Assembly (NCBI RefSeq): GCF_013407835.1
Contig: NZ_JACCBI010000001.1
Span: 682,001-746,000, forward strand
Direction of reading: 5' to 3'
DNA: 64,000 nucleotides
Source of the DNA: Agromyces atrinae
Lineage (GTDB): Bacteria > Actinomycetota > Actinomycetes > Actinomycetales > Microbacteriaceae
Positions 1-64,000 of this stretch are shown here, piece by piece. Within the stretch, counting starts at the first letter, position 1; every line of letters starts with the position of its first letter. The notes under the pieces were generated by a model. The model did no database searches, was not told the DNA's origin, and saw nothing but the letters and a program-made list of their open reading frames with translations. The translations under genes and the position numbers were made by a program.

Positions 1-635
1 TCGTGTCCGAAGAGGTGCCACCGACCGTCGTGCAGCACGACGGCGTACGGCTCGACGGTGCGCGTGCGCGGTGCCGCCTCGCCGGGCTTGAGGTAGCCGA
101 ACCGGGCGAGCTGGCGCCGGTCGACGGCGACGCTCAGCGGCTCGAATGCAGCATCACGCACACGGAGCTTCGGCGCGTAGCCGATGACCCATTCCTGCGA
201 CTCGATGCCGAACGAGCGGAGCTTGGTCAGCGCTCGTCTCGACTCCGTCGAGAGTGAGCCCTCACGCCAGACCGTGGCGGCGAGACCGAGGAGCGAGAGC
301 TCTTCCGGAGAGAACGTGATGTCGGACGGGAGGTCGTAGAGACCCTTCGGGATCCGATACCGCGCCGTGCGGTTGTCGCCCGGGCTGTCGGGCGAGTCGA
401 TCGTCTCGATCGGAATACCCAGTTCGCGGATGTCGTCCTTGTCGCGCTCGAACTGACGCTCGAGGCTCGCGTTCTGACCGCCGTGCTCGTGACGTTGGCT
501 GTAGCCGTGCACCGTCGAGAGGATCTGCGACTTCGTCAGGCCGGTCTCGGTCGCGAGGAGCGCGAGCACCAGGCTGAAGAGACGCTCCTCGACGGGCACG
601 GGAGGCTCGCTCGATGAGGCTCGGTTCGCAGGCAC
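1..635 (-). CDS. pafB: WYL-domain transcriptional regulator, PafB-like (3' end outside window)
   Basis: The frame is open from a GTG at 633-635 to the window edge, about 211 codons, so the C-terminus is missing. The N-terminus is a helix-turn-helix (residues about 10-70, with QILSTVHGY and LERQFERDKDDIRELGIPIE), followed by the start of a WYL domain. This matches the PafB/PafC family, heterodimeric activators of the LexA-independent DNA-damage regulon in actinobacteria. The order trmI / FKBP gene / this gene matches the chromosomal place of pafBC. PafB rather than PafC is inferred from position (first of the pair in transcription order). The GTG start is favoured because a TAAGAT hexamer lies 7 bases upstream and there is no ribosome binding site, which suggests a leaderless mRNA. 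Confidence 0.8.
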   Translation of the reverse strand, partial: MPANRASSSEPPVPVEERLFSLVLALLATETGLTKSQILSTVHGYSQRHEHGGQNASLERQFERDKDDIRELGIPIETIDSPDSPGDNRTARYRIPKGLYDLPSDITFSPEELSLLGLAATVWREGSLSTESRRALTKLRSFGIESQEWVIGYAPKLRVRDAAFEPLSVAVDRRQLARFGYLKPGEAAPRTRTVEPYAVVLHDGRWHLFGH

Positions 636-642
636 AGAGGCG

Positions 643-648
643 ATCTTA
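643..648 (-). promoter_or_regulatory. -10 hexamer of the pafB-like gene (leaderless)
   Basis: TAAGAT on the minus strand, 7 bases before the GTG at 635. No Shine-Dalgarno lies between them. Transcription probably starts at or next to the start codon. Confidence 0.5.
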
Positions 649-652
649 CCGG

Positions 653-672
653 CCGGTGACGTCGGTCACCGG
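653..672. repeat. 8-bp inverted repeat upstream of the pafB-like gene
   Basis: CCGGTGAC-GTCG-GTCACCGG is a perfect 8+8 inverted repeat with a 4-base centre, between the FKBP gene stop (684) and the -10 hexamer of the WYL gene (643-648). It sits where a -35 region or operator would be, but could equally be a hairpin ending the FKBP transcript. There is no T-run after it. Confidence 0.6.
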
Positions 673-683
673 CATCCGTCCGA

Positions 684-1547
684 TCAGCCGATGACCCCGA
701 GCAGGTCGATGACGTTGACCGTCGCCGAGCCGTTCTCGGTCGGGATGATGACGATGAGCTGGCTGCCCACCTGCTGGCCGACGATGGCGTCGGTGATGGC
801 CTTCTGGGTCGCATCGGCCGAGGCAGGGTCGAGCAGCACCGCGTTCGGCGTGCCGGCCTCCCACGTCGTCGAGACGAGGTCGTTGGTGTCCCAGTTGACG
901 ATGGCCTGGTGGAAGACGGCCGTCTGGCCCTCCTCGAACGTGTCGCCCGAACCCTGGCGCAGCACGGAGGACTCGACGTCCTTCGGCGCGTCGGCGTCGG
1001 GAACCGTGATGCCGGGGCGTCCGTCGGGGGCGAGGACGACTGCGGGGAATCCGTCGCGGCCGGGGCGGGGGTCGCCGTCGGCACGAGCCGGGAAGGTCTG
1101 CGTGACGTCGAACACGACGACGAACGAGTTGCTCTCGCCATCGCCCTGACCGAGTTCGGCGCTCGCGATGACGGCGACGACGCGCGAGTCGGCCGACGCG
1201 CACGCGAGTGCCTTGTCGAAGCCGTCGTTGGTCTTGCCGACGGGGAAGGCCTGCGGCGCGGTCGCCTGGAGCTGCTCGCCGGTCGACCCGTCGAACGCGG
1301 TGACCGAGGCGATGACGAGCTGGCCGTCGTCGATGCGATCGCCCGTGCCCGCGATGTCGGTGCGGCACTCGGTGGTGTCGACGGAGATCGGGGTCGGGAA
1401 GTCGGCGGTCACTGCCTCACCGAACTCGCCGGTCACCGACACCAGGTCGGCATTGGGTGACGCAGCGGGCTCGTCGCTCGTGGCACAGCCGGCGAGCGAC
1501 AGGGCGAGCACTGCAGCAGCAGCGAAGGGCGCGATCTGACGGCGCAC
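684..1547 (-). CDS. FKBP-type peptidyl-prolyl isomerase-like lipoprotein
   Basis: A GTG start at 1547 gives about 287 residues beginning with a lipoprotein signal (hydrophobic run then LSLAGC lipobox, Cys near residue 22). An upstream start at 1616 is possible but would add an unlikely basic extension. The C-terminal about 90 residues resemble an FKBP domain (IVGQQVGSQLIVIIP close to the end). Several FKBP active-site aromatics are replaced or not evident, so isomerase activity is uncertain. The middle region has no domain I recognise. The product is probably an extracytoplasmic folding factor. The gene lies between trmI and the WYL regulator, the interval that holds the Pup-proteasome genes in mycobacteria. 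A TAGGAT hexamer at 1598-1603 inside the end of trmI could be its own -10. Confidence 0.75.
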   Translation of the reverse strand: MRRQIAPFAAAAVLALSLAGCATSDEPAASPNADLVSVTGEFGEAVTADFPTPISVDTTECRTDIAGTGDRIDDGQLVIASVTAFDGSTGEQLQATAPQAFPVGKTNDGFDKALACASADSRVVAVIASAELGQGDGESNSFVVVFDVTQTFPARADGDPRPGRDGFPAVVLAPDGRPGITVPDADAPKDVESSVLRQGSGDTFEEGQTAVFHQAIVNWDTNDLVSTTWEAGTPNAVLLDPASADATQKAITDAIVGQQVGSQLIVIIPTENGSATVNVIDLLGVIG

Positions 1548-1596
1548 GGATCCTCGATTCCTCTTTCCGAACGGGCGTTGACCGCCCCGATGAATC

Positions 1597-2595
1597 CTAA
1601 CGGGAGTCGGCGTCACGCGATTTCGCGAGCTCGGCCGCGGTCTCCGAGGCGCGAACGCGCTTGCGGAGGCTCTTGTCGCTCACGGAACGCTCGCCGAGCG
1701 CTCCGGGCGTCCACGCCTCGACGTCCGCGTCGGAGTAGTCCGACTTCGACGGGCGGCGCTTGAGCTCGGGCAGTTCGGTGCCGGGGGCGAGACGACGGGC
1801 GGTCAGGAGGAAGCCGGTGTGGCCGATCATGCGGTGGTCGGGCCTGACCGCGAGACCCTCGACGTGCCAGCCGCGCACCATCGTCTCGGAGGACGACGGG
1901 TTCGTGTAGAGACCCGAGCCGCGGATCGCCTCGGCGACGCGGGAGAGCTGGGTGGCCGTGGCGATGTAGCAGAGCAGCACGCCGCCGGGCTTGAGCGCGG
2001 CGGAGACGGCGGGAAGGCACTCCCACGGAGCGAGCATGTCGAGCACGACGCGATCGACGGTGCCCTCGTCGGCGACCTCGGGGAGCACCTCGGCGAGATC
2101 GCCGAGCGTGATCGACCAGTTCTCGGGGTCGTGCCCGAAGAAGGTCGCCGCGTTGCCGCGAGCGACATCCGCGAACTCCTCGCGACGCTCAAAGGAGTCG
2201 AGGCGGCCCTCGGGACCGATCGCGCGCAGGAGCCACAGTGACAGCGCACCCGAACCGACGCCGGCCTCGACGACGTGGGCACCGGGGAAGATGTCGGCCT
2301 GCGCGAGGATCTGCGCGGCGTCCTTCGGGTAGATGATGGCCGCACCGCGCGGCATCGACATCACGAAGTCCTGCAGCAGCGGGCGGAGCGCGAGGTACGA
2401 CTCGCCGATCTTGTTCGCCACGACGGAGCCGTCGGGCAGACCGATGATGTCGTCGTGCGCGATGGGGCCGCGGTGCGAGTGGAACAGCTTTCCGGGCTCG
2501 AGGGTGATCGTGTGCAGCTTGTTCTTCGGGCCGGTCAACTGGACACGGTCGCCCGCGCGGAAGGGGCCGCTCGAGGCGGGGCGGGCGTCGTTCAT
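1597..2595 (-). CDS. trmI: tRNA (adenine-58-N1)-methyltransferase TrmI
   Basis: A 332-residue class I SAM-dependent methyltransferase. The N-terminal small beta domain holds DRVQLTGPKNKLHTI. The SAM-binding glycine motif VVEAGVGSGALSLWL is near residue 110, and the conserved VVLDMLAPWE segment follows. The family forms m1A58 in the T-loop of tRNAs as a homotetramer and helps tRNA stability. The C-terminal about 50 residues are a charged tail. The ATG start overlaps the stop of the upstream HAD gene by 4 bases (ATGA), so the two are co-transcribed and translationally coupled. Placement beside a pafB-like gene and a PAC2 gene is typical of actinobacteria. Confidence 0.92.
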   Translation of the reverse strand: MNDARPASSGPFRAGDRVQLTGPKNKLHTITLEPGKLFHSHRGPIAHDDIIGLPDGSVVANKIGESYLALRPLLQDFVMSMPRGAAIIYPKDAAQILAQADIFPGAHVVEAGVGSGALSLWLLRAIGPEGRLDSFERREEFADVARGNAATFFGHDPENWSITLGDLAEVLPEVADEGTVDRVVLDMLAPWECLPAVSAALKPGGVLLCYIATATQLSRVAEAIRGSGLYTNPSSSETMVRGWHVEGLAVRPDHRMIGHTGFLLTARRLAPGTELPELKRRPSKSDYSDADVEAWTPGALGERSVSDKSLRKRVRASETAAELAKSRDADSR

Positions 2596-3278
2596 GCGGT
2601 CTCCTCCGCGTCGGTCGCCGAGCGGAACGCCGCGACGATGTCATCGACGGTGCGGCCGTCGAGTGTGGGCCAGATGACCGTCGCCGACGTGTCGTCGAGG
2701 TCGAGGATGTGGGGAACGCCGATCGTCGTCATCCCCGCGGCGATGGCCGACGCCACGCCGGGAGGCGAATCCTCGATCGCGACGCAGTCTTCGGGGGCGA
2801 CGCCGAGCGCCGCGGCCGCGGCGAGATAGGGCTCGGGGTGAGGCTTGGGGTTGTCGACCGAATCGCCCGTGACGAGGAGCTCGAAGGCGTCGAACGGGAT
2901 GCCGCCCACGATGTCCTCAGCCATCGAACGGATCGACATGGTGACGAGGGCCGTGCGGATGCCGCGCGAGCGGATCTCCTCGAGGAGCTCCTTCGCACCG
3001 GGCTGCCACGGCACGCCCTGCTCGACGAGCTGGCGGCGCACGCTCTCGGTGAGGTTCTCCACGATCTCGTCGGCGGGAAGGTCGACGCCGTAACCGCGGA
3101 GCACCTCGGCCGAGCTCCAGAGGCCCGAACCGACGAGCTGGAGCGCGTCTTCGTGGGTCCACCGGCCGCCGAATGACTCGACGAGTGCGGTCTCGGCGGC
3201 GATCCAGTAGCGCTCGGTATCGACAAGGGTTCCGTCCATGTCCCACAGGACGGCGGCGGGAAGCAGTGGAGTGGTCAC
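2592..3278 (-). CDS. HAD-superfamily hydrolase (beta-phosphoglucomutase/phosphatase-like)
   Basis: The HAD motif I WDMDGTLVDTE near residue 12 supplies the two catalytic aspartates. Motif II (VTMS) and the motif IV region (AIEDSPPGVASAIAAGM) are present, with a helical cap between motifs I and II. This is a subfamily I HAD phosphatase of about 228 residues; its substrate cannot be told from sequence. I prefer the GTG at 3278 to a TTG at 3287, because a TAGACT hexamer at 3287-3292 lies 8 bases upstream of the GTG and overlaps the TTG. It is first gene of an operon with trmI (4-base overlap). Confidence 0.85.
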   Translation of the reverse strand: MTTPLLPAAVLWDMDGTLVDTERYWIAAETALVESFGGRWTHEDALQLVGSGLWSSAEVLRGYGVDLPADEIVENLTESVRRQLVEQGVPWQPGAKELLEEIRSRGIRTALVTMSIRSMAEDIVGGIPFDAFELLVTGDSVDNPKPHPEPYLAAAAALGVAPEDCVAIEDSPPGVASAIAAGMTTIGVPHILDLDDTSATVIWPTLDGRTVDDIVAAFRSATDAEETA

Positions 3279-3286
3279 GAGCCGCA

Positions 3287-3292
3287 AGTCTA
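3287..3292 (-). promoter_or_regulatory. -10 hexamer of the HAD-trmI operon
   Basis: TAGACT on the minus strand, 8 bases before the GTG at 3278, with no ribosome binding site between. Probable leaderless promoter. Confidence 0.5.
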
Positions 3293-3303
3293 CGGGCAGG
3301 TCT

Positions 3304-3333
3304 TATCCTGGAACTCGACCGGGTACTCCGGTC
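3304..3333 (+). promoter_or_regulatory. Candidate -10 and 5' hairpin of the PAC2 gene
   Basis: A TATCCT hexamer at 3304-3309 is followed by a perfect 6-bp hairpin (GACCGG, loop GTACT, CCGGTC; 3317-3333) at about the expected transcript start. The mRNA would begin with a stem-loop and have a 5' leader of roughly 35 bases. Confidence 0.4.
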
Positions 3334-3351
3334 ACGACGGAAGCGGGGTCC

Positions 3352-4269
3352 ATGCCAGCCAATCCCAACGGCACGATCGGGAGTCGACTTCTCCTCGTCG
3401 CCTTCGAGGGCTGGAACGATGCCGGCGAGGCGGCGACGGGAGCGGTCAAGGCCGTGAGCGATCGTCTCGACCTCATCGAGCACACGACCGTCGACCCCGA
3501 GTTGTACTTCGACTACCAGTTCTCCCGACCGACGATCGCGTTCGACGAGCGCGGCCGACGCTCGCTCACGTGGCCCGGTGCCACGGTGTGGGCGCCCGCG
3601 CCGATCTCGGTTCCCGTCGACGATTCCGAGAAGCCCGAACGGGTCTCCGGCGTCGGCGCCGACGGGCTGCACATCCTCATCGGAACCGAGCCCGCCCGCA
3701 GCTGGAAGGCCTTCGCCGCCGAACTCATCGATTCCGCGCTCTCCGCGGGCGTCGACGCGATCGTCTTCCTCGGCGCGATGCTCGCCGACGCTCCGCACAC
3801 CCGACCGCTGTCGGTGTATGTGACGAGCGACAACGACGAGATGCGCAGCGCTCTCGACATCGACCGACCGAGTTACGAGGGGCCCGTCGGCATCCTCAGC
3901 GTGCTCGCCGACGCCGCCGAGACCGCGGGGATCCCGACGCTCTCGCTCTGGGCCTCCGTGCCGCACTATGTGCACAACGCTCCGTCGCCGAAGGCCGTGC
4001 TCTCGCTCGTGCGGAAGCTCGAGGAGCTCACGGGACTCTCGATCCCCGTCGGCGAGCTCGAAGCCGATGCCGCTGCTTGGGAGGCCGGAGTCGACGCTCT
4101 CGCCGCGGAGGACGAGGACATGGCCTCGTACATCGAGGGTCTCGAGCAGGCGCGCGACACGGTCGACGCGCCCGAGGCGAGCGGCGAGGCCATCGCCGAG
4201 GAGTTCGAGCGCTATCTCCGCAAGCGCGGCGACGACAAGGGCGATGAGCCGCGGCATCCGCGCAGCTGA
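3352..4269 (+). CDS. PAC2 family protein (proteasome assembly chaperone-like)
   Basis: 305 residues from the ATG at 3352, with a GGAAGCGGGG ribosome binding site just upstream; longer frames run into the divergent HAD gene. The PAC2 fold is suggested by LLVAFEGWNDAGEAATGAV at the N-terminus, the central VFLGAMLADAPHTRP segment and SVPHYVHNAPSPKA. Actinobacterial PAC2 proteins occur in species with and without proteasomes, and their role is unresolved. The C-terminus is an acidic helical tail, as is common in the family. It is transcribed divergently from HAD-trmI. Confidence 0.85.
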   Translation: MPANPNGTIGSRLLLVAFEGWNDAGEAATGAVKAVSDRLDLIEHTTVDPELYFDYQFSRPTIAFDERGRRSLTWPGATVWAPAPISVPVDDSEKPERVSGVGADGLHILIGTEPARSWKAFAAELIDSALSAGVDAIVFLGAMLADAPHTRPLSVYVTSDNDEMRSALDIDRPSYEGPVGILSVLADAAETAGIPTLSLWASVPHYVHNAPSPKAVLSLVRKLEELTGLSIPVGELEADAAAWEAGVDALAAEDEDMASYIEGLEQARDTVDAPEASGEAIAEEFERYLRKRGDDKGDEPRHPRS

Positions 4270-4290
4270 CTCCCCCGCGTCATCCGTTCG

Positions 4291-5145
4291 CTACGGCAGC
4301 AGGACGCCCGTCGCGAGCAGGATCATGAGCGCGCCGCCGGCGACGATGCGGTAGATCACGAACGGCAGGAAGCTGCGCTTCGAGATGTAGCGCATGAAGA
4401 ACGCGATCACGACGAGGCCGATGACGAAGGCCACGACGGTCGCGATGAGCGTCTCGAACGGCCCGAAGATCTCGGGCTTGCAGTTCGTGGCGGCGGCCGT
4501 GCACGGCTCGGCGATCGACTTGTAGACCTGGTAGAAACCACTGCCGAAGACGGCGGGGATGGCCAGGAGGAAGGCGTAGCGCGCCGCTGCGGCCCGCTCG
4601 TAGCCGAGGAAGAGACCCGCGGTGATCGTGCCGCCCGAACGCGAGACGCCGGGGATGAGTGACATCGCCTGAGCGAACCCGTAGATGACGCCGTGCGGGT
4701 AGGTGATGTCGCCGAGCTTCCGTCGCTTCGCGCCGACGTGGTCGGCGATGCCGAGCAGGATGCCGAAGGCGATGAGCATCGTCGCGGTGATCCACAGGTT
4801 GCGGAACACCGTCTCGATCTGGTCCTGGAAGAACCATCCCAGCACGACGATCGGGACGGAGCCGATGATGATGAGCCACCCCATGCGCGCATCGGGGTCG
4901 TTGCGCGGAACACGCCCGGCGAGCGACTTCGCCCATTGGCTGATGATCCTGACGATGTCGCGCCAGAAGAAGATCACGACGGCGAGCTCGGTGCCGATCT
5001 GGGTGATCGCGGTGAAGCGGGCCCCCGGGTCGCCCCCCGTGCCGAGGAACTCCCCCACGACGCGCAGGTGGGCGCTCGAGGAGATCGGGAGGAACTCGGT
5101 GAGACCCTGGACGATGCCGAGGATGATGGCGTTGAGGAGCTCCAT
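4291..5145 (-). CDS. uppP: Undecaprenyl-diphosphatase (BacA/UppP type)
   Basis: 284-residue polytopic membrane protein with the two family signatures: [13 protein letters not shown] near residue 18 and [11 protein letters not shown] near residue 165. These contribute the catalytic Glu, Ser and Arg on the outer face of the membrane. It dephosphorylates undecaprenyl pyrophosphate so that the lipid carrier can be reused in peptidoglycan and wall polymer synthesis, and gives some bacitracin tolerance. Length and motifs are standard. It lies 18 bases downstream of the M20 peptidase gene on the same strand and is probably co-transcribed with it. Confidence 0.95.
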
Positions 5146-5163
5146 GTACCGCGCTTCCGGTTG

Positions 5164-6489
5164 TCAGTAAGTGGCGAGGAGGTCGCGCAGGACCTGCCTG
5201 CCGAATACTAATGCGTCGAGAGGGACGCGCTCGTCGACCCCGTGGAACATTCCCGGGAAGTCGAGATCAGCCGGTAACCGGAGCGGCGCGAAACCGTAAC
5301 CGCGGATGCCGAGTCGGCTGAGCGCCTTGTTGTCAGTGCCACCACTCAGGAGGTACGGGAAGACCGGCGACCCCGGATCGTGGCGCTCGAGCGTGCCGAC
5401 GACGGCGTCGACGAGTTCGCCCGAGAACGGGTTCTCGAGGCCCACGTCGCGGTGCACGATCTCGACGTCGACGAACTCGCCCGCGAGCTCGCGGATCTCG
5501 GCGAGCACGGCCTCCTCCTCGCCGGGAAGGGTGCGGATGTCGACGAGGGCCTCGGCGCGGTCGGGGATGACGTTGTGCTTGTAGCCCGCATCGAGGAGCG
5601 TCGGGTTGCTCGTCGTGCGCAGCGTCGCCTGGATGAATCCGGCCGCCGAACCGGTCTCGAGGACGAGCTCGTCGGGGCTCACCTTCTGATGGTCGACGCC
5701 GAGGACCCGGGCGATCTCGCCGAGCAGCTGCGTGGTCGTCTCGGTGAGGTGGATCGGCCACTCGCGTCGACCGATGCGGGCGATGGCCTCGGCGAGGCGT
5801 GTGATGGCGTTCTCGCGGATGAGCCGCGAGCCGTGGGCCGCGCGCCCGCGGGCGACGAGCCGGACCCACAGGAGGGCCTTCTCGCCCGTCTGCAGCAGGT
5901 ACGCGCGTTCTCCGCCGACCGTGATCGAGTAGCCGCCGACCTCGCTGATCGCCTCCGTCGCACCGGCGAAGAGCTCGGGATGGTTGTCGACCATCCAGCT
6001 CGACCCCTCGAGGCCGCCCGCTTCCTCGTCGGAGAAGAACGCGATCACGAGGTCGCGTTCGGGCTGTCCGCCGTCGGCGAGGACGTCGCCGAGGGCCGTG
6101 ATGATCATGGCGTCCATGTTCTTCATGTCGACCGCTCCCCTGCCCCAGAGCAGTCCGTCGCGGATCTCGCCGCCGAACGGGTCGACGCTCCAGTTGCGCG
6201 GGTCGGCGGGAACCACGTCGAGGTGGCCGTGCACGACGAGGGCGGGCTTGTCGGGGTTCCGACCCTTCACCCGCGTGACGACACTCGTGCGGCGGGGTGC
6301 GGCGTCGAAGAGTTCGGCACGGAGCCCCATGCCCTCGAGCCGCGCGGCGACGTACTCGGCCGCCTCGGTCTCGCCGTTGGATCGACCCTCGCCGTGATTC
6401 GTCGTATCGATGCGGATGAGATCGCGTGCGATCACCACGGTTTCGTCGAGGGCGGGCGCACTGTTCTCAGGAGTGAATTCCGGGACCAT
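5164..6489 (-). CDS. M20/M25/M40 family metallopeptidase (ArgE/DapE/carboxypeptidase-like)
   Basis: 441 residues. Metal and catalytic motifs are intact: VVHGHLDVVPADP (His-x-Asp), GRGAVDMKNM (bridging Asp), and FSDEEAGG with the catalytic Glu pair. A dimerisation lid follows and the last metal ligand region is MFHGVDERVP. The family cleaves dipeptides or N-acyl amino acids using two zinc ions; the substrate is not evident. The start at 6489 is chosen because a TAGTTT hexamer at 6497-6502 lies 7 bases before this ATG; the longer TTG start at 6498 would overlap the promoter. It is followed by uppP. Confidence 0.9.
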   Translation of the reverse strand: MVPEFTPENSAPALDETVVIARDLIRIDTTNHGEGRSNGETEAAEYVAARLEGMGLRAELFDAAPRRTSVVTRVKGRNPDKPALVVHGHLDVVPADPRNWSVDPFGGEIRDGLLWGRGAVDMKNMDAMIITALGDVLADGGQPERDLVIAFFSDEEAGGLEGSSWMVDNHPELFAGATEAISEVGGYSITVGGERAYLLQTGEKALLWVRLVARGRAAHGSRLIRENAITRLAEAIARIGRREWPIHLTETTTQLLGEIARVLGVDHQKVSPDELVLETGSAAGFIQATLRTTSNPTLLDAGYKHNVIPDRAEALVDIRTLPGEEEAVLAEIRELAGEFVDVEIVHRDVGLENPFSGELVDAVVGTLERHDPGSPVFPYLLSGGTDNKALSRLGIRGYGFAPLRLPADLDFPGMFHGVDERVPLDALVFGRQVLRDLLATY

Positions 6490-6496
6490 GCCCTTC

Positions 6497-6502
6497 AAAC
6501 TA
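6497..6502 (-). promoter_or_regulatory. -10 hexamer of the M20 peptidase gene (leaderless)
   Basis: TAGTTT on the minus strand, 7 bases before the ATG at 6489. Confidence 0.45.
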
Positions 6503-6551
6503 CCCTCGCCGGGCGTCGTTCCCGACGTGGTTCGAGGTGCCTCAAAAACCG

Positions 6552-6560
6552 TGCTAGTGT
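6552..6560 (+). promoter_or_regulatory. Candidate extended -10 promoter of tRNA-Leu
   Basis: TGC-TAGTGT forms an extended -10 element about 40 bases before the tRNA. No clear -35 is seen. Confidence 0.4.
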
Positions 6561-6600
6561 CTTACCTCGGGCCGCGGGAAACCGCAGCTCACAACTACAG

Positions 6601-6684
6601 GCGCGGGTGGCGGAAATGGCAGACGCGCTAGCTTGAGGTGCTAGTGCCCTAACGGGCGTGGGGGTTCAAGTCCCCCCTCGCGCA
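6601..6684 (+). tRNA. tRNA-Leu (GAG)
   Basis: The acceptor stem GCGCGGG pairs with CTCGCGC (one G-U) and is followed by discriminator A at 6684. The anticodon arm is CTAGC / TTGAGGT / GCTAG with anticodon GAG. There is a long variable arm (TGCCC...GGGCG), as expected for a type II leucine tRNA, and the T-arm reads GGGGGTTCAAGTCCCCC. CCA is not encoded (the next bases are CAC). A strong hairpin follows 17 bases later. Confidence 0.97.
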
Positions 6685-6700
6685 CACTGTGTTGAGAAGT

Positions 6701-6732
6701 CGAAGAGCCGGATCGAAAGATCCGGCTCTTCG
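6701..6732. terminator. Bidirectional terminator between tRNA-Leu and the J-domain gene
   Basis: A perfect 14-bp stem (CGAAGAGCCGGATC / GATCCGGCTCTTCG) closes a GAAA tetraloop, followed by CATTTTCC on the plus strand. It lies between two convergent genes. Confidence 0.85.
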
Positions 6733-6785
6733 CATTTTCCAGGACTTTTTTCTGCGACTTTTTCTGTCGCATTCCTCGGCTCGAT

Positions 6786-7706
6786 CTACGCGAAGAGGAT
6801 GCCGGTCCGAAGGCGATCCGCCGTCGCTGCAGTGTCTCCGCCGACGCCTCGCTCGACGCCGGGGAAGCCGTCGCGGATGATGCCGCTGAGGCGCGACCGC
6901 GGCGCGAGGAGCGTCGGAAGAGGGCGCGCGCGGATCTCCTCGACGTCTTGTGCGATCGCCGGGTCATCCGCCGCGATCACGACGACGCCCGTCACGCGCA
7001 CCGACACAGAGCTCTCGAAGGCGCGGGTCAGTCGCAGCATCTCGCGGACCGGTCGGGCGTTCCGCGGCATGCCGTCGACGACGACGTCTCCGCGATGCAC
7101 GAGGAGCGGACTCGGCCACGTCGTCGAGAAGGCGGCGACGAGTCCTGTCGGCGCGAGGACGACGTGCGAGATCGTCGCCGCGGAACCCGCGACGGCGACG
7201 TCGTTCCAGACGGAGTGCCGCAGGTCGAGCGCCGAGAGCACGACGGCGGTGCGTTCCTCGGCACGAGCGGCGAGATACAGCTCGGAGAGTCGTGCGGGAA
7301 CGCGGCTCAGCAGTTCGGGGGCGTAGGGATTCGGCGGGAGCGTGGGGAGCCCGAGCCATGTCCGGAGCCCCGAGAGGTAGCGCTCTCGCGAGGAACCGCC
7401 CGGCGTGCCGTACGTGCGCGCTCCCGCAGCGGGCGGCGGTGCCGCATGGCGAGGGGTTCCCGCTGCTCGGGGCGCGCGGCCCGGTGTCGACGGCCACGAG
7501 CGACGTGCGTCGTACTGCGCTCGGGCGATCGGCTCGCCGATGTGCGACCAGGCGACCTGCACGGCGTGGAACCGGGCCACGTCACCGCCGAGATCGGGAT
7601 GCGTCGACCGCAGAAGCCGGCGATACGCGCGTCGGAGATCGTCGTCGGACGCTGTTTCGTCCACGCCGAGCACGCGATAGGCGTCTGCAGGCGGGAACAC
7701 GGGCAT
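6786..7706 (-). CDS. J-domain protein with uncharacterised C-terminal domain
   Basis: 306 residues. The first 65 are a J-domain: YRVLGVDETASDDDLRRAYR, then the HPD motif in RSTHPDLGG that stimulates Hsp70 ATPase. There is no Gly/Phe-rich region and no zinc-binding cysteine domain, so it is not DnaJ itself. A Pro/Ala-rich linker (about 70-100) leads to a roughly 190-residue C-terminal domain I do not recognise, with a nuclease-fold-like feel (ALDLRHSVWNDVAVAG, GDVVVDGMPRN). That resemblance is only an impression. It is monocistronic and convergent with tRNA-Leu. A CATAAT hexamer 6 bases before the ATG suggests a leaderless mRNA. Confidence 0.75.
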   Translation of the reverse strand: MPVFPPADAYRVLGVDETASDDDLRRAYRRLLRSTHPDLGGDVARFHAVQVAWSHIGEPIARAQYDARRSWPSTPGRAPRAAGTPRHAAPPPAAGARTYGTPGGSSRERYLSGLRTWLGLPTLPPNPYAPELLSRVPARLSELYLAARAEERTAVVLSALDLRHSVWNDVAVAGSAATISHVVLAPTGLVAAFSTTWPSPLLVHRGDVVVDGMPRNARPVREMLRLTRAFESSVSVRVTGVVVIAADDPAIAQDVEEIRARPLPTLLAPRSRLSGIIRDGFPGVERGVGGDTAATADRLRTGILFA

Positions 7707-7712
7707 CTTTCG

Positions 7713-7718
7713 ATTATG
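7713..7718 (-). promoter_or_regulatory. -10 hexamer of the J-domain gene (leaderless)
   Basis: CATAAT on the minus strand, 6 bases before the ATG at 7706. Confidence 0.45.
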
Positions 7719-7729
7719 CCGCCGAGCGG

Positions 7730-8428
7730 CTAGGGCTGGAGCGGGAGGATGAGTTCGGGACCGTTGCCGCGGAGGGGCGCGACCTCGTGCAGCTCGAGCC
7801 CGGAGACGACCTCGTGCGAGGCGTCGACGGCCGCGTCGACGAGATCTTGGTCGCCCTCGGTCTCGGGGTCGAGCCAGGTGTCCCAGTACTCGGGGGGCAG
7901 CATGACCGGGGTGCGTGGGTGGATGTCGGCCAGGGCACCGGTCGCGTCGGTCGTCAGGATCGTGGCGGAGAGCACCCAGCGCGCGGGGTCGTCATCGGCC
8001 TTCGTCGGATCGCGCCACCACGAGTAGAGTCCGGCGAACGCCAGGACGCCCTCGGGCGGGTGGATGAAGAACGGCGTCTTCGTCTTCTCGACGGTCTGCC
8101 ACTCGTAGTAGCCCTCGGCGGGGATGAGGGCGCGCTTGGACGCGACGGACGCACGGAAGCTCGCCTTCTCGGTGATGCCCTCGGCGCGCGCGTTGAACGT
8201 CGGGTATGGCAGCGTGAGCTCTTTCGCGAAACTCGGCACGAGCGACCATCGTGCCGATTCGAGCCGCCTGACGACGGGGCCGCCCTTGTTCGACTCGAGG
8301 ACGACGGCGATCGGGTCGGTCGGTGCGATGTTCCACGAGGGATCGGGCAGGGCCTCCCCCGCCTCATCGATGTCGAAGAGAGCGACGAGATCGGGGGCCG
8401 TATCGGAGATGACGAAGCGTCCGCACAT
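7730..8428 (-). CDS. SRAP domain protein (SOS response-associated peptidase, YedK/HMCES-type)
   Basis: 232 residues starting MCGRFV. After removal of Met the N-terminal Cys2 is the residue that forms a thiazolidine crosslink with abasic sites in single-stranded DNA. Other family markers are IAPTD, the conserved Asn in FNARAEGI, RALIPAEGYYEW with the catalytic Glu, and the final HPRTPVMLPP segment with the active-site His. It shields abasic sites at stalled forks. It is divergent from imuA. Its own promoter matches the PafBC-dependent RecA-NDp consensus (8435-8457) and places the start at the ATG itself. Confidence 0.93.
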   Translation of the reverse strand: MCGRFVISDTAPDLVALFDIDEAGEALPDPSWNIAPTDPIAVVLESNKGGPVVRRLESARWSLVPSFAKELTLPYPTFNARAEGITEKASFRASVASKRALIPAEGYYEWQTVEKTKTPFFIHPPEGVLAFAGLYSWWRDPTKADDDPARWVLSATILTTDATGALADIHPRTPVMLPPEYWDTWLDPETEGDQDLVDAAVDASHEVVSGLELHEVAPLRGNGPELILPLQP

Positions 8429-8434
8429 GCCGAC

Positions 8435-8457
8435 AGGCTATCGGCCCGCACTGACAG
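8435..8457 (-). promoter_or_regulatory. RecA-NDp-type (PafBC-dependent) promoter of the SRAP gene
   Basis: The minus strand reads CTGTCAGTG, then 8 bases, then TAGCCT, then 6 bases to the ATG at 8428. The published mycobacterial consensus is tTGTCRGTG-N8-TAnnnT; 8 of 9 upstream positions, the spacer length and the -10 agree. PafBC dependence is inferred. Confidence 0.7.
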
Positions 8458-8512
8458 GAGCCCGGACGCGGGCCGGTCGACACATCGGTGGAGCGCGACA
8501 CACCGGGCGGAC

Positions 8513-8541
8513 TTGACGCATTCGAACATGTGTTCGAACAT
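8513..8541 (+). promoter_or_regulatory. Candidate imuA-imuB-dnaE2 promoter
   Basis: TTGACG (8513-8518), 17-base spacer, GAACAT (8536-8541), only 5 bases before the ATG at 8547. The spacer and -10 are covered by the LexA box. If this promoter is used the mRNA would be almost leaderless. The -10 match is modest. Confidence 0.5.
8522..8537 (+). promoter_or_regulatory. LexA operator (SOS box)
   Basis: TCGAAC-ATGT-GTTCGA matches the actinobacterial/Gram-positive LexA operator TCGAAC-N4-GTTCGA at all defined positions. It overlaps the imuA promoter 9 bases before the ATG, so LexA would block transcription of the whole cassette until RecA-stimulated cleavage. The SRAP -10 is about 80 bases away, so direct control of that gene is less likely. 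Confidence 0.92.
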
Positions 8542-8546
8542 GGAGT

Positions 8547-9302
8547 ATGACCTCGCTCGCCCCCTCGATAGCCGTCGACGACGGTGTCTCACGAGACGGT
8601 AGGGCGAGTGTAGGCGCACGCGGTGACACCGTGCGCGAACTCCAGTCCCGCATCCGCGGCATGCAGGCGACGAAGCTCGACTCCCGAGCCGTCCCGACGA
8701 CGCCGGCGCTCACTCGCGCCCTCGGCGGCAGCATGCGAGAGGGCTCGGTCTACAGCGTCGCGGGATCGACGAGCCTCATCATGAGCTTCCTCGCCGGACC
8801 GTCCGAGGCCGGCCGGTGGTGCGCGGTCGTCGGCTTCCCCGACTTCGGCATCGAAGCAGCAACCCGCTTCGGCATCGACCTGGATCGCCTCGTCCTCGTC
8901 CCTCGCCCCGGGCGGCATTGGCTCGAGGTCGTTGCGGCTCTCGCCGACGTCATCCCCGTCGTCGCCGTCAAGGCACTCGACCGGGTCACCCCCGGCGAGG
9001 CGTCCCGCCTGGCCGCCCGGCTCCGCGAACGGGGCACGACGCTCGTCGTCGACGGGAACTGGCCGCAGACCGAGGCCCGGGTGAGTCTCGGTGAGAGCAC
9101 GTGGGGCGGGCTCGGCCGGGGCCACGGCCAGCTCGACTCCCGACGGGCGACGGTGCGCGTGGCCGGGCGAGGCGGCTTCGAACGCGCACGCGAGACCGAG
9201 CTGTGGCTGCCCGAACGGTCGCGACCGGGGCACCGGCCCTCCGCCGAGCCCGACGACGGTCGGCTGCGCATGATCCCGCTCCCTGAGAGGGCCGCAGGAT
9301 GA
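8547..9302 (+). CDS. imuA: ImuA'-like accessory protein of the translesion mutasome
   Basis: 251 residues from ATG 8547. It is a RecA-like, catalytically minimal protein: VRELQSRIRGMQATKLDSR at the N-terminus, then REGSVYSVAGSTSLIMSFLA where a RecA Walker A would be, without the canonical GKT lysine. In actinobacteria ImuA' (ImuA-like) works with ImuB and DnaE2 in damage-induced mutagenesis. The start is uncertain: ATG 8547 fits the promoter, while a GTG at 8631 begins nearer the conserved region. It overlaps imuB by 4 bases and sits under a perfect LexA box. Confidence 0.85.
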   Translation: MTSLAPSIAVDDGVSRDGRASVGARGDTVRELQSRIRGMQATKLDSRAVPTTPALTRALGGSMREGSVYSVAGSTSLIMSFLAGPSEAGRWCAVVGFPDFGIEAATRFGIDLDRLVLVPRPGRHWLEVVAALADVIPVVAVKALDRVTPGEASRLAARLRERGTTLVVDGNWPQTEARVSLGESTWGGLGRGHGQLDSRRATVRVAGRGGFERARETELWLPERSRPGHRPSAEPDDGRLRMIPLPERAAG

Positions 9303-10879
9303 CCGCCGACCGAACGATCGTGCTGTGGTGCCCCGACTGGCCCGTCATCGCGGCGATCACCGCAGAGCGCCTCTCCCCCGACGCCCCCGTCGCGCTCATC
9401 GAGAAGGGTCTCGTCTTCGCCTCGTCGGCATCCGCTCGGCGTGAGGGCGTCATCCGGGGTCTCCGCGTGCGTGAGGCGCAGTACCGCTGTCCCGACGTCA
9501 TCGTGCTGCCGTACGACGTCGCGCTCGATGCGCGGGCCTTCGAGCCCGTGCTCCGCGTCGTCGAAGAAGCGGTCCCCGCCGTGCAGGTCGTGCGGCCGGG
9601 CGCGCTCGCGATGCGGGCTCGAGGGCCGGCCCGGTACTACGGGGGCGAAGCCGAAGCCGCTCGGGCACTTCTCGCGACCGTTCGCGAGGCCGAGGCGGTC
9701 GAGGCCTGCGTCGGTGTCGCCGACGGGCTCCTGGCGGCCGAGCAGGCCGCTCGTGCGGCGATCAGGGTGCCCGGGAGCGATCAGGCGCAGCCCCCTGTCT
9801 TCATCGTCGCCGAGGGATCCGCCGCGAGCTTCCTCGCACCCCTGCCCGTCTCCCTCGTGACGACCGCGAGCACGGCGACGCTCCTCCACCGCTTGGGAGT
9901 CCGTTCGCTCGGCGAGTTCGCTGCGCTCCCCGCGGCCGACGTGCTGCGTCGGTTCGGCCCGGAGGGTGCGCTCGCCCATGCCCGGGCCGGGGCCCGCGAC
10001 GGAGCCCGGGTGGTGCCGAGGTCGCTCCCTCCCGAGTTCGAGATCACCATCGATTTCGAACCTCCGCTCGACCGCATCGACAGCGTCGCCTTCGCCATCC
10101 GTGCTCGCGCCGACGAGTTCATCGATCGGATGCGAGCCGTCAGGCTCGTCTGCACGGGTCTCAGGGTCGAGGTCCACGACGACCGGGGTCAGGTCTCGAC
10201 GCGCATCTGGCTGCATCCGCGGTGGTTCTCGGCCCCCGAGGTCGTCGATCGCGTCCGGTGGCAGCTGCAGGGCTCCGGAAGCGAACGAACAGCCGGCAGC
10301 GGCGAGTCCTCCCTCGGATCCCCGATCGCTCGGGTGCACTTCTTCCCCGAGCGCGTCGATTCGACGGGCAACCACGAAGAGGGCCTGTGGGGCTCCGGGC
10401 CCGACGAACGCGTGCACCACGGGCTCTCGCGTGTGCAGAGCATCCTCGGGCACGAGGGAGTGCTCACACCGACCCTCGGCGGCGGCCGCATGCTCGCCGA
10501 TCGTCAGGTGCTCGTCCCGTGGGGAGACCGGGCGCCCGCGGGAACCGCCGACCGCCCCTGGCCGGGCCGTATCGCCGAACTGGTCCCGTCGACCGTGTAC
10601 ACCGACCGGGTCGGCGTCTCGCTCCGCATCGCCGACGGTTCTCCGCTCTCACTCGATGATCGCGGCGTCGCGAACGGCGCGCCCGAGTCCTTCACCGACC
10701 CCGACTACCGCGAGTTCGCCGTCCGCGCGTGGGCCGGCCCCTGGCCCGTCGTCGAACGCTGGTGGGACGCGGAGAACGCCCGCCGCATCCATCGGTTCCA
10801 GATCATCGACGACTCGGGAACGGCCTGGCTGCTCGTGCGCGACGGCGATCGCTGGTGGGCCGAAGCGAGGTACGACTGA
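9299..10879 (+). CDS. imuB: ImuB, catalytically inactive Y-family polymerase-like protein
   Basis: 526 residues. The N-terminus reads LWCPDWPVIAA where active Y-family polymerases carry the DMDAFF metal-binding motif, and the SIDE-type acidic pair is not seen either. ImuB is a hub rather than a polymerase: it binds the beta clamp, ImuA' and DnaE2. The little-finger region lies at about 250-350, followed by a long C-terminal extension (about 350-526) with WPGRIAELVPSTVY and the final tryptophan-rich DGDRWWAEARYD. It overlaps imuA (4 bases) and dnaE2 (1 base), so the cassette is one translationally coupled operon. Confidence 0.92.
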   Translation: MTADRTIVLWCPDWPVIAAITAERLSPDAPVALIEKGLVFASSASARREGVIRGLRVREAQYRCPDVIVLPYDVALDARAFEPVLRVVEEAVPAVQVVRPGALAMRARGPARYYGGEAEAARALLATVREAEAVEACVGVADGLLAAEQAARAAIRVPGSDQAQPPVFIVAEGSAASFLAPLPVSLVTTASTATLLHRLGVRSLGEFAALPAADVLRRFGPEGALAHARAGARDGARVVPRSLPPEFEITIDFEPPLDRIDSVAFAIRARADEFIDRMRAVRLVCTGLRVEVHDDRGQVSTRIWLHPRWFSAPEVVDRVRWQLQGSGSERTAGSGESSLGSPIARVHFFPERVDSTGNHEEGLWGSGPDERVHHGLSRVQSILGHEGVLTPTLGGGRMLADRQVLVPWGDRAPAGTADRPWPGRIAELVPSTVYTDRVGVSLRIADGSPLSLDDRGVANGAPESFTDPDYREFAVRAWAGPWPVVERWWDAENARRIHRFQIIDDSGTAWLLVRDGDRWWAEARYD

Positions 10880-13800
10880 TGGGCTTCAGCAATCCCCCGA
10901 TCCCCTGGTCCGATCTCGAACGCTCACTGTCGGAGAGATCGCGGCCCGGGCAACGCGCCGTGATCGCCGACGGCGGTGACTCGCCCGCGTGGAGCAGGAA
11001 GCGCCAGCCGTACCGACCCCACGACGACCTCGACACTCCCGACGGGCCCGTGGTCCCCTATGCCGAGCTGCACGTGCACTCGAACTTCAGCTTCCTCGAC
11101 GGTGCGAGTCAGCCCGAGCACCTCGTCGAAGAGGCCCACCGACTCGGCCTCTCGGGGCTCGCTCTGACCGACCACGACGGCTTCTACGGAGCGGTGCGCT
11201 TCGCCGAGGCCGCCGAAAGCCACCCGAGTCTCGGCACCGTGTTCGGCGCCGAGCTCTCCCTCGGGCTCACGGCTCCGCAGAACGGCGTCCCCGACCCCGA
11301 GGGCCCGCACCTCCTCGCTCTCGCCCGCGGCGAGGAGGGGTACCACCGGCTCGCGGGAGCGATCACGAACGGCCAGCTCGACGGCGGCGAGAAAGGGCGC
11401 CCGGTCTACGACCTCGATCGGCTCGCCGACGAAGCCGCCGGCACGTGGGCGATCCTCAGCGGATGCCGGAAGGGCAGTGTGCGCCGCGCCCTCGACGAAC
11501 GCGGCGCCGAGGCGGCCGAGCACGAGCTCGTGCGACTCGGCGAACGGTTCGGCCGCGACAACGTCTTCGTCGAGCTCTTCGACCACGGTCATCCCCACGA
11601 CCAGTCGACCAACGAGGTGCTCGCCGGTCTCGCGCGCGAGCTCGGACTCCCGACCCTCGCGACGAACGTCGTGCACTTCGCCGCCCCGAAGGACCACCGG
11701 TTGGCCCAGGCCCTCGCGGCGGTCCGCGCGCGACGCAGCCTCGACGAGCTCGACGGCTGGCTCCCGGCGACCGATCTCATGCACCTGCGGAGCGGCGCGG
11801 AGATGGCGGCGCGCTTCTCCCGTCATCCCGACGCCGTCTCCCGCACCGTCGAACTCGCCGACGAACTCTCCTTCACCCTGCGCAGTGCGCGTCCGAACCT
11901 GCCGAAGCAAGACGTACCGCCGGGGCACACGCCGATGAGCTGGCTCCGCGAACTCGTCTGGCGCGGAGCCGCCGCACGCTACCCCGGGCTGCCCGACGGG
12001 CACCGAGCCCGTCTCGAACGCGAGCTCGACGTCATCGAGGAGAAAGACTTCCCCGGCTACTTCCTCATCGTCTACGACATCGTCCGAGAGGCGCGCTCCC
12101 GCGGCATCCTCTGTCAGGGGCGGGGGTCGGCCGCGAACTCGGCGATCTGCTTCGTGCTCGATATCACCGCCGTCGACTCGATCTTCTTCGACCTGCCGTT
12201 CGAACGCTTCCTCTCGAGCCTCCGCGAAGAGGCGCCCGACATCGACGTCGATTTCGACTCCGACCGGCGGGAGGAGATCATCCAGTACGTCTATGCGAAG
12301 TACGGCAGGCGGAACGCCGCGCAGGTCGCGAACGTCATCAGCTATCGCCCGAAGGTCGCGGTGCGCGACATGGCGAAGGCCCTCGGGTATTCGACGGGTC
12401 AGCAGGACGCCTGGTCGCGGCAGGTCGAGCGCTGGGGCGCCGAGATCGCGAGCATCGAGCACGACATCCCCGCGCCCGTCGTGGGACTCGCCGAGAGCCT
12501 GCTCGGTTTCCCCCGTCACCTCGGCATCCATTCGGGCGGCATGGTGCTCACCGATCGGCCGGTAGGCGAGGTCTGCCCGATCGAGCACGCGCGCAAGGAG
12601 AACCGCACCGTCCTGCAATGGGACAAGGACGACTGCGCCTGGATGGGACTCGTGAAGTTCGACCTTCTCGGTCTCGGCATGCTCGCCGCCCTGCAGTACA
12701 CCTTCGACCTCATCCGCGATGCGACGGGTGAGAGCTGGGATCTCGTCTCGATCCCGAAGGAGGAGCCCGGGGTCTACGACATGCTGTGCCGCGCCGATTC
12801 GATCGGCGTCTTCCAGGTCGAGAGCCGCGCACAGATGGGCACGTTGCCGCGGCTCCAACCGCGGCGCTTCTACGACCTCGTGGTCGAGATCGCGCTCATC
12901 CGCCCCGGCCCCGTGCAGGGCGGCGCCGTGCATCCCTACATCCGCCGGGCGACGGGGCAGGAACCCATCACCTATCTGCATCCGAAGCTCGAGCCCGTGC
13001 TGCACCGCACGATGGGCGTGCCCCTCTTCCAGGAGCAGCTCATGCAGATGGCCGTCGCCGTCGGAGACTGCACGGCGGAGGACGCCGACCTGCTGCGCCG
13101 GGCCATGGGCTCCAAGCGCGGGATCGAGAAGATCTCGAAACTCAAGGACAAGCTCTACGCGGGCATGGAGAGGAACGGCATCCCGCTCGAGACCGCCGAC
13201 ACGATCTACGCGAAGATCGAGGCGTTCGCGAACTTCGGCTTCGCCGAGAGCCACGCGATCAGCTTCGGGGTGCTCGTGTACGCGAGCTCCTGGCTGAAGC
13301 TGCACTACCCCGCGGCCTTCCTCGCCGCGCTCCTCCGCGCACAGCCCATGGGCTTCTACTCGCCGCAGACGTTGACGGCCGATGCGCACCGGCACGGTGT
13401 CGAGACCCGACGCCCCGACATCGCACGCTCGGGCGCGCAGGCCGTACTCGAACGGATGACGGACGGCGACGCGTCTCCCAGCGGGCGCGATTCGTGCACC
13501 GACGCGCTGCAGCCCCCGGTGGGTCTCTTCGACCGCGGGGCTCCGTCCGAAGCCGCGGCCCACCGACGCGACGCGGCATTCGCCGTGCGTCTCGGTCTCG
13601 CCGATGTGAAGGGCATCGGGCACGAGCTTGCCGAGCGCATCGTCGCCGAGCGCGAGGCCGACGGCCCGTATCGCGACATGGCCGACCTCGCTCGGCGCGT
13701 GGGGCTCTCGACCGAGCAGCTCGAGTCGCTCGCAGCCGCCGGTGCCTTCGAGAGCTTCGCGTTGCAGCCGCGTGAGGCGCTCTGGATGGCCGGTGAGGCC

Positions 13801-14283
13801 TCTCAGGACCGTGCCGACTTCCTGCCGGGTGCGGTCGTCGTCGTGCAGCCGCCCCTGCTCGAGATGCTCTCCCCCGCCGAACAGGTCGTCTATGACCTGT
13901 GGTCGATGGCCATCTCGCCCGGCGACCACCCCATCCGCTACGTCCGCGAACGTCTCGATGTGCGCGGAGCCATCAGGATCGATCGGTTGAGCTCCGCACA
14001 CTCGGGCAGACGTATCGAGGTGGGCGGTGTCGTCACCCACCGTCAACGACCGGCGACGGCCGGTGGCATCACGTTCCTGAACCTCGAGGACGAATCGGGA
14101 ACGCTCAACGTCATCGCGGGGGTCGGGGTCTGGAACCGGTATCGGCGGGTCGCGCGTGAAGCTCCCGCGATGATCGTGCGGGGGATCCTCGAACGCTCCC
14201 GTGAGGGGGTCACGAACCTCGTCGCCGATCGTTTCGAGTCGCTCACCGTGTCGGCACCGCATCGCTCGCGTGACTTCCGGTGA
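10879..14283 (+). CDS. dnaE2: Error-prone DNA polymerase III alpha subunit DnaE2 (ImuC)
   Basis: 1134 residues from the ATG whose A is the last base of the imuB stop. A PHP domain begins near residue 60 (ELHVHSNFSFLDGAS, ALTDHDGFYG). The C-family palm carries the catalytic aspartates in PDIDVDFDSDRR near 453, with GRGSAANSAICF before it. The fingers/thumb region follows, a helix-hairpin-helix segment (VKGIGHELAERIVAERE) lies near 915, and the C-terminal OB fold is near 1045 (IEVGGVVTHRQRP). DnaE2 lacks proofreading and extends past lesions with ImuB. The neighbours confirm the mutasome assignment over replicative DnaE1. Confidence 0.96.
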   Translation: MGFSNPPIPWSDLERSLSERSRPGQRAVIADGGDSPAWSRKRQPYRPHDDLDTPDGPVVPYAELHVHSNFSFLDGASQPEHLVEEAHRLGLSGLALTDHDGFYGAVRFAEAAESHPSLGTVFGAELSLGLTAPQNGVPDPEGPHLLALARGEEGYHRLAGAITNGQLDGGEKGRPVYDLDRLADEAAGTWAILSGCRKGSVRRALDERGAEAAEHELVRLGERFGRDNVFVELFDHGHPHDQSTNEVLAGLARELGLPTLATNVVHFAAPKDHRLAQALAAVRARRSLDELDGWLPATDLMHLRSGAEMAARFSRHPDAVSRTVELADELSFTLRSARPNLPKQDVPPGHTPMSWLRELVWRGAAARYPGLPDGHRARLERELDVIEEKDFPGYFLIVYDIVREARSRGILCQGRGSAANSAICFVLDITAVDSIFFDLPFERFLSSLREEAPDIDVDFDSDRREEIIQYVYAKYGRRNAAQVANVISYRPKVAVRDMAKALGYSTGQQDAWSRQVERWGAEIASIEHDIPAPVVGLAESLLGFPRHLGIHSGGMVLTDRPVGEVCPIEHARKENRTVLQWDKDDCAWMGLVKFDLLGLGMLAALQYTFDLIRDATGESWDLVSIPKEEPGVYDMLCRADSIGVFQVESRAQMGTLPRLQPRRFYDLVVEIALIRPGPVQGGAVHPYIRRATGQEPITYLHPKLEPVLHRTMGVPLFQEQLMQMAVAVGDCTAEDADLLRRAMGSKRGIEKISKLKDKLYAGMERNGIPLETADTIYAKIEAFANFGFAESHAISFGVLVYASSWLKLHYPAAFLAALLRAQPMGFYSPQTLTADAHRHGVETRRPDIARSGAQAVLERMTDGDASPSGRDSCTDALQPPVGLFDRGAPSEAAAHRRDAAFAVRLGLADVKGIGHELAERIVAEREADGPYRDMADLARRVGLSTEQLESLAAAGAFESFALQPREALWMAGEASQDRADFLPGAVVVVQPPLLEMLSPAEQVVYDLWSMAISPGDHPIRYVRERLDVRGAIRIDRLSSAHSGRRIEVGGVVTHRQRPATAGGITFLNLEDESGTLNVIAGVGVWNRYRRVAREAPAMIVRGILERSREGVTNLVADRFESLTVSAPHRSRDFR

Positions 14284-14332
14284 GCGCGGAGATCCTCCGC
14301 CGTGTCGCCCGCCGGCGGTGCGCGGTGTCGGT

Positions 14333-14338
14333 TAGCCT
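14333..14338 (+). promoter_or_regulatory. -10 hexamer of the DUF3097 gene (leaderless)
   Basis: TAGCCT, 6 bases before GTG 14345. It implies that this gene can be expressed apart from the SOS cassette upstream. Confidence 0.5.
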
Positions 14339-14344
14339 CGACCG

Positions 14345-15196
14345 GTGATGGGCTTCGACGACAGATACGGCCAGGACGTCCTTTCCGGAGATTGGCGGGC
14401 CGCGGGCCGGAAGACCATCCCGACCCTCGAGGCCGAGCGCGACCTCGTCGTCGAACTCGCGTCCAACGGCTTCTGTGGTGCCGTCGTCGGTATCGAGAAG
14501 GGCAACGTCGTGCTCGAAGACCGTTTCGGTGCGCGCCGCCTCTTCCCCCTGGGGCACGGCTTCCTCGTCGACGGCCAGGCCGTGCAGCTCACCGCGCCGA
14601 AGCCGAAGGCACCCACCGGTCGCACACGCACGGCGTCGGGGTCCTTCGCCGTCGACGACGCTCCCGCACGCGTGGCGCTGCCGAGTCGCATCTTCGTCGA
14701 GGGGCGTCACGACGCCGAACTCGTCGAACGCGTGTGGGGCGCCGACCTCCGGGTCGAAGGCGTCGTCGTCGAGTACCTCGCCGGTATCGACGACCTCGAA
14801 GCGATCCTCGCCGACTTCCGACCGGAGCCGGGGCGCCGGGTCGGCGTGCTCGTCGACCACCTCGTGCCGGGGTCGAAGGAGAGCCGCATCGCCGCGGCCG
14901 TCGCGGCCGGCCCGTTCCGGCGTGATGCGCTCGTCGTCGGTCATCCGTTCATCGACGTCTGGCAGGCCGTCAAGCCCGCCCGCCTCGGAATCTCGGCATG
15001 GCCCGTGATCCCCCGCGGCACCGAGTGGAAGCACGGCATCTGCGAGGCGTTCGGCTGGCCGCACGCCGATCAGGCCGACATCGCACGCGCGTGGCAGCGG
15101 ATCCTCTCGCGCGTCACGACCTTCAACGACCTCGAGCCGGCGCTCCTCGGCCGTGTGGAGGAACTCATCGACTTCGTGACGACGCCGAGTCGCTGA
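14345..15196 (+). CDS. DUF3097 family protein, possible Toprim-like domain
   Basis: 283 residues, starting GTG-ATG. The N-terminal third is a small beta-rich domain (GAVVGIEKGNVVLEDRFG). The C-terminal half contains RIFVEGRHDAELVERVWG and later GVLVDHLVPGSKES: a Glu after a beta strand and a later Asp, which recall the Toprim fold of primases and topoisomerases. Function is not established. It begins 61 bases after dnaE2 on the same strand but has its own -10 hexamer 6 bases upstream. Read-through from the SOS operon is possible. The family is essentially actinobacterial. Confidence 0.8.
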   Translation: MMGFDDRYGQDVLSGDWRAAGRKTIPTLEAERDLVVELASNGFCGAVVGIEKGNVVLEDRFGARRLFPLGHGFLVDGQAVQLTAPKPKAPTGRTRTASGSFAVDDAPARVALPSRIFVEGRHDAELVERVWGADLRVEGVVVEYLAGIDDLEAILADFRPEPGRRVGVLVDHLVPGSKESRIAAAVAAGPFRRDALVVGHPFIDVWQAVKPARLGISAWPVIPRGTEWKHGICEAFGWPHADQADIARAWQRILSRVTTFNDLEPALLGRVEELIDFVTTPSR

Positions 15197-15223
15197 GCTC
15201 AGCAACCCGGTTCAGCCCGATCC

Positions 15224-16318
15224 TCAGCCGATCGTCGTGCCGAAGGCGAGACCGAGCACGTAGGTCACGAGCGCCGCGCCGAGACCGATCGCGAGCTGAC
15301 GCATCGCGCGCTTGAGAGGCGACGCGCCCGAGAGCACACCGACGACGGCGCCCGTGATGATGAGCGCGATGCTCACGAGCACAACCGCCACCGCGACGGC
15401 GACGAACCCGGTGAGACCGAAAAGGTACGGCAGCACGGGGATGATCGCGCCCGAGGCGAAGAAGCAGAAGCTCGAGAGCGCGGCGGAGAGCCCCGTGCCG
15501 ATCGCCTCGTCGTCGTCATCCGTCGCCGTCACCGACCCCGTCGCGGTCGTGAGCACTCCGTGCGACGAACCTGTCGCGTGCACGCGGGCGAGGGTGCGCT
15601 CGGCGCGCGCGATGGCGTCATCCTCGCTCATGCCGCGGGCGCGGTAGACGAGGGCCAACTCGTTGGCTTCGAGATCGAGGTCGGGAAGTGCGTCGTGGGC
15701 GGCGGGGTCGGGCGTCGACGCTTCGAGGAGCTCACGCTGCGACCGCACGGACACGTACTCGCCGGCGCCCATCGACAGAGCTCCGGCGAGAAGTCCCGCG
15801 ATTCCCGAGAACAGGACGACCTCGGTCGCGACGCCGGTCGCTCCGATGCCGAGAACGAGGGCGAGGTTGGAGACGAGTCCGTCGTTCGCGCCGAACACCG
15901 CGGCACGGAAGGTGCCCGACAGGCGTCGCCGGCCCCGAGCGGCGAGGCTCCGCACGACTTCGCCGTGGATCCGCTCGTCGGCCGCCATCGCCGGAGTCGC
16001 GTCGGGATCGTCGGCGTAGGGCGACCGTGCCTCGGCACGCTGCGCGAGAGCGAGCACGAAGATCGAGCCGAATCGGCGCGCGAGACCGCCGAGCACCCGG
16101 GTGCGGAGGTCCGCCTCGGGGAGCCCCTTCGCCTCGTCGCCCAGCAGCTCGATCCAGTGGGCGGCGTGCCGGCCCTCCGCCTCGGCGAGGGCGAGCAGGA
16201 TGGCACGCTCTTCGCCCTCTCGACGGGCGGCGAGCTCACGGTAGACGGCCGCTTCGGCACGCTCGTTGGCGAGGTAGCGTCGCCACCGGCTCTTGTCCTT
16301 GCGGGTGGCCGACTGCAT
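15224..16318 (-). CDS. Rubrerythrin-VIT1/CCC1 fusion, iron/manganese membrane transporter
   Basis: 364 residues with two parts. Residues 1-150 are a ferritin-like four-helix domain with Glu and His ligands (ERAEAAVYRELAARREGEER, EAEGRHAAHW, DERIHGEVV). Residues about 155-364 are a VIT/CCC1 transporter (GANDGLVSNLALVLG, SMGAGEYVSVRSQRE) with about five membrane spans. In related MbfA proteins the diiron domain senses or oxidises ferrous iron and the membrane part exports it, protecting against iron-driven peroxide stress. A TAGGGT hexamer near 16357 and a GGAG ribosome binding site precede the ATG. Confidence 0.88.
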   Translation of the reverse strand: MQSATRKDKSRWRRYLANERAEAAVYRELAARREGEERAILLALAEAEGRHAAHWIELLGDEAKGLPEADLRTRVLGGLARRFGSIFVLALAQRAEARSPYADDPDATPAMAADERIHGEVVRSLAARGRRRLSGTFRAAVFGANDGLVSNLALVLGIGATGVATEVVLFSGIAGLLAGALSMGAGEYVSVRSQRELLEASTPDPAAHDALPDLDLEANELALVYRARGMSEDDAIARAERTLARVHATGSSHGVLTTATGSVTATDDDDEAIGTGLSAALSSFCFFASGAIIPVLPYLFGLTGFVAVAVAVVLVSIALIITGAVVGVLSGASPLKRAMRQLAIGLGAALVTYVLGLAFGTTIG

Positions 16319-16435
16319 GGGAGACTCCGTTCCGACCGGGTCACCGGCCGAGAGATCACCCTAGCGATCGAGCGGCACGTCACCGGCGCCGGATGCCCGG
16401 ATTGGCAGCTTTTCGGGCTCCCGAACGGCGCGGGA

Positions 16436-16912
16436 TCAGCCGACGAGTTCGTACCAGCCGTCACCGTCGACGTGCTCGAAGATGAGGTTCGTCTCGGTGT
16501 GGGCGACGGCGGGATGACCCGTGAGGTGCGTCAGCACGAACTCGCGGAGTTCGCGGGCGTCGCGGGCGATCACGTGGAGGAGGTAGTCCTCGGCTCCCGC
16601 CATGTGGAAGAGACCGAGCACGCCGGGAAGGTGGGGGGCCACCTGCCGGAACGCGTCGATCTCGCTGCGGTCGTGCTTGACGAGTCGCACGGCGATGAGC
16701 GCCTGGAGCGATGCGCCGAAGGCGAGGGGATCGATGTCGACGCGGAAGCCGCGGATGTGGCCCTGCGTCTGGAGTCGCCGCAGGCGGAGCGAGATCGTCG
16801 ACTCCGCGACGCCCACTTCGGCCGCGAGTGCGGCGCCTGATGCTCGGGCGTTCGTCGAGAGAGCGCGCAGGAGCGCTTTGTCGATACGGTCGAGTTCGGC
16901 GATCTCTGCCAT
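16436..16912 (-). CDS. Lrp/AsnC family transcriptional regulator
   Basis: 158 residues. The N-terminal winged helix-turn-helix starts LDRIDKALLRALSTNARASG with recognition region AAEVGVAESTISLRL. The C-terminal RAM (ligand-binding, oligomerising) domain holds VRLVKHDRSEID and HMAGAEDYLLHV. It has a GGGAGG ribosome binding site. It probably binds an amino acid and regulates a nearby or distant target. The divergent neighbour is not on the other side (both flanking genes are on the same strand), so the target is unknown. Confidence 0.9.
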   Translation of the reverse strand: MAEIAELDRIDKALLRALSTNARASGAALAAEVGVAESTISLRLRRLQTQGHIRGFRVDIDPLAFGASLQALIAVRLVKHDRSEIDAFRQVAPHLPGVLGLFHMAGAEDYLLHVIARDARELREFVLTHLTGHPAVAHTETNLIFEHVDGDGWYELVG

Positions 16913-16989
16913 GGCTGCCTCCCGGCGCTCACGCGGTGCGTCGACTCAGAATATCCGCACCGCGACCCGTGCTCTGACCGCGCCGACGC

Positions 16990-18798
16990 TCAGTGCGAGG
17001 AGAGACGCTTCCGCAGGTGGTCGATGCGCGCCTGCAGCTGCGTGACACTCGCCTGAGCGACCGCCGGCCCGCCGCACACCCGGCGCAGCTCGGCATGGAT
17101 GATGCCGTGCGCCTCGCCCGAGAGCTTCGACCACATTCCGACGAGGCTGTTGAGCAGCGTGCGCTGCTCCTTGAGCGTGCGGTAGAGGGCGACGGGTGTG
17201 TCGTCGGTCGCGGGTGGCGCGTTCTTCGTGCGCTCGGTCGCCCGCCGGGCCTGACGCGCCTGTCGATGGCGCAGGAGTTCGGAGACCTGCTCGGGCTCGA
17301 GGATGCCGGGCAGACCGATGAAGTCGAGTTCTTCGTCGCTGCCGGGTTCGGCGAGGGTGCCGAAGTCGGTGCCGTCGTACACGACGCGGTCGAACGCCGC
17401 CGTCGAACCGAGCGCCTCCCAGGTGAACTCGTGGGTCAGTTCTTCCGAGGCCTTGTCTTCGCGGTTCGCCTCGGCGACGAGCGCGTCCTCCGGGTTGTAC
17501 AGGTCGCCCTCGGCGTCGTCATCCGGAACCTTGTCGAGTGCATGGTCGCGCTCGAGCTCCATCTGGTTCGCGAGCGCCATGAGGCCGGGCACGTTCGGCA
17601 GGAACACCGAGGCGGTCTCGCCCCGGCGACGCGCCCGCACGAAGCGACCGATCGCCTGGGCGAAGAAGAGCGGGGTCGACGCCGAGGTGGCATAGACGCC
17701 GACCGCGAGGCGAGGAACGTCGACGCCTTCCGACACCATGCGCACCGCGACCATCCAGCGGCGCTCGCTCTCGGAGAACTGCTCGATGCGATCGCTCGCC
17801 TCCTTCTCGTCGGAGAGCACGATCGTGACCGGCTCCCCCGAGATCTCGTGGAGGATCTGCGCATACGCGCGCGCGGTCGACTGATCGGTCGCGATGACGA
17901 GGCCACCGGCGTCAGGGATCGCCTGACGCACTTCGCTCAGCCGTCGGTCGGCGGCGCGCAGCACCGCGGGGATCCACTCGCCGGTCGGTTCGAGTGCGGT
18001 GCGCCACGCGGCCGACGTGATGTCCTTCGTGTTGTCTTCGCCGAGCTTCGCTTCCATCTCGTCGCCGGCCCGGGTGCGCCAGCGCATGTGCCCGGCGTAG
18101 ACCATGAACATGACGGGGCGAACGACGCCGTCGGCGAGGGCGCGGCCGTAGCCGTAGTTGTAGTCGGTGCGCGAGAGGCGGATGCCGCGCTCGTCGGGCG
18201 CGTACTCGACGAACGGGATGGGAGCCGTGTCGGAGCGGAACGGGGTGCCCGAGAGCGAGAGCCGTCGCGTCGCGGGCTCGAAGGCCTCGCGGATGGCATC
18301 GCCCCAGCTCAGGGCGTCGCCGCCGTGGTGCACCTCGTCGAGGATGACGAGCGAGCGGCCGCTCTGGGTGAGCTCGCGGTGCAGCGCCGGGCGTGTCGCG
18401 ACCTGCGCGTACGTCACGACGACGCCGTGGAAGTGGCGCCCGTAACGGCCGTGCGCGTTGCGGAAGGTCGGGTCGAGCCGGATGCCGGCGCGCGCGGCCG
18501 CGTCGGCCCACTGCTTCTTCAGGTGCTCGGTCGGCGCGACGACCGTGATGCGGTCGATCTCACGACGGTGACGGAGCTCCGAGGCGAGGCGCAGCGCGAA
18601 GGTCGTCTTGCCGGCGCCCGGTGTGGCCGCCGCGAGGAAGTCGCGCGGTGACGCCGCGAGATAGGCGTCGATCGCCTCGGCCTGCCACGCGCGCAGCTTG
18701 CCGGCGGTGCCCCATGCGGCGCGCTCAGGGTAGGACGGCGGAAGGTGCTCGGCCGCCGAGGTGCCGGGCACGTGACCGGAAGGGATCGCTGTGCTCAC
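16990..18798 (-). CDS. DEAD/DEAH-box superfamily II helicase
   Basis: 602 residues. Motif I is TPGAGKTTFALRLA (near 60), motif II DEVHH, motif III SLSGTPFRSD, and motif VI QAIGRFVRARRRGE. Motifs II and III resemble the restriction-type III/SSL2 group. There is no nuclease or methylase domain and no restriction-modification neighbour, so a repair or recombination helicase is more likely than a restriction subunit. A C-terminal region of about 200 residues is charged and ends in a coiled coil. The GTG start at 18798 lies 8 bases from a TAGGTT hexamer that is part of a RecA-NDp-like promoter, implying DNA-damage induction. Confidence 0.85.
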   Translation of the reverse strand: MSTAIPSGHVPGTSAAEHLPPSYPERAAWGTAGKLRAWQAEAIDAYLAASPRDFLAAATPGAGKTTFALRLASELRHRREIDRITVVAPTEHLKKQWADAAARAGIRLDPTFRNAHGRYGRHFHGVVVTYAQVATRPALHRELTQSGRSLVILDEVHHGGDALSWGDAIREAFEPATRRLSLSGTPFRSDTAPIPFVEYAPDERGIRLSRTDYNYGYGRALADGVVRPVMFMVYAGHMRWRTRAGDEMEAKLGEDNTKDITSAAWRTALEPTGEWIPAVLRAADRRLSEVRQAIPDAGGLVIATDQSTARAYAQILHEISGEPVTIVLSDEKEASDRIEQFSESERRWMVAVRMVSEGVDVPRLAVGVYATSASTPLFFAQAIGRFVRARRRGETASVFLPNVPGLMALANQMELERDHALDKVPDDDAEGDLYNPEDALVAEANREDKASEELTHEFTWEALGSTAAFDRVVYDGTDFGTLAEPGSDEELDFIGLPGILEPEQVSELLRHRQARQARRATERTKNAPPATDDTPVALYRTLKEQRTLLNSLVGMWSKLSGEAHGIIHAELRRVCGGPAVAQASVTQLQARIDHLRKRLSSH

Positions 18799-18806
18799 TT
18801 CAAGAG

Positions 18807-18829
18807 AACCTACCTGATGCCTCTGACAC
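18807..18829 (-). promoter_or_regulatory. RecA-NDp-like promoter of the helicase gene
   Basis: The minus strand reads GTGTCAGAG, 8 bases, TAGGTT, then 8 bases to GTG 18798. That is 7 of 9 positions of tTGTCRGTG with exact N8 spacing and a TAnnnT hexamer. PafBC control is inferred. Confidence 0.5.
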
Positions 18830-18836
18830 GACGGTG

Positions 18837-18842
18837 CAGAAT
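18837..18842 (+). promoter_or_regulatory. -10 hexamer of the SGNH hydrolase gene
   Basis: CAGAAT preceded directly by TG, 6 bases before ATG 18849. GGAGG lies within the 6 bases, so the transcript may be leaderless or have a very short leader. Confidence 0.4.
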
Positions 18843-18848
18843 GGAGGC

Positions 18849-19625
18849 ATGGTCACGCAGCCTCATCCTTGGTCGCGATACGTCGCCCTGGGCGACTCCT
18901 TCACGGAAGGAATCGGTGATCCTGAACCCACCTCGCCGGGCGGAAACCGCGGCTGGGCCGATCGCGTCGCCGAGGTTCTCAACCAGGGCAATCCGGAGTT
19001 CGCGTACGCCAACCTCGCCGTCCGGGGCCGCCTCATCCAGCAGATCGTCGACGAGCAGATCGAGCCGGCGCTCGCGTTGAAGCCCGATCTCATCACGATC
19101 TCCGCGGGCGGCAACGACGTCATCCGCCCCGGAACCGACCCCGATGCCATCTCCGCGCTCTTCGAGCACGCCATCGAGCGGTTGTCGCGCGATCACGCGA
19201 CGATCGTGCTCTTCACGGGCGTCGACGTCGGCTTCTCCCCCGTTTTCCGATCCATCCGCGGCAAGGTCGCCATCTACAACGAGAACCTCCGCGCCATCGC
19301 GACGAAGTACGACTGCATCGTCGCCGATCAGTGGTCGCTCGCCGAGATCCAGGACCAGCGCATGTGGGCCCCTGATCGCCTGCACCTCAACGCCCTCGGA
19401 CATCACACCGTCGCGCGCATGGTGCTGCAGGCGCTCAACGTCGAGAACGACCTCGAACCGATGCAGCCCGAGCCGGTTCCCGTCGTCCCGTGGAGGCAGG
19501 CGCGCACGGAGGACCTGCTGTGGGCGCGCGAGTACTTCGTGCCGTGGGTGCTGCGCCGCATCAGGCACCAGTCGTCCGGCGACCATGTGCGCCCCAAGCG
19601 CCCCGAAGCGGGTCCGTTCGCCTGA
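18849..19625 (+). CDS. SGNH/GDSL family hydrolase
   Basis: 258 residues from the ATG after GGAGGC. Block I is YVALGDSFTEGIGD with the nucleophilic Ser. Block III is ITISAGGNDVI with the oxyanion Gly-x-Asn-Asp. Block V is APDRLHLNALGHHTVA with the catalytic Asp-x-x-His. There is no signal peptide, so it is a cytoplasmic esterase or deacylase of unknown substrate. It is divergent from the helicase gene with about 50 bases between the starts, so the two promoters are back to back. Confidence 0.9.
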   Translation: MVTQPHPWSRYVALGDSFTEGIGDPEPTSPGGNRGWADRVAEVLNQGNPEFAYANLAVRGRLIQQIVDEQIEPALALKPDLITISAGGNDVIRPGTDPDAISALFEHAIERLSRDHATIVLFTGVDVGFSPVFRSIRGKVAIYNENLRAIATKYDCIVADQWSLAEIQDQRMWAPDRLHLNALGHHTVARMVLQALNVENDLEPMQPEPVPVVPWRQARTEDLLWAREYFVPWVLRRIRHQSSGDHVRPKRPEAGPFA

Positions 19626-19672
19626 CGCCTCCCGGCGGTTCGCCGGACGACGGCCTCACCCGGGGTGGCGAC

Positions 19673-20932
19673 TCACCCGTCGAGCCCGCCGGGGTGCGTC
19701 ATCCGCCACTCGAAGCCCGGGTCGTCGATCGCGGCGTCGAGGGTGATCGGAACGTCGATCGTCGTCTCGCCCGCCGTGACCTGCACGCTGCCGACCGCGG
19801 TTCCCTCCGCAGCGAGAGTGATGTCGTCGGCGACGACGGTCTGCGTGATGGGGGTGTCGTTCCAGACGAGCACACTCGCCGCCGTGCTCGCACGCGCGGT
19901 CGCCTCGTCGCCCCAGACGGTCGAGTAGGTCGCGACGGCATCGCCTTCCGCGATGACGTCGACGATGTGGAACGCGGGAACCGCCGATTCGAGCACCGAT
20001 CGGATCGCCGCGTTCAACTCGGAGTGGGTGTCGCCGCCGAGGAGCACACCGACGACCGTGACGGTCTGGTCGCCGACGAGGTAGTCGGCCGAGAACAGCA
20101 GGCACGCGCCGGCCTCGTCGGTCGTGCCCGTCTTGATGCCGTCGACGCCGTTCCAGCCGAGGAGCTTGTTGGTGTTGTCGACGACGCCGATTCCCGGGAG
20201 GTCGGCCGCCTGCTCCGCGACGATCGACGCGATCGTCGGATCGGCGAGAGCGAGCTTGCCGATCTCGATGAGGTTCGCGGGCGTCGACGTGTTGCCCGCG
20301 TCGAGACCGCTCGTATCGGCGAGCTGGGTGTCGGTGAGGCCGCGAGCGTCGAGCCAGGCGCGCGCCGCGGCGAGGTAGGCGTCGACCGAGCCGTAGGCCC
20401 ACTCGGCGAGCGAGATGCTGTAGTTGTTCGCCGACGGGATGAGCAGTGCCTCGAGACTCTGACGGAGCGACAGCGTCTGGCCGACCGCGACGGGCGCGAC
20501 CGATCCTCCTTCGGCGATGACGTCGTAGTAGATGTCGGCGTCACGCTCGCCGTACTCGATCGTGGGGCCGGCCTCGCCCTCGGCGAGCGGCTGCGCATCG
20601 AGGATCACGAGAGCCGTCACGACCTTGGTGATGCTCGCGATGGGCACGGCGCCCTGATCGCCGCTCGAGGTCAGCACGCCGGGCATCCCGACGGCGCCGA
20701 GCGCTCCACGACCGAAGTCGGGCCACGCGATCGGCACGGCGGGCTGCGTCGCGTCGACCCGGTCGGCGACCGTCGCGCTCTGCGTGGGCACGGGCGCTGC
20801 GAGGGCGCTCGAGGTGTAGACGCCGCCGCCGATCACGAGAGCGAGCACGAGGGCCAGCGCCGAGAAGACGACGATGCGCCGCCTCACATAGATTCGGCGC
20901 CGGGCGTCGTTCGTCGAGGATGTCGGTGGCAC
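19673..20932 (-). CDS. D-alanyl-D-alanine carboxypeptidase (serine peptidase family S11)
   Basis: 419 residues. An N-terminal signal anchor (VVFSALALVLALVIGGGVY, about 20-40) is followed by the penicillin-binding domain with SITK (SxxK), SANN (SxN) and KTGT (KTG) motifs in the right order. The C-terminal about 100 residues are a beta-rich domain. It trims the terminal D-Ala of peptidoglycan pentapeptides outside the membrane. The GTG start at 20932 is 6 bases from TAGGAT (20939-20944). It lies just after, and on the same strand as, the TrmH-type gene. Confidence 0.9.
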   Translation of the reverse strand: MPPTSSTNDARRRIYVRRRIVVFSALALVLALVIGGGVYTSSALAAPVPTQSATVADRVDATQPAVPIAWPDFGRGALGAVGMPGVLTSSGDQGAVPIASITKVVTALVILDAQPLAEGEAGPTIEYGERDADIYYDVIAEGGSVAPVAVGQTLSLRQSLEALLIPSANNYSISLAEWAYGSVDAYLAAARAWLDARGLTDTQLADTSGLDAGNTSTPANLIEIGKLALADPTIASIVAEQAADLPGIGVVDNTNKLLGWNGVDGIKTGTTDEAGACLLFSADYLVGDQTVTVVGVLLGGDTHSELNAAIRSVLESAVPAFHIVDVIAEGDAVATYSTVWGDEATARASTAASVLVWNDTPITQTVVADDITLAAEGTAVGSVQVTAGETTIDVPITLDAAIDDPGFEWRMTHPGGLDG

Positions 20933-20938
20933 CCGTCG

Positions 20939-20944
20939 ATCCTA
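20939..20944 (-). promoter_or_regulatory. -10 hexamer of the D,D-carboxypeptidase gene (leaderless)
   Basis: TAGGAT on the minus strand, 6 bases before GTG 20932. It overlaps the stop region of the TrmH-type gene. Confidence 0.45.
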
Positions 20945-21772
20945 GGCGAGGGTGTCTGAGTGCCTCGGGAGGCGCAGCGCATAGAGGGCGACCGCCGAGG
21001 CGGAGGCGACGTTCAGCGAGTCGACGCCGTGCAGCATGGGGATCGTCACGACGCTGTCGGCGGCATCGAGCGCCGCGCGGCTGAGGCCGTCGCCCTCCGA
21101 GCCGAAGATGAGGGCGAGCCGCTCGGGCGGGTCGGCCGCGAGGGTGTCGAGGTCGATCGCGTCGTCGGCGAGAGCGAGAGCCGAGAGGTGGAAGCCGAGG
21201 TCGTGGAGAAGAGGGACCGCGTCATCCCAGTCGGGCAGCCGCGTCCACGGCACCTGGAAGACGGTTCCCATGCTCACGCGCACGCTCCGCCGATACAGCG
21301 GGTCGGCGCACCGCGGACTGATGAGCACGGCGTCCGCACCGAGTCCGGCCACCGAGCGGAAGATCGCTCCGACGTTCGTGTGATCGACGATGTCCTCGAG
21401 CACGACGACCCGGCGCGCATCCGCGAGCAACTCGGCCACGGAGGGCAGGGTCGGGCGGTGCATCGATGCGAGGGCACCCCGGTGCACGCGGAACCCCGTG
21501 AGCTCCTCGACGAGCGCCGGCGGCGCGATGAAGACGGGAACGTCGAAGGGCTCGAGCACCGTCTCGAGGCCCGCGTACCACTTCTCCTCCATGACGAGGG
21601 AGCGGGGCACGTGCCCCGCGGCGATCGCCCGGCCGATGACCTTCGCCGACTCGGCGATGTAGAGCCCTTCGCTCTCTTCCCGAGAGCTGCGGAGCGCGAC
21701 ATCCGTCAACCCCGTGTAGTCGGCGAGGAGCGGGTCGGACAGGTCGGAGAGGTGCACGATTCGGGGACTCAC
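20942..21772 (-). CDS. TrmH-family (SPOUT) RNA 2'-O-methyltransferase
   Basis: 276 residues. An N-terminal RNA-binding substrate domain (EGLYIAESAKVIGRAI) is followed by a SPOUT knot domain with the three family motifs: EDIVDHTNVGAIFRSVAGLG, LIFGSEGDGL, and IPMLHGVDSLNVASASAVAL. It methylates a ribose in rRNA or tRNA; the target base is not predictable. The GTG at 21772 is chosen because CAGTCT lies 6 bases upstream. A second GTG 12 bases downstream is possible. It is divergent from the sirtuin gene. Confidence 0.9.
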   Translation of the reverse strand: MSPRIVHLSDLSDPLLADYTGLTDVALRSSREESEGLYIAESAKVIGRAIAAGHVPRSLVMEEKWYAGLETVLEPFDVPVFIAPPALVEELTGFRVHRGALASMHRPTLPSVAELLADARRVVVLEDIVDHTNVGAIFRSVAGLGADAVLISPRCADPLYRRSVRVSMGTVFQVPWTRLPDWDDAVPLLHDLGFHLSALALADDAIDLDTLAADPPERLALIFGSEGDGLSRAALDAADSVVTIPMLHGVDSLNVASASAVALYALRLPRHSDTLA

Positions 21773-21778
21773 CCCCTC

Positions 21779-21784
21779 AGACTG
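21779..21784 (-). promoter_or_regulatory. -10 hexamer of the TrmH-type gene
   Basis: CAGTCT on the minus strand, 6 bases before GTG 21772. Confidence 0.35.
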
Positions 21785-21853
21785 CCAGTCCGCCGAAACA
21801 TTCTCGAAAACTGTTGTGTCTAGACTCGACACACGCTCTCGAAGGAGGTCGCG

Positions 21854-22699
21854 ATGACCACGACGCTCGATGCGCCTGCGCTCACGGATGTCGAACTGCA
21901 GCAGCTGCTGTCCCTTCTCTCCGGAGCGCGCACCGCCGTGCTCACGGGCGCGGGCGTGAGCACCGACTCGGGCATCCCCGACTACCGCGGTGAGGGCGCC
22001 CCGGTGCGGAACCCCATGACGTTCCAGACCTTCGTCGCGTCGGAGCGGGCGCGGAAACGCTACTGGGCCGGCAGCCACCTCGGCTGGCAGAGCTTCGGAA
22101 TCGCTCGACCGAACCGCGGCCACGCGGCGCTCGTCACCCTCGAACTCGGCGGCGTCGTCTCGGGCGTCGTGACCCAGAACGTCGACGGTCTCCACACTCG
22201 CGCCGGCAGCCGTCATGTCGTCGACCTGCACGGCAGCATGGATCGGGTCGTGTGCCTCGACTGCGGTCAGCACTTCGCACGCTCCGCGATCGCCGAGCGT
22301 CTCGAAGCGGCCAACCCCGACTTCTCGACGCCGGGTGCGATCCGTCTCGCTCCCGACGGCGACGTCGAGGTCGACGACATCGACCACCTCGTCGTGCCCG
22401 AGTGCACGGTGTGCGGCGGCGTCCTGAAGCCCGATGTCGTGTTCTTCGGCGAGTTCGTGCCCGTCGACAAGTTCCAGGCGGCCGCTTCCCTCGTGCAGCG
22501 CTCCGACGTGCTCCTCATCGCCGGGTCGTCGCTTGTCGTGAACTCCGGCATCCGCCTGCTCGAACTCGCTCGCAAGCGCCGCATGCCGATCGTCGTCGTG
22601 AACCGCGGTGTCACGAAGGGCGACTCGCGCGCGACCCTTAAGCTGGAAGCGGGGACGAGCGAGACCCTCGAGGCCATCGCCGGCGGCCTGCTCGCGTGA
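21854..22699 (+). CDS. NAD-dependent protein deacylase, Sir2 family
   Basis: 281 residues. Sirtuin motifs are complete: GAGVSTDSGIPDYRG for NAD binding, TQNVDGLH, catalytic His in DLHGSMD, and two zinc pairs (CLDCG and CTVCGG). VVFFGEFVP follows. It removes acyl groups from lysines using NAD. The insert between the two Cys pairs is long (about 40 residues). The ribosome binding site AAGGAGGT at 21842-21849 is the strongest in the window, in contrast to the many leaderless neighbours. The histidine phosphatase gene follows 28 bases downstream. Confidence 0.94.
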   Translation: MTTTLDAPALTDVELQQLLSLLSGARTAVLTGAGVSTDSGIPDYRGEGAPVRNPMTFQTFVASERARKRYWAGSHLGWQSFGIARPNRGHAALVTLELGGVVSGVVTQNVDGLHTRAGSRHVVDLHGSMDRVVCLDCGQHFARSAIAERLEAANPDFSTPGAIRLAPDGDVEVDDIDHLVVPECTVCGGVLKPDVVFFGEFVPVDKFQAAASLVQRSDVLLIAGSSLVVNSGIRLLELARKRRMPIVVVNRGVTKGDSRATLKLEAGTSETLEAIAGGLLA

Positions 22700-22727
22700 T
22701 CACCGGCCCCTCGATCGAAGGGTGCCC

Positions 22728-23336
22728 ATGAGACTCGTCCTCGTCCGCCACGGTGAGACCGACTGGAACCGGGACCGCCGTATCCAGGGGTCGACCGACA
22801 TCCCACTGAACGAGACGGGCCGACGTCAGGCCCGCGAAGGCGCCGAGCGACTGTCGTCTGTCGAGTGGGCCGGAATCGTCGCGAGCCCGCTCTCGCGCGC
22901 CCGCGAGACGGCCGAGATCATCGCCCTCGAGCTCGGCCTCGGCTCGCCGATCATCGTCGACGAGATCGTCGAGCGTCATCACGGCGACCTCGAGGGGCTC
23001 ACCTTCGCCGAGCGACAGAGCCGATTCCCCGATGAGACGGATGTCTCGGGGCTCGAGTCTCGCGAGGCGGTCGTCGACCGTGTGCGGCCCGCACTCGTCG
23101 CTCTCGCCGACCGCTTCGGCGCCGACGACGAGGTGCTCGTCGTCACGCACGGCGGAGTCATCAGCACTCTCGTGCGCGCGGCGTTCGCCGAAGACGTGCC
23201 GCCCGGCGGCACCATGATCACGAATCTCTCGGCGCACGACTTCCGCGTCGCCGACGGGGAACTCGTGCTCGAGAAGTTCCGCCCCGGTCCCCCGGTCGAT
23301 CTCGCGAGCGACCGCGTGGAGAGCACCGCACGCTGA
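22728..23336 (+). CDS. Histidine phosphatase family protein (phosphoglycerate mutase-like)
   Basis: 202 residues. The catalytic RHG motif is in LVLVRHGETDWN at the N-terminus. The second half supplies Glu in EIVERHHGDLEG and the second catalytic His in LVVTHGGVIS. This is a small-molecule phosphatase rather than a glycolytic mutase, judging by length and by the short insert. It follows the sirtuin gene by 28 bases and is likely in the same transcript. The substrate is unknown. Confidence 0.9.
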   Translation: MRLVLVRHGETDWNRDRRIQGSTDIPLNETGRRQAREGAERLSSVEWAGIVASPLSRARETAEIIALELGLGSPIIVDEIVERHHGDLEGLTFAERQSRFPDETDVSGLESREAVVDRVRPALVALADRFGADDEVLVVTHGGVISTLVRAAFAEDVPPGGTMITNLSAHDFRVADGELVLEKFRPGPPVDLASDRVESTAR

Positions 23337-23347
23337 GAGTCGGCGGG

Positions 23348-24412
23348 CTACGTCGCCGTTCGTTCGAGCAGCGCGAGAAGTGTGCGCGCCGAGGCCTCCC
23401 ACGTGTAACGCTCGGAGGCGGCTCGAGAGAGCTCGGAGCGCTTCGTCCACTCGTCGTCGGCATCGAGGCGCTGCACGGCCCGCGCGAACGCCGTCGCGTC
23501 GTCGGCGGGGAAGAACAGTGCCGCGTCGCCGCCGATCTCGCGGAAGATGGGGATGTCGGTCGCCACGATCGGCGTGCCGAGACGCATCGCTTCGACGAGG
23601 GGGATGCCGAATCCCTCGGCCTTCGACGCGTGCACGAGTGCCGTCGCGCGTCCGAGGAGCTCGGCGTACGCGGCATCCGTCACGCCGTTGTGGAAGACGA
23701 GTCGGGCTCCCGGCGCGAGCGCCTCGAGGCGCGCCCGCTCGGAATCGCTCACGCGGCTGAGCAAGTGCAGTTCGTGCCCCGGGAGCTGCGCCATGCCGCG
23801 AACGAGGGTGTCGACGCCCTTGTACGGCATGAACGAGCCCATGTAGACGAGGGCGCGTGTCTCGGGCCGGGAGCGCGGCTCGGTCGCGACGGCGAATTCG
23901 TCGGCGGCATTGGGGATGACGGTGACGGGCCGATCGGTCAGATGGTGCTTCTCGATGAGGGCCGCCGTCGTTTCGGAGACCGTGACGACACCGTCGGCTC
24001 GGTTGAGGAGCAGCCGCTGCGGCCACCACGCGAGGTGATAGAGGCGCCAGAGCAGCCGCACGAAGCCTGGCAGATCGCGCGGAGGCGTGCGGTTCTCGTA
24101 GTAGATGAGGTCGTGCACCGTGAGGAGCAACCGGTAGCGCCTGCCCCACGAGCCCATGGTCTGCATCGGCGAGAAGACGACGTCGGGCTTCAGCCGGTTG
24201 ACCTGGAGCGCGACGAGAGGTTCGCGCGCACTCGTCGGCGACGACACGAGCTGCCACGGGAGGTCGGGCAGCAGGGCGAGCTGCCGGTGGTCGTTGATGA
24301 GCATCGTCACGGGGTGGAGCTTCGCGAGCTCACCCACGATGCCCGCCGTGAAGCGGCTGATTCCGTCGTGCCGGTCGAAGCGCGTGTAGCGGCAGTCGAC
24401 GACGACCTTCAC
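23348..24412 (-). CDS. Glycosyltransferase family 4 protein
   Basis: 354 residues. A GT-B fold: the N-terminal Rossmann half (VVVDCRYTRFDRHDGISRF) and the C-terminal half with ALVYMGSFMPYKGVDTL and the donor-binding ASKAEGFGIPLVEAMRLG, which carries the E-x7-E signature. It probably transfers a sugar to a lipid or wall glycan precursor. It starts at a GTG that overlaps the stop of the alpha/beta hydrolase gene by 4 bases, so the two are translationally coupled. Confidence 0.9.
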   Translation of the reverse strand: MKVVVDCRYTRFDRHDGISRFTAGIVGELAKLHPVTMLINDHRQLALLPDLPWQLVSSPTSAREPLVALQVNRLKPDVVFSPMQTMGSWGRRYRLLLTVHDLIYYENRTPPRDLPGFVRLLWRLYHLAWWPQRLLLNRADGVVTVSETTAALIEKHHLTDRPVTVIPNAADEFAVATEPRSRPETRALVYMGSFMPYKGVDTLVRGMAQLPGHELHLLSRVSDSERARLEALAPGARLVFHNGVTDAAYAELLGRATALVHASKAEGFGIPLVEAMRLGTPIVATDIPIFREIGGDAALFFPADDATAFARAVQRLDADDEWTKRSELSRAASERYTWEASARTLLALLERTAT

Positions 24413-25311
24413 GGCGCCACGTCGTTCAGGAACGCGATGATCTGCTCGGCGGCCTCGGCGGGCTTCTCGTAGTGGATGAGGTGCCCGACGCCGTCGATGA
24501 CGTGGAGGCGCGAGTCGGCGAGGCTCTCGTCGAGTCGGTGCTGCGCCTCGACGGGGGTGATGTCGTCGCGATCGGCGGCGATGAGGAGCACGGGCACCTC
24601 GACGTGCGCGGCGTACTCGCTCGCGTCGTGGCTGACCGACGCGCGGAACGCCTCGAGCACGACCCGGCGGTCGTCGAACGCCGAGAAGTAGCGGTCGTGC
24701 TGGTCGTGGATGAATCGCAAGAGGTCTTTGTCGCGCGTCTTCGCCATCGAGACGCTCATGACGCGCACGATCGCCCGGTTGCGGAGGAGGGCGAATCCGG
24801 CCTTCTCGGGCAGCGCCGTCGCGGCCTGGTAGTAGACGACCGCGAGCCGCGTCAGGATTCCGCGCGGTCCGGCGAGTGCGGGAGCAGCGATCGGGTTGAC
24901 GAGGATCGCCGCCGTGACGTCGAGCCCGCGCGAGAGAGCCGCCGAGACGACGATCGATCCGAACGAGTGGCCGAGCACGACGATGCGGCCGGGCGAGTCG
25001 AGCTTGTCGATGAAGGCGCCGAGCCACGTCGCGTAGCCGTCGACGTCGTGGGCCACGAAGTCGAGGGGCGGTGACGCCCCGAAACCCGGGAGGTCGGGCG
25101 AGACGATGTGGATGCCGGGCAGATGGGCGATGACCGGTTCGAGACCGTGGTGGTCGCCGCGGAACCCATGCACGACGACGAGCGTCGTTCCCTCGGCCGT
25201 CGCAGGCTCGCCGTACTCCCACCAGTGGGTCGGCGAACCGAGCACCTCGGACACTCGCTCGGTGACCGGGATCCGATCGAGGAGATCGGCATACGGGGAT
25301 TCGACGCTCAT
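24409..25311 (-). CDS. Alpha/beta hydrolase
   Basis: 300 residues. VVVHGFRGDHHG provides the oxyanion hole, VLGHSFGSIV the nucleophile Ser, AADRDDITP the acid, and GVGHLIHYE the catalytic His. A lid of about 80 residues lies between the nucleophile and the acid. The substrate is unknown. It is the first gene of a two-gene operon with the glycosyltransferase, which hints at cell-envelope glycolipid metabolism, but this is only context. The start at 25311 is supported by TAGAAT 7 bases upstream. Confidence 0.9.
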   Translation of the reverse strand: MSVESPYADLLDRIPVTERVSEVLGSPTHWWEYGEPATAEGTTLVVVHGFRGDHHGLEPVIAHLPGIHIVSPDLPGFGASPPLDFVAHDVDGYATWLGAFIDKLDSPGRIVVLGHSFGSIVVSAALSRGLDVTAAILVNPIAAPALAGPRGILTRLAVVYYQAATALPEKAGFALLRNRAIVRVMSVSMAKTRDKDLLRFIHDQHDRYFSAFDDRRVVLEAFRASVSHDASEYAAHVEVPVLLIAADRDDITPVEAQHRLDESLADSRLHVIDGVGHLIHYEKPAEAAEQIIAFLNDVAP

Positions 25312-25318
25312 CCGAACT

Positions 25319-25324
25319 ATTCTA
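25319..25324 (-). promoter_or_regulatory. -10 hexamer of the alpha/beta hydrolase-glycosyltransferase operon
   Basis: TAGAAT on the minus strand, 7 bases before ATG 25311; leaderless. Confidence 0.5.
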
Positions 25325-25385
25325 CGAGCGCTCGCTCCGAGACACGGCAACCCGGGCTGCCGACGCGCGGACGAGACGAGCCGCC

Positions 25386-25408
25386 GTGTCGGACGTCGAC
25401 CGTAGAGT
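25386..25408 (+). promoter_or_regulatory. Exonuclease gene promoter with weak RecA-NDp similarity
   Basis: GTGTCGGAC, 8 bases, TAGAGT, then 6 bases to GTG 25415. The -10 and leaderless spacing are clear. The upstream element matches only 6 of 9 positions of tTGTCRGTG, so PafBC control is a weak suggestion. Confidence 0.4.
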
Positions 25409-25414
25409 GAGGCC

Positions 25415-26113
25415 GTGGATACGACGACCCTCACCTGGACCGACTCTCTGACCGTCTTCGACCTCGAGACGACCGGCATCGATGTCGAGACCTCTCGCAT
25501 CGTCACGGCGCACGTGGGCGTGCTCGATCGCGACGGCGTCGTCGTCGAGCGTCGAGACTGGCTCATCGACCCCGGTGTCGAGATCCCCGCCGGAGCGGCC
25601 GCGGTCCACGGCATCTCGACCGAGTACGCCGTGTCGCATGGGGCACCGGCGCGCGAGTCGATCGCCGACATCATCGAGACGCTGCGTTCGGCGCTCGTGG
25701 TGGGCCGCCCCCTCGTGGCCTACAACGCTCCGTACGACCTGACCCTGCTCAACAGAGAGGCACGTCGCCATGGGCTCACGCCCCTCGACGCGCCGTCGCC
25801 CGTCATCGATCCGCTCGTGCTCGACAAGGCCCTTGATCGTTATCGTCGCGGCAAGCGAACGCTTGAGGTGACGGCCGGCCACTACGGGGTCGTGCTCGAG
25901 GGCGCTCACGACGCCGGTGCCGACGCCATCGCGGCCGGGCGGGTCGCCCAGGCCATCGCGCGCGCGTTCCCTGAGGTCGCCTCTCTCGACGGTGCGGCCA
26001 TCCACGCGCGCCAGGTCGAGTGGAGCCGCGAGCAGGCCGAGAGCTACCAGGCGTGGCGCCGGGCGAACGGCACGCCCGACTTCGTGACGTCGGGCGCCTG
26101 GCCCGAGCGCTGA
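25415..26113 (+). CDS. DEDD-family 3'-5' exonuclease (DnaQ-like)
   Basis: 232 residues with GTG start. Exo I is VFDLETTGID (Asp, Glu), Exo II is AYNAPYDLTLL (Asp), and Exo III is AHDAGADAIAAG, with His and Asp in the HxAxxD form, so it is a DEDDh-type enzyme. It is stand-alone rather than the polymerase III epsilon subunit of known type; both roles are possible in actinobacteria. The neighbours do not decide. The C-terminus continues with a helical segment ending in WRRANGTPDFV. Confidence 0.88.
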   Translation: MDTTTLTWTDSLTVFDLETTGIDVETSRIVTAHVGVLDRDGVVVERRDWLIDPGVEIPAGAAAVHGISTEYAVSHGAPARESIADIIETLRSALVVGRPLVAYNAPYDLTLLNREARRHGLTPLDAPSPVIDPLVLDKALDRYRRGKRTLEVTAGHYGVVLEGAHDAGADAIAAGRVAQAIARAFPEVASLDGAAIHARQVEWSREQAESYQAWRRANGTPDFVTSGAWPER

Positions 26114-26141
26114 CGCTCAGCCCCGGCATCGGCCGGGTACG

Positions 26142-26176
26142 ACGAAGGGCGGAGCGCGATGCGCTCCGCCCTTCGT
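26142..26176. terminator. Bidirectional terminator between exonuclease and rpmE2
   Basis: Perfect 16-bp stem (ACGAAGGGCGGAGCGC and complement) with a GAT loop, between convergent genes. No long T-run follows on either strand. Confidence 0.8.
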
Positions 26177-26188
26177 GGTGAACCTGGC

Positions 26189-26437
26189 TTAGGCGCCGAA
26201 GCCCTTGAAGCGCTGGTTGAACTTCTCGACGCGGCCGGCCGAGTCCATGATGCGCTGCTTGCCCGTGTAGAACGGGTGCGATTCGGACGAGATCTCGACG
26301 TCGATCACCGGGTAGGTGACACCGTCGAGGTCGATCGTCTTGTCGCTCGAGACGGTCGAACGGGTGAGGAACGTCGCACCCGAAGCGAGGTCGCGGAAAA
26401 CCACCGGTGCGTAGTCGGGGTGAATAGCTGCCTTCAT
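26189..26437 (-). CDS. rpmE2: 50S ribosomal protein L31, type B
   Basis: 82 residues from the ATG at 26437 ([16 protein letters not shown]). It lacks the four zinc-binding cysteines of the type A protein, and has the type B features [13 protein letters not shown] and a basic C-terminal tail ([11 protein letters not shown]). It sits at the ribosome periphery bridging the subunits. Type B copies often replace zinc-containing L31 when zinc is scarce; whether a type A copy exists is not visible here. It is monocistronic with a roughly 75-base leader. Confidence 0.96.
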
Positions 26438-26517
26438 CGGACTTCCTAGTTGCTTGAATGAATGGGATCTAACCGCCAGACGGCGAGAAAGCTTTCGGCT
26501 ACGTGAGCCAGCCACCA

Positions 26518-26526
26518 ATCTTAGCA
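26518..26526 (-). promoter_or_regulatory. Extended -10 promoter of rpmE2
   Basis: TGC-TAAGAT on the minus strand, giving a transcript start about 75 bases before the rpmE2 ATG. The leader contains a possible stem (GGCT...AGCC) and a GAAAGCTTTC palindrome. Confidence 0.45.
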
Positions 26527-26552
26527 GAGAGGTCGCCGTGGTGTGGAACGCG

Positions 26553-27338
26553 TCAGGATGCGCGCGCCGTGTAGCGCCCGTCGCGCTCGGTGAGTTCGAT
26601 CGGCATGCCGAACGCCTCGCTGAGGGTCTCGGCGGTCAGGGCCTCGGAGAGCGGGCCCGACGCGACGGCCTTGCCGTTCGCGAGGAGGAGCGCGTGGGTG
26701 AAGCCGCGCGGGATCTCTTCGACGTGGTGCGTGACCATGACGATCGCGGGCGACGTGTCGGAGCTCGCGTAGCCGCCGAGCAGGGAGACGAGCTCTTCGC
26801 GGGCGCCGAGGTCGAGGCTCGCGGCCGGCTCGTCGAGGAGGAGGAGTTCAGGGTCGGTCATGACCGATCGCGCGATCTGCACGCGCTTCTGCTCGCCGTC
26901 GCTCAGGGTTCCGAAGCGGCGCTCGGCGAGGTAGTCGAGCTTCCACTCGGCGAGGACGCGGCTCGCGCGCTTGGTGTCGATCTCCTCGTACTCCTCGTTC
27001 CAGCGTCCCGTCACCGAGTAGGCGGCGGTGAGGACGACGTTGAGCACCGTCTCGTCACGCGGGATGCGGCGTGCCATCGCGGTGGAGGCGAAACCGATGA
27101 GCGGGCGCAGCTCGAAGAGGTCGACCTTGCCGAGCTGCTCCTGCAGCACGCTCGCCGTGCCGGAGGTGGGGTGCAGCGCCGCGGCGGCGATCTGGAGCGT
27201 CGTGGTCTTGCCCGCGCCGTTCGGCCCGAGGATGACCCAGCGTTGGTCGGAATCGACCGTCCAAGTGAGGGAATCGAGAATCGCATTCCCCTCGCGGATC
27301 ACCGAGACATCTTCGAGCTGCAGAACGGTCGTCGCCAT
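26553..27338 (-). CDS. ABC transporter ATP-binding protein
   Basis: 261 residues. Walker A is GPNGAGKTT, the Q-loop lies in [11 protein letters not shown], the signature is LSDGEQKRV, and Walker B is [12 protein letters not shown], followed by the H-loop His in VTHHVEEI. No permease gene is adjacent, so it either works with a distant permease or is a stand-alone ModF/YlmA-like ATPase. Transport substrate is unknown. The ATG is 6 bases from TAGCAT (27345-27350). Confidence 0.88.
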
Positions 27339-27344
27339 TCCTCC

Positions 27345-27350
27345 ATGCTA
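27345..27350 (-). promoter_or_regulatory. -10 hexamer of the ABC ATPase gene
   Basis: TAGCAT on the minus strand, 6 bases (GGAGGA) before ATG 27338. Confidence 0.45.
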
Positions 27351-27387
27351 TCGGGAGGCGGAGGGCTGCCCGGCCCGCTCGGAGGTC

Positions 27388-28572
27388 TCAGCCGAGCAGA
27401 GTCGCGTAGATCGCTCGCGTGTCATCGGCGATCCGGCCCCAGCTGAACTCGCGCTCGGCCCGCAGACGCCCCGCGGCACCCCAGCGGGCGGCACGCTCGG
27501 TGTCGGAGACGGCCTCGGTGAGTGCTCGCGCGAGGTCTGCGACGAAGCGCTCAGGGTCGATCGGCGTGCCCGTACCGTCATCCACTTGCTCGATGGGTAC
27601 GAGGATTCCGGTCTCGTCGTCGACGACGACCTCGGGGATGCCGCCCGTCGCCGTGCCGACGACGGGGAGCCCGCACGCCATGGCTTCGAGGTTCACGATG
27701 CCGAGCGGCTCGTACACCGACGGGCAGACGAAGACGGTGCCCGCCGTGAGAACGGCGGAGAGTTCGTGGTGGGGCAGGTGCCGTTCGATCCAGACGACTC
27801 CCCCGCGCTCCTTCTGGAGCTCTTCGACGAGGCCGCTGACCTCGGCGAGGATCTCGGGGGTGTCGGGCGCTCCGGCGCACAGCACGAGCTGCACGTCGGC
27901 GGGGAGCTCGCGAGCCGCGCGCAGCAGGTAGGGAAGACCCTTCTGCCGCGTGATGCGCCCGACGAAGACGATGGCCGGCTTGTCGGGGTCGATTCCGAGC
28001 GCACGAACAGCATCCGGGTTGTCGACCGGGCGCCAGCGCTCGAGGTCGATGCCGTTGTAGACGACGTGAACGCGCTCGGGATCGATCGACGGGTAGCTCC
28101 GCAGGATGTCGCGTCGCATGCCGCCGCTCACGGCGATGACGGCATCCGCCGCTTCGAACGCGGTCTTCTCGACCCAGCTCGAGACGCGGTAGCCGCCGCC
28201 GAGCTGCTCGGCCTTCCACGGCCGGAGAGGCTCGAGGCTGTGCGCCGTGACGACGTGCGGGATGCCGTGCAGGAGCTTCGCGAGGTGCCCGCCCGCATTG
28301 GCGTACCACGTGTGCGAGTGCACGATGTCGGCTCCCCCGACATCCGCCGCCATCTCGACGTCGACACCGAGCGTCGTGAGAGCCGGATTGGCCGAGGCCA
28401 GGCCGGGCGGCGTGCCGTACGCCGTGACGCCGATCTCCTCGCGCGGAGCGCCGAAGCAGCGCACCTCGACATCGATGTGACGCCGCAGGGCGGTGACCAA
28501 TTCGGCGACGTGGACTCCCGCGCCTCCGTAGATCTCGGGCGGATATTCGCGGGTGAGCAGATCGACGCGCAT
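27388..28572 (-). CDS. glgA: Glycogen synthase / maltose-1-phosphate synthase, actinobacterial GT4 type
   Basis: 394 residues. A GT-B fold with VDLLTREYPPEIYGGAGVH at the N-terminus, FVGRITRQKGLPYLLRAA at the start of the nucleotide domain, and the donor-binding SVYEPLGIVNLEAMACGLP. This matches the actinobacterial GT4 group (mycobacterial GlgM/GlgA) that uses ADP-glucose to build maltose-1-phosphate or extend glucan. GT5-type GlgA is larger. It is divergent from glgC, which makes its substrate ADP-glucose, with 76 bases between starts. TAGCGT lies 6 bases before the ATG. Confidence 0.92.
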   Translation of the reverse strand: MRVDLLTREYPPEIYGGAGVHVAELVTALRRHIDVEVRCFGAPREEIGVTAYGTPPGLASANPALTTLGVDVEMAADVGGADIVHSHTWYANAGGHLAKLLHGIPHVVTAHSLEPLRPWKAEQLGGGYRVSSWVEKTAFEAADAVIAVSGGMRRDILRSYPSIDPERVHVVYNGIDLERWRPVDNPDAVRALGIDPDKPAIVFVGRITRQKGLPYLLRAARELPADVQLVLCAGAPDTPEILAEVSGLVEELQKERGGVVWIERHLPHHELSAVLTAGTVFVCPSVYEPLGIVNLEAMACGLPVVGTATGGIPEVVVDDETGILVPIEQVDDGTGTPIDPERFVADLARALTEAVSDTERAARWGAAGRLRAEREFSWGRIADDTRAIYATLLG

Positions 28573-28578
28573 GCGGCA

Positions 28579-28584
28579 ACGCTA
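28579..28584 (-). promoter_or_regulatory. -10 hexamer of glgA (leaderless)
   Basis: TAGCGT on the minus strand, 6 bases before ATG 28572. Confidence 0.45.
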
Positions 28585-28636
28585 GCGCACGTTGAGAGCC
28601 TGCAGAGAGTTGCTCGTGCAGTCTGATCGGCTGCCC

Positions 28637-28642
28637 TAGTGT
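28637..28642 (+). promoter_or_regulatory. -10 hexamer of glgC (leaderless)
   Basis: TAGTGT, 6 bases before ATG 28649. glgA and glgC thus have back-to-back promoters within 76 bases. Confidence 0.45.
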
Positions 28643-28648
28643 TGTCCC

Positions 28649-29896
28649 ATGGCACCCAGGAAGATCTTCGGCATCGTTCTCGCCGGTGGTGAGGGTAAGC
28701 GCCTCATGCCCCTCACTGAAGACCGGGCGAAACCGGCTGTTCCGTTCGGCGGGCAGTACCGGTTGATCGACTTCGCGCTCTCGAATCTCTTGAATTCGGG
28801 GCTCCGACAGATCGTCGTCCTCACCCAGTACAAGTCGCACAGTCTCGACCGCCACGTCTCTCAGACGTGGCGCATGAACGGGCTCCTGAACTCGTACGTC
28901 GCATCGGTTCCCGCACAGCAGCGACTCGGCAAGCGCTGGTTCTCGGGCTCGGCCGACGCCATCCTGCAGAGCCTCAACCTCATCTACGACGAGCACCCCG
29001 ACATCATCGTCGTCGTCGGCGCCGACCACGTGTACCGCATGGACTTCGCGCAGATGATCGAGGCGCACATCAACTCGGGCGCCGAGGCGACCGTCGCGGC
29101 GATCCGCCAGCCGATCGGCCTCGCCGACCAGTTCGGCGTCATCGAGGTCGACCCCGACGACCCCGAGCGCATCAACCGCTTCCTCGAGAAGCCGAAGGAC
29201 CCGATCGGTCTGCCCGACGCCCCGCACGAAGTGCTCGCCTCGATGGGCAACTACGTCTTCAATGCTCAGGCCCTCATCGACTCGGTTCTGAGCGACGGGG
29301 AGCGCACCGACTCGAGCCACGACATGGGCGGCGACATCATCCCGAGCTTCGTCGAGAAGGGCACGGCCGGCGTCTACGACCTGCGCCGCAACGACGTGCC
29401 CGGTTCGACCGACCGCGACCGCTACTACTGGCGCGACGTGGGAACGATCGATTCGTTCTTCGAGGCGCACCAGGACCTCATCTCGGTACTGCCCGTCTTC
29501 AACCTCTACAACCGTGAGTGGCCGATCTTCAGCCAGCAGCTCAACTCGCCGCCGGCGAAGTTCACGCGTGACGCGCGCGGTTCGCTCGGCACGATGATCG
29601 ACTCGATCGTGTCCCTCGGATCCGTCATCTCGGGCGCCCACGTCGAGCGCAGCGTGCTCGGCCCCTGGGCCATCGTGGGCTCGGGAGCGCACGTCGCCGA
29701 CTCGATCATCTTCGATCGTGCACGCATCGAGGCGGGAGCGACCGTCCGTCGCGCCATCCTCGACAAGGAGGTCGTCGTCGAAGAAGGTGCTCAGATCGGT
29801 GTCAATCACGACGTCGACCGTGCGCGCGGCTTCATCGTGACCGACAGCGGCATCACCGTGGTGGGCAAGGGCTCACGCGTGCGCGCACAGGCATGA
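28649..29896 (+). CDS. glgC: Glucose-1-phosphate adenylyltransferase
   Basis: 415 residues. The nucleotidyltransferase signature is [21 protein letters not shown] truncated here to its core [24 protein letters not shown] binds the metal, and FLEKPKDP is the sugar-phosphate site. The C-terminal left-handed beta-helix ([18 protein letters not shown]) forms the allosteric tetramer. It makes ADP-glucose from glucose-1-phosphate and ATP, the committed step of glycogen synthesis. The stop overlaps the serB start by 4 bases (ATGA), so a glycogen gene is coupled to a serine gene. Confidence 0.96.
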
Positions 29897-30537
29897 GCCC
29901 GGCGCGTTTCCTCATCGTCCTCGACGTCGACTCGACCCTCATCCGTGACGAGGTGATCGAGCTCCTCGCCGACGTGGCGGGTTCGCGCGAGCTCGTCGCC
30001 GACGTGACCGAACGCGCCATGCGCGGTGAGCTCGACTTCGCCGAGAGCCTCCGTGAGCGTGTCGCGACCCTCGCCGGGCTGCCCGAGTCGGTCTTCGACG
30101 AGGTCGGTGCGATCATCCGCCCGACCGACGGCGTGCAGGAGATGGTCGATGCCGTCCATACCGCGGGAGGAGCCGTCGGCGTTGTCTCCGGAGGCTTCCA
30201 CGAGCTGCTCGATCCGCTCGTCGCGCGATTCGGCCTCGACTTCGGTCGCGCCAATCGTCTCGAGATCCAGGACGGGCGGCTCACCGGCCGCGTCGACGGC
30301 CCCATCATCGATGCGGCGGCCAAGTCGGCCGCCCTCAGCGAGTGGGCGAGAACCGTGGGCGTACCGCTCTCTCGCACCGTGGCCATCGGTGACGGGGCGA
30401 ACGATCTCCTCATGATGGAGACCGCCGCCCTCGGAGTCGCCTTCTGCGCGAAACCGCTCGTCCGGCAGCGTGCCGATGTCGTCATCGACTCCCCCGACCT
30501 GCGTCAGGTGCTGCCGCTCCTCGGCCTCCCGGCCTGA
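29893..30537 (+). CDS. serB: Phosphoserine phosphatase
   Basis: 214-residue HAD phosphatase of the SerB group. Motif I is [11 protein letters not shown] (DxDST), motif [11 protein letters not shown], motif III the Lys in AAAKSAAL, and motif [11 protein letters not shown]. It lacks the N-terminal ACT domains found in mycobacterial SerB2, so it is the short form without amino-acid feedback domains. It gives L-serine from O-phosphoserine. It overlaps glgC by 4 bases. HAD enzymes are promiscuous, so other phosphate substrates cannot be ruled out. Confidence 0.9.
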
Positions 30538-30556
30538 GCGACCCTCTCGTCTCGGG

Positions 30557-31267
30557 TCAGTGACCCATGCCGAGGCCGCCGTCGACGGGGATGACCGCGC
30601 CCGAGATGTATCCGGCGTCGTCGCCCGCGATCCAGGTCACGACGCGCGCGACCTCCTGCGGCGTCGCGAAGCGCGCGAGCGGGATGTTCGCCTTGTACTC
30701 GGCCTGCTGGGCCTCGGGCAGCTCGGCGGTCATGTCGGTCTCGATGAAGCCCGGGGCGATGACGTTGGCCGTGATGTTGCGGGCGCCGAGCTCACGGGTG
30801 ATCGAGCGCGCGAAGCCGACGAGCGCGGCCTTCGATGCGGCGTAGTTGACCTGCCCGGCCGAGCCGTACAGACCGACGACGCTCGAGATGAGGACGATGC
30901 GGCCGAAGCGCGCCTTGAGCATGCCCTTCGAGGCGCGCTTGACGACGCGGAAGGCACCCGTGAGGTTGGTGTCGACGACGGTCTCGAAATCCTCTTCCGT
31001 CATCCGGAGGAGAAGGGTGTCGCGCGTGACGCCCGCGTTCGCGACGAGCACCTCGATCGGGCCGAGTTCGGCTTCGACGATCGAGAAGGCCGCATCGATC
31101 GATGCGGAGTCGGTGACGTCGGCGCGCACCGTGAGGCTTCCCTCGGGGCCTTCTCCGGATCGCGCCGTCACGGCCACCCGGTGTCCCTGGGCGACGAACT
31201 CGCTCGCGATGGCGAACCCGATCCCGCGGTTGCCTCCGGTGACGAGGACGGTACGGCTCTCCGACAT
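30557..31267 (-). CDS. fabG: 3-oxoacyl-ACP reductase FabG
   Basis: 236-residue short-chain dehydrogenase. TGGNRGIGFAIA binds NADPH, NAG is in LVANAGVTRD, and the catalytic Ser-Tyr-Lys set is in ISSVVGLYGSAGQVNYAASK. The C-terminus IPVDGGLGMGH is typical of FabG, as is the adjacent DUF3099 gene, a pairing seen in actinobacteria. It reduces beta-ketoacyl-ACP in fatty acid synthesis. The ATG start follows a GGAG ribosome binding site. A TATGCT hexamer at 31308-31313 is a candidate -10. Confidence 0.9.
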   Translation of the reverse strand: MSESRTVLVTGGNRGIGFAIASEFVAQGHRVAVTARSGEGPEGSLTVRADVTDSASIDAAFSIVEAELGPIEVLVANAGVTRDTLLLRMTEEDFETVVDTNLTGAFRVVKRASKGMLKARFGRIVLISSVVGLYGSAGQVNYAASKAALVGFARSITRELGARNITANVIAPGFIETDMTAELPEAQQAEYKANIPLARFATPQEVARVVTWIAGDDAGYISGAVIPVDGGLGMGH

Positions 31268-31388
31268 GTGTGCTCCGTTCAGTGCGGGGCCTGCGCGGGC
31301 CCATGACAGCATATCGAGAGCGCCTTCGCAGCCGAGGCGACGTAGGCTGGAGACACCAGAATCTCTGGGCTCCGAGCTGGGTCAGGGT

Positions 31389-31694
31389 ATGAAACACCAC
31401 TCCATCACGTCGCTGCCGGCATCGCCGGACGATGAGCGACGCTCCCGCATGATCAAGTACACGATCGCGATGTCGATCCGTGTGCTCTGCATCTTCGGGT
31501 TGCTGTTCGCGAAGGGCTGGTGGCTCGCGATCTTCGCGGCCGGAGCGATCTTCCTCCCCTACTTCGCGGTCATCGTCGCGAACGTCGATTCGAAGCGACG
31601 TGGAGCCGATGTCGAGCGCCCCGGCGCCATCGTGCGGTTGGACAACGGCGACGCCGTGCCCGGTCCGCGTCGGGACGACGAGGACGACGCGTGA
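31389..31694 (+). CDS. DUF3099 family membrane protein
   Basis: 101 residues with two membrane segments (TIAMSIRVLCIFGLLFAKGW and LAIFAAGAIFLPYFAVIVAN, with a short turn) and an acidic, disordered C-terminus ending DDEDDA. This is the actinobacterial DUF3099 family; function unknown. It is divergent from fabG and overlaps the next gene by 4 bases. A TAGGCT hexamer (31343-31348) is a likely -10, giving a leader of about 35 bases. Confidence 0.85.
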   Translation: MKHHSITSLPASPDDERRSRMIKYTIAMSIRVLCIFGLLFAKGWWLAIFAAGAIFLPYFAVIVANVDSKRRGADVERPGAIVRLDNGDAVPGPRRDDEDDA

Positions 31695-31903
31695 TCGGCG
31701 GTGAACTGACTCGGCCGACGTGTTCTCGCGCGAACTGCCGAGAGGCGGCGACATGGCGCATCGAGTGGTCGAATCCGAAGATCCACACCGACGGCCGCAC
31801 CAAGACCTGGCTCGCGTGCGACGAGCACGTCGAGTACCTGAACGGCTTCCTCACGTCGCGATCGTTCCCGGTCGCCGTCACGGCGATGGATGACGCGGAC
31901 TGA
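31691..31903 (+). CDS. Small Cys/His protein, putative zinc-binding
   Basis: 70 residues from a GTG overlapping the DUF3099 stop (GTGA). Two cysteines near the N-terminus (CSRANC) and a CDEH near residue 43 could form one zinc site. The middle contains WRIEWSNPKIHTDGRTKTW. I do not know its function; similar small actinobacterial proteins are sometimes labelled acetone carboxylase in databases without support. Coupling to DUF3099 suggests a shared role. Confidence 0.75.
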   Translation: MIGGELTRPTCSRANCREAATWRIEWSNPKIHTDGRTKTWLACDEHVEYLNGFLTSRSFPVAVTAMDDAD

Positions 31904-31928
31904 GCGACAAGTCGTCGCTCGCCCGTGA

Positions 31929-33527
31929 CTAGGCGAGCTCGATGAGCTCCTGGTACTCGCGGCTCCAGTGGTCTTCGGTTCCGTCGGGCATGATGAGCAC
32001 GCGCTCGGGGTTCAGCGCTTCGACGGCACCCGGGTCGTGCGAGACGAGCACGACGGCTCCTTCGTAGTGCGCGAGCGCGTCGAGGATCTCGGCGCGGCTC
32101 GCGGGGTCGAGGTTGTTCGTCGGCTCGTCGAGGAGGAGGACGTTCGCACCCGACACCACGATCATGGCGAGGGCGAGTCGCGTCTTCTCGCCGCCCGAGA
32201 GCACCCCGGCGGGCTTGTGCGCATCATCGCCCGTGAAGAGGAACGAGCCGAGCACCTTGCGCGCTTCGGTCTCGGTGAGGCTCGGCGACGACGAGACCAT
32301 GTTCTCGAGCACCGAACGCTTGACGTCGATCGTCTCGTGCTCCTGCGCGTAGTAGCCGATGCGGAGACCGTGACCGGGCTCGATGACGCCCGTGTCGGGC
32401 TTGTCCGCGCCGCCGAGGATACGGAGGAGCGTCGTCTTTCCTGCACCGTTCAGGCCGATGATGACGACCTTCGAGCCGCGGTCGATCGCGAGGTCGACGG
32501 CCGTGAAGATCTCGAGCGAGCCATAGCTCTTCGACAGGTCACTCGCCTGGAGCGGCGTGCGACCGCAGGCCGCGGGCGTCGGGAACCGGAGCTTCGCGAC
32601 GCGATCGACGGCACGCACTTCGTCGAGGCCGGCGAGGAGCTTCTCGGCGCGAGCCACCATCTGGTGCGCGGCGGCGGCCTTCGAGGCCTTCGCGCCGAAG
32701 CGTGCGGCCTGCATCTGCAGGGCACCGGCCTTCTTCTCGGCGTTCGAGCGCTCCTTCTTGCGGCGATCTTCGTCGGCCGCGCGCTGACGCTGGTAGTTCT
32801 TCCAGTTCATGTTGTAGATGTCGATGACCGAACGGTTCGCGTCGAGGTAGAAGACGCGGTTGACCGTCTCGCCGACGAGTTCGACGTCGTGGCTGATGAC
32901 GATGACGCCGCCCTTGTACGTCTTCAGGAACTCGCGCAGCCAGACGACGGAGTCGGCGTCGAGGTGGTTGGTCGGCTCGTCGAGGATCATCGTCGAGGCG
33001 TCGGAGAAGAGGATGCGGGCGAGTTCGATGCGGCGGCGCTGACCGCCCGAGAGCGTCTTCAGCTGCTGATCGAGGATCCGGTCGGGAAGGTTCAGGTTCG
33101 ACGCGATCGACGCCGCCTCGGCCTCGGCCGCGTACCCGCCGAGCGCCGTGAAGCGATCGGTCAGGTTGCCGTAGCGCTTCATGGCCTTCTCGGCGACCTT
33201 CGGGTCGTCGCTCGCCATCGCGACGGAGGCCTCGCGCATGCCCTCGACGAGTTCGCCGAGACCGCGTGCGTTCAGGATGCGCGTACGTGCGAGCTCGTCG
33301 GGGTCTCCCGAGCGGGGGTCCTGCGGCAGGTACCCGATCTCACCGGAACGGTCGATGCGCCCGTTGCTCGGCAGCGTCTCGCCGGCGAGCGTCTTCGTCA
33401 GGGTGGTCTTGCCGGCGCCGTTGCGGCCCACGAGGCCGATCTTGTCGCCGTCGGAGACGCGGAACGCGACGTTCTCCATCAGTACGCGTGCGCCGACGCG
33501 GATCTCGAGATCGTGAACGGCGAGCAC
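31929..33527 (-). CDS. ABC-F family ATP-binding protein (translation-associated)
   Basis: 532 residues with two ABC domains in one chain and no membrane spans. Domain 1 has GRNGAGKTTLTKTLAG, LSGGQRRRIELA and LDEPTNHLD; domain 2 has GLNGAGKTTLLRILGG, LSGGEKTRLALA and LDEPTNNLD. A charged linker (about 240-310) carries the Lys-rich helical P-site tRNA interaction motif region. This is a ribosome-associated ABC-F protein of the EttA/Uup kind rather than a transporter. The GTG start at 33527 is chosen for the AAAGGA ribosome binding site 9 bases upstream. Confidence 0.92.
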   Translation of the reverse strand: MLAVHDLEIRVGARVLMENVAFRVSDGDKIGLVGRNGAGKTTLTKTLAGETLPSNGRIDRSGEIGYLPQDPRSGDPDELARTRILNARGLGELVEGMREASVAMASDDPKVAEKAMKRYGNLTDRFTALGGYAAEAEAASIASNLNLPDRILDQQLKTLSGGQRRRIELARILFSDASTMILDEPTNHLDADSVVWLREFLKTYKGGVIVISHDVELVGETVNRVFYLDANRSVIDIYNMNWKNYQRQRAADEDRRKKERSNAEKKAGALQMQAARFGAKASKAAAAHQMVARAEKLLAGLDEVRAVDRVAKLRFPTPAACGRTPLQASDLSKSYGSLEIFTAVDLAIDRGSKVVIIGLNGAGKTTLLRILGGADKPDTGVIEPGHGLRIGYYAQEHETIDVKRSVLENMVSSSPSLTETEARKVLGSFLFTGDDAHKPAGVLSGGEKTRLALAMIVVSGANVLLLDEPTNNLDPASRAEILDALAHYEGAVVLVSHDPGAVEALNPERVLIMPDGTEDHWSREYQELIELA

Positions 33528-33653
33528 GGCGGATTCCTTTGGAAGAGAGTGGGGTGGTGGGAGGGCGCCGAAAAGGCGCGACGTCACAGTCTACGGGTTC
33601 CCGGGTGCGAGGATGCCGGGAGCGAGGTACTGGCACGAGCCGGTCGTCGCGGC

Positions 33654-33659
33654 CAGAAT
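33654..33659 (+). promoter_or_regulatory. -10 hexamer of the AlkZ-like gene (leaderless)
   Basis: CAGAAT, 6 bases before ATG 33666. Confidence 0.4.
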
Positions 33660-33665
33660 CGACAC

Positions 33666-34760
33666 ATGCCCGCGCCCGACGAACGTCTCCGTGCCGAACG
33701 AGTGCACTCGCACGCTGTCGTCGACCGGCTCGCGACTCCCCTCGCGGCCGTCGAGCGCATGTTCGCGCTGCAGGCACAGGATCTGCCCGCGGCGCTCTGG
33801 GCGGTGGGGTCACGGACGGGCGGATCGGACGTCGCCGACGTTCGCGCGCTCATCGACTCCGGTTCCGTCGTGCGATCGTGGCCCATGCGCGGCACCCTCC
33901 ATCTGCTGCCCGCGGGCGATCTCGCCTGGATCCTGGGGTTGACCGCGGACCGCGTCCTGAGGAGCGGAAGCGCGGTCTACGCGCGGGAGGGTATCGACGA
34001 TCACGTGATCGGTCGCGCCGCCGCGTCGGCCGAAGCGGCCCTCGAGGGCGGTCGCTCGCTCTCGCGGGCCGAGATGCACGACGTGTGGACCACGGCCGGC
34101 ATCGACGTGAGCGGTCAGCGCGGGTACCACCTCATCGTCATCCTCTCCCTGCGGGGGCTGCTCTGCTGGGGTCCGCTCGAGGGGCGGGCCCAACGACTCG
34201 TCCTCTCCCGCGAGTGGACGCCGCCATCGACGAGACGACAACTCGACGGAGACGCCGCCCTCGGCGAGTTCTTCACGCGCTATCTCGCGGGCCACGCCCC
34301 GGCATCCCTAGCGGACTTCGCGTGGTGGACGGGACTGACGCTCGGCCATGCCCGGCGCGCCCTCGCCGAGGCACGGCATCGTGTCGAGCAGCTCTCCCAC
34401 CGCGACGTCGAGCTGTGGCGACTGCGTGACGTCGCGCCGCCGCCCGAGACGACCTCCGGCGTGCTCGCCCTCGCGGCCTTCGACGAGTATTTCCTCGGCT
34501 ACCGCGACCGGAGTCTCGTGTGCGATCCGGCTCACGCCGCCGCCGTCATCCCGGGCGGCAACGGCGTGTTCCAGCCCGTCATCGTGCGCGGCGGGCGCGT
34601 CATCGGCACGTGGGCGCGGAGCGGCACGCCGAGTGCTCCCACCGTGACGGCGAGACCGTTCACGACGCTCGCGGCTCGCGACCGTCGTGCTCTCGCCCGC
34701 GACATCCGCCGCTGGGCCGACTTCCACGGCACCACCGCGACCCTCGAGGAGAACGCATGA
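33666..34760 (+). CDS. AlkZ-like DNA glycosylase (HTH_42 / winged-helix family)
   Basis: 364 residues. FALQAQDLPAALWAVGSR near residue 35 contains the QxQ motif of AlkZ, which unhooks DNA interstrand crosslinks; the related YcaQ branch has QxD instead. Three winged helices are expected across the chain. FDEYFLGYRDR near 280 and the final GTWARSG region are also family features. In Streptomyces AlkZ protects against azinomycin. Whether this copy acts on crosslinks or alkylated bases is unknown. No biosynthetic cluster is nearby. It overlaps the TMEM175 gene by 4 bases. Confidence 0.85.
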   Translation: MPAPDERLRAERVHSHAVVDRLATPLAAVERMFALQAQDLPAALWAVGSRTGGSDVADVRALIDSGSVVRSWPMRGTLHLLPAGDLAWILGLTADRVLRSGSAVYAREGIDDHVIGRAAASAEAALEGGRSLSRAEMHDVWTTAGIDVSGQRGYHLIVILSLRGLLCWGPLEGRAQRLVLSREWTPPSTRRQLDGDAALGEFFTRYLAGHAPASLADFAWWTGLTLGHARRALAEARHRVEQLSHRDVELWRLRDVAPPPETTSGVLALAAFDEYFLGYRDRSLVCDPAHAAAVIPGGNGVFQPVIVRGGRVIGTWARSGTPSAPTVTARPFTTLAARDRRALARDIRRWADFHGTTATLEENA

Positions 34761-35425
34761 TCAGGCTCCGCTCCACCCGACGACCGGACGAGGTCTCGAC
34801 CCGACGTGTCGAGGCGTTCAGCGACGGTGTCTTCGCGATCGCCGCGACGATCCTCGTGCTCGACCTCACGACGTCCGACTTCGGCACGATCTCGTCGAGC
34901 GCCGATCTCTGGCACGCGATCGTCGGCAACAGCTCGGTCGTCATCAGCTTCCTGATCAGCTTCCTCTTGATCTGTCTGCTGTGGATGCTGCACTCGGCGA
35001 GCTTCGAGTACGTCGAGCGCGTCGACTCGACAGCCCTGTGGCTGAACACGGGCAGGCTCCTGGCCGTCGTGCTCATCCCGTTCACGACGACGATCGCCAA
35101 TCAGTACGAGGATGTCGCGCTCGGGCGCATGGCCCTGCCGATCAACTTCCTCTTCGCCCTCATCATGAGCGCCGCGCAGGTCTGGTACCTGACGTCGCCG
35201 AAGCGCTCGCTGACCGAGGAGGGATACGACGAACGGCGACGACGCGACTCGCGATCGGGGGCCGTTTCGGCCCTCTCGGTCGGAGTCGTCGTCGTCGCCG
35301 CGTCACCGTGGCTCGGATCGATCGCCTTCGCGGGGTTCCTGTTCACCCCGCTCGTCGATCGTCTCGCCCGGCGTGTGCTCGGCGGGGTCAGTCCTGCTGA
35401 AGAGCAGCCTGGAGCTCGAGGGTGA
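34757..35425 (+). CDS. TMEM175/DUF1211 family potassium channel-like protein
   Basis: 222 residues. It opens with RRVEAFSDGVFAIAATILVL, the TMEM175 signature in which FSDGVFAI lines the ion pathway; four to five more membrane spans follow (VISFLISFLLICLLWML, LLAVVLIPFTTTI). Bacterial TMEM175 proteins are tetrameric, weakly potassium-selective channels. It is translationally coupled to the AlkZ-like gene, and its last 38 bases overlap the convergent YceI gene. Confidence 0.88.
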   Translation: MIRLRSTRRPDEVSTRRVEAFSDGVFAIAATILVLDLTTSDFGTISSSADLWHAIVGNSSVVISFLISFLLICLLWMLHSASFEYVERVDSTALWLNTGRLLAVVLIPFTTTIANQYEDVALGRMALPINFLFALIMSAAQVWYLTSPKRSLTEEGYDERRRRDSRSGAVSALSVGVVVVAASPWLGSIAFAGFLFTPLVDRLARRVLGGVSPAEEQPGARG

Positions 35426-35951
35426 TGGTCACGTCGTCGCCGAGGAGCACTCCGCCGGTCTCGAGAGCCGCGTTGTAGGTGAGGCCGAAGTCTTCGCGCT
35501 TCACGACGGTCTTCGCCGTGGCGCCGCCCTTGTAGTTGCCGTAGGGGTCTCCGCCGAAGCCGCCGAACTCGAAGTCGAACGTGACGGGCTTCGTGACGCC
35601 GCGGATGGTGAGGTCGCCGTCGACGAGGAAGTCGCCCTTCTCGATGCGGACGCCCGTCGAGACGAAGTCGATCGTCGGGTAGGTCTCGGCGTCGAAGAAG
35701 TCACCGGTGCGGAGGTGTGCGTCGCGGTTCGGCTCGTTCGTGTTGATCGAAGCAACCTCGGCCTTCGCCGTCACCGTCGTCTCGAGCGGGTTCTCGGGGG
35801 TCACGAAGGTGGCCTCGAAGCGCTCGAACTTGCCGCGCACCTTGCTGATCATGAGGTGACGGAGGCTGAATCCGACCTCGCTGTGCGTGGGGTCGATGGT
35901 CCAGGTTCCGACGCGGTAGCCCGGGATGTCGACGGTGGTGGTCTCGCTCAT
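35388..35951 (-). CDS. YceI family lipid-binding protein
   Basis: 187 residues. IPGYRVGTWTIDPTHSEVGF starts the YceI lipocalin-like barrel; LTIRGVTKPVTFDFE and LTYNAALETGGVLLGDDV are further signatures. No signal peptide is present, so it is cytoplasmic here. The family binds isoprenoid or polyprenyl chains. A GAGGAGA ribosome binding site precedes the ATG, with a 14-base direct repeat upstream. The 3' end overlaps the convergent TMEM175 gene. Confidence 0.92.
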   Translation of the reverse strand: MSETTTVDIPGYRVGTWTIDPTHSEVGFSLRHLMISKVRGKFERFEATFVTPENPLETTVTAKAEVASINTNEPNRDAHLRTGDFFDAETYPTIDFVSTGVRIEKGDFLVDGDLTIRGVTKPVTFDFEFGGFGGDPYGNYKGGATAKTVVKREDFGLTYNAALETGGVLLGDDVTITLELQAALQQD

Positions 35952-35971
35952 AGGTGTTCTCTCCTCAATGC

Positions 35972-35999
35972 TGGATGCACGTTCATGGATGCAAACGCA
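35972..35999. repeat. Two tandem 14-base repeats upstream of yceI
   Basis: TGGATGCACGTTCA and TGGATGCAAACGCA lie head to tail, 21 bases before the YceI start, and a partial third unit (TGGAAG) follows. On the minus strand they read TGCATCCA twice, 14 bases apart. Possible operator sites. Confidence 0.5.
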
Positions 36000-36044
36000 T
36001 GGAAGACGCGAGCTTATTCCGCATCCGCCGAGAAAAGTTTCGGA

Positions 36045-37208
36045 CTAGCCGCCGAGCGCGAAACGCAGGCAGAGCAGGCGGTCGACGGACGCATCGATCG
36101 CGTCCTCGGAGATCCGGCCCGAGTCGATCGCGGCGGCGACGGATGACACGAGCGCATCGAGATCGATGTCGACGTCTCCGGGGTCGGCGGGGAGGACGTA
36201 GACGAGCATGTCGTTGCCCGCGGCGATGGCACGGATGGCGTTCTCGACGGGATCGGCGAACTCGGCGAGGCCGTTGCGCTGAAGCATGAGCATGTCGTCG
36301 GTGATCGTGACGCCCGTGAACTCGAGTTCGTCGCGCAGGATGTTGTGCCAGGCCGCCGAGAGCGATGCCGGCGCGGAGTCGACCGCGGGATAGGCGACGT
36401 GAGCGGTCATGACGAGAGGCGCGCCCGCCGCGATGCCCGCAGCGAACGGCACGGCGTCGGTCGCACGCCACTCGTCGAGTGACGCGCCGGCCACCGGGAT
36501 CGACGAGTGCGAGTCGCCCGGTGCCCCGCCGTGGCCGGGGAAGTGCTTGAGGGTGCTGTACACATGGCCCGACTCGGCCTGCACCGCGCGCGTGACGCGA
36601 TCGGCGGCGGAGGCGGGGTCGTGACCGAGCACGCGGTAGTAGATGAAGGAAGAGGGGTCGGCCGTGACGTCGGCGACGATGCCGAAGTTGACGGAGAGCC
36701 CCGCGCTCTCGAGGAGCTCCGAGCGTGCGGTGAACGCCTCCGTCGTCAGCTCGGGCGCCGAGTCGGCGAGTGTGCTGCCGGCCGGGAGCTCGTCCCACGG
36801 GAGTCGCGTGACGTCGCCGCCCTCCTCGTCGATGCCGAGGAGCAGCGGGAAGATCTCGTCGGAACTGAGCGCCGAGGTGAACGCGCGCACCTCCTCCTCG
36901 GAGGATCCGATGTTGTCGCCCATGAGGATGAGACCGCCCGGCTGCACGTGATCGGCGAACTCGCGGACGGGCGCCGGGTCGGTTCCGGGGTAGTGCAGCA
37001 TGAGCATCGAGCGGATCTTCTGCTCGAGCGTCATCGCTTCGAGTCGCTCATCGACGGCGAGGCGCACGGGGTCGATCGCGGTCGCCGTCGGCACCGCATC
37101 GGGGGTGGCTTCGGAGGTCGGTGTCGGCCGCGTCGACGACGGCGAGCAGCCGCACAGCACGACGAGAGAGGCCGCGAGCACGGCCATCGCACCCGCTCGG
37201 CGAACCAT
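36045..37208 (-). CDS. Beta-N-acetylhexosaminidase lipoprotein, GH3 (NagZ-like)
   Basis: 387 residues from ATG 37208, with a lipoprotein signal (SLVVLCGC, Cys near residue 20) and a Ser/Thr/Pro linker. The GH3 barrel has the NagZ acid/base motif KHFPGHGGAPGDSHSSIPV, which includes the His-Asp dyad, and the nucleophile in TGVTITDDML. It removes GlcNAc from peptidoglycan fragments outside the membrane. No C-terminal GH3 domains are present, as expected for NagZ. TAGACT (37216-37221) is 7 bases before the ATG. Confidence 0.9.
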   Translation of the reverse strand: MVRRAGAMAVLAASLVVLCGCSPSSTRPTPTSEATPDAVPTATAIDPVRLAVDERLEAMTLEQKIRSMLMLHYPGTDPAPVREFADHVQPGGLILMGDNIGSSEEEVRAFTSALSSDEIFPLLLGIDEEGGDVTRLPWDELPAGSTLADSAPELTTEAFTARSELLESAGLSVNFGIVADVTADPSSFIYYRVLGHDPASAADRVTRAVQAESGHVYSTLKHFPGHGGAPGDSHSSIPVAGASLDEWRATDAVPFAAGIAAGAPLVMTAHVAYPAVDSAPASLSAAWHNILRDELEFTGVTITDDMLMLQRNGLAEFADPVENAIRAIAAGNDMLVYVLPADPGDVDIDLDALVSSVAAAIDSGRISEDAIDASVDRLLCLRFALGG

Positions 37209-37215
37209 GGGTCGG

Positions 37216-37221
37216 AGTCTA
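37216..37221 (-). promoter_or_regulatory. -10 hexamer of the NagZ-like gene
   Basis: TAGACT on the minus strand, 7 bases before ATG 37208. Confidence 0.45.
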
Positions 37222-37305
37222 CCGAGTGAACCTGAGGCGGGCGCGCCCTCCCCACGGCACCGGGCGCGCGGGTTAAGCTCGCTGTTCGGGATGACGGAGG
37301 AGATC

Positions 37306-38445
37306 GTGCGCTCGATATCGACAGCTCGTGCTGCGGCGTTCACTGCCGCCGCCGCACTCGCGATGACGGTGCTCCTCGCGCCCCCTGCCGCCGCGGCCGA
37401 CTACCCCTCGTGGGACGAGGTCGAAGCCGCTCGTGCCGACGTCGGCGCTCGCGAGACGGAGGCGACGCGCATCGAAGCGAGCCTGGCAGGTCTCGAAACC
37501 GAGTCGGGACGACTCGGAAACGAGGCGGTCGCCGCAAGCGCCGCGGCCGAGAGCGCTCGCGTGCTCGCCGCCAACGCCCGCGACCGTGCCGACCGGCTGG
37601 CGACCTCCGTCCGTGAGGCGGAGGCGACGGCCGCCACCGCGGGCGAACAGCTCGGCCGCCTGGGCGCACAGCTCTACCGGTCGACGGGCCGCTCGCTGAC
37701 CGCTCAGGTGATGTTCTCCTCGGGCGACTCGAGCACTCTCCTGCGGCGGCTCGAGTTCTCCTCGCGCGTCGGTGAGACCCTCTCCGTCATCGAGGCCCGC
37801 GCGACGGCCGAACGCGAGAGCGCACGATTGCTCGCCGCTCAGGCCGATGTCGCCGAGACCGAACGCGACCGGCTCGCCACCGAGGCCGAGGCCGCCCGTG
37901 ATGCCGCCGTCGCGGCCGAGGCGGCGGCTGAGGATCGCCTCGAGGCAGAGCGCGCGGCCGCCGACGTGCTCTACGCGCAGCTCGCGTACCTCAGGGACAC
38001 GTCGGCCGCGCTCGAACGCGAGTACCGCGAGGGAGAAGCGGCGCGCGCGGCCTACGAGGACCAGGAGGACAACTCCGAGGGCTCCGGAGGCGGCGGCAAC
38101 GGCGGCATCACCGCTCCCCCGCCGTCGGGCGTCGTCTCGGATCCCGACGGTGCGCGCGCGTACGCCGCCGGCGCCGTGGCCGCTCGAGGCTGGGGCGGCG
38201 ACCAGTACGACTGCCTCGTGTGGCTCTGGAACCGCGAGTCGGGATGGCGCGCGGACGCGTACAACCCCTCGAGCGGAGCGTACGGGATCCCCCAGTCGCT
38301 GCCCGGTGACAAGATGGCATCGGCCGGAGCCGACTGGCGTACCAACGCGGCGACGCAGATCGAGTGGGGACTCGGCTACATCGCGAACCGCTACGGATCG
38401 CCGTGCGGCGCCTGGGACCACTCCGAACGTTTCAACTGGTACTGA
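37306..38445 (+). CDS. Secreted coiled-coil protein with C-terminal lysozyme-like domain
   Basis: 379 residues. I place the start at GTG 37306, because GGAGGA (37296-37301) is well spaced from it; an ATG at 37291 is the alternative. A signal peptide ends near AAAA-DYPSWDE. Residues about 35-245 form a long Ala/Glu-rich coiled coil, as in PcsB/RipA-type N-domains. A Gly/Ser/Pro linker follows, then a 90-residue C-terminal domain (CLVWLWNRESGWRADAYNPS, YGIPQSLPGDKM, IEWGLGYIANRYG), which resembles the aggregation-promoting factor / transglycosylase-like fold with Glu in NRESGW. It is a probable peptidoglycan-acting protein. Confidence 0.85.
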   Translation: MRSISTARAAAFTAAAALAMTVLLAPPAAAADYPSWDEVEAARADVGARETEATRIEASLAGLETESGRLGNEAVAASAAAESARVLAANARDRADRLATSVREAEATAATAGEQLGRLGAQLYRSTGRSLTAQVMFSSGDSSTLLRRLEFSSRVGETLSVIEARATAERESARLLAAQADVAETERDRLATEAEAARDAAVAAEAAAEDRLEAERAAADVLYAQLAYLRDTSAALEREYREGEAARAAYEDQEDNSEGSGGGGNGGITAPPPSGVVSDPDGARAYAAGAVAARGWGGDQYDCLVWLWNRESGWRADAYNPSSGAYGIPQSLPGDKMASAGADWRTNAATQIEWGLGYIANRYGSPCGAWDHSERFNWY

Positions 38446-39242
38446 TGCCGCGCTCCGACGTCGGCGCTCGCGCCGAAGCCTCTCCCCTCGGCCGTGAAGT
38501 ACTGCTCCTCCTCGGAGGCGCCCGAGCCATCCTGCTCCAGATCGCCGACCCCGCGATCGGTCACGGTGTCGCAGCGCACAGCGACTTCGTGGGTCGGCCG
38601 ATGGATCGTCTGCGCGCCACACTCGAGTTCGTCTACGTCGTGATCAACGGCACGCCCGAGCAAGCCGCCCGCGTCGCCCGTCGGGTGAATCGAGCGCACG
38701 GGCCCGTGCGTCGCACCGAGGGCGAGCCGACCTACTCGGCCTTCGATCCCGCACTCCAGCTGTGGGTCGCCGCGACGATCTACGACACGGCGGTCACGGT
38801 CACCGAGACCGTGTTCGGTCGGCTCGCCGACAGCGACGCCGACGCCCTCTACCGGGACTACGCCCTGCTCGGCAGTGCGCTGCAGATGCCCGACGACCTG
38901 TGGCCCGCCGATCGCGCCGCCTTCGCCGAGTACTGGCACGAGCGTCTCGCCGAGCTCCGGGTGGACGACACCGTGCGGGGTGTCGCCCGCAGCCTCCTCG
39001 TCGAGGCGCGACTGCCGCTCGCCCTGCGTCCGCTGCGCCCTCTCCTCAGAATCATGACGACGGGGCTCCTCCCCCCGAGCGTCCGCCCGCTGTTCGGTCT
39101 GCGCTGGACGGCACGCGCCGACGCCGTGTTCACCGCGTGGATCCGCGTCATCCGCTTCGTCTATCCGCTCCTGCCGGCGTTCGTGCGTGAAGCTCCGCTT
39201 CGGGCGGCGCTTCGACGAGCGGGTTCGGAGAGTCGCGCTTAG
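38445..39242 (+). CDS. DUF2236 family protein (oxygenase MpaB / latex-clearing-like fold)
   Basis: 265 residues from the ATG that shares its A with the stop of the preceding gene. It has the DUF2236 pattern: LLLGGARAILLQIADPAIGHGV (shortened in quoting to RAILLQIADPAIGHGV), AHSDFVGRP, and FDPALQLWVAATIYDTA. In Lcp-type members a His binds haem b; candidate His residues are in GHGVAAH. The substrate is unknown. Tight coupling to a cell-wall gene is noteworthy. It is not secreted. Confidence 0.8.
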   Translation: MPRSDVGARAEASPLGREVLLLLGGARAILLQIADPAIGHGVAAHSDFVGRPMDRLRATLEFVYVVINGTPEQAARVARRVNRAHGPVRRTEGEPTYSAFDPALQLWVAATIYDTAVTVTETVFGRLADSDADALYRDYALLGSALQMPDDLWPADRAAFAEYWHERLAELRVDDTVRGVARSLLVEARLPLALRPLRPLLRIMTTGLLPPSVRPLFGLRWTARADAVFTAWIRVIRFVYPLLPAFVREAPLRAALRRAGSESRA

Positions 39243-39290
39243 TCTGGAGGCGGCACACCGATGTGCCGCAGGTGATCGGCGAGGACGGCG

Positions 39291-39773
39291 ATGAGAGACA
39301 ACGGTGAAGCGACGCTCGACGGGATCGATCGGAAGATCGTGGCCGAACTCAGTCGCGACGGACGGCTCTCGGTCCGCGCCATCGCCGAACGGGTCCACGT
39401 CTCACGCACGGCCGCCCACAACCGTATGCAGAGCCTCGTCGCGCGCGGCGTCATCACGGGATTCGGGGCCCACGTCGATCGCGCCGCCATCGGCCTCCAC
39501 GTCACGGCGCTCGTCGTCGTGAGGATCGCCGACGTGTCGTGGGAACGCATCGCGGCCGATCTGGCGAAGCTGCCGTTCGTCGAGAAGGTGCAGGCCGTGA
39601 GCGGCGACATCGACATCATCCTGACCGTGTCGGCTCCGGACCACGAGCAACTGAGCCAGGCGATCCTGCGGAACATCCACGACATGCCGGGGGTCGCGTC
39701 GACGCGATCGCACCTCGTCCTCGAGGAGATCACGGGGCACGCGCCCGCCCAGACCCTCGACATCTGGAGCTGA
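39291..39773 (+). CDS. Lrp/AsnC family regulator, probable regulator of the adjacent dehydrogenase operon
   Basis: 160 residues. HTH near residues 10-55 (LDGIDRKIVAELSRDGRLSV, IAERVHVSRTAAHNRMQSL), then a RAM domain (VVVRIADVSWERIAADL, VQAVSGDIDIIL). It lies 135 bases upstream of the E1alpha gene on the same strand, the usual position of BkdR-type Lrp activators of branched-chain ketoacid dehydrogenases that sense Val/Ile/Leu or Lys. The role is inferred from position. A TAGTCT near 39240 may be its -10. Confidence 0.85.
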   Translation: MRDNGEATLDGIDRKIVAELSRDGRLSVRAIAERVHVSRTAAHNRMQSLVARGVITGFGAHVDRAAIGLHVTALVVVRIADVSWERIAADLAKLPFVEKVQAVSGDIDIILTVSAPDHEQLSQAILRNIHDMPGVASTRSHLVLEEITGHAPAQTLDIWS

Positions 39774-39815
39774 TCGGCGAGGACGCATGGCACGCACCGG
39801 TGGCCTCGCGCCGGA

Positions 39816-39868
39816 CGGATGGTTCGGGCTCGGTGCGATGCGCGCCGAACGTTCCCGATGCCCATCCG
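39816..39868. repeat. Nested inverted repeats upstream of the E1alpha gene
   Basis: CGGATGG (39816-39822) pairs with CCATCCG (39862-39868), and GTTCGG (39822-39827) with CCGAAC (39845-39850). They lie between the Lrp gene and E1alpha and may be Lrp sites or leader structure. Confidence 0.4.
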
Positions 39869-39908
39869 CCTCATCGATCAGCGCACTCGGGTGACGCACG
39901 ATGAGGAC

Positions 39909-41018
39909 ATGAGTCTCAACGTCGAGAGCTCCGAGAGCCGCACGCTCCCCACGCTCACCCCCCTCCGCCTGCTCGACAACGCCGGTCACGCGATCCGGAG
40001 CGAGGATGCCGGCGGCTTCGCGCTCCCCGAACCGGAGATCCTCCGCGACATCTACCGTCGGATGGTCGTCGCACGCCGGTTCGACGTGCAGGTGACGGCC
40101 CTCACTCGGCAGGGGCGACTCGCGACGTACCCGTCCGCGTTCGGCCAGGAGGCCTGCGAGATCGGTGCGGTCGCGGCTCTCGACGCCACCGATTGGCTCT
40201 TCCCGACGTATCGCGACTCGATCGCCCTCCTGACGCGCGGAGTCGCTCCGGCTGAGATCCTCTCGCAGTTCCGGGGCGACTGGCACTCGGGCTACGACCC
40301 GCGGGCGCACCGCATCGCGCCGCTCGCGACACCGCTCGCCACCCAGGCGCTCCACGCCGTCGGTCTCGGCCACGCCGCGCGCCTCCGCCGTGACCCGATC
40401 GTCGCGCTCACCTTCCTCGGAGACGGCGCGACGAGCGAAGGCGACGCGCACGAGGCGTTCAACTTCGCTGCGGTCTGGCAGGCGCCCACGGTTTTCGTCG
40501 TACAGAACAACCAGTTCGCGATCAGCGTGCCGCTCGAGCGACAGACGCGCGCCGCGACCCTCGCGGACAAGGCCGTCGGCTATGGGATGCCGGGCTACCA
40601 CGTCGACGGGAACGACGTCGCCGCGATGTACGCGGTCACCCGCCACGCGGTCGAACGCGCTCGGAACGGCGGCGGCCCGACCCTCGTCGAGGGGCTCACC
40701 TACCGCATCGAGGCGCACACGACGACCGACGACCCGACGCGGTACCGGGAGTCGCGCGACGTCGAGCACTGGAAGCGCAGAGACCCCATCGAGCGCCTCG
40801 AGAAGTACCTCGTGTCGGACGGGCTCCTGGGCGACGAGGAGCGCTCGAGCATCGCGGACGAAGCCGAGGCGCTCGCGGCCGACACCCGCCGGACGATGAA
40901 CGTCGAGGCGGACCACGACCCGCTCGAACTCTTCGAGCACGTCTACGCGACGCGTCGTGTCGCACTCGGCGAGCAGCGTGCATTCCTCGCCGACGAGCGG
41001 GATCGAGCGGCGCGATGA
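39909..41018 (+). CDS. Branched-chain alpha-keto acid / pyruvate dehydrogenase E1 component, alpha subunit
   Basis: 369 residues from ATG 39909. The thiamine diphosphate motif is GDGATSEGDAHEAFNFAA with QNNQFAIS completing metal binding. TYPSAFGQEACEIG and the C-terminal IEAHTTTDDPTRYR are also typical. E1alpha decarboxylates the 2-oxo acid with E1beta. Sequence alone does not split branched-chain from pyruvate use; the Lrp neighbour and the two-subunit E1 favour branched-chain. It overlaps the E1beta start by 4 bases. Confidence 0.92.
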   Translation: MSLNVESSESRTLPTLTPLRLLDNAGHAIRSEDAGGFALPEPEILRDIYRRMVVARRFDVQVTALTRQGRLATYPSAFGQEACEIGAVAALDATDWLFPTYRDSIALLTRGVAPAEILSQFRGDWHSGYDPRAHRIAPLATPLATQALHAVGLGHAARLRRDPIVALTFLGDGATSEGDAHEAFNFAAVWQAPTVFVVQNNQFAISVPLERQTRAATLADKAVGYGMPGYHVDGNDVAAMYAVTRHAVERARNGGGPTLVEGLTYRIEAHTTTDDPTRYRESRDVEHWKRRDPIERLEKYLVSDGLLGDEERSSIADEAEALAADTRRTMNVEADHDPLELFEHVYATRRVALGEQRAFLADERDRAAR

Positions 41019-41995
41019 CGACGACCTCGATGGCGGGTGCACTGACGACCGCTCTCCGCGACGCGATGGCAGCCGACGAACGCGTCGTCGTCTACGGCGA
41101 GGACGTCGGGCCGCTCGGTGGCGTGTTCCGCGTGACCGATGGACTGCAGGCCGAGTTCGGCTCCGACCGGATCTGGGATTCGCCGCTCGCGGAATCGGGC
41201 ATCGTCGGCACCGCCGTCGGCATGGCCCTCTACGGTCTGCGCCCCGTCGTCGAGATGCAGTTCGATGCATTCAGCTACCCCGCGTTCGAGCAGATCGTCT
41301 CGCACGTCGCCAAGATGCGGAACCGCACCCGCGGCCGGGTCGGCATGCCCCTCGTCATCCGCATCCCGTGCTCGGGAGACATCGGGGGCGTCGAACACCA
41401 CTCCGACTCCTCCGAGGCGTACTGGACGGCCACGCCCGGGCTGACGGTCGTCACCCCGTCGAACCCCGCCGACGCCTACTCGATGCTGCGCGAAGCGATC
41501 GACAGTGACGATCCGATCATCTTCCTCGAGCCGAAGAGCCGCTACTGGATGCGCGCCGACGTCGAGTTCCCCGCACGACAGACCTCCTTCGATCGCGCGC
41601 ACGTCGTCCGGGAGGGTGACGACGTCACTCTGCTCGCCTACGGCCCGACCGTGGCGACGGCGCTCGCCGCAGCCGACCAGGCCGCGGCCGACGGTCTCTC
41701 GATCGAGGTCGTCGACCTCCGCTCGCTCTCGCCCTTCGACGACGAGACGGTCGGCGCCTCCGTGCGGAAGACCTCCCGAGCGGCCGTCATCCACGAGGCG
41801 GCGCAGTTCGGCGGCTACGGCGCTGAAGTGGCGGCGCGCGTGACCGAGCGGAACTTCTTCCACCTGTCGGCGCCCGTGCTGCGCATCACGGGATTCGACG
41901 TGCCGTATCCGTCGCCGAAGCTCGAGGAGTACTTCCTGCCGACGGCCGAACGCGTGCTCGATGCGATCGAGACGTGGCAGTGGGAGGCGCGATGA
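41015..41995 (+). CDS. Branched-chain alpha-keto acid / pyruvate dehydrogenase E1 component, beta subunit
   Basis: 326 residues. VVVYGEDVGPLGGVFRVTDG contains the Glu that activates thiamine, DSPLAESGIVGTAVGMA follows, and the C-terminal half has AVIHEAAQFGGYGAEVAA. It forms the alpha2beta2 tetramer with the upstream product. The gene overlaps both neighbours by 4 bases (ATGA), which favours equal synthesis of the subunits. Confidence 0.94.
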   Translation: MTTTSMAGALTTALRDAMAADERVVVYGEDVGPLGGVFRVTDGLQAEFGSDRIWDSPLAESGIVGTAVGMALYGLRPVVEMQFDAFSYPAFEQIVSHVAKMRNRTRGRVGMPLVIRIPCSGDIGGVEHHSDSSEAYWTATPGLTVVTPSNPADAYSMLREAIDSDDPIIFLEPKSRYWMRADVEFPARQTSFDRAHVVREGDDVTLLAYGPTVATALAAADQAAADGLSIEVVDLRSLSPFDDETVGASVRKTSRAAVIHEAAQFGGYGAEVAARVTERNFFHLSAPVLRITGFDVPYPSPKLEEYFLPTAERVLDAIETWQWEAR

Positions 41996-43311
41996 GTGAG
42001 ACGTTCCTGCTCCCCGACCTCGGCGAAGGGCTCACCGAGGCGACCGTCGTGACGTGGCTCGTCGAGGCCGGCGACGTCGTCACGGTCGATCAGCCGATCG
42101 TCGAGGTCGAGTCGGCCAAATCCGTCGTGCAGCTCCCGTGCCCGCACGCGGGTCGCGTCGAGCGCCTCGGCGCCGCCATCGGTGACGTCATCCACGAGGG
42201 CGATGTGCTCGTCGAGATCGATGCGGCGACCGGAGAGACGGCTGTCGCCGAGTCATCCCCCGCCTCACCGGACGGCGACGCGTCGGGCGCCGTCCTCATC
42301 GGCTACGGAACGCGGGCGAAGACGGCATCGGCGCGATCGGGCCGCCGATTCGGACGAACGACGGAGCCCGTCACCGAAGCGGCGCCTCGGTCTACCGGCA
42401 TGCCGCTCGACCCCGACCGTCGCTCCCCCGTCGTCTCTCCGCTCGTCCGTCGCCTCGCTCGCGAGAACGGCTTCGAGGCGTCGCAGCTCCTCGGTTCCGG
42501 CGCCGACAACCTCGTGATGCGTCGCGACGTCGAGGCCGTCGTCTCCGCACGCGAGGCGACCGCGCGCGCCTCGGACACCGCACCGACGGATGACGCCCCG
42601 ACACGTACTTCTGCGCCCGGTGCCGACCGCCGCGAGGCGCTCGAACCGCTTCGTCGAGCAGCAGCGGACCATTTCGCACGCTCGCGCCGCGAGATACCCG
42701 AGGCGACGATCTGGCTCGATGTCGATGCGTCACCGCTCCTCGCCGCACGAGACGAGATCCAGGCGGCGACGGGAGAACGGTTCGGCCTGACGGCGCTGCT
42801 CGCCCGTTTCGCGATCGCGGGCCTCGTGAGGCACCCCGTGCTCAACGCGTCGTTCGACAGCGAGAGGTCCGAGATCGTTCACCACGATCACGTGAACCTC
42901 GGCATCGCGGCTCAGACGCCCCGGGGGCTCATGGTGCCCGTCGTGCGTGGGGCCGGCGAGCTCTCGCTCCGCGATCTCGCGCACGGCATCGACGGAGCAG
43001 TGAGTGCCGCGCGCGCCGCATCGGCGCCGGCGGACGCCTTCCGCGGCGGCACGTTCACGCTCAACAACTTCGGTTCCCTCGGCGTCGACGGTTCGGCGGC
43101 GATCATCAATCACCCCGAGGTCGCGATACTCGGTATCGGCCGCTTCGTCGAGAGGCCCTGGGTCGTCGAGGGAGCGATCTGCGTCCGCACGGTCGTCGAG
43201 CTGTCGTTCGTCTTCGACCACCGCGTGTGCGATGGTCAGGTCGCCGCCGACTTCCTCACGTTCGTCGGCCGATGCATCGAGCGCCCCGTCGCGCTAATCG
43301 CCGAGATCTGA
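41992..43311 (+). CDS. Dihydrolipoamide acyltransferase (E2) of the 2-oxoacid dehydrogenase complex
   Basis: 439 residues. One lipoyl domain (Lys in VEVESAKSVVQLP, near 45), an Ala/Pro-rich linker, a peripheral subunit-binding domain (SPLVRRLARENGFEASQLLG, near 145), a second linker, then the catalytic domain ending FVFDHRVCDGQVAADFL with the His and Asp of the HxxxDG motif. It forms the core and transfers the acyl group to CoA. No E3 (lipoamide dehydrogenase) gene is in the window, so E3 is shared or distant. It converges with the next gene with only 3 bases between. Confidence 0.94.
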   Translation: MSETFLLPDLGEGLTEATVVTWLVEAGDVVTVDQPIVEVESAKSVVQLPCPHAGRVERLGAAIGDVIHEGDVLVEIDAATGETAVAESSPASPDGDASGAVLIGYGTRAKTASARSGRRFGRTTEPVTEAAPRSTGMPLDPDRRSPVVSPLVRRLARENGFEASQLLGSGADNLVMRRDVEAVVSAREATARASDTAPTDDAPTRTSAPGADRREALEPLRRAAADHFARSRREIPEATIWLDVDASPLLAARDEIQAATGERFGLTALLARFAIAGLVRHPVLNASFDSERSEIVHHDHVNLGIAAQTPRGLMVPVVRGAGELSLRDLAHGIDGAVSAARAASAPADAFRGGTFTLNNFGSLGVDGSAAIINHPEVAILGIGRFVERPWVVEGAICVRTVVELSFVFDHRVCDGQVAADFLTFVGRCIERPVALIAEI

Positions 43312-43314
43312 TCT

Positions 43315-43797
43315 CTAGAAGAACTCGTCGGGCGTTCCCGCTGCGCGCTCGACGTCGCGCGTGCTGATACCCGATGTGGTGAGCTTCGAGACGGCCAGAC
43401 GCAGCCCCGATTCCATCTGGGCGGCCCACGCGTCCGACTCGCGTGCCGAGGCCTCAGCGGCGAGTGCTCGTTCCTCGGCGAGTTCGGCGGCGGAACGCGC
43501 CGACCTGACCTGACCGATGGCGAGCGTGATGCCGTAGTACGCGGCGACGATCGTGACGATGGGGGCCGCGATCACGGCGAGAGCGACGACTCCGTCGGCT
43601 CCGCTCCCGAAGGCGATGAAGATCAGGAAGGCGAGGAACAGGGCCGTGACGCCGATGATGACGACGAGCATGAAACGGAACTGCTCGGCCGCACCGCGAC
43701 GCGCCTCGCTCGGAGACACCTCAGGGAGGACCGTGGTCGCCAACGGGTCGATCTCGATGGTGGGTGCCGGCGCGTTCTGCGGGCTCTGTTCGGACAT
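43315..43797 (-). CDS. Hypothetical two-span membrane protein
   Basis: 160 residues. Two adjacent hydrophobic segments (FMLVVIIGVTALFLAFLIF and VVALAVIAAPIVTIVAAYYG, about 40-95) separate a Pro-rich N-terminus from a charged helical C-terminus (SARSAAELAEERALAAEASA). The C-terminus looks like a coiled coil. I do not recognise a family. A GGAGGAA ribosome binding site precedes the ATG. It is convergent with the E2 gene. Confidence 0.7.
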   Translation of the reverse strand: MSEQSPQNAPAPTIEIDPLATTVLPEVSPSEARRGAAEQFRFMLVVIIGVTALFLAFLIFIAFGSGADGVVALAVIAAPIVTIVAAYYGITLAIGQVRSARSAAELAEERALAAEASARESDAWAAQMESGLRLAVSKLTTSGISTRDVERAAGTPDEFF

Positions 43798-43886
43798 GCG
43801 TTCCTCCGCTGGTTCAGGTGGGTGGCCCCAGTCTGAGGGGCACGGGAAGACAGGTCAAGACGACGCGGCGTGCGCCGCGTCACGTG

Positions 43887-44372
43887 TCAGCGAATGCTCG
43901 GGAGCGACGACCTCGACCATGAGCGCACGCGCTCGGGGGTCAGGCGGGCCGAGCGGGCGATCGCCGTCAGTCGTTCGCCGCGATGCGCCGCGGCGATGAC
44001 CTCACCGCGCAGGGCGACGAGAAGCGCGGCCGCGCCGTCGCGCTCCCCCCGAGCCACCGCTGCCGCATGATGACCCGCGAGCGTCGCGAGGCGCGGATGC
44101 TTGACGATCACGAAGCCGTTGCCCACCGCGGCCTCGCGCACCTCGGGGTCGAAGGCGTCGAACTCGACGAGCCCCGCCACGAGTCGCGCGACCACGACGA
44201 GTGCGTCGGCCCGGTCGTAGCTCCCGAGCCATTCGGCCGGGCCGTCGTCGTCGTCACGCACGGTCACCCTGACCCACCCGAAGTCCTCCGCGGGGCGTGG
44301 CGTCACGCCCTCGCGGAGGATCGACTGGAGCGTCCAGGGCAGGAGGCTCCTCGGTCGTCTGGTCTCAATCAT
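43887..44372 (-). CDS. Hypothetical protein
   Basis: 161 residues from the ATG at 44372 (MIETRRPRSLLPWTLQ). Longer upstream frames would be out of character in composition. The N-terminal part is beta-rich (WVRVTVRDDDDGPAEWLGSY); the last 45 residues look like a helix-turn-helix (LRGEVIAAAHRGERLTAIAR, RLTPERVRSW). I recognise no family. No promoter hexamer lies close to the start. It is the last gene before TerC on this strand, separated by 143 bases. Confidence 0.6.
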   Translation of the reverse strand: MIETRRPRSLLPWTLQSILREGVTPRPAEDFGWVRVTVRDDDDGPAEWLGSYDRADALVVVARLVAGLVEFDAFDPEVREAAVGNGFVIVKHPRLATLAGHHAAAVARGERDGAAALLVALRGEVIAAAHRGERLTAIARSARLTPERVRSWSRSSLPSIR

Positions 44373-44515
44373 GGGCCGACCCCCGGCGTTCGAGTGCAGA
44401 GCGCCGATCGGCCCTCTCAGACTCTGTTTCCGGATAAGCACCGTTTGTTTCAGAGCGGCCGCGTCGGGCGTGACCCCAGTTCGGGGCCACCGGAACAGCC
44501 CGCGGACGCGAAGTC

Positions 44516-45541
44516 CTACTCGGAGATCTCCTTCTCGACCTCTTCCGGCGTCCGGGAGAGCGTGCTCGTCGCCTTGCGGGCGTCGGAGCGGGTCTTGATG
44601 AGGCTCGCGACGGTGGCGACGACGATCGTCGCACCGATGAAGGTCAAGGAGAACCAGATCGGGATCTCGGGCGCCCACTCGACGTGCTCACCACCGTTGA
44701 TGAAGGGCAGCTCGTTGACGTGCAGCGCGTGGAGCACGAGCTTCACGCCGATGAAGGCGAGGATGACGGCCAGGCCCTGTGCGAGGTAGACGAGACGTTC
44801 GAGCAGTCCACCGATGAGGAAGAAGAGCTGGCGGAGACCCATGAGGGCGAATGCATTGGCCGTGAAGACGATGTAGGCCTCTTCGGTCAGACCGTAGATC
44901 GCCGGGATCGAGTCGAGCGCGAAGACGAGGTCGATGAATCCGATGGCGATGATCGTGAGGAGCATCGGCGTGACCCAGCGGCGACCGTCCTTGACGACCG
45001 TGAGCCGGTCGCCGTGGTACTCGTCGGTGACGGGCAGGATGCGGCGCACGAACTTCATGAACCAGCCGTCGGCCGGGTTGCCGCCGTGCCCACCGCGCGC
45101 CTGCTGGTAGGCGAGGATCAGGAGGAACGCACCGAAGATGTAGAAGACCCACGAGAAGTTCTCGATGAGGGCGGCGCCGACCGCGATGAAGCCGCCGCGC
45201 AGGATGAGCGCGATGACGATGCCGATCATCAGCACCTTCTGCTGGTACTTCTTCGGAACGGCGAAGCCCGTCATGACGATGAGGAAGACGAAGAGGTTGT
45301 CGATCGACAGGGCCTTCTCGGTCAGATAGCCGGCGAAGTACTCACCGCCGTAGGTCCAGTCGACGGTGACGCCGATACCGACGCCGAAGAGCAGTGCGAG
45401 CCCGATGTAGAAGGCCGACCATCGCGCCGACTCCCCGATCGACGGTTCATGCGGCTTCCGCACGTGCACGAAGAACTCGTATACGAAGAACGCGATCGTG
45501 ACGGCGATCGTGATGATCCAGACCAGGGGGGTCACATTCAA
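44516..45541 (-). CDS. TerC family integral membrane protein (probable manganese exporter)
   Basis: 341 residues with about nine membrane spans. The two acidic family motifs are EKALSIDNLFVFL and DLVFALDSIPAIYG, which ligate the metal in the TerC/Alx group. The C-terminus is charged. The start is probably the TTG at 45541, because GGAG lies 6 bases upstream; the alternative GTG at 45535 has no ribosome binding site. A yybP-ykoY riboswitch in its leader supports manganese export rather than tellurite resistance. Confidence 0.9.
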   Translation of the reverse strand: MNVTPLVWIITIAVTIAFFVYEFFVHVRKPHEPSIGESARWSAFYIGLALLFGVGIGVTVDWTYGGEYFAGYLTEKALSIDNLFVFLIVMTGFAVPKKYQQKVLMIGIVIALILRGGFIAVGAALIENFSWVFYIFGAFLLILAYQQARGGHGGNPADGWFMKFVRRILPVTDEYHGDRLTVVKDGRRWVTPMLLTIIAIGFIDLVFALDSIPAIYGLTEEAYIVFTANAFALMGLRQLFFLIGGLLERLVYLAQGLAVILAFIGVKLVLHALHVNELPFINGGEHVEWAPEIPIWFSLTFIGATIVVATVASLIKTRSDARKATSTLSRTPEEVEKEISE

Positions 45542-45575
45542 GGCAGGCTCCAAACCAAGCGCGAACGCATCGACG

Positions 45576-45670
45576 CAAGGTCTTCTCCATCCCTCGATGA
45601 GGGACCGGTCGCCCGGGATGCAACACACATCCGTATTGACGAGCCAACCGTGGCGGAGTACTCCCCTTGG
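45576..45670 (-). ncRNA. yybP-ykoY manganese riboswitch upstream of terC
   Basis: On the minus strand the leader reads CCAAGGGGAGTA (the GGGGAGTA loop is the hallmark), then CGTCAATACG as the second conserved loop, a GATG...CATCCCGG hairpin, and GAAGACCTTG, which pairs with the 5' CAAGG to close P1. This follows the yybP-ykoY order seen in known Mn2+-sensing examples. About 34 bases separate P1 from the TTG, and GCGTCGATGCGTTCGCGC may form the expression platform around the GGAG site. Mn2+ would turn terC on. Confidence 0.85.
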
Positions 45671-45804
45671 TTCTGCGAATCTAGGGTATCCGCACCTGAA
45701 CTTCCTGTGAGGATGCCGAGAACGCGTCACCCCGCTCTCCCGACGGCACCGTCGGCGACCGTCACTCGCGCGACCGACTACCGTTGACGGCGGGGGTAGC
45801 GAGA

Positions 45805-48798
45805 GTGACTGGTACTGACGAGACGGGGACGACTGTCCCCGACGACGCCGAACGTATTCCGGACACCCGGCCCCGACCGACGCCGTTGTGGGCGCTGCTT
45901 TCGCGGTGGCTCACACGCCTCGAGGCCTGGCTCCGGTCGCACGGCGGCACACCCTTGCGCTACGGCATCCGCGCTGTCTGGGTCACGATCGCGGCGATCG
46001 CGGCATTCCTTCTCGTCGGCCCCGTCATCAATCCTCCGCTCAGCCTCGACGACATCACCGAGTCGGCGAGCACGGCGACCGAGACCTGGATCGCGCGCGA
46101 CTTCGACGCCGACTACACGATCTCGAGAGACGCTGACGGCCGACTGCACGCCGACGTCGTCGAGACGATCACGGCGTTCTTCCCCGACGACGTCGACGAG
46201 TCCGGCATCGAGCGCATCCTCGCGACGCAGTACGAGGGGCACGATCTCGCCCCGCGAGGCCTCGAGGTCGAGATCGACGGCACGTCGGTCGAACCGGATG
46301 TCCGCTCGACGGCCGACCGTCTGCACATCGAACTCGATACCGGCGAACGGCTGCGGGGTGACCATGAATTCGTCATCCGCTATCGACTGTCGGATCTCGC
46401 CTACACCGCGACCGACGACGTCACGGGCGGTCCCGTCGACCTGCTCGAGTGGAGCGTCTTCGGGCCGAGCTGGCCGCAGGCCTTCTCGGCACTGAACGTC
46501 AGCGTCACGCTGCCGGACGAACTCGACGAGCTCCTCGTGCGACAGCCCTTCGGGGGCGTGGCGTGGACCCTCGTCAGCGGAGCCGATTGGCTCGACCGTG
46601 AGGACGACTCCCCCGCCGGCCAGAACGTCTACGCGTTCTCGGTCGACCAGAACATGCCGCCGTACTCCCTGTCGTGGTTCCGCATGGTGTTCCCCGAGGG
46701 CACGTTCACGATGCCGCCGCCCACTCCGCTCTTCATCCTGCAGACGTTCGGGCCGCTCATCCCGCTCGGCATCCTGCTGCTGACGCTTCCGTTCTCGTTG
46801 GCGGCGCGCGCCGTCGCGTGGAGCGATGCGCGCGGGCGACCCTGGTACGTCGCTCAGTACGCGCCGCCGAAGAACGTCTCGGCGGCCCAGGCGGCGCAGA
46901 TCATGCGTCGGCCCCGAACGCGTGAACTCGCCCTCGCCCTCGCGGCCCTCGCCGACTCCTCTCGTAGTCGACGACCGGAGGCCCTCGCTGCCGTCGGTCG
47001 TGCCGCTCACCGGACGGGTCGCGTGGGAGATCGATTCCGCGCACGCACCGCGTACTTCTTCGATCGGGCACGCCACGCGCAGATCGCCGACGGCTTCCGC
47101 CGCATCCCGCGCGGTTTCGTGCGTGACGGCTTCATCGCCGCGCCCCTCGCGCTCACACTCGTGCAGCTCGCCACGATCCGGCAGCTCTCCCACCAGGAGA
47201 CGCTCGCGGTCATCTGGTGGCCCGGGCTCTTCGCCCTCGTCTCCTTCGTCATCTCCGCGATCGTGCTCGGCATCGCGCTCTCCGCGCGCCCGCTGACCCG
47301 CAAGGGTGCGCTCGCCCGTCAACATCTGCTCGGCGTCGAGGCGTATGCCGATCAGACGTCGATGCTCGACCGCGTCACGATCGACGACGCGCTCCTTCCC
47401 TACGCGGTCGTCACGGCCGACCCGCGTGATGCCGGCCGCAGCATCGTCGCCCTCGTCGACCGCGAACTCGGCGAGGGAGCGTCGAGGCGGGGATGGCGGA
47501 CCGGAGACTTCCTCTCGTGGCCGCGCCTCATCCTCCGCGCCGCGGCGGTGCTCATCGTCGCGGGCGCCATCGCGATGGTCGCTCTCGTGCCGAACCCGTA
47601 CGAGCGTGTGTCGACCTACGATCGGTACGACTTCGAGTCGCGAGGAACCCTCTACGTGCAGGTCGACAGCGCCGAGGTGGAGGCTCACATCTCTTCCGAT
47701 GGCGACCGGCCGAGGATCGATGCCACCCTGCGTTTCGGCATCGAGTTCGACGAGGACTCGCGCCGAGTGCCGCAGTTCGCCGTGCCCGTCATGAACGCGA
47801 TCGACGGACAAGACCTCGGCCTCGTCGTCGACGACGTCTCGATCGATGGCGAATCCGTGCCGTTCGAGGTCACCGAGAACCTCGATGTCTCGACGATCAC
47901 GACGGTCATGGGCGACGTCCGCGTCGGCGAGGCCGAGGCCGTCGTCACCTATGCCTACACGTCACCCGCCGTCATCGGCGAGGGCTCACCCGTGTCGGGA
48001 GAGCAAGGACACCCTGTCGACCGCATCCGCTGGGCCGGCCTCCTCGACGGCTGGGAGAGCGGGTGGACGCACCCCTCCGCTCCCGACCCGGTCACGATCT
48101 CCGTGCGCATCGACGACTCGGTGAGCGACCGTGCCCTGAGCTCGGGGTGGCTGCGCGAAGACCCCGACACCGCCGAGGAAGCCCGCGACTGGAAGGACTC
48201 GTCGTACGCGTTCGGTACGCTCGACGACGAACTCGGCGCACCCGAGTACCTCACGGAAGTCGAGTACGGCACTCTCGTCGAGAGCCGCGACAGCGCTGAC
48301 GCGGGGGTCGTGCACACGATGACCGTCACGGAGGGCGAGTACGGCTACCCGACGCGCTCGACGTACTCCGACCTGGGCGTGCTCCTCGAGTTCCCGGAGG
48401 GCACCTGGGCGGGCCCTGACGCCGAGGCGCGCGATGCTCAGGCGTTCGCGTGGGCCCTGCCGATCATCGTCGTCACATCGACGGCCGGTCTCGCGATACT
48501 CATCGGTGTCATCGCCGTCGGCAGATCCCTCCTCCGCGGCCGCCGGATGACGCAGGGAACGCTGCGCGACGTGTTCTGGTGGCTCGGCCCGGCCGCGGCG
48601 ATCGCCGCATCGATCGTGTGCGTCTGGGCGACGGGCGACATGCCCGCGAGCTGGGTCGAGGGCGCCATCATGCTCTGGGCGGCGGGGCTCGGCGTGATCG
48701 CAGCGATCACCTCATGGGTCGTCGTGCGCCCGCCCGCGCCCGCCGCTCCCCCGTCGGCGTCGAAGCGACCTCAGAACCGCAAGCGCCCGCGGCGCTGA
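45805..48798 (+). CDS. Large DUF2207-like membrane protein with two extracellular domains
   Basis: 997 residues from GTG 45805 (GGGGG 8 bases upstream; a TTG at 45784 would add 7 residues). Membrane span near 54-75, extracellular beta-rich DUF2207 domain about 78-305, spans near 308-336, cytoplasmic region, two spans about 447-495, another near 574-596, a second extracellular domain about 597-878, then three spans (879-975) and a basic tail. Both extracellular domains share a layout and a late aromatic segment (WSVFGPSWPQ; WAGLLDGWESGW). Function is unknown. No partner gene is adjacent. Confidence 0.8.
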   Translation: MTGTDETGTTVPDDAERIPDTRPRPTPLWALLSRWLTRLEAWLRSHGGTPLRYGIRAVWVTIAAIAAFLLVGPVINPPLSLDDITESASTATETWIARDFDADYTISRDADGRLHADVVETITAFFPDDVDESGIERILATQYEGHDLAPRGLEVEIDGTSVEPDVRSTADRLHIELDTGERLRGDHEFVIRYRLSDLAYTATDDVTGGPVDLLEWSVFGPSWPQAFSALNVSVTLPDELDELLVRQPFGGVAWTLVSGADWLDREDDSPAGQNVYAFSVDQNMPPYSLSWFRMVFPEGTFTMPPPTPLFILQTFGPLIPLGILLLTLPFSLAARAVAWSDARGRPWYVAQYAPPKNVSAAQAAQIMRRPRTRELALALAALADSSRSRRPEALAAVGRAAHRTGRVGDRFRARTAYFFDRARHAQIADGFRRIPRGFVRDGFIAAPLALTLVQLATIRQLSHQETLAVIWWPGLFALVSFVISAIVLGIALSARPLTRKGALARQHLLGVEAYADQTSMLDRVTIDDALLPYAVVTADPRDAGRSIVALVDRELGEGASRRGWRTGDFLSWPRLILRAAAVLIVAGAIAMVALVPNPYERVSTYDRYDFESRGTLYVQVDSAEVEAHISSDGDRPRIDATLRFGIEFDEDSRRVPQFAVPVMNAIDGQDLGLVVDDVSIDGESVPFEVTENLDVSTITTVMGDVRVGEAEAVVTYAYTSPAVIGEGSPVSGEQGHPVDRIRWAGLLDGWESGWTHPSAPDPVTISVRIDDSVSDRALSSGWLREDPDTAEEARDWKDSSYAFGTLDDELGAPEYLTEVEYGTLVESRDSADAGVVHTMTVTEGEYGYPTRSTYSDLGVLLEFPEGTWAGPDAEARDAQAFAWALPIIVVTSTAGLAILIGVIAVGRSLLRGRRMTQGTLRDVFWWLGPAAAIAASIVCVWATGDMPASWVEGAIMLWAAGLGVIAAITSWVVVRPPAPAAPPSASKRPQNRKRPRR

Positions 48799-48820
48799 TC
48801 ACTCGCGTACGCGAGATGGC

Positions 48821-49142
48821 TCACAGCACGTCGGCGATGAGCGCGAGCGTTCCGTCAGGGTCTTCGAGGTGCATGTCGTGATGCACGCCGGCGAAACGCC
48901 TGATCTGCCATCCCACCGCCTCGAGCTCGGCGGCCATCGCATCGGAAAGAACCGCGGGCGACTCGTCCGAGAGGACGATCGTCGACGGCACCTCGGGTGC
49001 CGCGATCCTGATCGGGTGGAACGCGACGTCGCGGAACACTCCGATCGCCATCGACGCATCGAACAGCTCACGACTCCGCGCAATGACGCTGTGCAGGTCG
49101 GTGGCGTTCGCCGGATCCGATGGTCTCCGCGTTGAGCTGCAT
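48821..49142 (-). pseudogene. Remnant of an alpha/beta hydrolase gene (internal deletion and frameshift)
   Basis: An ATG at 49142 opens MQLNAETIGSGE, the usual beginning of a small alpha/beta hydrolase, but its frame ends within 25 codons. A second frame, ending at 48821, gives the C-terminal part of such an enzyme: RSRELFDASMAIGVFRDVAF, VPSTIVLSDESPAVLSDA, and HHDMHLEDPDGTLA with the catalytic-His region. The middle, including the GxSxG nucleophile, is missing. The simplest view is a deletion that fused the first dozen codons out of frame to the last 95. A small real ORF from ATG 49150 (109 codons) cannot be excluded. Confidence 0.6.
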
Positions 49143-49178
49143 CGTGCCATTATCCCCGCACGACTCGGTCGGGCGCGG

Positions 49179-51527
49179 CTACCTCCCGCTCGCCCAGACC
49201 GCCTGGCCGGAAGCCGTGTACAGCACGAGATTGCCGTCGTTCTGCATGACGAGTCTGACCGCGCCGCGCCCCGTCGTTCCCGTCGCCCAGATCGCCCGTC
49301 CACCCGCGTACGAGACGAGATTGCCGTCGCCCTGCATGGTGAGCGACGCGTTCGCGCCTCGCCTGTCGTTGGCCCAGATCGCGCGGCCGTTGTCGTAGAC
49401 CACGAGATTGCCGTCGGTCTGCATGACGGCGCGGTACCGGCCGTTGCCCGATTCGAGGTACATGTTCGTCGGTAGCGTCGACACCGCGCCGAGGGTGTCG
49501 CCGAAGCTCCCCGAGACGCCGAAGTCGCCACTGACCGTCGAGGCGGACACGTAGCCCGACCTCGAACCGATGACGGTGACCTTGAGCGTGGCCCGGGCAT
49601 CGGCCGGCGTGAGCGTGTAGCGATCCGCCGTCGCACCAGGGATGGCCGCACCGTTTCGGTACCACTGGAAACGGAACGTCGGCACCGGCTTCCACGTACC
49701 GGTGTTGGCGGTGACGACGGCCCCGACGCGGTTGCCTCCCGAGATCCACGGCGTCGCGGTCGTGAACGTCTGCGGCTGCGGGGTGGCGGGCTTCGGGATC
49801 GCCTTCTTCGCCGACGTGACGGAGGCCGTCGTGTATCCGCTCTTCGACCCCGTCACGGTGACGGTCAGCGCGCGGCCGAGGTCGGTCTTCGTGATCTTGT
49901 ACTTCGCCCCCGTCGCGCCGGAGATCACTGCACCGTCGCGCTTCCACTGGTAGGCGAAGGTCACCGGACTCGGCTTCCACGCTCCGGGAGCGGCGGTGAG
50001 GATCGCACCTTCGGTGGTCGCACCGGAGATCGTCGGGGTCGCCGTCGTGAGCTTCTGCTGCACGGGCGCCGCGGGCAGGAGCTTCTTCGCCGAGGTGCGT
50101 GAGACCGGCGAGTAGCCGCCCTTGGTGCCGGTGACGGTGACAGAGATCTCGCGCTTCGCGTCGGCCGCCGTGACCTTGTAGCTCGCGGCGGTCGCGCCGG
50201 CGATGGGAGCGCCCGCGCGATTCCACTGGTAGGCGAGGGACACCGCTCCCGGGCCCCACGCGCCGGGCTTGGCCGTGAGTGTGGTTCCCTGCTGACCCGT
50301 GCCGGTGATCGTCGGCGTCGATGCGGTGAGAACGCCGCCGGCCTTCAGTCGGTACTCGAGGCCGTCGGCGATACGGCCGGCTCGCGCGTACACCTCGATG
50401 TACGCGTTGCCCGCCGGGGCCGTCGCACTGAACGTCGAACCCGACGAGCACTCCGGGCCACCGAGCTCCTTCGTCTGCAGGATCTTGCCGGCATTGTCGA
50501 GGAGTCGCACCCGGTACGGGCGCTCGGTCGCCAGGCTGCACGACGCTACGAAGCTGACCGAGACCACGGTCGCGCTGCCGAGGCTCAGACGGTACACGTC
50601 GCAGTCGTAGAAGTTGTTGTTGCAGTCGCCGTTGCCCGTCGCGCCGTACACGACCTGGCCCGCCGCGATCGGCGTCGCGGACTTCGTTGCACCGTTCGGT
50701 TCGATCTCGACGACGCGCTTCTCGACCGTCGCCTTCAGCGTGTACGTCTGATTGTTCCAGAGCGGTGTTCCGCCGAAGGACTGAACCCGTGCCGTGAGGG
50801 AGATGTACGACACGCCCTTCGGAACCGAGATGAACCTGCCGCGAAGCGGTGCCCCCGTGTAGTCGGAGGAACTGACATCGACTCGGTGGATGCTTCGCCC
50901 GCTCGCGTCGAGCACGCGGACCGTGAACGAACCGTCGGTGCCGAGTGTGCTCGCGAACCTCAGGTCGAGCGTGAGCTTGCCGTTCTCGGGCGACGTGATC
51001 TTGTAGATATCGCAGTCGTAGAAGTTGTTGTCGCACGTGCCCCGCGGGCCGAATCGACCGGAGAGGGTCGTGCCGAGCGGCAGCACCTGCGCCTGCGCGG
51101 TGGTGTTGTTGGGTTCTTGCTCGCCGATGGTGCCCGCGGCGTGTGCCGAGAATGCGTGCTCGGGGGCATCCGTCGGCACCGGAGCATCGCCCTCGACGGC
51201 TGCCGGCGTCGGCTGCGGGCTCTCGTCCTCGACCGGTGCAGGAGTCTCGCTCGCGTCGGGAGCGTCTTCGACGGGCGCCTCCGACGGCGGCGCCGACGGA
51301 TCGCTCACCTCGGGCGCGTCATCCGTCGTCTCGGGTGCCGGGGTTTCGGGTGCCGGGGTTTCGGGTGCCGGGGCCTCGGGCGCCGGGGTCTCGACAGCCG
51401 GCTGCACCGACGGCACCGGAACGATCTCCTCAGCGAATGCCGCGACCGGCACACACGAACCGGATACCGCGATCACTGCGGCCGTCATGATCGCCACGAT
51501 CGGTGTGCGCCGCTTCCCTTGCCGCAT
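49179..51527 (-). CDS. Secreted multidomain protein with C-terminal bulb-type lectin domain
   Basis: 782 residues from ATG 51527 (GGGAG ribosome binding site). Signal peptide to about residue 32 (VAAFA-EE). Pro/Glu/Ala-rich spacer with PAPET repeats (about 35-125). Two PPC-like beta domains, each with a Cys motif (CDNNFYDCDIY; CNNNFYDCDVY). Three tandem Ig-like repeats (about 380-650; each with GAPIAGATAASY-like text and TVTGTKGGY). Then a beta-prism lectin with three QxDxNxVxY-type sites (MQTDGNLVVY, MQGDGNLVSY, MQNDGNLVLY). It is probably a surface or extracellular mannose-type glycan-binding protein. No sortase motif or membrane anchor is visible. Confidence 0.85.
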   Translation of the reverse strand: MRQGKRRTPIVAIMTAAVIAVSGSCVPVAAFAEEIVPVPSVQPAVETPAPEAPAPETPAPETPAPETTDDAPEVSDPSAPPSEAPVEDAPDASETPAPVEDESPQPTPAAVEGDAPVPTDAPEHAFSAHAAGTIGEQEPNNTTAQAQVLPLGTTLSGRFGPRGTCDNNFYDCDIYKITSPENGKLTLDLRFASTLGTDGSFTVRVLDASGRSIHRVDVSSSDYTGAPLRGRFISVPKGVSYISLTARVQSFGGTPLWNNQTYTLKATVEKRVVEIEPNGATKSATPIAAGQVVYGATGNGDCNNNFYDCDVYRLSLGSATVVSVSFVASCSLATERPYRVRLLDNAGKILQTKELGGPECSSGSTFSATAPAGNAYIEVYARAGRIADGLEYRLKAGGVLTASTPTITGTGQQGTTLTAKPGAWGPGAVSLAYQWNRAGAPIAGATAASYKVTAADAKREISVTVTGTKGGYSPVSRTSAKKLLPAAPVQQKLTTATPTISGATTEGAILTAAPGAWKPSPVTFAYQWKRDGAVISGATGAKYKITKTDLGRALTVTVTGSKSGYTTASVTSAKKAIPKPATPQPQTFTTATPWISGGNRVGAVVTANTGTWKPVPTFRFQWYRNGAAIPGATADRYTLTPADARATLKVTVIGSRSGYVSASTVSGDFGVSGSFGDTLGAVSTLPTNMYLESGNGRYRAVMQTDGNLVVYDNGRAIWANDRRGANASLTMQGDGNLVSYAGGRAIWATGTTGRGAVRLVMQNDGNLVLYTASGQAVWASGR
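51331..51390. repeat. 15-base tandem repeat (4 copies) in the lectin gene
   Basis: Units TCGGGTGCCGGGGTT x2, TCGGGTGCCGGGGCC and TCGGGCGCCGGGGTC encode the PAPET spacer on the minus strand. Copy number could vary by slippage. Confidence 0.85.
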
Positions 51528-51571
51528 GTCTGCTCCCGTGCGGATTCGTACAGGGACGAAAATCCTGCTGA

Positions 51572-51601
51572 ATCGTAAGGGCGCGCCGATCACGGGCACA
51601 A
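51572..51601 (-). promoter_or_regulatory. Candidate promoter of the lectin-protein gene
   Basis: TTGTGC (-35), 18-base spacer, TACGAT (-10) on the minus strand, about 45 bases before ATG 51527. Confidence 0.45.
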
Positions 51602-51728
51602 GGGAATTCGGCGCCGTTCCGCGCAATGACACCTGATCTGGGGTGCCGAGGCCGGGTCCGACCGATCGTCGAATCGTCGTGTCGCGGCGGGAACGGATGA
51701 AACGCGCCGAACGCCGCCCGAAAACACG

Positions 51729-51760
51729 AACACCCCGTCTCACGAGGAGATCGGGGTGTT
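51729..51760 (-). terminator. Terminator of tRNA-Ala
   Basis: Thirteen paired bases with one bulge (AACACCCCG and complement) directly after the encoded CCA, followed on the minus strand by GTGTTTTC. Confidence 0.75.
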
Positions 51761-51835
51761 GGTGGATCTGAGGGGACTCGAACCCCTGACCCCCTGCATG
51801 CCATGCAGGTGCGCTACCAGCTGCGCCACAGACCC
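51760..51835 (-). tRNA. tRNA-Ala (GGC)
   Basis: 76 bases including encoded CCA (51760-51762). The acceptor GGGTCTG pairs with CAGATCC (one G-U). The anticodon arm is CCTGC / ATGGCAT / GCAGG with anticodon GGC. The T-arm has GGTTCGAGTCC. It lies directly downstream of rsfS on the same strand, with a terminator after it. Confidence 0.97.
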
Positions 51836-51913
51836 GTAACCTCCGCAGTGGAGGCAACTCATTGAGGTTACTACACGCTCCCGGCTACTGCGAAATTGAG
51901 GAGTGCTCGCCGT

Positions 51914-52294
51914 TCAGGCGTCGGTCGACTGGCCGGTGAGAGCACCGATCGGGATCGCCGGGCAGTCCTTCCAGAGGCGTTCGAGGCCGTAGTACATGCG
52001 CTCTTCCTCGTGGAAGACGTGGACGATGAGGTCGCCGAAGTCGAGCAGCGCCCAACGGCCCTCCTGGCGGCCTTCGCGGCGCAGCGGCTTCGATCCGCTC
52101 GCGATGAGGGCGTTCTCGACCTCGTCGGCGATCGCGATGACGTTGCGCTCCGAACGGCCCGTGACGAGCAGGAAGACGTCGGTGAGGGGCAGCGGACCCG
52201 ACACGTCGAGAGCGACGAGGTCGACCCCGCCCGTGGCGTCGGCAGCCGCGATAGCGGTGTTCAGGAGTTCGTGGGCGTGGTTCGATGCAGTCAT
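51914..52294 (-). CDS. rsfS: Ribosome silencing factor RsfS
   Basis: 126 residues: VALDVSGPLPLTDVFLLVTG and EGRWALLDFGDLIVHVFHEE, the family's beta-alpha core. It binds uL14 and blocks subunit joining when nutrients fall. It belongs to the nadD-rsfS pairing found across bacteria, here with one hypothetical gene between. Length is normal. Confidence 0.95.
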   Translation of the reverse strand: MTASNHAHELLNTAIAAADATGGVDLVALDVSGPLPLTDVFLLVTGRSERNVIAIADEVENALIASGSKPLRREGRQEGRWALLDFGDLIVHVFHEEERMYYGLERLWKDCPAIPIGALTGQSTDA

Positions 52295-52310
52295 GCGCTC
52301 GCTCTCGGGT

Positions 52311-53360
52311 TCATTGGAAGGCGCCCAGAACGTAGCCGACGATGAGGGTACCGATGACCCCGATCGTGAGGATGCCGGCGGTGACCGCGAGCACGAGGGG
52401 CACGTTCATGCCCTCCTTCTTCGGCGGCGTGATGACGTCGCGGTTGGGGCCCTGCGTGCTGACCGCTCGCGCGGCCGAGATGGGCTGGGCACCCGTGGGA
52501 TCGGTGTGGTGATCGTCGACCTCGTCGAGAAGGCGATCGATGTCGGGCGAGTCGATGTGGCTCGGCATCGCCCCGGTGGCGCCGAGGCCGCGAGGAAGGT
52601 CGACCGATCCGGTGACCATGACCTCGCTCGTGACCGGTCCGCCCGCTCCCCCGAGATGCTCGGGCAGGTTCGGGAGGATCAGCGCGTTCGTCGTGGTCGG
52701 CATCGCCGACCGCGGCACGGGGCCCCGCGAGAGGAACTGGTCGAAGGGCTCGTCGCGTGTCGCGTCGTCGACGTGCATGTCGTGCGACCAGTGACCGACG
52801 GGCGACGTCGTCGGAGTCGCTTCGTCGAGCAGGGTCGACGCGGTCGCCGAGTTGCCCGCGGGCACGCGGTCGATCGCCGGCGTCGACGCCGCAGGGACGG
52901 GCCGATCGGCCGAGCCGCCCACGGAGGGGCCGCCGGTGTCGTCGGAGTCGTCGATGTCGGAAGCCGTGTTCGACGAGAGGAGTGCGCGCAGCTCGCGGCG
53001 CGTCAGCGTGCGCTCGGGAGCACCGCCGCTCGCCTCGTCGCGGTCGTCCGTCGACACGATCGGCGTCGATGCCGTCGGCGGAGCGAAACGGCTCACCGGC
53101 GAGGGGGTGGGCTCGGAAACCGCGGGGTTCGGTGCTTCGGGAGCGGCGGGCTTCTGCGGCGGAGTGAGCGTCGGAGCCTCACCGCCGCGCGTGGTCGACT
53201 CGACCGTCGCGCGGCGCCCGCCACCGGCATCCGTCACGGGGGTCGGCGCGGTGAGAGGCGCCGGCTGCGCGGTCAGCGTGCCGGTCGCGGTCTTTCCGGC
53301 GAGCTGGCGTTCGCGCTCGCGCAACTCACGACGTGTCAGCGGCGGATCTTCTGACGTCAT
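52311..53360 (-). CDS. Hypothetical protein with long disordered region and C-terminal membrane span
   Basis: 349 residues. It opens [16 protein letters not shown] and repeats a related [14 protein letters not shown] near residue 120. Most of the chain is Pro/Thr/Ala/Asp-rich and probably disordered. A single membrane segment ends the protein ([20 protein letters not shown]), which would leave nearly the whole chain in the cytoplasm. I recognise no family. Its start overlaps the nadD stop by 4 bases and rsfS follows 16 bases later, so it is in the operon. Confidence 0.75.
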
Positions 53361-53977
53361 TCCACACTCCGATACAGGTGGTGCTTGGAGATGTACTGGA
53401 CGACCCCGTCGGGCACCAGGTACCAGACGGGGAAATCCCGACGCACCCTCTCCCGGCAATCGGTCGACGAGATGGCGAGAGCGGGGACTTCCAACAAGCT
53501 TACGTCCTGCTCGGGAAGACCCGCGGCGTTGAGCGGATGACCCGGGCGGCTCACAGCAACGAAGTGCGCGAGGTTCCAGAGCTCGGGGACGTCTTTCCAC
53601 GTGAGGATCTGGGCGATGGCGTCGGCACCCGTGATGAAGAAGAGCTCGGCGCCGGGACGTTCACGGGCGATGTCTCGCAGGGTGTCGATCGTGTAGGTCG
53701 TGCCCGCACGGTCGATGTCGACGCGGCTCACGGTGAAGCGCGGGTTCGACGCCGTCGCGATGACCGTCATGAGGTAGCGGTGCTCGGCCTCGGTGACACC
53801 CGACTTGTGCCAGGGCTGACCGGTCGGCACGAAGACGACCTCGTCGAGGTCGAACGACTGCGCGACCTCGGACGCCGCGACCAGGTGGCCATGGTGGACG
53901 GGGTCGAACGTTCCACCCATGATGCCGATCCGGGGGGAACGGCCCCCCGCGGCCTCCGTGGTCGTCATCTCAGTCAC
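53357..53977 (-). CDS. nadD: Nicotinate-nucleotide adenylyltransferase
   Basis: 206 residues. [18 protein letters not shown] carries the HxGH motif of nucleotidyl transferases; [15 protein letters not shown] is the conserved ISSTxIR segment, with Cys in place of the Ile. It makes deamido-NAD from nicotinate mononucleotide. GTG 53977 is the longest start and ATG 53968 (MTTTEAAGG) is also possible. It overlaps the hypothetical gene downstream by 4 bases. Confidence 0.94.
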
Positions 53978-53982
53978 GTCGG

Positions 53983-54192
53983 TCAGTGACCGCTGTGGCC
54001 GTGCTCTCCGGAGTGGGCCTTCGCGTACGCCTCAGCCTTGGCGGCGTGGCGGTTGGCGACGTCGCGGTACGACCACACGACGAAACCGAGGGCGGCGAAG
54101 ATGACGAGGGCGACGAGGCCGTAGAGCCACGAATCCATCGGGAGCTCGCGGGCGTGCTCGGTCTCGGCGAGGACTGCGGTCACCAGACTCAT
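53983..54192 (-). CDS. Small single-span membrane protein with His-rich tail
   Basis: 69 residues. An N-terminal membrane helix ([20 protein letters not shown], about 20-42) is followed by a charged segment and a tail ending [10 protein letters not shown]. The His-rich end could bind a metal. There is no known family. A GGGAGG ribosome binding site precedes the ATG. It is 5 bases upstream of nadD and 48 downstream of proA in the same run of genes. Confidence 0.75.
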
Positions 54193-54240
54193 AAGGGAGG
54201 CTCCTGTCGTTTCGGAAAGCGCTGGACCAGTCTACCGGCC

Positions 54241-55509
54241 TCAGCCGCGCGACTGACCGCTGCCACGCACGAGCCACTTGGTGCTCGTGAGCTCGGTGAG
54301 CCCCATCGGGCCGCGCGCGTGGAGCTTCTGCGTCGAGATGCCGACCTCGGCGCCGAAGCCGAACTCGCCTCCGTCGGTGAAGCGCGTCGACGCGTTCACC
54401 ATGACGGCGGCCGCGTCGACCTCGTTGAGAAAGCGCTCGGCATTGCCGAGATCGTTCGTGATGATCGACTCGGTGTGCTTCGTCGAGTACCGACGGATGT
54501 GCGCGAGCGCCTCGTCGAGCGAATCGACGACCGCGACGGAGATGTCGAGGCTCATGTGCTCGGTGGCGAAGTCGTCGTCGGTGACGGCGACAGCTGCGGG
54601 ATGGAGCGCACGGGTGCGCTCGTCGGCATGGATCGTCACGCCCGACTCGGCGAGCTTCGCGAGCACGGGCGGCAGCAACGCGTCGGCCGACGCGGAGTGC
54701 ACGAGCAGGGTCTCGAGCGCATTGCAGACGCTCGGGCGCTGGACCTTCGCGTTGTGCACGAGATCGACGGCCCAGTCGAGGGGCGCCGACTCGTCGAGGA
54801 ACATGTGGACGACGCCCGCACCGGTCTCGATGACGGGAACCGTCGACTCGTCGACGACGGCGGCGATGAGGCCCGCACTCCCCCGCGGGATCAGCACGTC
54901 GACGTACCCGCGCGCCTGCATGAGCTGGCGGGCACCGTCACGCCCGAACGCGTCGACCGTCTCGACGGCCGCGCGCGGAAGTCCGACCGACTCGATCGCT
55001 CCCTGGATGACGTCGACGAGGACGCGGTTCGTGTTCTCGGCGGCACTGCCGCCACGCAGCACAACGGCGTTGCCGCTCTTGAGGGCGAGGGCAGCGAGGT
55101 CGACGGTGACGTTCGGTCGGGCTTCGTAGATGACTCCGACGACGCCGAGGGGAACGCGGACCTGCTCGATCCGGATGCCGTTCGGCAGAGCGCTACCTCG
55201 GACCGACTCTCCCACGGGGTCGGCGAGGGACACGATGTCGAGGACGGCGTCGGCGAGCGAGTCGATACGCGCCTCGGAGAGCGTGAGCCGGTCGAGGAGA
55301 CCGTCGGTGAGACCGTTCTCGCGACCGGCCGCGAGGTCGCGCCCGTTCGCCTCGACGATCGACGCGGAGTGGGCCCGGAGGTCGCGCGCGACGGCCTCGA
55401 GGGCGGCGTTCTTCGTCGATGTCGACGCGGTCACGAGAGCACGAGCGGCGTCGACGGACTTCTCGAGGAGGTCGACGACGGCGGGGGTGAGGATGACGGT
55501 TTCCGACAT
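54241..55509 (-). CDS. proA: Gamma-glutamyl phosphate reductase
   Basis: 422-residue aldehyde-dehydrogenase-fold enzyme. The catalytic Cys is in VQRPSVCNALETLL; NAD(P)-binding and family segments include VVLRGGSAAENTNRVL, IPRGSAGLIAAVV and the C-terminal GPMGLTELTSTKW. It reduces glutamyl-5-phosphate to the semialdehyde, the second step of proline synthesis, after ProB, which is encoded 9 bases upstream. Confidence 0.96.
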   Translation of the reverse strand: MSETVILTPAVVDLLEKSVDAARALVTASTSTKNAALEAVARDLRAHSASIVEANGRDLAAGRENGLTDGLLDRLTLSEARIDSLADAVLDIVSLADPVGESVRGSALPNGIRIEQVRVPLGVVGVIYEARPNVTVDLAALALKSGNAVVLRGGSAAENTNRVLVDVIQGAIESVGLPRAAVETVDAFGRDGARQLMQARGYVDVLIPRGSAGLIAAVVDESTVPVIETGAGVVHMFLDESAPLDWAVDLVHNAKVQRPSVCNALETLLVHSASADALLPPVLAKLAESGVTIHADERTRALHPAAVAVTDDDFATEHMSLDISVAVVDSLDEALAHIRRYSTKHTESIITNDLGNAERFLNEVDAAAVMVNASTRFTDGGEFGFGAEVGISTQKLHARGPMGLTELTSTKWLVRGSGQSRG

Positions 55510-55518
55510 CCCTTCAGT

Positions 55519-57943
<2,425 letters not shown>

Positions 57944-57958
57944 ACAAACGACGAATGC

Positions 57959-58216
57959 CTATTCGGCGGCCGCCACGATGTTGATGACCTTGCGGCCACC
58001 CTTCTGACCGAACTCGACCGAGCCGGCAGCGAGAGCGAAGAGCGTGTCGTCGCCACCACGGCCGACGTTAGCGCCCGGGTGGAAGTGCGTGCCGCGCTGG
58101 CGGACGATGATCTCGCCTGCGCCGACGACCTGGCCGCCGAAGCGCTTCACGCCGAGGCGCTGAGCGTTCGAGTCACGGCCGTTGCGGGTGGAGCTAGCTC
58201 CCTTTTTGTGTGCCAT
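57959..58216 (-). CDS. rpmA: 50S ribosomal protein L27
   Basis: 85 residues. [20 protein letters not shown] followed by [11 protein letters not shown], then [20 protein letters not shown]. The N-terminal tail reaches the peptidyl transferase centre. There is no extra cleaved N-terminus, unlike in Firmicutes. It is 18 bases downstream of rplU. Confidence 0.97.
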
Positions 58217-58234
58217 TCTGCCTTCTCCTCGCGG

Positions 58235-58549
58235 CTACTTGATGCCGGTGATCTTGACGCGCGTGAGCTCCTGACGGTGCCCCTGACGCTTCTTGTAGCC
58301 GGTCTTGTTCTTGAACTTCTGGATGATGATCTTGGGGCCACGGAGGTCGCTGAGGACCTCGGCGGTGACCGTGACCTTCTCGAGCGCCGCGGCGTCAGAG
58401 GTGATGGTGTCGCCGTCGACGAGGAGGACGGCGGCCAGCTGGACCGTTCCGTTCTCGCGAGCCTTCAACTTCACGCGGTCCATCGTGACGATGGTTCCGA
58501 CCTCGACCTTTTCCTGGCGGCCACCGGCGCGCACTACTGCGTAAACCAC
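58235..58549 (-). CDS. rplU: 50S ribosomal protein L21
   Basis: 104 residues with a GTG start ([17 protein letters not shown]). [20 protein letters not shown] near the C-terminus binds 23S rRNA. It is the first gene of the rplU-rpmA-obg-proB-proA-nadD-rsfS run, with a leader of about 125 bases. Confidence 0.97.
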
Positions 58550-58581
58550 TACATGTACCTATCTCTGGGGAGCCTGCGCTC

Positions 58582-58597
58582 CGATTTCACAGGGAAG
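58582..58597 (-). promoter_or_regulatory. Leader hairpin upstream of rplU
   Basis: On the minus strand GGAGC-GCAG-GCTCC, about 35-45 bases before the rplU GTG, within the 125-base 5' leader. It could be part of an r-protein autoregulatory leader; there is no direct evidence for that. Boundaries are approximate. Confidence 0.4.
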
Positions 58598-58681
58598 TCA
58601 CTCTGCACATGAACCAGTGGGGGGATCATGCCGGGAAACTGTGGGCGCACACGGGGATAAGCCGACACGCGCCAACGGTCG

Positions 58682-58710
58682 AGTCTACGTCATGGTTGTA
58701 CCCCGGTCAA
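58682..58710 (-). promoter_or_regulatory. Sigma-A-type promoter of the rplU-rpmA-obg operon
   Basis: TTGACC (58705-58710), 17-base spacer, TAGACT (58682-58687). This is the best -35/-10 pair in the window and suits strong ribosomal gene expression. Confidence 0.8.
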
Positions 58711-58745
58711 ACGAGGGCGAGCGCGTGTCGCACCCCGTACGAGCC

Positions 58746-58751
58746 TAAGAT
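58746..58751 (+). promoter_or_regulatory. -10 hexamer of the DUF4031 gene (leaderless)
   Basis: TAAGAT, 7 bases before ATG 58759. Confidence 0.5.
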
Positions 58752-58758
58752 CGGCTCC

Positions 58759-59028
58759 ATGACCGTGCTCATCGACCAGCCGATGTGGCCCGCCCACGGA
58801 ACCCTGTGGAGCCACCTCGTGAGCGACAGCGACCTCGACGAGCTGCACGCCTTCGCGGCCCGGGCCGGAATCCCCCGGCGCGGTTTCGACCTCGACCACT
58901 ACGACGTGCCGGCCGAGCGCTATTCCGACCTCGTCGACAGCGGCGCCGTGCCGGTCTCGAACCGGGAACTCGTCGTGCGCCTCCGCGCGAGCGGACTGCG
59001 CGTCACCCAGCGCGAACGCCGGGCGTGA
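58759..59028 (+). CDS. DUF4031 domain protein
   Basis: 89 residues with the DUF4031 pattern: MTVLIDQPMWPAHGTLWSHL, HAFAARAGIPRRGFDLDHYD, then the basic C-terminus (LRASGLRVTQRERRA). It has no established function. It is divergent from the rplU operon and convergent with rne (38 bases between stops). Confidence 0.85.
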   Translation: MTVLIDQPMWPAHGTLWSHLVSDSDLDELHAFAARAGIPRRGFDLDHYDVPAERYSDLVDSGAVPVSNRELVVRLRASGLRVTQRERRA

Positions 59029-59066
59029 GGTGTCGGGTCGCCGCATCGAGCGGCGACCCGACGCAC

Positions 59067-61688
59067 TCAGACGTCGTGGCGGGTGATGACCGGGTCGGAC
59101 GCGTTGCCGACGACGGCGGCCGTCGACACGCGACGGCTGCGCGAGGCGCGACCCTCGCCCGGCTGCTTCGGAGCGGGGAGCGCCTCGAGCACGGAGTCGA
59201 GCAGGTTCTCGGCGTCGGGAGCGCGGCGTCGCACGGGCTTCTCGACGGCCGGAGCGACCTCGGGCAGCTCGATGACGGGCGCGGATGACGCGGGAGTAGC
59301 AGACTCGGGCGCCGACGCGTCGTCGTTCGACTCGGCCGGAGTCGAGTTCGACGAGCGACGACCCTTGCGGCCGCGGCGGCTCCGGCTTCCCGGTTCGCGC
59401 TGAGGTGCGTCATCCGTCGACGTCGTCGACTCCGCGGCCGGGGCCTCGGTCGCCGCCGCCTCGACGGCCTCGGCGCTGTCGGCCTTGGCATCGTGAGCGA
59501 GCGTGCTCGCGGCGATGGCGGCGAGGGCGTTCTTCGCGTCCTCGGTGATGCCGTGCGTGCCGACGCTCGGCTTCGACGAATCGACGTTGGCGGCCGGTGC
59601 GTTCCCGTTCGAGGAACCGTTGGAGGCTCCGCCGCCGTTGCCCGCTCCGCGGCCACGACGACGCTCGGTCTGAGGCGCCGGACGGTGCTTGGCGATCGGG
59701 TCGTGGTGCACGATGATCCCGCGGCCGGCGCACGTCTCGCACGACTCGCTGAACGACTCGAGCAGGCCGAGGCCGAGCTTCTTGCGCGTCATCTGGACGA
59801 GACCGAGCGACGTGACCTCGGCGACCTGGTGCTTCGTCCGGTCGCGCGAGAGGCACTCGACGAGGCGGCGGAGCACGAGGTCACGGTTCGACTCGAGCAC
59901 CATGTCGATGAAGTCGACGACGATGATTCCGCCGATGTCGCGCAGTCGCAGCTGACGCACAATCTCTTCGGCGGCCTCGAGGTTGTTCTTGGTGACGGTC
60001 TCTTCGAGGTTTCCGCCCGAGCCGACGAACTTGCCGGTGTTGACGTCGACGACCGTCATGGCCTCGGTGCGGTCGATGACGAGCGAACCGCCCGACGGCA
60101 ACCAGACCTTGCGGTCGAGCGCCTTCTCGATCTGCTCGCTGATGCGGAACTCGTCGAACGCGTCGCGATCGCCGGAGTACTCCTCGACACGCTCCACGAG
60201 ATCGGGAGCGACACCCTGGAGGTAGCTCGTGATCGTCTCGCGCGCTTCGCCGCCCGAGATGACCATGCGCTGGAAGTCTTCGTTGAAGACGTCACGGACG
60301 ATCTTGATGAGGAGGTCGGGCTCGGAGTGAAGGAGAGCCGGAGCCTGCATCGACTCGACCTTCTTCGAGATGTCGGCCCACTGCGACGTCAGGCGGGTGA
60401 CGTCGAGCGTGAGCTGCTCCTCGGTCGCGCCCTCGGCCGCGGTGCGCACGATGACGCCGACGTTCTCGGGCAGGACCTCCTTGAGGATCTTCTTGAGGCG
60501 AGCACGCTCGGTGTCGGGGAGCTTGCGGCTGATGCCATTCATCGAGCCGTTCGGCACGTACACGAGGTAGCGGCCGGGCAGCGACACCTGGCTCGTGAGA
60601 CGAGCACCCTTGTGGCCGACCGGGTCCTTCGTGACCTGCACGAGGACCTTGTCGCCGGGCTTGAGCGCCAGCTCGATGCGGCGCGGCTGGTTGGGCTGAC
60701 CGGCTTCTGCCGCCGCCTCCCAGTCGACCTCGCCGGAGTAGAGCACGGCGTTGCGGCCGCGCCCGATGTCGACGAAGGCGGCCTCCATGCTCGGGAGGAC
60801 GTTCTGCACGCGGCCGAGGTAGACGTTGCCGATGAGCGACGCCTCCTGGTTGCGGGCGACGTAGTGCTCGACGAGGACGCCGTCTTCGAGGACGCCGATC
60901 TGGATGCGGCCCTGCTTCTGTCGCACGATCATCGAACGGTCGACCGACTCACGACGCGCGAGGAACTCGGCCTCGGTGATGACGGCACGGCGACGGCCGG
61001 CATCGCGACCATCGCGGCGACGCTGCTTCTTCGCCTCGAGTCGAGTGGAGCCCTTGACGCGCTGCGGCTCGGTGATGAGCTCGGGCTCGCGGGGCTGACG
61101 CACCTTGACGACGGTGTTCTGCGGCTCGTCGCCGTTCGCACGGGCGTCCTCGCCGCTGCGTCGACGCGTGCGGCGACGCGCACTCGAACCCTCGTCGTCG
61201 CCGGCGGGCGAGTCGGAGCGATCGGAACGCTCCGATCGCTCGGGGCGCTCGGGACGGTCGGGCGTGACGAGCACGGGCGGCGCGTGGAAGATGAGCGACG
61301 TCGTCGTGAGGACGGCGGGGATCGGGGACGTGGGCTCGGCGGCAGCGGGCTCATCGGCAGCGGGCTCGTCGTCCTCGACGGCGGGCTGCGCGGCCTCAGG
61401 CTCGGCGACCGCGTCGGCCGACTGCACCGGCGTCTCGTCCGCCGCGGGAGCCGCAACGGCCTCGGCAGCCGGCGTGTCAACCGGAGCGGCCTCGGGAGTC
61501 GGCGCCTCGACGGGCGGAGCGCTGATCACGCCTTCGCCACGACTCGTCGCGGTCTCGACCGGCGCGTTCGCAGCGGCCGCCGCGGCTACCGATTCGGTCG
61601 TCGCCCGCGATCGTGACCGGCGTCCGCCGAACAGTGCTCGCTTCTTCGGTGCCGGATTCTCGTTCGTGTTGTTGTTGCTTTCCACCAT
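59067..61688 (-). CDS. rne: Ribonuclease E/G
   Basis: 873 residues from ATG 61688; an in-frame GTG one codon earlier is equally possible. A long acidic, Ala/Pro/Glu-rich N-terminal extension (1-250) precedes the S1 domain (GVLEDGVLVEHYVARN, about 260). The RNase H-like and DNase I-like core follows, with catalytic Asp in VDVNTGKFVG and VVDFIDMV, and the zinc-link CETCAGRG near 648. The C-terminal tail is disordered and Gly/Ala-rich. The N-terminal placement of disorder is an actinobacterial trait. It is the main mRNA and rRNA processing endonuclease. Confidence 0.95.
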   Translation of the reverse strand: MVESNNNTNENPAPKKRALFGGRRSRSRATTESVAAAAAANAPVETATSRGEGVISAPPVEAPTPEAAPVDTPAAEAVAAPAADETPVQSADAVAEPEAAQPAVEDDEPAADEPAAAEPTSPIPAVLTTTSLIFHAPPVLVTPDRPERPERSERSDRSDSPAGDDEGSSARRRTRRRSGEDARANGDEPQNTVVKVRQPREPELITEPQRVKGSTRLEAKKQRRRDGRDAGRRRAVITEAEFLARRESVDRSMIVRQKQGRIQIGVLEDGVLVEHYVARNQEASLIGNVYLGRVQNVLPSMEAAFVDIGRGRNAVLYSGEVDWEAAAEAGQPNQPRRIELALKPGDKVLVQVTKDPVGHKGARLTSQVSLPGRYLVYVPNGSMNGISRKLPDTERARLKKILKEVLPENVGVIVRTAAEGATEEQLTLDVTRLTSQWADISKKVESMQAPALLHSEPDLLIKIVRDVFNEDFQRMVISGGEARETITSYLQGVAPDLVERVEEYSGDRDAFDEFRISEQIEKALDRKVWLPSGGSLVIDRTEAMTVVDVNTGKFVGSGGNLEETVTKNNLEAAEEIVRQLRLRDIGGIIVVDFIDMVLESNRDLVLRRLVECLSRDRTKHQVAEVTSLGLVQMTRKKLGLGLLESFSESCETCAGRGIIVHHDPIAKHRPAPQTERRRGRGAGNGGGASNGSSNGNAPAANVDSSKPSVGTHGITEDAKNALAAIAASTLAHDAKADSAEAVEAAATEAPAAESTTSTDDAPQREPGSRSRRGRKGRRSSNSTPAESNDDASAPESATPASSAPVIELPEVAPAVEKPVRRRAPDAENLLDSVLEALPAPKQPGEGRASRSRRVSTAAVVGNASDPVITRHDV

Positions 61689-61841
61689 CACTGGTGCACT
61701 CCTCGACGACCGGGCTGACCGCGCCAACCCTGCCGGTACTCTCTCAAGCGGGTAGCCGCCATGCGGACCCGCGAATCGTGTCACTTCTGCAGCCGGCACG
61801 GTGCTCGGGCTGCCACTTCTGCGGTTGTCTCACCGCCGTGT

Positions 61842-61860
61842 GGGAGCGTCATGCGCTCCC
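61842..61860 (-). other. Hairpin in the rne 5' leader
   Basis: GGGAGCG-TCATG-CGCTCCC is a perfect 7-bp stem inside the roughly 215-base untranslated leader of rne. RNase E leaders elsewhere carry structures that mediate autoregulation; here this is only a possibility. Confidence 0.45.
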
Positions 61861-61906
61861 CAAGTTTCGTTGGCGTCGACACGGGCGCGGCCCGGCGACT
61901 TCCTTC

Positions 61907-61915
61907 ATTATCGCA
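61907..61915 (-). promoter_or_regulatory. Extended -10 promoter of rne
   Basis: TGC-GATAAT on the minus strand, giving a 5' leader of about 215 bases before ATG 61688. It lies back to back with the VKOR promoter. Confidence 0.5.
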
Positions 61916-61944
61916 TGCGCTCACAGGATCGTGCGCGAGCCGCG

Positions 61945-61953
61945 TGAGATAAT
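61945..61953 (+). promoter_or_regulatory. Extended -10 promoter of the VKOR gene (leaderless)
   Basis: TGA-GATAAT, then 6 bases to ATG 61960. Confidence 0.55.
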
Positions 61954-61959
61954 CCGTTC

Positions 61960-62589
61960 ATGTCGTCGAACGCGCCACATTCCCGTCGGAGCATATTCCC
62001 TGCGCTCTGGCTCATCGCGCTCGGCGCACTCGGCCTCCTCGCCGCGTTCGAGCTCACCGTCGAGAAGTTCCTCGTGCTGTCCGACCCGAACCATGTGCCG
62101 TCCTGCAACGTCGGCATCTTCCTGGGCTGCAGCACCAACCTGTCGTCGTGGCAGGGCGCCGTCTTCGGCTTCCCCAACCCGATCGTCGGCCTCATGGCGT
62201 GGCCCGTCGTCATCACGATCGGAGTGGCGCTCCTCGCCGGAGTCAGACTCCCCCGATGGTTCTGGGCGGGTTTCAACATCGGCGTGGCCGGCGCACTGAT
62301 CTTCGTCGGCTGGCTCATCTACCAGAGCATCTACGTCCTTGACGTGCTGTGCCCGTGGTGCATGCTCACGTGGGCCGTCACCATTCCCGTCTTCTGGATC
62401 GTGACGCTCGACAACCTCCGCGAGGGGCGCATCCCGACGTCGGCGCGCGTCCGGCGTCTTGCCCGCGGCTGGTTCGGGTGGATTCCCATCATCACGCTCG
62501 CGAGCTATGCCGTCGTCATCCTTCTCGCGCAGGTGCGGATGGATGCCATCCCCCGCGCCATCCTCGACCTGCAAGGCCTGTTCGGCTGA
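61960..62589 (+). CDS. Vitamin K epoxide reductase family protein (disulfide-bond formation)
   Basis: 209 residues, five predicted membrane spans. The active CxxC is VLCPWCMLTW (near 130) and the loop Cys pair is in SCNVGIFLGCS (near 48), the arrangement of bacterial VKOR. It reoxidises a DsbA-like partner using menaquinone. It lacks a fused thioredoxin domain, so its partner is encoded elsewhere. It is convergent with ndk and separated from it by a strong terminator. Confidence 0.93.
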   Translation: MSSNAPHSRRSIFPALWLIALGALGLLAAFELTVEKFLVLSDPNHVPSCNVGIFLGCSTNLSSWQGAVFGFPNPIVGLMAWPVVITIGVALLAGVRLPRWFWAGFNIGVAGALIFVGWLIYQSIYVLDVLCPWCMLTWAVTIPVFWIVTLDNLREGRIPTSARVRRLARGWFGWIPIITLASYAVVILLAQVRMDAIPRAILDLQGLFG

Positions 62590-62618
62590 TCGGCCGTCCG
62601 CTACCGCTGTACACGACG

Positions 62619-62653
62619 AAGGCCGGCCCTCGCGCGATGCGAGTGCCGGCCTT
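62619..62653. terminator. Bidirectional terminator between VKOR gene and ndk
   Basis: A 9-bp outer stem (AAGGCCGGC / GCCGGCCTT), one mismatch, then 5 bp (CTCGC / GCGAG) around GCGAT. It lies between convergent genes. Confidence 0.75.
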
Positions 62654-62668
62654 CCCGGTGGGTGGTGT

Positions 62669-63091
62669 CTAGGCGAACCAGAGCGCGAGCTCGCGCGCTG
62701 CCGACTCGGGCGAGTCGGAGCCGTGCACGAGGTTCTGCTGAACGGCGAGGCCCCAGTCGCGGCCGAGATCTCCGCGGATCGTGCCGGGGGCGGCCGTCGT
62801 CGGGTCGGTCGTGCCGGCGAGGGAACGGAAGCCCTCGATGACGCGGTTGCCCGCGATGCGCGCGGCGACGATCGGGCCCGACTCCATGAAGCCGATGAGC
62901 GGCTCGTAGAAGGGCTTGCCCTCGTGCTCGGCATAGTGTGCCGAGAGCAGGTCGCGGTCGGCCTGCACGAGACGAAGGTCGACGAGCGAGTAGCCCTTGG
63001 CCTCGATACGGCGGAGGATCTCACCGGTCAGGTTGCGGGAGACGCCGTCGGGCTTGATGAGGACGAGAGTCTCTTCAATGGGAGCGGTCAT
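62669..63091 (-). CDS. ndk: Nucleoside diphosphate kinase
   Basis: 140 residues from ATG 63091. TLVLIKPDGVSRNLTGEI at the start; the phosphorylated His is in QQNLVHGSDSPESA. It equalises nucleoside triphosphate pools using ATP. It overlaps the upstream DUF4233 gene by 4 bases. Confidence 0.97.
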   Translation of the reverse strand: MTAPIEETLVLIKPDGVSRNLTGEILRRIEAKGYSLVDLRLVQADRDLLSAHYAEHEGKPFYEPLIGFMESGPIVAARIAGNRVIEGFRSLAGTTDPTTAAPGTIRGDLGRDWGLAVQQNLVHGSDSPESAARELALWFA

Positions 63092-63468
63092 GCGAGTTCC
63101 TTTCGTTGGCGATCGATGCGCGCGCCGACGACCATGCAGTACCACCACATGCCGCCGAAGAGCGCTCCGACGATGAAGAGCGCCGGATTGAGGAATCCGG
63201 CGAGCAGGATGAGCACTTGGAGCACCCATCCGAGGATGAAGCCGGCCTCGACGCGCAGCAGGCCGATGGCCGCGATCATTCCGACGAGCAGTACGCCACC
63301 GGCGATGAGCGCGCTCCAGGCCGGGAGGCCGAAGGGCGCCGCGTCGAGACCCCAGATCACGAGCGCCGCGAGGAAGACGACGACGAGTTCGAAGGCGAGC
63401 ACGATCGACGCGAGCGTCTGACGGATCGAACGCGCCGGGCGCGGCGCGGCGGGCGACTCGGCGCTCAT
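63088..63468 (-). CDS. DUF4233 family membrane protein
   Basis: 126 residues with four membrane spans (LASIVLAFELVVVFLAALVI, WSALIAGGVLLVGMIAAIGL, FILGWVLQVLILLAGFLNPA, FIVGALFGGMWWYCMVVGA). It is a known actinobacterial family of unknown function lying between folC and ndk. Both ends overlap neighbours by 4 bases, so folC-DUF4233-ndk is one coupled unit. Confidence 0.88.
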   Translation of the reverse strand: MSAESPAAPRPARSIRQTLASIVLAFELVVVFLAALVIWGLDAAPFGLPAWSALIAGGVLLVGMIAAIGLLRVEAGFILGWVLQVLILLAGFLNPALFIVGALFGGMWWYCMVVGARIDRQRKELA

Positions 63469-64000
63469 GCCGACATCCACCCCTCGCGCTCGGCGACGGT
63501 GATCGCTTCGCCGACGAGCACGATCGAACCCGTTACGACGACCGCGCGACGCGGTGCGGAGGCGGCCCACTCGCGTGCTGCGACGAGGGCGTCGTCGGCA
63601 CGATCGACGACTTCGATGAGCGCGCTCGGAGCGACGCCGGCGATGAGGTCGGCGACGCTGTCGGCCGACAGCGCCCGGTCGGAGTCGGGGGTCGTCACGA
63701 AGAACGCCGCTGCCGCAGGCGCGAGGGCAGTGAGGATGCCCGTGACGTCCTTGTCGGCCAGTGCGCCGAACACGAAGCCGATCTCGTCGAAGTCGAACGA
63801 CCGACCGATCCCGGCGACGAGGGCCGCCGCTCCGTGCGGGTTGTGGGCGGCGTCGACGAGCACGCTCGGCTCGATGCCGACGAGGTGCAGGCGGCCGGGC
63901 GATGTGACGCTCGCGAGGCCCTCTTCGAGGGCGTCGTACGAGAGAGATGTGCCTCCGCCGCCGAGGAACGACTCGACGGCCGCGATCGCGACGACGGCGT
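63465..64000 (-). CDS. folC: Folylpolyglutamate synthase / dihydrofolate synthase (5' end outside window)
   Basis: The frame is open to the right edge (about 178 codons visible). The Mur-ligase-like C-terminal half is seen: VVAIAAVESFLGGGG, RLHLVGIEPSVLVDAAHNPH with the conserved AHNP, FVFGALADKD, and VVTGSIVLVGEA near the end. It adds glutamate to folates. It is first in the coupled folC-DUF4233-ndk group. Confidence 0.93.
   Translation of the reverse strand, partial: AVVAIAAVESFLGGGGTSLSYDALEEGLASVTSPGRLHLVGIEPSVLVDAAHNPHGAAALVAGIGRSFDFDEIGFVFGALADKDVTGILTALAPAAAAFFVTTPDSDRALSADSVADLIAGVAPSALIEVVDRADDALVAAREWAASAPRRAVVVTGSIVLVGEAITVAEREGWMSA

Follow-up and report, generated by a model that had tools for sequence, protein, structure and literature searches.

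The locus described here raises the question of which DNA-damage regulator switches on an SRAP (YedK/HMCES-type) gene that shares its upstream region with a divergent imuA', imuB and dnaE2 mutasome operon. It lies in a window of 64,000 nucleotides (C1:682001–746000) of the Agromyces atrinae genome, which comprises 3.65 Mb in a single contig, and the start codons of SRAP and imuA' are separated by 118 bases (8429–8546; Table 1). The main texts searched state no regulator that switches on SRAP in actinobacteria, nor do they name SRAP as a target of PafBC, and the regulon tables of the mycobacterial papers may well contain it. MSMEG_1891 and Rv3226c, which we take to be the relevant mycobacterial locus tags, were used in this comparison with the SRAP literature. 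Operons that combine SRAP with imuA, imuB and dnaE2 have been known since 2013, and SRAP is tied to the SOS response through its gene neighbours (PMC3765255). No paper containing both PafBC and SRAP was found in the open literature searched, and one that contains both PafBC and YedK mentions the latter for its chemistry (PMC11323726). Judging from the features collected below, SRAP is very probably a direct target of PafBC, set apart at this locus from the mutasome, which carries the LexA box.

Table 1. Coordinates of the features discussed, as positions of the 64,000-nucleotide window
Feature	Position	Strand	Basis or remark
pafB (N-terminal part; gene continues left of the window)	1–635	-	Frame; WYL and WCX domains
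SRAP (YedK/HMCES-type), 232 aa	7730–8428	-	PF02586 profile, E 1.7e-58
SRAP start codon ATG and predicted (leaderless) transcription start	8426–8428	-	6 bases past the -10 hexamer; transcription start predicted
PafBC-type promoter	8435–8457	-	-26 element TGTCAGTG at 8456–8449, N8, -10 TAGCCT at 8440–8435
LexA (SOS) box CGAACATGTGTTCG	8523–8536		Ahead of imuA', 10 bases before the imuA' ATG
imuA', divergent from SRAP	8547–9302	+	NF058630, E 6.6e-52, 175.3 bits versus cut-off of 65
imuB	9299–10879	+	PF00817, E 3.8e-14; named from its place between imuA' and dnaE2
dnaE2 (open frame)	10729–14283	+	NF004225 error-prone DNA polymerase, 1428.1 bits versus cut-off of 939

The SRAP protein scores 198.1 bits against PF02586, for which the curated cut-off is 27.1. 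In an alignment to the PDB chains of YedK, its C2, N79, E109 and H170 correspond to C2, N75, E105 and H160; the N-terminal cysteine and the Asn, Glu and His residues of the active site are all present. YedK crosslinks to abasic sites via Cys2, and HMCES inhibits mutagenic translesion synthesis (PMC9436759). Because SRAP chemistry depends on Cys2, the start of the gene is placed at 8428 (PMC9436759). By homology, the window SRAP would be expected to crosslink to abasic sites in single-stranded DNA, and it probably shields these sites there. The genus holds SRAP types that are unlike one another: proteins 71–75% identical to the window SRAP are found in five other genomes, a few others are 47–55% identical, and most of the other genomes encode proteins at 32–41% identity.

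Read directly on the minus strand, CTGTCAGTG (8457–8449) is followed by 8 bases, TAGCCT, 6 bases and the ATG (8428–8426). This is the arrangement that the first-pass annotation of this DNA had described, and its placement of the LexA box at 94 bases from the SRAP ATG is also correct. Its further statement that mycobacterial PafBC promoters take this form is borne out for M. tuberculosis, in which the motif is given as TGTCGG, TGTCAG or TGTCAC followed by 10 bases, TA, 3 bases and T, and in which its direction matters (PMC8151990). The SRAP site conforms to the published form (TGTCRG, 10 bases, TANNNT; PMC8151990), is oriented toward the gene and lies at a fitting distance from its start. It predicts a leaderless transcript that starts at or beside the ATG. 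The pattern TGTCRGTG-N8-TANNNT has a single exact match in the window, namely the SRAP site. Three matches appear in the window once one mismatch is allowed; shuffled versions average 0.28, and not one of 100 has as many as three. Sites that are one mismatch off the PafBC form are located at 18807–18828 and 57577–57598, both on the minus strand. A second loose match in the SRAP direction (TGTCAC-N10-TACACT, at -200 in the window) is taken as chance, as is a loose match in the same direction at -80 in locus L048.

The putative regulator is encoded beside the window. To the left of it, pafB is followed by pafC (PF19187, E 3.9e-30), a TatA-like frame named by the look of its sequence, and tatC (TatC domain), and pafB, pafC and tatC stand in one run. 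The order pafB-pafC-tatA-tatC is known from mycobacteria. This genome contains one PafC-type match, which is the one within the pafB-pafC-tatC locus. The presence of a PafC-type domain was rejected as a test of PafBC dependence, since 383 of the 394 genomes of the class have a match, many of them several, and it does not discriminate.

Over the whole genome, there are 18 exact PafBC-type matches versus none for the pattern read backwards. Seven of these sites precede look-alike DUF222-HNH-type genes, so that about a dozen of the 18 loci are independent. The DUF222-HNH assignment was made by Pfam for L002 and L008, and by common protein starts for L012, L014, L016, L017 and L019. L002 and L019 have one site sequence in common, and TGTCRGTGGTTCGAACTAGYCT is the site sequence common to L008, L012, L014, L016 and L017. 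Five putative HNH endonuclease genes are described as RecA-dependent in M. tuberculosis (PMC8151990). At 11 of the 18 exact sites, a frame of at least 90 residues starts 6 or 7 bases past the -10 hexamer; leaderless starts are therefore usual for such sites in this genome. The dinB gene (DNA polymerase IV type; L010, C1:1086856–1086877) has an exact site 6 bases ahead of its GTG, the same layout as SRAP, and genes for a UvrD-type helicase (L011) and the DNA polymerase III delta subunit (L004) have exact sites at other start distances; all three were assigned by Pfam. Exact sites are also found ahead of genes without a clear tie to repair, encoding RibD_C, glyoxalase-like and alpha/beta hydrolase proteins. 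The recA gene has TGTCGG-N10-TACGGT at -129, together with weak LexA-like matches (three mismatches or fewer).

A motif scan upstream of SRAP in relatives, the check proposed for this site, found the element conserved, with TGTCRG at -28 or -29 in 22 of 91 upstream regions from the family. These 91 are the best by score among the SRAP matches from 149 family genomes, aligned on the SRAP start codon; G122:C1, with 183 bases upstream, was left out, and G131 was added as a member of the same genus. Over 200 bases, they contain 31 occurrences of TGTCRG, of which 19 are at -28, three at -29 and at most one at any other position, and 69 of the 91 are without it at -28/-29. All 23 upstream regions with TGTC[AG][GC] at -28 have A at -11 and T at -7, the -10 bases having had no part in their selection. 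A strict motif (TGTCRG-N10/11-YANNNT, at any position within 120 bases) and a looser form were scored alongside each other. The genus sample consists of 29 of 30 loci, L058 being left out as its match starts at residue 82. The strict motif is present in 18 of the 91 family sequences, against one on the reverse strand, none in a far stretch and an average of 0.13 (at most 2) in shuffles. In the genus sample it is present in 12 of the 29 loci, against one on the reverse strand and an average of 0.03 (at most 1) in shuffles. The loose motif is present in 28 of the family sequences (3 on the reverse strand; shuffles averaging 1.26, at most 6) and in 25 of the genus loci (1 on the reverse strand; shuffles averaging 0.32, at most 3). 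These counts include related genomes and are not independent of each other. In some other SRAP genes of the same genus, including L062 and L078, the element is found near -50, implying a leader there.

SRAP is present in 377 of the 394 class genomes. A composite pattern, the motif followed by the start of SRAP, matched 39 of the 394, spread over 15 of 137 genera; its reversed control gave 0, and a version with a scrambled -26 element matched none of the 394. The strict composite is missing in 355, and in f26/g110 it was found in none of the genomes listed in the class search. Thirty of the 39 composite loci were examined, and all 30 match the window SRAP; in genome G333, one of the other nine, the composite match lies on a different contig from the one SRAP match of that genome. 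A scan of named genomes gave at least 120 stretches, and 79 of the 80 matches listed combine a SRAP-like protein behind the site with an actinobacterial title, several of the proteins among the 80 being cut by the locus end. By our count, the 79 among the matches listed belong to 32 named genera, and the titles include Microbacterium, Curtobacterium, Cellulomonas, Nocardia, Rhodococcus, Nocardioides, Glycomyces, Mycolicibacterium and Streptomyces. The remaining listed match is a Gammaproteobacteria MAG with a 14-aa frame. Group g95 is taken as mycobacterial, since G361 has the same promoter string as L223 (Mycolicibacterium rhodesiae). The group has the strict motif in nine and the loose motif in 11 of 29 loci (out of 30; L301, in which no start was found, was left out). 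The PafBC signature recurs at the same spot ahead of SRAP in many, not most, of the actinobacteria examined. Given this conservation, SRAP is a good candidate for a core PafBC target, and the claim for the window SRAP is better supported than the claim for SRAP genes in general.

Five g95 loci (L293, L298, L314, L316 and L320) have TGTCGG at -38/-39 together with TGTCAT or TGTCGT at -28/-29, possibly a variant or doubled element. In Microbacterium sp. Marseille-Q6965 (L176), imuB-dnaE2 homology is co-directional with SRAP and ends about 100 bases ahead of it, and SRAP's own PafBC-type site is still present in the gap.

The LexA box is located at the imuA' promoter, with 66 bases between it and the -26 element of SRAP. 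TTGACG (8513–8518) can be read as a possible -35 of imuA', and GAACAT (8536–8541), 5 bases ahead of the ATG, could be its -10. The imuA' gene may then be leaderless too, and in this case the box would sit between -35 and -10. The true start of dnaE2 is perhaps the ATG at 10879; homology begins at residue 108 of the open frame. Six imuA'-divergent SRAP genes, including that of the window, were found regardless of the motif, and all six have TGTC[AG][GC] at -28/-29, five of them as TGTCRG. Together with L185, L206 and L248, which were found through the motif, there are nine such loci, L185 having the same sequence as L051 (100% over 3696 bases). The PafBC site is fixed at -28 or -29 in all nine, and the LexA box ranges from -76 to -130 relative to SRAP in the eight that have one. 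The ninth (L052, genome G170) has imuA' homology about 580 bases off and no LexA box within 260 bases, and its SRAP gene keeps the PafBC site. A LexA box overlapping SRAP's own promoter was thus found neither here nor in G170, at the distances given. At none of the nine loci does the opposite strand of the 260-base SRAP upstream region contain a PafBC-type site pointing to imuA'; this region reaches imuA' in eight of them (not L052), and a site serving imuA' as well was rejected on this count. Forty-four SRAP genes have a site at -28/-29, whatever its grade; a divergent imuA' is present in six of them and has no match in 38 (900–1500 bases examined), and a purely mutasome-linked explanation was rejected accordingly.

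PafBC is reported to be activated by single-stranded DNA and to enable the housekeeping polymerase to work from promoters that have a -26 element (PMC11804915). It is highly probable that the SRAP promoter is PafBC-dependent and of the sigma-A type, with a start at or next to the ATG, and that the divergent mutasome is under LexA, one intergenic region holding two damage circuits. By analogy with mycobacteria, single-stranded DNA that piles up after damage would bind the WYL domains of PafBC, and the activated PafBC would allow the housekeeping polymerase to use the SRAP promoter without a -35 element. The SRAP protein would then be made and would form crosslinks with abasic sites of single-stranded DNA. 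The opposite strand carries the mutasome operon, which would, to judge from its box, be held by LexA. PafBC would thereby be assigned to the shield (SRAP) and LexA to mutagenic bypass, and single-stranded DNA at damaged forks would be both the activator of PafBC and the place where SRAP acts.

Many actinobacterial genes have a leaderless start with TANNNT directly ahead of it, and the SRAP site could in principle be due to chance or be a property that leaderless genes of high-GC genomes generally share. The likelihood of this is close to nil, as the spike is confined to -28/-29, the shuffle and reverse-strand controls are low, and neither the scrambled -26 element in the class nor the backwards pattern in the genome gave a match; a chance origin was rejected on these controls. 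It is also very improbable that the element is read by another regulator, such as ClgR or an additional activator with a WYL domain. Recognition of the P1/RecA-independent motif by ClgR has been reported (cited in PMC5656591), and many genomes of the class hold several PafC-type domain matches. However, the single such match in this genome is at pafB-pafC-tatC, and in mycobacteria crosslinking studies and a structure have assigned both the motif and its -26 element to PafBC (PMC6789036, PMC11804915).

A further explanation is that the LexA box represses both divergent promoters, in which case SRAP would answer to SOS as well as to PafBC. The box does lie within the shared intergenic region, some mycobacterial genes including recA answer to both systems (PMC8223512), the mycobacterial mutasome is reported under both (PMC10421592), and recA in the present genome combines a PafBC-type site with weak LexA-like matches. 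Co-control of SRAP is nevertheless unlikely, given that the box is directly ahead of imuA' and 66 bases away from the -26 element, that it moves between loci and the PafBC site does not, that the site is kept in L052 with no box inside 260 bases, and that 38 of the 44 site-bearing SRAP genes have no divergent imuA' match in the 900–1500 bases examined. The first-pass annotation had assigned SRAP to the PafBC regulon and placed it outside that of LexA. At the level of sequence, the assignment to PafBC is supported by the -28/-29 spike, the invariant A and T of the -10 element, the class-wide composite matches with their scrambled control, the 79 actinobacterial SRAP matches among the 80 listed from named genomes, and the neighbouring pafB-pafC. 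The exclusion from the LexA regulon is favoured indirectly, by the position of the box before imuA', by its variable distance beside a fixed PafBC site, and by G170.

If SRAP is under PafBC, a sensor of single-stranded DNA would directly raise the protein by which abasic sites in such DNA are shielded. A recurrent PafBC promoter would provide a direct and testable answer to the question of SRAP regulation, and it fits the common signal, single-stranded DNA. We tentatively suggest, with somewhat less than even confidence, that SRAP is a widespread and perhaps ancestral PafBC target in Actinomycetota, and that SRAP and the mutasome, where they share an intergenic region, are wired to different sensors. 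Shielding and error-prone bypass would sit on different switches, and a stress acting through PafBC alone could induce the shield and leave the mutagenic polymerase uninduced. Fluoroquinolones have been reported as such a stress in mycobacteria. The split could matter for mutation rates, because HMCES inhibits mutagenic translesion synthesis (PMC9436759).

E. coli YedK and human HMCES share with the window SRAP the SRAP domain and the aligned Cys2, Asn, Glu and His, but differ from it in regulation, and the chemistry of the window protein is a prediction. The mycobacterial PafBC/RecA-NDp promoters (recA P1 and others) resemble the SRAP site in TGTCRG, N10, TANNNT and direction, and in belonging to an actinobacterium with pafB-pafC. 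Here, in contrast, the target is SRAP, the layout is leaderless, and the organism lies outside the mycobacteria in which the regulon was measured. In the SRAP operons described in 2013, SRAP is likewise beside the mutasome (PMC3765255), whereas here it is divergent and has a promoter signature of its own. The mycobacterial imuA'-imuB and dnaE2 are reported to be under both LexA and PafBC (Adefisayo 2021, as cited in PMC10421592). The likeness to the present locus consists of the LexA box at the mutasome and of PafBC in the same damage response; here, however, no PafBC-type site points toward imuA' in the stretches that reach it, and the site would serve SRAP instead.
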